Below, in pieces: positions 1 to 6,694 of a stretch of 6,694 nt of DNA. Position numbers and translations under genes: made by a program. The stretch's first letter is position 1, and each line of letters begins with the position of its first letter. The notes beneath the pieces were generated by a model, which had not been told where the DNA came from, searched no databases, and saw only the letters and a list, made by a program, of their open reading frames with translations. The DNA comes from a bacterium (lineage in GTDB: Bacteria > CSSED10-310 > JAJRTK01): contig JAJRTK010000299.1 in NCBI GenBank assembly GCA_024278345.1, forward strand, positions 1-6,694. The letters run 5' to 3'.

Positions 1-31
1 CTGGTAGCTCTCCTTCAGTTACTCCCCACCC

Positions 32-196
32 CGCCTCACGGCGACGCAGTTTCTGTCGGATACAGACCGGAGTGTGCATGTCTGGGAAGGACTTTCACCT
101 TCCTGTCCGAATGTGCTTTCAGGCGTACGTCCAGGGAGCGAGCTCCCTGGTGGGGGCAGGGCGAAGTCCTGCCAGGGGACGGGGGACAGCGTCCCC
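32..196. repeat. Run of short perfect hairpins, no gene
   Basis: This stretch has no credible coding sequence but is packed with inverted repeats. They are CGCC/GGCG (32-43), TCTGT/ACAGA (52-66), GGAAGG/CCTTCC with a 7-nt loop (85-103), CCAGGGAGC/GCTCCCTGG with a 2-nt centre (131-150), GGCAGGGC-GAA-GTCCTGCC with one G-T pair (155-173) and GGGGAC-AGC-GTCCCC (182-196). The hairpins lie almost end to end and lead into the tandem palindromes at 203-298. The tiny GA, GAA and AGC loops recall very stable DNA mini-hairpins. I do not recognise a named element; a decayed REP/BIME-like cluster is the best description. Confidence 0.6.
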
Positions 197-202
197 GGAC
201 GA

Positions 203-298
203 CCTTCGAGTCACGCGAGGCGTGACCCTTCGAGTCACGCGAGGCGTGACCCTTCGAGTCACGCGAGGCGTGACCCTTCGAGTCACGCGAGGCGTGAC
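203..298. repeat. Four perfect tandem 24-nt palindromic repeats
   Basis: Four identical 24-nt units lie head to tail at 203-226, 227-250, 251-274 and 275-298. Each unit is CCTTCGA followed by the perfect inverted repeat GTCACGC-GAG-GCGTGAC (7-bp arms, 3-nt centre). There are no spacers, so this is not a CRISPR. Because 24 is a multiple of three, every frame through the array stays open on both strands, giving long but spurious open frames. The copies are identical, which implies recent expansion or homogenisation, perhaps by slippage at the hairpins. Function is unknown; an iteron-like or protein-binding array is possible. Confidence 0.9.
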
Positions 299-300
299 CC

Positions 301-380
301 GCCGAGCGGAGCGCGGCGCTGCCCGATGCCAAGTTTTTTTTCCGCGACCCATTGTCCCGCTTTGCGTGGATACCCCCGGA
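301..380. repeat. Dispersed repeat, copy A
   Basis: The segment is related to 1002-1079. Both begin with GCCGAGCGGA and end in a nearly identical 25-nt core, ATTGTCCCGCTTTG, then one variable base, then GTGGATACCC. The middle has diverged and carries an 8-T run in this copy. Further downstream the two copies again share a short GGGCGCAAT motif within a hairpin (near 448 here, near 1141 in the other copy), so the repeat may span about 160 bp. It is a non-coding dispersed repeat of unknown class; open frames through it are not believable genes. Confidence 0.7.
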
Positions 381-502
381 AGTGAGGCCCCTATCGGAGG
401 CTGATGCGCATTGCTCACTTCCCGGAATCCTAGTCCCCATCGAGTGTCGGGCGCAATCCGCGGCACCCTGTGCAGAGTCATGCGATGACAAAAACATGCT
501 GA

Positions 503-709
503 TCCGGTTTCCTGAAGTCGGTGACGGAGCCCACGGGAGTGACGGTTTTCCAGGAAGATACGGTGGGGCGGGTGAAGCAGACGACGCTTAGAGGTCTCAG
601 GGATGTGTTTTATGGCTATGATCCGAAGGGGAACGTCACCAGCGTGAGGCCGCCTTCGAAGCCGGTCCACGAGTTTACTTACACGAAGATCGACCTTCAA
701 GAGGATTAG
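503..709 (+). pseudogene. RHS/YD-repeat protein, 3' remnant
   Basis: The open frame runs from just after a TGA at 500-502 to a TAG at 707-709. Its product contains FYGYDPKGNVTSV followed by RPPSKPVHEFTYTKIDL. This matches the YD-repeat pattern (YDxxGN.TSV.PP..P.H.F.YT..D) of RHS/YD-repeat proteins, which build the cocoon-like shell of polymorphic toxins. A partial preceding repeat is visible in VTVFQEDTVGRVKQTT. At about 69 codons it is far below the family's hundreds to thousands of residues, has no signal peptide or toxin domain, and has no convincing ribosome site at its possible GTG (521). It is best read as a relic of a lost or recombined gene. A terminator-like hairpin follows the stop directly. 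Confidence 0.65.
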
Positions 710-740
710 GGAGGGAACGGAAGAGATGAAGCGTCCAGTG

Positions 741-902
741 GGGACCTATCAGATCCGGTTGACAAGTTCACGCCCGAAACGAACCCACCGTTCAAGTTCG
801 TGAATCCCGGTCGGCCCGCCACCGGCAAGATGCCGGTGCCACCAGTGCGGCAGTGCGGCAGTGCGGACTGTAAAGCGGAATCGTGTGGATTTGATAGGTC
901 CC
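741..902. mobile_element. 162-bp MITE-like element with 8-bp target duplication
   Basis: The element begins GGGACCTATCAGATCC and ends with its near-perfect inverted copy (GGATTTGATAGGTCCC): 11 exact terminal bases, 15 of 16 overall. GTCCAGTG lies immediately outside both ends (733-740 and 903-910), the signature of an 8-bp target-site duplication. The interior has no plausible gene. It holds the palindrome CACCGGCA-AGA-TGCCGGTG (820-838) and three tandem CAGTGCGG units. A second copy starts at 6554. An element this short cannot move itself; a full-length insertion sequence with matching ends must supply transposase. Eight-base duplications are known from IS families such as ISL3, IS6, IS66 and IS256, but I cannot assign one. 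Confidence 0.85.
843..866. repeat. Three tandem 8-nt units inside the MITE
   Basis: CAGTGCGG is repeated exactly three times. The copy of the element at 6554 lacks this array at the equivalent place, so it is a private expansion in this copy. Confidence 0.85.
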
Positions 903-966
903 GTCCAGTGGACGGTTCCGCCGTTCCCCACCGATTTTTTTTCGCTTCGCGTTTTTGGGAGGGGCT

Positions 967-1079
967 GGTGCCGACCGAAGGGAGAGTCGGCTCCGGCGAC
1001 CGCCGAGCGGACCGCGGTGTTGGCCGAGGCCATATTTTCCCGGCGCCCCATTGTCCCGCTTTGGGTGGATACCCTTGGG
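967..1079. repeat. Dispersed repeat, copy B, with upstream REP-like unit
   Basis: Bases 967-1001 are a REP-like unit containing GCCGAC and its complement GTCGGC around a 10-nt loop. Related units occur at 2065-2099 and 2144-2180; the latter shares the 12-mer GAGAGTCGGCTC. Bases 1002-1079 are the second copy of the repeat at 301-380, with the same 25-nt core (1050-1074) differing at one position. The arrangement of a GCCGAGCGG unit followed by the core is the same in both copies. No gene is supported here. Confidence 0.65.
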
Positions 1080-1138
1080 AATTGCGTTTCATTGGTGTTG
1101 TGGATTGGAGAAAGAAACGAAGGCAGATCATGAGTGTT

Positions 1139-1157
1139 CCGGGCGCAATACGCCCGG
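1139..1157. repeat. Perfect hairpin upstream of the MerR-PilZ gene
   Basis: CCGGGCG-CAATA-CGCCCGG forms a 7-bp stem with a 5-nt loop about 20 bases before the proposed -35 box. There is no T-run, so it is unlikely to terminate. A degraded version of the same motif lies near 448-460, downstream of repeat copy A, so it may be the tail of that repeat rather than a regulatory site for the gene. Confidence 0.5.
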
Positions 1158-1176
1158 CCGCCAGATTCTCTCTGGG

Positions 1177-1205
1177 TTGACAATTTGTGGAGGATTATGG
1201 ATATT
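1177..1205 (+). promoter_or_regulatory. Possible sigma-70 promoter
   Basis: A perfect TTGACA (1177-1182) is followed after 17 bases by GATATT (1200-1205), which matches four of six bases of the -10 consensus. Transcription would start near 1212, just before the AGGAGGT ribosome site, giving a leader of about 20 nt. The same GGTTGACAA string occurs near the left end of both MITE copies, so the -35 match could be repeat-derived. Confidence 0.4.
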
Positions 1206-1213
1206 TGCATGGT

Positions 1214-1220
1214 AGGAGGT
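1214..1220 (+). promoter_or_regulatory. Strong Shine-Dalgarno that sets the MerR-PilZ start
   Basis: AGGAGGT lies 11 bases before ATG 1232. It favours that start over an in-frame GTG at 1187, which has no comparable site and would sit upstream of the proposed -10 box. Confidence 0.7.
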
Positions 1221-1231
1221 GTCTGAGAAAA

Positions 1232-1636
1232 ATGGAAGAAAGGCTCTACTCAATCGGCAAAGTTGCCAAAATGATGGGCTGCTCGGTTGCGACGCTGCGC
1301 CGGTGGGAAAAAGAAGGCAAAATCCGATCGGTCAGAACCCCGGGAGGACACCGGAAATTTCCCAAGGAAGTTCTCGATAGGCTTCTGGGTGGCGAGCCAT
1401 CCTGGGACCACGGATCGGCTTCGGCACATTCAATTTCCATGGCGGAACGGCGGCGTTTTTTTAGAGTGACCACGGAGATACCCGTTCACATGGTGGTGCC
1501 TCGGTCGGGAAAACGTGCAACCCGCGAGCTCGACGGCCTGGTCAAAAACCTCAATGTAGCGGGTGCGTTTATTGGTACTGACACTCCCATTTCCGCGGCC
1601 GAGCACCGGGACATTGTTCTCGAGCTCGGCGGCTAG
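1232..1636 (+). CDS. MerR-type HTH / PilZ protein, ended by an in-frame amber
   Basis: The translated part is 134 residues. Residues 4-52 form a MerR/excisionase-type winged helix-turn-helix: YSIGKVAKMMGCSVATLRRW, then the wing motif RTPGGHRKF at 35-43, typical of MerR-like DNA readers. After a short linker a PilZ domain starts near residue 72, with the c-di-GMP-binding RxxxR at R74-R78. The second PilZ motif reads N106-L-N-V-A-G111, so the usual serine of [D/N]xSxxG is asparagine and affinity may be altered. TAG at 1634-1636 cuts the domain before its last strands, but the same frame continues with recognisable PilZ sequence to 1789. The intact form would be a DNA-binding regulator responding to c-di-GMP. 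The product as terminated probably has a misfolded PilZ half. Similarity is by motif only. Confidence 0.8.
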   Translation: MEERLYSIGKVAKMMGCSVATLRRWEKEGKIRSVRTPGGHRKFPKEVLDRLLGGEPSWDHGSASAHSISMAERRRFFRVTTEIPVHMVVPRSGKRATRELDGLVKNLNVAGAFIGTDTPISAAEHRDIVLELGG

Positions 1637-1789
1637 CTTCCAGGTGTTCGTCTTGAGGGCCGGATTGTCTGGTACAGTCGGGAGAAGAAGAATACGTTCG
1701 GCTTTCGCTTTGGAGTTGGCGTCGAGTTTACCGATCTTGCTGAACGCGAGGCCGAAATTATCGCCGAGTTCTTGCTGGAACAGGATTGA
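1637..1789 (+). pseudogene. C-terminal PilZ segment beyond the amber codon
   Basis: In the frame of the preceding gene, with no shift, 50 sense codons run from just after the TAG to a TGA at 1787-1789. They read LPGVRLEGRIVWYSREKK, then a short link, then GFRFGVGVEFTDL. This is what the second half of a PilZ domain should look like (LPG....GxVxW...GVGVEF.DL), ending in a helix AEIIAEFLLEQD. No ATG or GTG with a ribosome site lies inside, so it is not an independent gene. The full protein would be 185 residues counting the amber position. Causes could be a recent nonsense mutation, a sequence error or programmed readthrough. TAG ends neighbouring genes, so a reassigned code is unlikely. Confidence 0.75.
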
Positions 1790-1807
1790 CTGACTCTCTG
1801 TAGGTCA

Positions 1808-1859
1808 ACGGCTTCTGCCCGCGCCTCCCAGCGATCCCCCCGGAAGCCGTCGTCTTTTT
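1808..1859 (+). terminator. Rho-independent terminator after the MerR-PilZ gene
   Basis: ACGGCTTC (1808-1815) pairs perfectly with GAAGCCGT (1843-1850), extended inward by one G-T and one G-C pair. The loop is 23 nt, and five Ts follow at 1855-1859. It begins 19 bases after the TGA at 1789. That favours the full 1232-1789 reading as the original gene length. Confidence 0.65.
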
Positions 1860-1934
1860 GGCGGTCACTGGCTGAAAGGCCGAGGATCGTGCCGCGGGTT
1901 TCTTGGGCGCCGGTCATGGCTGGCCGCTTCGATG

Positions 1935-1974
1935 GGTGGGGAACCGGCGGAACCGTCCATTGGATGCTTCCTCT
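1935..1974 (-). repeat. Inverted, MITE-free relative of the insertion site
   Basis: This segment matches the complement of the sequence flanking the MITE at 741-902, read straight across the insertion. GGTGGGGAAC and GGCGGAACCGTCCA match the right flank (932 back to 907), and TGGA, GCTTC and TCT match across the junction into the left flank. By hand count about 36 of 39 aligned bases agree, with one single-base gap. The position corresponding to the 8-bp duplication is CATTGGAT, present once. The insertion target is therefore itself a dispersed repeat. Confidence 0.7.
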
Positions 1975-1987
1975 TCAGCGTTTCGTG

Positions 1988-2026
1988 CCGTTGCCTCTCG
2001 TTGCAACGGGTCCCAGGTCGTTCCCT
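1988..2026. repeat. Overlapping palindromes
   Basis: CCGTTGC (1988-1994) pairs with GCAACGG (2003-2009). The exact 10-bp palindrome CGTTGCAACG occupies 1999-2008, and a CCAGG/CCTGG hairpin follows. No coding potential is evident. They belong to the structured block between the terminator at 1859 and the activator gene. Confidence 0.5.
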
Positions 2027-2054
2027 GGCGAGGTTTAGGTGCCGGGAGGAGCGA

Positions 2055-2180
2055 GGCCACGACCGGTGCCGAGCGATAGCGAGAGCCGCTCTGGCGACCA
2101 CGGAGTAGCCGGGAGTGTAGCCGAGAAAATGGTCGTGGGCCATGGGCCGAGCGGAGCGAGAGTCGGCTCTGCCCACCACC
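2055..2180. repeat. Structured repeat block upstream of the activator gene
   Basis: CCACGACC (2057-2064) pairs exactly with GGTCGTGG (2131-2138), and the stem can extend by two pairs past a bulge. The enclosed region carries a REP-like unit (2065-2099) ending in GGCGACC like the unit at 967-1001, and a near-duplicate AGTAGCCGGGAG/TGTAGCCGAGAA. A third REP-like unit (2144-2180) follows outside the stem and ends only 17 bases before the start codon of the activator gene. The block may be a repeat insertion or may influence leader RNA structure; the sequence does not decide. Confidence 0.55.
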
Positions 2181-2184
2181 GATG

Positions 2185-2190
2185 AAAGGA
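2185..2190 (+). promoter_or_regulatory. Ribosome site supporting a TTG start
   Basis: AAAGGA ends seven bases before TTG 2198. An in-frame TGA at 2183-2185 excludes any earlier start, and the first in-frame ATG lies inside the REC domain. TTG is therefore the only start that keeps the domain whole. Confidence 0.65.
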
Positions 2191-2197
2191 TCGCCTC

Positions 2198-3574
2198 TTG
2201 AAGCCAAGGTCGCCACTGATCCTCATCGTCGATGATGAGCCGGGAATCCGCATGACTCTGCGGATGATCCTCGAATACGAAGGATACGAAGTTCTGGAGG
2301 CCGGGGATGGTGCCGCCGGCCTCGAGCTTGTGGTCAACCGCACGCCAGACCTGGTTTTTCTAGACATCAAAATGCCCCGGATGGATGGGCTGGAGGTTCT
2401 GGAGCGGATCCAGGCTCTGAAGGAACGTCCTCCTGTTATCGTGGTGTCCGGCCATGGAACGATAGCGACCGCCGTCAAGGCGACTCAGATGGGCGCCTAT
2501 GATTTCATGGAGAAACCGCTGGAAAAAGATCGCGTTCTCCTGAGTGTTCGAAACGCCCTGAAACATCTGAGCTTGAGCCGGCACAATCAACTACTGCGCC
2601 AGCAGGTGGGGAAGAAATACGAGTTTATCGGTGCTTCACCTGCGATCCGTCGGGTTCTCCAGCAGGTCGAGCGTGCCGCCCCCACCAGTGCCACGGTTCT
2701 CATCACTGGCGAGAGCGGCACGGGCAAGGAGCTCATTGCTCGCATGGTCCACGAGCGGAGCAAGCGTTTGGAGCAGCCGTTCGTACAGGTGAATTGTGCC
2801 GCGATTCCCGAGGATCTCATCGAAAATGAGCTGTTTGGGCACGAGAAAGGAGCCTATACAGGTGCCGGTGAGTTCCGAATCGGTTATTTCGAGCAGGCAG
2901 ATGGTGGGACAATTTTCCTTGACGAGATAGGCGACATGAGTTTCAAGACTCAAGCAAAGGTTCTACGAGTCCTCCAAGAACGCGAATTCCAGCGTGTGGG
3001 CTCCTCGAAGCTGCGCCACACTGATGTCCGGGTCATCTCGGCCACGAACAAGAATCTCGAAGCGGAAATCCAAGCCGGCTCTTTCCGGGAGGATCTGTTT
3101 TTTCGCCTCAACGTCATCCCGCTGAACGTTCCGCCATTGAGAGAACGGAAGGAAGACATTGGGCCTTTGGTGGAACACTTTGTTCTGCGCTTTTGTGAAG
3201 ACAACGGGTTCCGACGGAAGCGATTCTCCGAAGACGCCATTGGCACCTTGCAAAAATACTCTTGGCCTGGCAACATTCGGGAACTTCGCAACGCAGTCGA
3301 GCGAACGGTCATCATGGCTGATGCGGAGGTTATCCAGGCTAAACACTTACCCCTTCTCGATTATAGGGGTGCATCCGCAGCGGTCCTCGAGATGGAATCC
3401 AAAACTCTAAGAGGTTTCAAGGAGCGCGCTGAAAAGCAGTTTTTGATTCGAAAGCTCAACGAGTTCGGCTGGAATATCAAACGCACGGCCGAAGAGATTG
3501 AGACCCAAAGATCCAATCTCTACAAAAAACTCGAACAGTACAATATCAGCGAGGCCGAGCATCGCATCCGCTAG
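2198..3574 (+). CDS. NtrX-like sigma-54-dependent response regulator
   Basis: The 458-residue protein has the full NtrC/NtrX architecture. The REC domain (about 7-122) has acidic D12/D13, phosphoacceptor D56 (FLDIKMPRMDG), S84 and K106 (EKP). The AAA+ sigma-54 interaction domain (about 142-370) has Walker A GESGTGKE at 171-178, the sigma-54 contact loop GAYTGA at 218-223 (GAFTGA with F to Y, a tolerated aromatic change) and Walker B GGTIFLDEIGD from 236. A FIS-type HTH closes the protein (GWNIKRTAEEIETQRSNLYK), about 418-450. It should be a cytoplasmic enhancer-binding protein that remodels RNA polymerase with sigma-54 after phosphorylation. The SGHGTIATAVKATQMGAYDF stretch and the NLYKKLEQYNI ending are NtrX-like. 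The start is TTG. No histidine kinase is nearby. bamD follows after 46 bases, suggesting cotranscription. Confidence 0.92.
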   Translation: MKPRSPLILIVDDEPGIRMTLRMILEYEGYEVLEAGDGAAGLELVVNRTPDLVFLDIKMPRMDGLEVLERIQALKERPPVIVVSGHGTIATAVKATQMGAYDFMEKPLEKDRVLLSVRNALKHLSLSRHNQLLRQQVGKKYEFIGASPAIRRVLQQVERAAPTSATVLITGESGTGKELIARMVHERSKRLEQPFVQVNCAAIPEDLIENELFGHEKGAYTGAGEFRIGYFEQADGGTIFLDEIGDMSFKTQAKVLRVLQEREFQRVGSSKLRHTDVRVISATNKNLEAEIQAGSFREDLFFRLNVIPLNVPPLRERKEDIGPLVEHFVLRFCEDNGFRRKRFSEDAIGTLQKYSWPGNIRELRNAVERTVIMADAEVIQAKHLPLLDYRGASAAVLEMESKTLRGFKERAEKQFLIRKLNEFGWNIKRTAEEIETQRSNLYKKLEQYNISEAEHRIR

Positions 3575-3620
3575 ACGTCGGTGCAAGTATCAAAACTGCT
3601 CTCTCCTCGATAGCCCCCCC

Positions 3621-4628
3621 ATGATGGAAGCCATGCGTTCTCGGACTACCAGGACTTTTCTTCGATCCCACAGTCATGCCTCCTACCCTCCGGCCTATCG
3701 TACGGTGGCGGCAGTGGGCATTGTTTTATTTTTTCTGACTTCATGTCGTCCCGCGAATTCGATTTTGCTGACGGCTGATGAAGAGTTTGCTTTGGCCAAC
3801 GCCCACATGAAGTCAAAACACTGGGACCAAGCCCGTGAGCGGTTCCAGAGAATTCTCGACCGCCATCCTCGCTCTTCGCTTCAGGCCCGTGCGACCCTGG
3901 GCAAGGCCGAGAGCTACTTCTTGGCGAAGGATTGCCTCGCTTCTCAGACCGAGTACCAGCTCTTCTTGGAGCTTTATCCCACTCATGAATCTGCTCCCCT
4001 TGCCCTCTATCGGATCGGCCTTTGTCAGTTCAAGGATGTGCGGCGCATCGACCGGGATCAGCAACCGACCATCGAAGCCGCCACGACCTTTCGGAAGCTT
4101 GTGGCCAACTATGCCTCAAGCCAGTACGCCGAAGAAGCCAAAACCATGCTCCGAGAATGCCAAGCACGCCTGGCTGCTCATGACGATTATGTCGCCAGGT
4201 TTTACATCCGTCGCAAGGCACATCTCAGCGCAGCGCTGCGCTACGGAAAAATGCTTGACGAATACGAGCTCAGTGACGAAGAGAAAAAGAGGCTCGAGAC
4301 GGCCTCCAAGGAGCAGTGGGCTCAGTGGATCAAACAGAAGATCAAGACCATCGAGCTGACTCATAAATACCAGATTTGGTTCACCCTGGCCGAATTGGTC
4401 ACCGCTCTGCAACATTATCGACCAGAGCAGGCGTTGGACGAGAAGACTCAATACTATTACGCTGAAGCCTTGTATCAACTGGAGAGATTCGGAGATGCCC
4501 GACGGGAGTTCGAGGCTTTCCAAAAGAATCATCCCGACAGTACTTTCACCACTGACGTAGTCAACCGCTTGAAGGAGCTTGCCGCGGATTCGGATCCAAC
4601 GATCGTCAAGAAAATCGTCGGGCCGTAG
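3621..4628 (+). CDS. bamD: BamD-like outer-membrane assembly lipoprotein
   Basis: The 335-residue product carries a hydrophobic signal segment with lipobox LTSC (VAAVGIVLFFLTSC, Cys42 from this start), so it should be lipidated and sent to the outer membrane. TPR-like helices follow from about residue 52. The family-typical KDVRRIDRDQQPT and the later VARFYIRRKAHLSAALRYGK identify BamD/YfiO, the essential partner of BamA in beta-barrel protein insertion. BamD of E. coli is about 245 residues; here roughly 100 extra residues follow that helix and form at least one more TPR-like pair (KTQYYYAEALYQLERFGDARREFEAFQKNHPDS). Start choice is uncertain: ATGs at 3621, 3624 and 3633 all lack a good ribosome site and leave an unusually long N-region. 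Only 46 bases separate it from the activator, so translation may depend on it. Confidence 0.85.
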   Translation: MMEAMRSRTTRTFLRSHSHASYPPAYRTVAAVGIVLFFLTSCRPANSILLTADEEFALANAHMKSKHWDQARERFQRILDRHPRSSLQARATLGKAESYFLAKDCLASQTEYQLFLELYPTHESAPLALYRIGLCQFKDVRRIDRDQQPTIEAATTFRKLVANYASSQYAEEAKTMLRECQARLAAHDDYVARFYIRRKAHLSAALRYGKMLDEYELSDEEKKRLETASKEQWAQWIKQKIKTIELTHKYQIWFTLAELVTALQHYRPEQALDEKTQYYYAEALYQLERFGDARREFEAFQKNHPDSTFTTDVVNRLKELAADSDPTIVKKIVGP

Positions 4629-4684
4629 CACGGGTAGGGCAATGACGGCCTGCCGGTGAGTGGTCGCTCTCGGGGAGTGTGGAG

Positions 4685-5443
4685 ATGGAAACCGATATGC
4701 AGAAGGCGAGCGCCGAGGTAGAGCCAGCACGTGAAGTCTATCTCTTGGGGCGGAGCCTTTTCGCCCAAGGACGATATGATGAGGCGCGGACCGCTCTTAT
4801 GCAAGCCGCCGAGGTTTTGGAAGGGTACGCCGATATCCACCATTACTTGGGAGTCATTGCTCACCTGAAAACCGAGTTCAAGGAGGCGATTGAGCATTTT
4901 CGCCGGGCCCTCGCCGTGAATCCACGCTATACCGAAGCGATGCTCAACCTTGCCATCACCTATAATACGGTGGGTCTTTACGAAAAGGCTGCTGCCCTTT
5001 TCCAATCCGCCGCGGAGTCTTCCAGCTCCAGCAGCGGAACATTGCCTCCTCACATCGAAACTAGATTGGCGAATCTGCATTCCGACATCGGCTCTATCTA
5101 CCACGATCACTTTGTCTATGACAGAGCAATCAATGAATTCCGGCAGGCGCTGGAGCTTTGCCCCCACTTCGTGGACATTCGCTTCAAGCTTGGACTCAGC
5201 TTGCGGGATTCGGGGAAACTAGAGCTCGCCGCTGAAGAGTTCCAGGCGGCTCTGAGATTCCACCCCCGCTACCATGCGGCCCAGGCCCAGTTCGGGTTCT
5301 GCCTCTTGAAGCTGGGGCGAGCCGACCAAGCTCGGGCCGAGTTCCAGGCAGTCTTGGCCCAGGATCCTGAAAACACCCTCGCCAGCGTCGGCATCTCAAT
5401 GCTCGAAGGCGACACTGGACCCAACGAGCCAGAAGATGGATGA
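4685..5443 (+). CDS. Tetratricopeptide-repeat protein
   Basis: The 252-residue protein is almost entirely TPRs: about six units, at residues 16-49, 50-83, 84-117, 130-163, 164-197 and 198-231. They show canonical spacing (for example IHHYLGVIAH, then FKEAIEHFRRALAVNP; LGLSLRDSGKLELAAEEFQ). A six-serine run at 112-117 splits the array into two blocks of three. There is no signal peptide, lipobox or membrane segment, so it is probably a cytoplasmic scaffold. ATG 4685 is preferred because GGGGAG lies seven bases upstream; an in-frame GTG at 4679 is too close to that site. It follows bamD by 56 bases on the same strand, probably in the same operon. The partner and exact role cannot be read from the sequence. 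Confidence 0.88.
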   Translation: METDMQKASAEVEPAREVYLLGRSLFAQGRYDEARTALMQAAEVLEGYADIHHYLGVIAHLKTEFKEAIEHFRRALAVNPRYTEAMLNLAITYNTVGLYEKAAALFQSAAESSSSSSGTLPPHIETRLANLHSDIGSIYHDHFVYDRAINEFRQALELCPHFVDIRFKLGLSLRDSGKLELAAEEFQAALRFHPRYHAAQAQFGFCLLKLGRADQARAEFQAVLAQDPENTLASVGISMLEGDTGPNEPEDG

Positions 5444-5449
5444 CCGCGC

Positions 5450-5474
5450 CGGGATCCGATCACGCCGGATCCCG
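5450..5474. terminator. Hairpin between convergent genes
   Basis: CGGGATCCG and CGGATCCCG form a perfect 9-bp stem with a 7-nt loop, 6 bases after the TPR gene stop and 16 bases beyond the stop of the minus-strand gene. No T-run follows on either strand, so a bidirectional terminator or transcript-end hairpin is likely but not a classical intrinsic terminator. Confidence 0.5.
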
Positions 5475-5490
5475 ATGAGTTGAAGAAGAG

Positions 5491-6408
5491 CTAACGTTCG
5501 GTTCCGGGTCGATGGCGAAGATCGGAAAGTTGGACCACCTGATCCGGGGCTTCCAATTCGTAAGGAAATGCTTCCCCGGGCGCGGGATCTTGGCTTTCGC
5601 TCGGTCGCATCAAAGTCAGGGTCACCGCGTTGCCTCTGTCGTTGTAGTGGAAATCGTCCACCAGAATGGATGCCAGAAAAATGCCCCGCTCCAGGAGTTG
5701 ATGACGCTCCAGATTCGTGAGATCCGAGATGACTTGCTGCGTGTCGAAGCCATCGCCTTCGTCTTCGATGGTGATCTGAAACTTGTCTGGATCAAAGGAG
5801 TAGCGTAGGGTGATGAAGCGATCCTCCCGCCCCTTGTTCCCGTGGAGTTGCGCATTCATGAGCATTTCATCGAGGACGACTGACAGATTCGACAAAGTCT
5901 GATCGTCGTCGAAGCCTCGCCATTGGCAATCCTTTAGAATCGACAAAATGATCGATGGAAAGCTGTGGGGGAAATTGGGGATGCGGGCTTCTGAGTAGTG
6001 TTTGGCATGTTGCTGGATTTGATACGCGCCTTGGCTCAGATCCCGTAGGCGCAGTCCTTTTTGTACCGCCGATTCAATGTCGCTGATCCTTATCGGCTTC
6101 GAGAGGAACGTAAACGCTCCGAGGTTCAGTGCTTTGACCGTATCCTGCACTGTTCCGTGGCCCGATAGGACCGCAACGGGAATCCTCGGGTTGTACTCCT
6201 TCACCCTCTTGACCAGCTCAAGGCCATCCATCCTGGGCATGTAAAGATCGGTAAGAACAAGGTCGATGGCTTGGTTCTTCACAATCTCAAGCGCCTCTTT
6301 CCCGTCGCGGGCACTCACGGCTTCGATACCGAACTCCTTGAGATATGTCGCCAAGAGATCACGAACCATGGAGTCATCGTCCACTACGAGGACTAGGGTC
6401 TTTCGCAT
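5491..6408 (-). CDS. REC - HATPase (RsbW-like) response regulator
   Basis: From ATG 6408 the protein has 305 residues. Residues 4-120 are a complete REC domain: acidic pocket D10-D12, phosphoacceptor D54 (TDLYMPRMDG), S82 and K104. After a linker, residues 150-268 form a GHKL ATPase fold of the anti-sigma/serine kinase type. It has an N-box with E181 and N185 (DEMLMNAQLHGN), G1 box DEGDGFD at 216-222, and a G2-like region ERGIFLASILVDDFHY then GNAVTLT. There is no HisKA domain, so it is not an ordinary hybrid kinase. Phosphorylation probably controls an RsbW-like output that binds or phosphorylates an anti-sigma antagonist. The C-terminal 35 residues are acidic and proline-rich. Earlier in-frame starts exist (6423, 6453), but a GGGA nine bases upstream and REC alignment favour 6408. 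It is transcribed towards the bamD operon, with no partner gene beside it. Confidence 0.85.
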   Translation of the reverse strand: MRKTLVLVVDDDSMVRDLLATYLKEFGIEAVSARDGKEALEIVKNQAIDLVLTDLYMPRMDGLELVKRVKEYNPRIPVAVLSGHGTVQDTVKALNLGAFTFLSKPIRISDIESAVQKGLRLRDLSQGAYQIQQHAKHYSEARIPNFPHSFPSIILSILKDCQWRGFDDDQTLSNLSVVLDEMLMNAQLHGNKGREDRFITLRYSFDPDKFQITIEDEGDGFDTQQVISDLTNLERHQLLERGIFLASILVDDFHYNDRGNAVTLTLMRPSESQDPAPGEAFPYELEAPDQVVQLSDLRHRPGTER

Positions 6409-6553
6409 TTTTTTATTTCCCATCACCCCAAGCAAACAGTTCATGCGGGACATTTTCCGTCATTCATCCGGGGCGCCCAATCGCCTGCCAGGCTCCCTCC
6501 TCCACTTCATCTAGCACAACGGTCGGGCGAGCTCAAGGAGGAGCTTCTCCATC
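6409..6553 (-). other. Upstream region of the REC-HATPase gene
   Basis: This non-coding stretch should carry the promoter of the minus-strand regulator. I see no convincing -35/-10 pair and no -24/-12 site. It includes the near-palindrome GGAGGAGCTTCTCC (6537-6550), which directly abuts the second MITE copy. The eight bases TCTCCATC (6546-6553) are the predicted target duplication of that copy. Confidence 0.45.
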
Positions 6554-6694
6554 GGGACCTATCAGATCCAGTTGACAACATCACCGCTGGGGCGGGCCTC
6601 CTTCCCGGCTCCGTGCAGCCCGGAGGGCGCTACACCGGCAAGATGCCGGTGCCACCGTTTCGGCGAAGAAAATTGTAAAGCAAAAACACGACAA
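6554..6694. mobile_element. Second MITE-like copy, cut off by the window end
   Basis: It opens with GGGACCTATCAGATCC and matches the copy at 741 in 24 of the first 25 bases. The interior diverges. Then the palindrome CACCGGCA-AGA-TGCCGGTG (6633-6651) and following GCCACC are identical, and TGTAAAGC recurs near the end. By comparison with the first copy, about 14 bases including the right inverted repeat lie beyond the window. Orientation is the same as the first copy, and the left flank sequence is unrelated, as expected for independent insertion. Confidence 0.8.

What the first reader, a model, noticed from the sequence alone, without database searches (positions are those of the whole stretch)
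733..910. Compact MITE-like element with exact 8-bp target duplication
Seen directly: 11 exact terminal inverted bases (GGGACCTATCA; 15 of 16 with one mismatch), flanked precisely by GTCCAGTG on both sides, 162 bp long, no gene inside, and a second copy elsewhere in the window. The internal CACCGGCAAGATGCCGGTG palindrome resembles a motif I recall as scattered through many environmental bacterial genomes (recollection, unverified). If so, this may explain how such palindromes spread: as cargo of a non-autonomous transposable element.
Basis: partly seen in the sequence, partly recalled or inferred. Interest (0 to 1): 0.75.

Follow-up and report, generated by a model that had tools for sequence, protein, structure and literature searches.

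The report
MITE family carrying a REP-like hairpin
This is one of roughly 140 or more copies of a tiny, gene-free jumping element in an uncultured bacterium; it carries a widespread bacterial DNA hairpin inside it and so multiplies that hairpin around the genome, although in the other genomes examined the hairpin is not inside this element.

Summary
Observation confirmed. Window 741-902 is a 162-bp element with 11/11 (15/16) terminal inverted bases and an exact 8-bp duplication (733-740 = 903-910). Its host MAG (6.06 Mb) holds 275 GGGACCTATCA sites versus 0 for the reversed pattern. In a 1.03-Mb sample, 73 full-length copies (61 of 154 bp) were found; 60 of 71 with both flanks have 7-8 of 8 duplicated bases, against 1.3% after re-pairing flanks. 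The window itself contains a paralogous empty site. The two young subfamilies lie 1.4-1.7% from consensus; one copy is nested in another; B/C chimeras transposed as units. This is a MITE family, moved in trans presumably by a DDE transposase. No autonomous partner was found.

The central palindrome has REP anatomy: GTGG tag (132 of 136), 8-bp stem, 3-nt loop, compensatory stem changes. In this genome all stem-forming copies in the sample lie in the MITE. In other genomes the same core is GTAG- or GGAG-tagged and dispersed alone; once it flanks a RAYT gene on both sides. So the MITE spreads the hairpin here, but this does not explain its spread elsewhere.

Ordinary as a MITE; the REP-type hairpin as its most conserved internal part is unusual. 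Partner transposase and host name remain unknown.

The parts
733..740 (.). left copy of the target duplication GTCCAGTG
   Evidence: sequence; single copy in the paralogous empty site
741..902 (+). MITE copy, subfamily A, 162 bp
741..756 (+). left terminal inverted repeat GGGACCTATCAGATCC (first 11 exact, 15 of 16 in all)
   Evidence: pair I4; mean identity 0.97 over its first 11 bases among 14 diverged copies
758..765 (+). subterminal motif GTTGACAA (GTTTACAA in old copies), candidate transposase-binding site (inferred)
   Evidence: invariant T20, A22-A25 in alignment
820..838 (-). REP-like hairpin CACCGGCA-TCT-TGCCGGTG (read on the - strand)
   Evidence: fold (z -4.6); compensatory changes; mean core identity 0.99
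839..842 (-). GTGG tag directly 5' of the hairpin (CCAC on the + strand)
   Evidence: 132 of 136 stem-forming copies in the sampled genome
842..868 (+). 8-bp units GCAGTGCG; one unit more than the 154-bp subfamily A copies, which explains the 162-bp length (another copy, C484, has one more and is 170 bp)
   Evidence: subfamily A sequences
869..875 (-). inner subterminal motif TGTAAAG (CTTTACA read inward from the right end)
   Evidence: alignment
887..902 (-). right terminal inverted repeat
903..910 (.). right copy of the target duplication GTCCAGTG
   Evidence: sequence
1932..1982 (-). paralogous empty target site, one copy of the 8-mer (ATCCAATG) and no element
   Evidence: alignment
6554..6694 (+). 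second MITE copy, subfamily C, cut by the contig end; left flank TCTCCATC
6633..6651 (-). the same REP-like hairpin in the second copy (GTGG tag = 6652-6655)
   Evidence: sequence

Best explanation
The element is a MITE: a non-autonomous DNA transposon of about 154 bp whose ends (11-16 bp inverted repeats starting GGGACCTATCA, then an inner GTTKACAA motif) are cut and joined in trans by a transposase encoded elsewhere, most likely of the DDE type because each insertion duplicates exactly 8 bp of target. Two subfamilies (B, C) amplified recently. Its centre is a REP-type hairpin: a GTGG tag followed by an 8-bp stem with a 3-nt loop. The hairpin rides along as a passenger, so MITE transposition has multiplied it to about 250 core copies in this genome. 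Shown: ends, exact 8-bp duplication, empty site, copy number, nested and chimeric copies, confinement of the hairpin to the MITE in the sampled sequence, and stem covariation. Inferred: DDE chemistry, trans mobilisation, and descent of the hairpin from a REP element.
For: 275 GGGACCTATCA sites versus 0 for the reversed pattern. 59 full pairs within one spacing range. Duplication 8/8 in 52 and 7/8 in 8 of 71, re-paired control 1.3% for 7 or more; base match is about 0.9 at offsets -8 to -1 and background outside. Paralogous empty site in the window. Nested copy with both duplications, C533 5367-5682 around 5487-5640. Contig ends broken in a copy whose other half lies on another contig with the same 8-mer: C232/C419, C498/C403, C176/C105. 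B and C copies 1.4% and 1.7% from consensus. Hairpin: 143 core motifs in or near MITE copies, GTGG tag 132 of 136, 3 pairs changed on both sides, 96.4% of cells paired versus 34% or less when slid. REP type: GTAG-tagged same-core hairpins on both sides of a RAYT gene in genome G323 (NCBIfam NF047646, E 2.4e-36); REP heads are GT(A/G)G (PMC2817692, PMC3733652).
Against: No autonomous element with the same ends was found in 1.03 Mb of the genome or at sampled contig ends; IS1595, ISL3 and ISKra4 remnants are present without these ends at their borders. The transposase class therefore rests on duplication length and end form alone. The only RAYT-like gene found in the host (C390) has no such hairpin nearby, so the REP reading rests on anatomy and on other genomes. 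About half of the 1.03 Mb was chosen because it held copies, so the in/out ratio of the hairpin is not from an unbiased sample.
Confidence: 0.8

Rival explanations
1. The ends are mobilised by the RAYT (Y1 tyrosine) transposase, i.e. the element is a RAYT-associated TIR element and the hairpin is its recognition site.
For: The single RAYT-like gene found in the host (C390) starts 24 bp after a decayed copy of the element and is followed about 300 bp later by another element end. Di Nocera et al. describe RAYT genes flanked by long TIRs (PMC3733652). The hairpin carries a GTGG tag like REPs.
Against: IS200/IS605-type enzymes do not make target duplications (established knowledge), while an exact 8-bp duplication is seen in most copies. 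The RAYT-like gene scores below the NCBIfam cut-off and its coding sequence holds inserted repeats. At about one copy per tens of kb, one adjacent copy can be chance.
Confidence: 0.06
2. The palindrome is not a REP passenger but an integral part of the MITE, such as a transposase accessory site or an RNA-stabilising hairpin that keeps insertions harmless; its likeness to REPs in other genomes is convergent.
For: It is the best conserved internal part of diverged copies: mean core identity 0.99, tag 0.96, flanking interior 0.73-0.81, with compensatory stem changes.
Against: The 11-base core GGCARGATGCC and a G-rich tag are shared with dispersed hairpins of unrelated genomes, more than convergence on a generic hairpin would need. 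No terminator-like U run was found.
Confidence: 0.25
3. The 8-bp repeats and inverted ends are a chance or assembly artefact in a fragmented MAG.
For: 550 contigs; many contig ends fall inside copies (46 edge-truncated).
Against: Zero control matches, exact 8-bp offset profile, empty site, and diverse flanks for more than 50 copies inside contigs. The breaks are what repeats cause.
Confidence: 0.01

Closest known systems
IS-derived bacterial MITEs such as MITEAba12 (113 bp, 16-bp TIRs, 9-bp duplications, parent ISAba12; PMC6382973) and MITEPsy1 (PMC3189936)
   Same: Short, no gene, terminal inverted repeats, fixed-length target duplication, many near-identical copies
   Different: Parental IS unknown here; different ends; 8-bp duplication; carries a tagged REP-like hairpin as its most conserved internal part
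REP elements / REPINs and RAYT transposases (PMC2817692, PMC3116915, PMC3733652)
   Same: The central hairpin: GT(A/G)G tag, stem with compensatory changes, very short loop, high copy number
   Different: Here nearly all copies sit inside a DDE-type MITE with target duplications, rather than dispersed alone or next to a RAYT gene
GTAG-15 REP dimers inside long palindromes of Anabaena variabilis (PMC3733652, section on association with other repeats)
   Same: REP hairpin regularly found inside a longer inverted-repeat sequence
   Different: That section reports no target duplications, empty sites or subfamilies for the host palindrome; the present element is clearly a transposon

Membership tests
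MITE (non-autonomous DDE transposon) | short (under about 300 bp), no coding capacity | tested here: met
   73 full-length copies of 148-170 bp; no gene found inside
MITE (non-autonomous DDE transposon) | terminal inverted repeats at the copy boundaries | tested here: met
   59 exact pairs; duplications abut the ends
MITE (non-autonomous DDE transposon) | target duplication of fixed length, empty sites | tested here: met
   8 bp, 60 of 71 copies with 7-8 matches; paralogous empty site
MITE (non-autonomous DDE transposon) | multiple copies at unrelated sites | tested here: met
MITE (non-autonomous DDE transposon) | parent IS with the same ends and a DDE transposase | tested here: inconclusive
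   none in 1.03 Mb sampled; IS256 absent, IS1595/ISL3/ISKra4 remnants without these ends at their borders; MAG 87.9% complete
REP element (central hairpin) | GTAG or GTGG tag 5' of the palindrome | tested here: met
   GTGG in 132 of 136
REP element (central hairpin) | stem with compensatory variation and short loop | tested here: met
REP element (central hairpin) | dispersed extragenic unit on its own in the genome | tested here: not met
   in the sampled host sequence all stem-forming copies lie in or next to MITE copies; met in other genomes
REP element (central hairpin) | associated RAYT gene flanked by the hairpin | tested here: inconclusive
   met in G323; the only RAYT-like gene found in the host lacks the hairpin within the locus fetched

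The most novel reading that the evidence does not exclude
MITE and REP hairpin form a lasting partnership: selection keeps the tagged hairpin in the MITE (near-invariant core and tag, compensatory stem changes across diverged copies) because it helps the element, so that one DNA unit can be served by two unrelated transposition systems (DDE and RAYT), or the hairpin acts in the MITE's own replication or silencing.
Probability: 0.12. Interest if true: 0.8.

Novelty: new variant of a known kind. Interest (0 to 1): 0.48.

Why it matters
REP hairpins occur in many bacterial phyla and their movement is usually put down to RAYT enzymes. A REP-type hairpin that is multiplied by an ordinary transposon, with target duplications and an empty site as signs of movement, shows a second route of spread inside a genome and gives a datable, countable system. 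It also warns that hairpin counts alone do not show RAYT activity.

Tried and rejected
Transposase families searched in the whole host genome: IS256 PF00872 (none); IS1595 PF12762 (two fragments; the region they share begins GGCTCTATATGCGATCC, no GGGACCTATC ends); ISL3 PF01610 (remnants; one lies about 700 bp from a MITE-type left end, not bounded by it); ISKra4 NF033572 (weak fragments without these ends). Long end pairs 0.4-5 kb with a 6/8 or better duplication in the sample: one poor candidate, rejected. Other collections: no match to the inner-end pattern in genome contigs or viral contigs; the end-pair pattern gave 4 stretches in genome contigs, read and rejected: a coding-like triplet repeat, two stretches of short palindromic repeats in a Hyphomonadaceae MAG without 8-bp duplications, and one long inverted repeat. 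59 other genomes: no copy. Literature search for the core sequence: only unrelated hits.

Full report
What was checked. The element lies at window 741-902. Its 11 outer bases are exact inverted repeats, 15 of the outer 16 match, and GTCCAGTG stands directly on both sides (733-740, 903-910). Such a combination occurs once in the window and never in 200 Markov sequences. The second copy (6554-6694) belongs to another subfamily and is cut by the contig end.

The genome. The window is a whole contig of a 6.06-Mb, 550-contig MAG, 87.9% complete; seven genomes of its phylum, but none of its family, were among those searched. GGGACCTATCA occurs 275 times, its reversed control 0 times; 59 exact inverted pairs 140-170 bp long exist, which suggests roughly 140 or more copies once single ends are counted (estimate). 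I read 1.03 Mb of the genome, about half of it chosen because it held copies. It contains 73 full-length copies, 61 of them 154 bp. Of 71 with both flanks, 52 have 8 of 8 duplicated bases and 8 have 7 of 8; re-paired flanks reach 7 or more in 1.3%. Base agreement is about 0.9 at the 8 positions next to the element and at background immediately beyond, so the duplication is 8 bp exactly.

Independent signs of movement. (1) The sequence around the insertion has a paralogue in the same window (1932-1982, minus strand) without the element and with a single copy of the 8-mer. (2) At C533 a copy sits inside another copy, both with their own duplications. (3) Several contigs end inside a copy and another contig begins with the other half and the same 8-mer. 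(4) Four B/C chimeras carry B bases at all or all but one of 31 left diagnostic sites and C bases at nearly all right ones; the switch lies in the 24 identical bases that include the hairpin, and three of the chimeras have perfect duplications, so the chimera itself transposed. (5) Copies of B and C are 1.4% and 1.7% from their consensus. Insertion sites lie in ORFs of at least 150 aa less often than random sites (17 of 31 versus 83%, Fisher p = 0.0004). The 162-bp length of the window copy comes from one extra 8-bp GCAGTGCG unit; a sister copy of 170 bp has two extra.

Mechanism. Fixed-length duplication with GGG-starting inverted ends is the signature of a DDE transposase acting in trans. 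Several IS families make 8-bp duplications (ISL3, IS1595, IS6, IS256, ISAs1, some ISKra4; own knowledge). IS256 is absent; IS1595, ISL3 and ISKra4 remnants exist but are not bounded by these ends. No autonomous copy was seen. One lead: two loci (C395, C390) share 101 bp at 95% identity that begins with a copy of the left end and then differs from the MITE; this may be the edge of a longer relative.

The palindrome. Read on the minus strand the centre is GTGG-CACCGGCA-TCT-TGCCGGTG. Among 14 diverged members (72% mean column identity) the core is 0.99 and the tag 0.96 identical, like the left terminal repeat, while the rest of the interior is 0.73-0.81. Three of the four outer stem pairs change on both sides; 96.4% of cells pair, against 34% or less when the partner is slid. 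These copies share ancestry, so the counts are not independent events. The GTGG tag precedes 132 of 136 stem-forming hairpins. In the sampled sequence 143 core motifs lie in or near MITE copies; of 6 outside, 3 belong to a tandem array within one MITE copy (C116) and 3 are single matches without a stem.

Elsewhere. With the degenerate pattern SSGGCARGATGCCSS, a few of 385 other genomes show strong excess over control: 172 versus 1, 64 versus 1, 27 versus 0, 25 versus 0, 20 versus 0. Stems there are almost always self-complementary but differ between genomes. Reading 10-30 copies in each of four genomes shows the hairpin dispersed alone or in REP-like pairs, with unrelated flanks, and tags GTAG (33 of 35 in G323, 8 of 11 in G039) or GGAG (10 of 10 in G146); G359 is more mixed. 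In G323 such hairpins stand on both sides of a RAYT gene (NF047646, E 2.4e-36). Enrichment next to RAYT-type genes in the other genomes was weak: most of the loci fetched had no such hairpin, and the G146 gene with one nearby is an IS200-type transposase rather than a RAYT. GT(A/G)G is the published REP head (PMC2817692, PMC3733652). So the palindrome is best read as a REP-type hairpin. A decayed MITE copy lies 24 bp before the RAYT-like gene of the host, which may be chance.

Judgement. The larger idea, that MITE carriage explains the spread of such palindromes, holds here only. A second MITE-like family in the same genome carries four other hairpins, so hairpin carriage may be a habit of this genome. 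Known kind (MITE) with an unusual, conserved REP-type module; hence new variant of a known kind.

Noticed in passing
host genome C481:2873-3072, C5:335-535, C413:37-237, C123:3359-3557, C546:10580-10814: A second MITE-like family of mostly about 200 bp, ends GGCCTCGGTCATGGTACCGGCCAC, 8-9 bp target duplications, packed with four different hairpins; one copy interrupts an ISL3 transposase gene and several interrupt copies of the first family.
   Followed up: partly
L337 (C390) 824-988 and 1012-1737: The only RAYT-like gene found in the host has a decayed copy of the MITE 24 bp upstream of its start; that copy has a different central hairpin (GGACAGTCGTCTCGCCTGTCC), like the second hairpin type of genome G146. 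The gene itself contains inserted repeats.
   Followed up: partly
L102 (C395) 2347-2447 and L337 (C390) 2033-2133: Two loci share 101 bp starting with the MITE left end but with a different interior; possible edge of a longer or parental element.
   Followed up: partly
L046 (C28) and L116 (C116) near the contig ends: MITE copies in which the palindrome is tandemly amplified with about 31-35 bp periods; C116 has a different stem (CAGCGGCAGGATGCCGCTG).
   Followed up: partly
G146 and G039 loci L290-L309: Composite elements of about 60 bp with two hairpins (loops GTCTC or TTCCA, and AAGAT) bounded by inverted GGGAG or GTAGGAG ends recur in unrelated genomes.
   Followed up: no
window 203-298 and 299-375 / 1000-1074: Four tandem 24-bp palindromic units, and a repeat of about 75 bp present twice around the MITE and in 27 of 170 sampled segments.
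   Followed up: no
window 1187-1789: MerR-type HTH gene followed by what looks like a PilZ-type region (not confirmed by a Pfam match), interrupted by an in-frame TAG at 1634-1636.
   Followed up: partly
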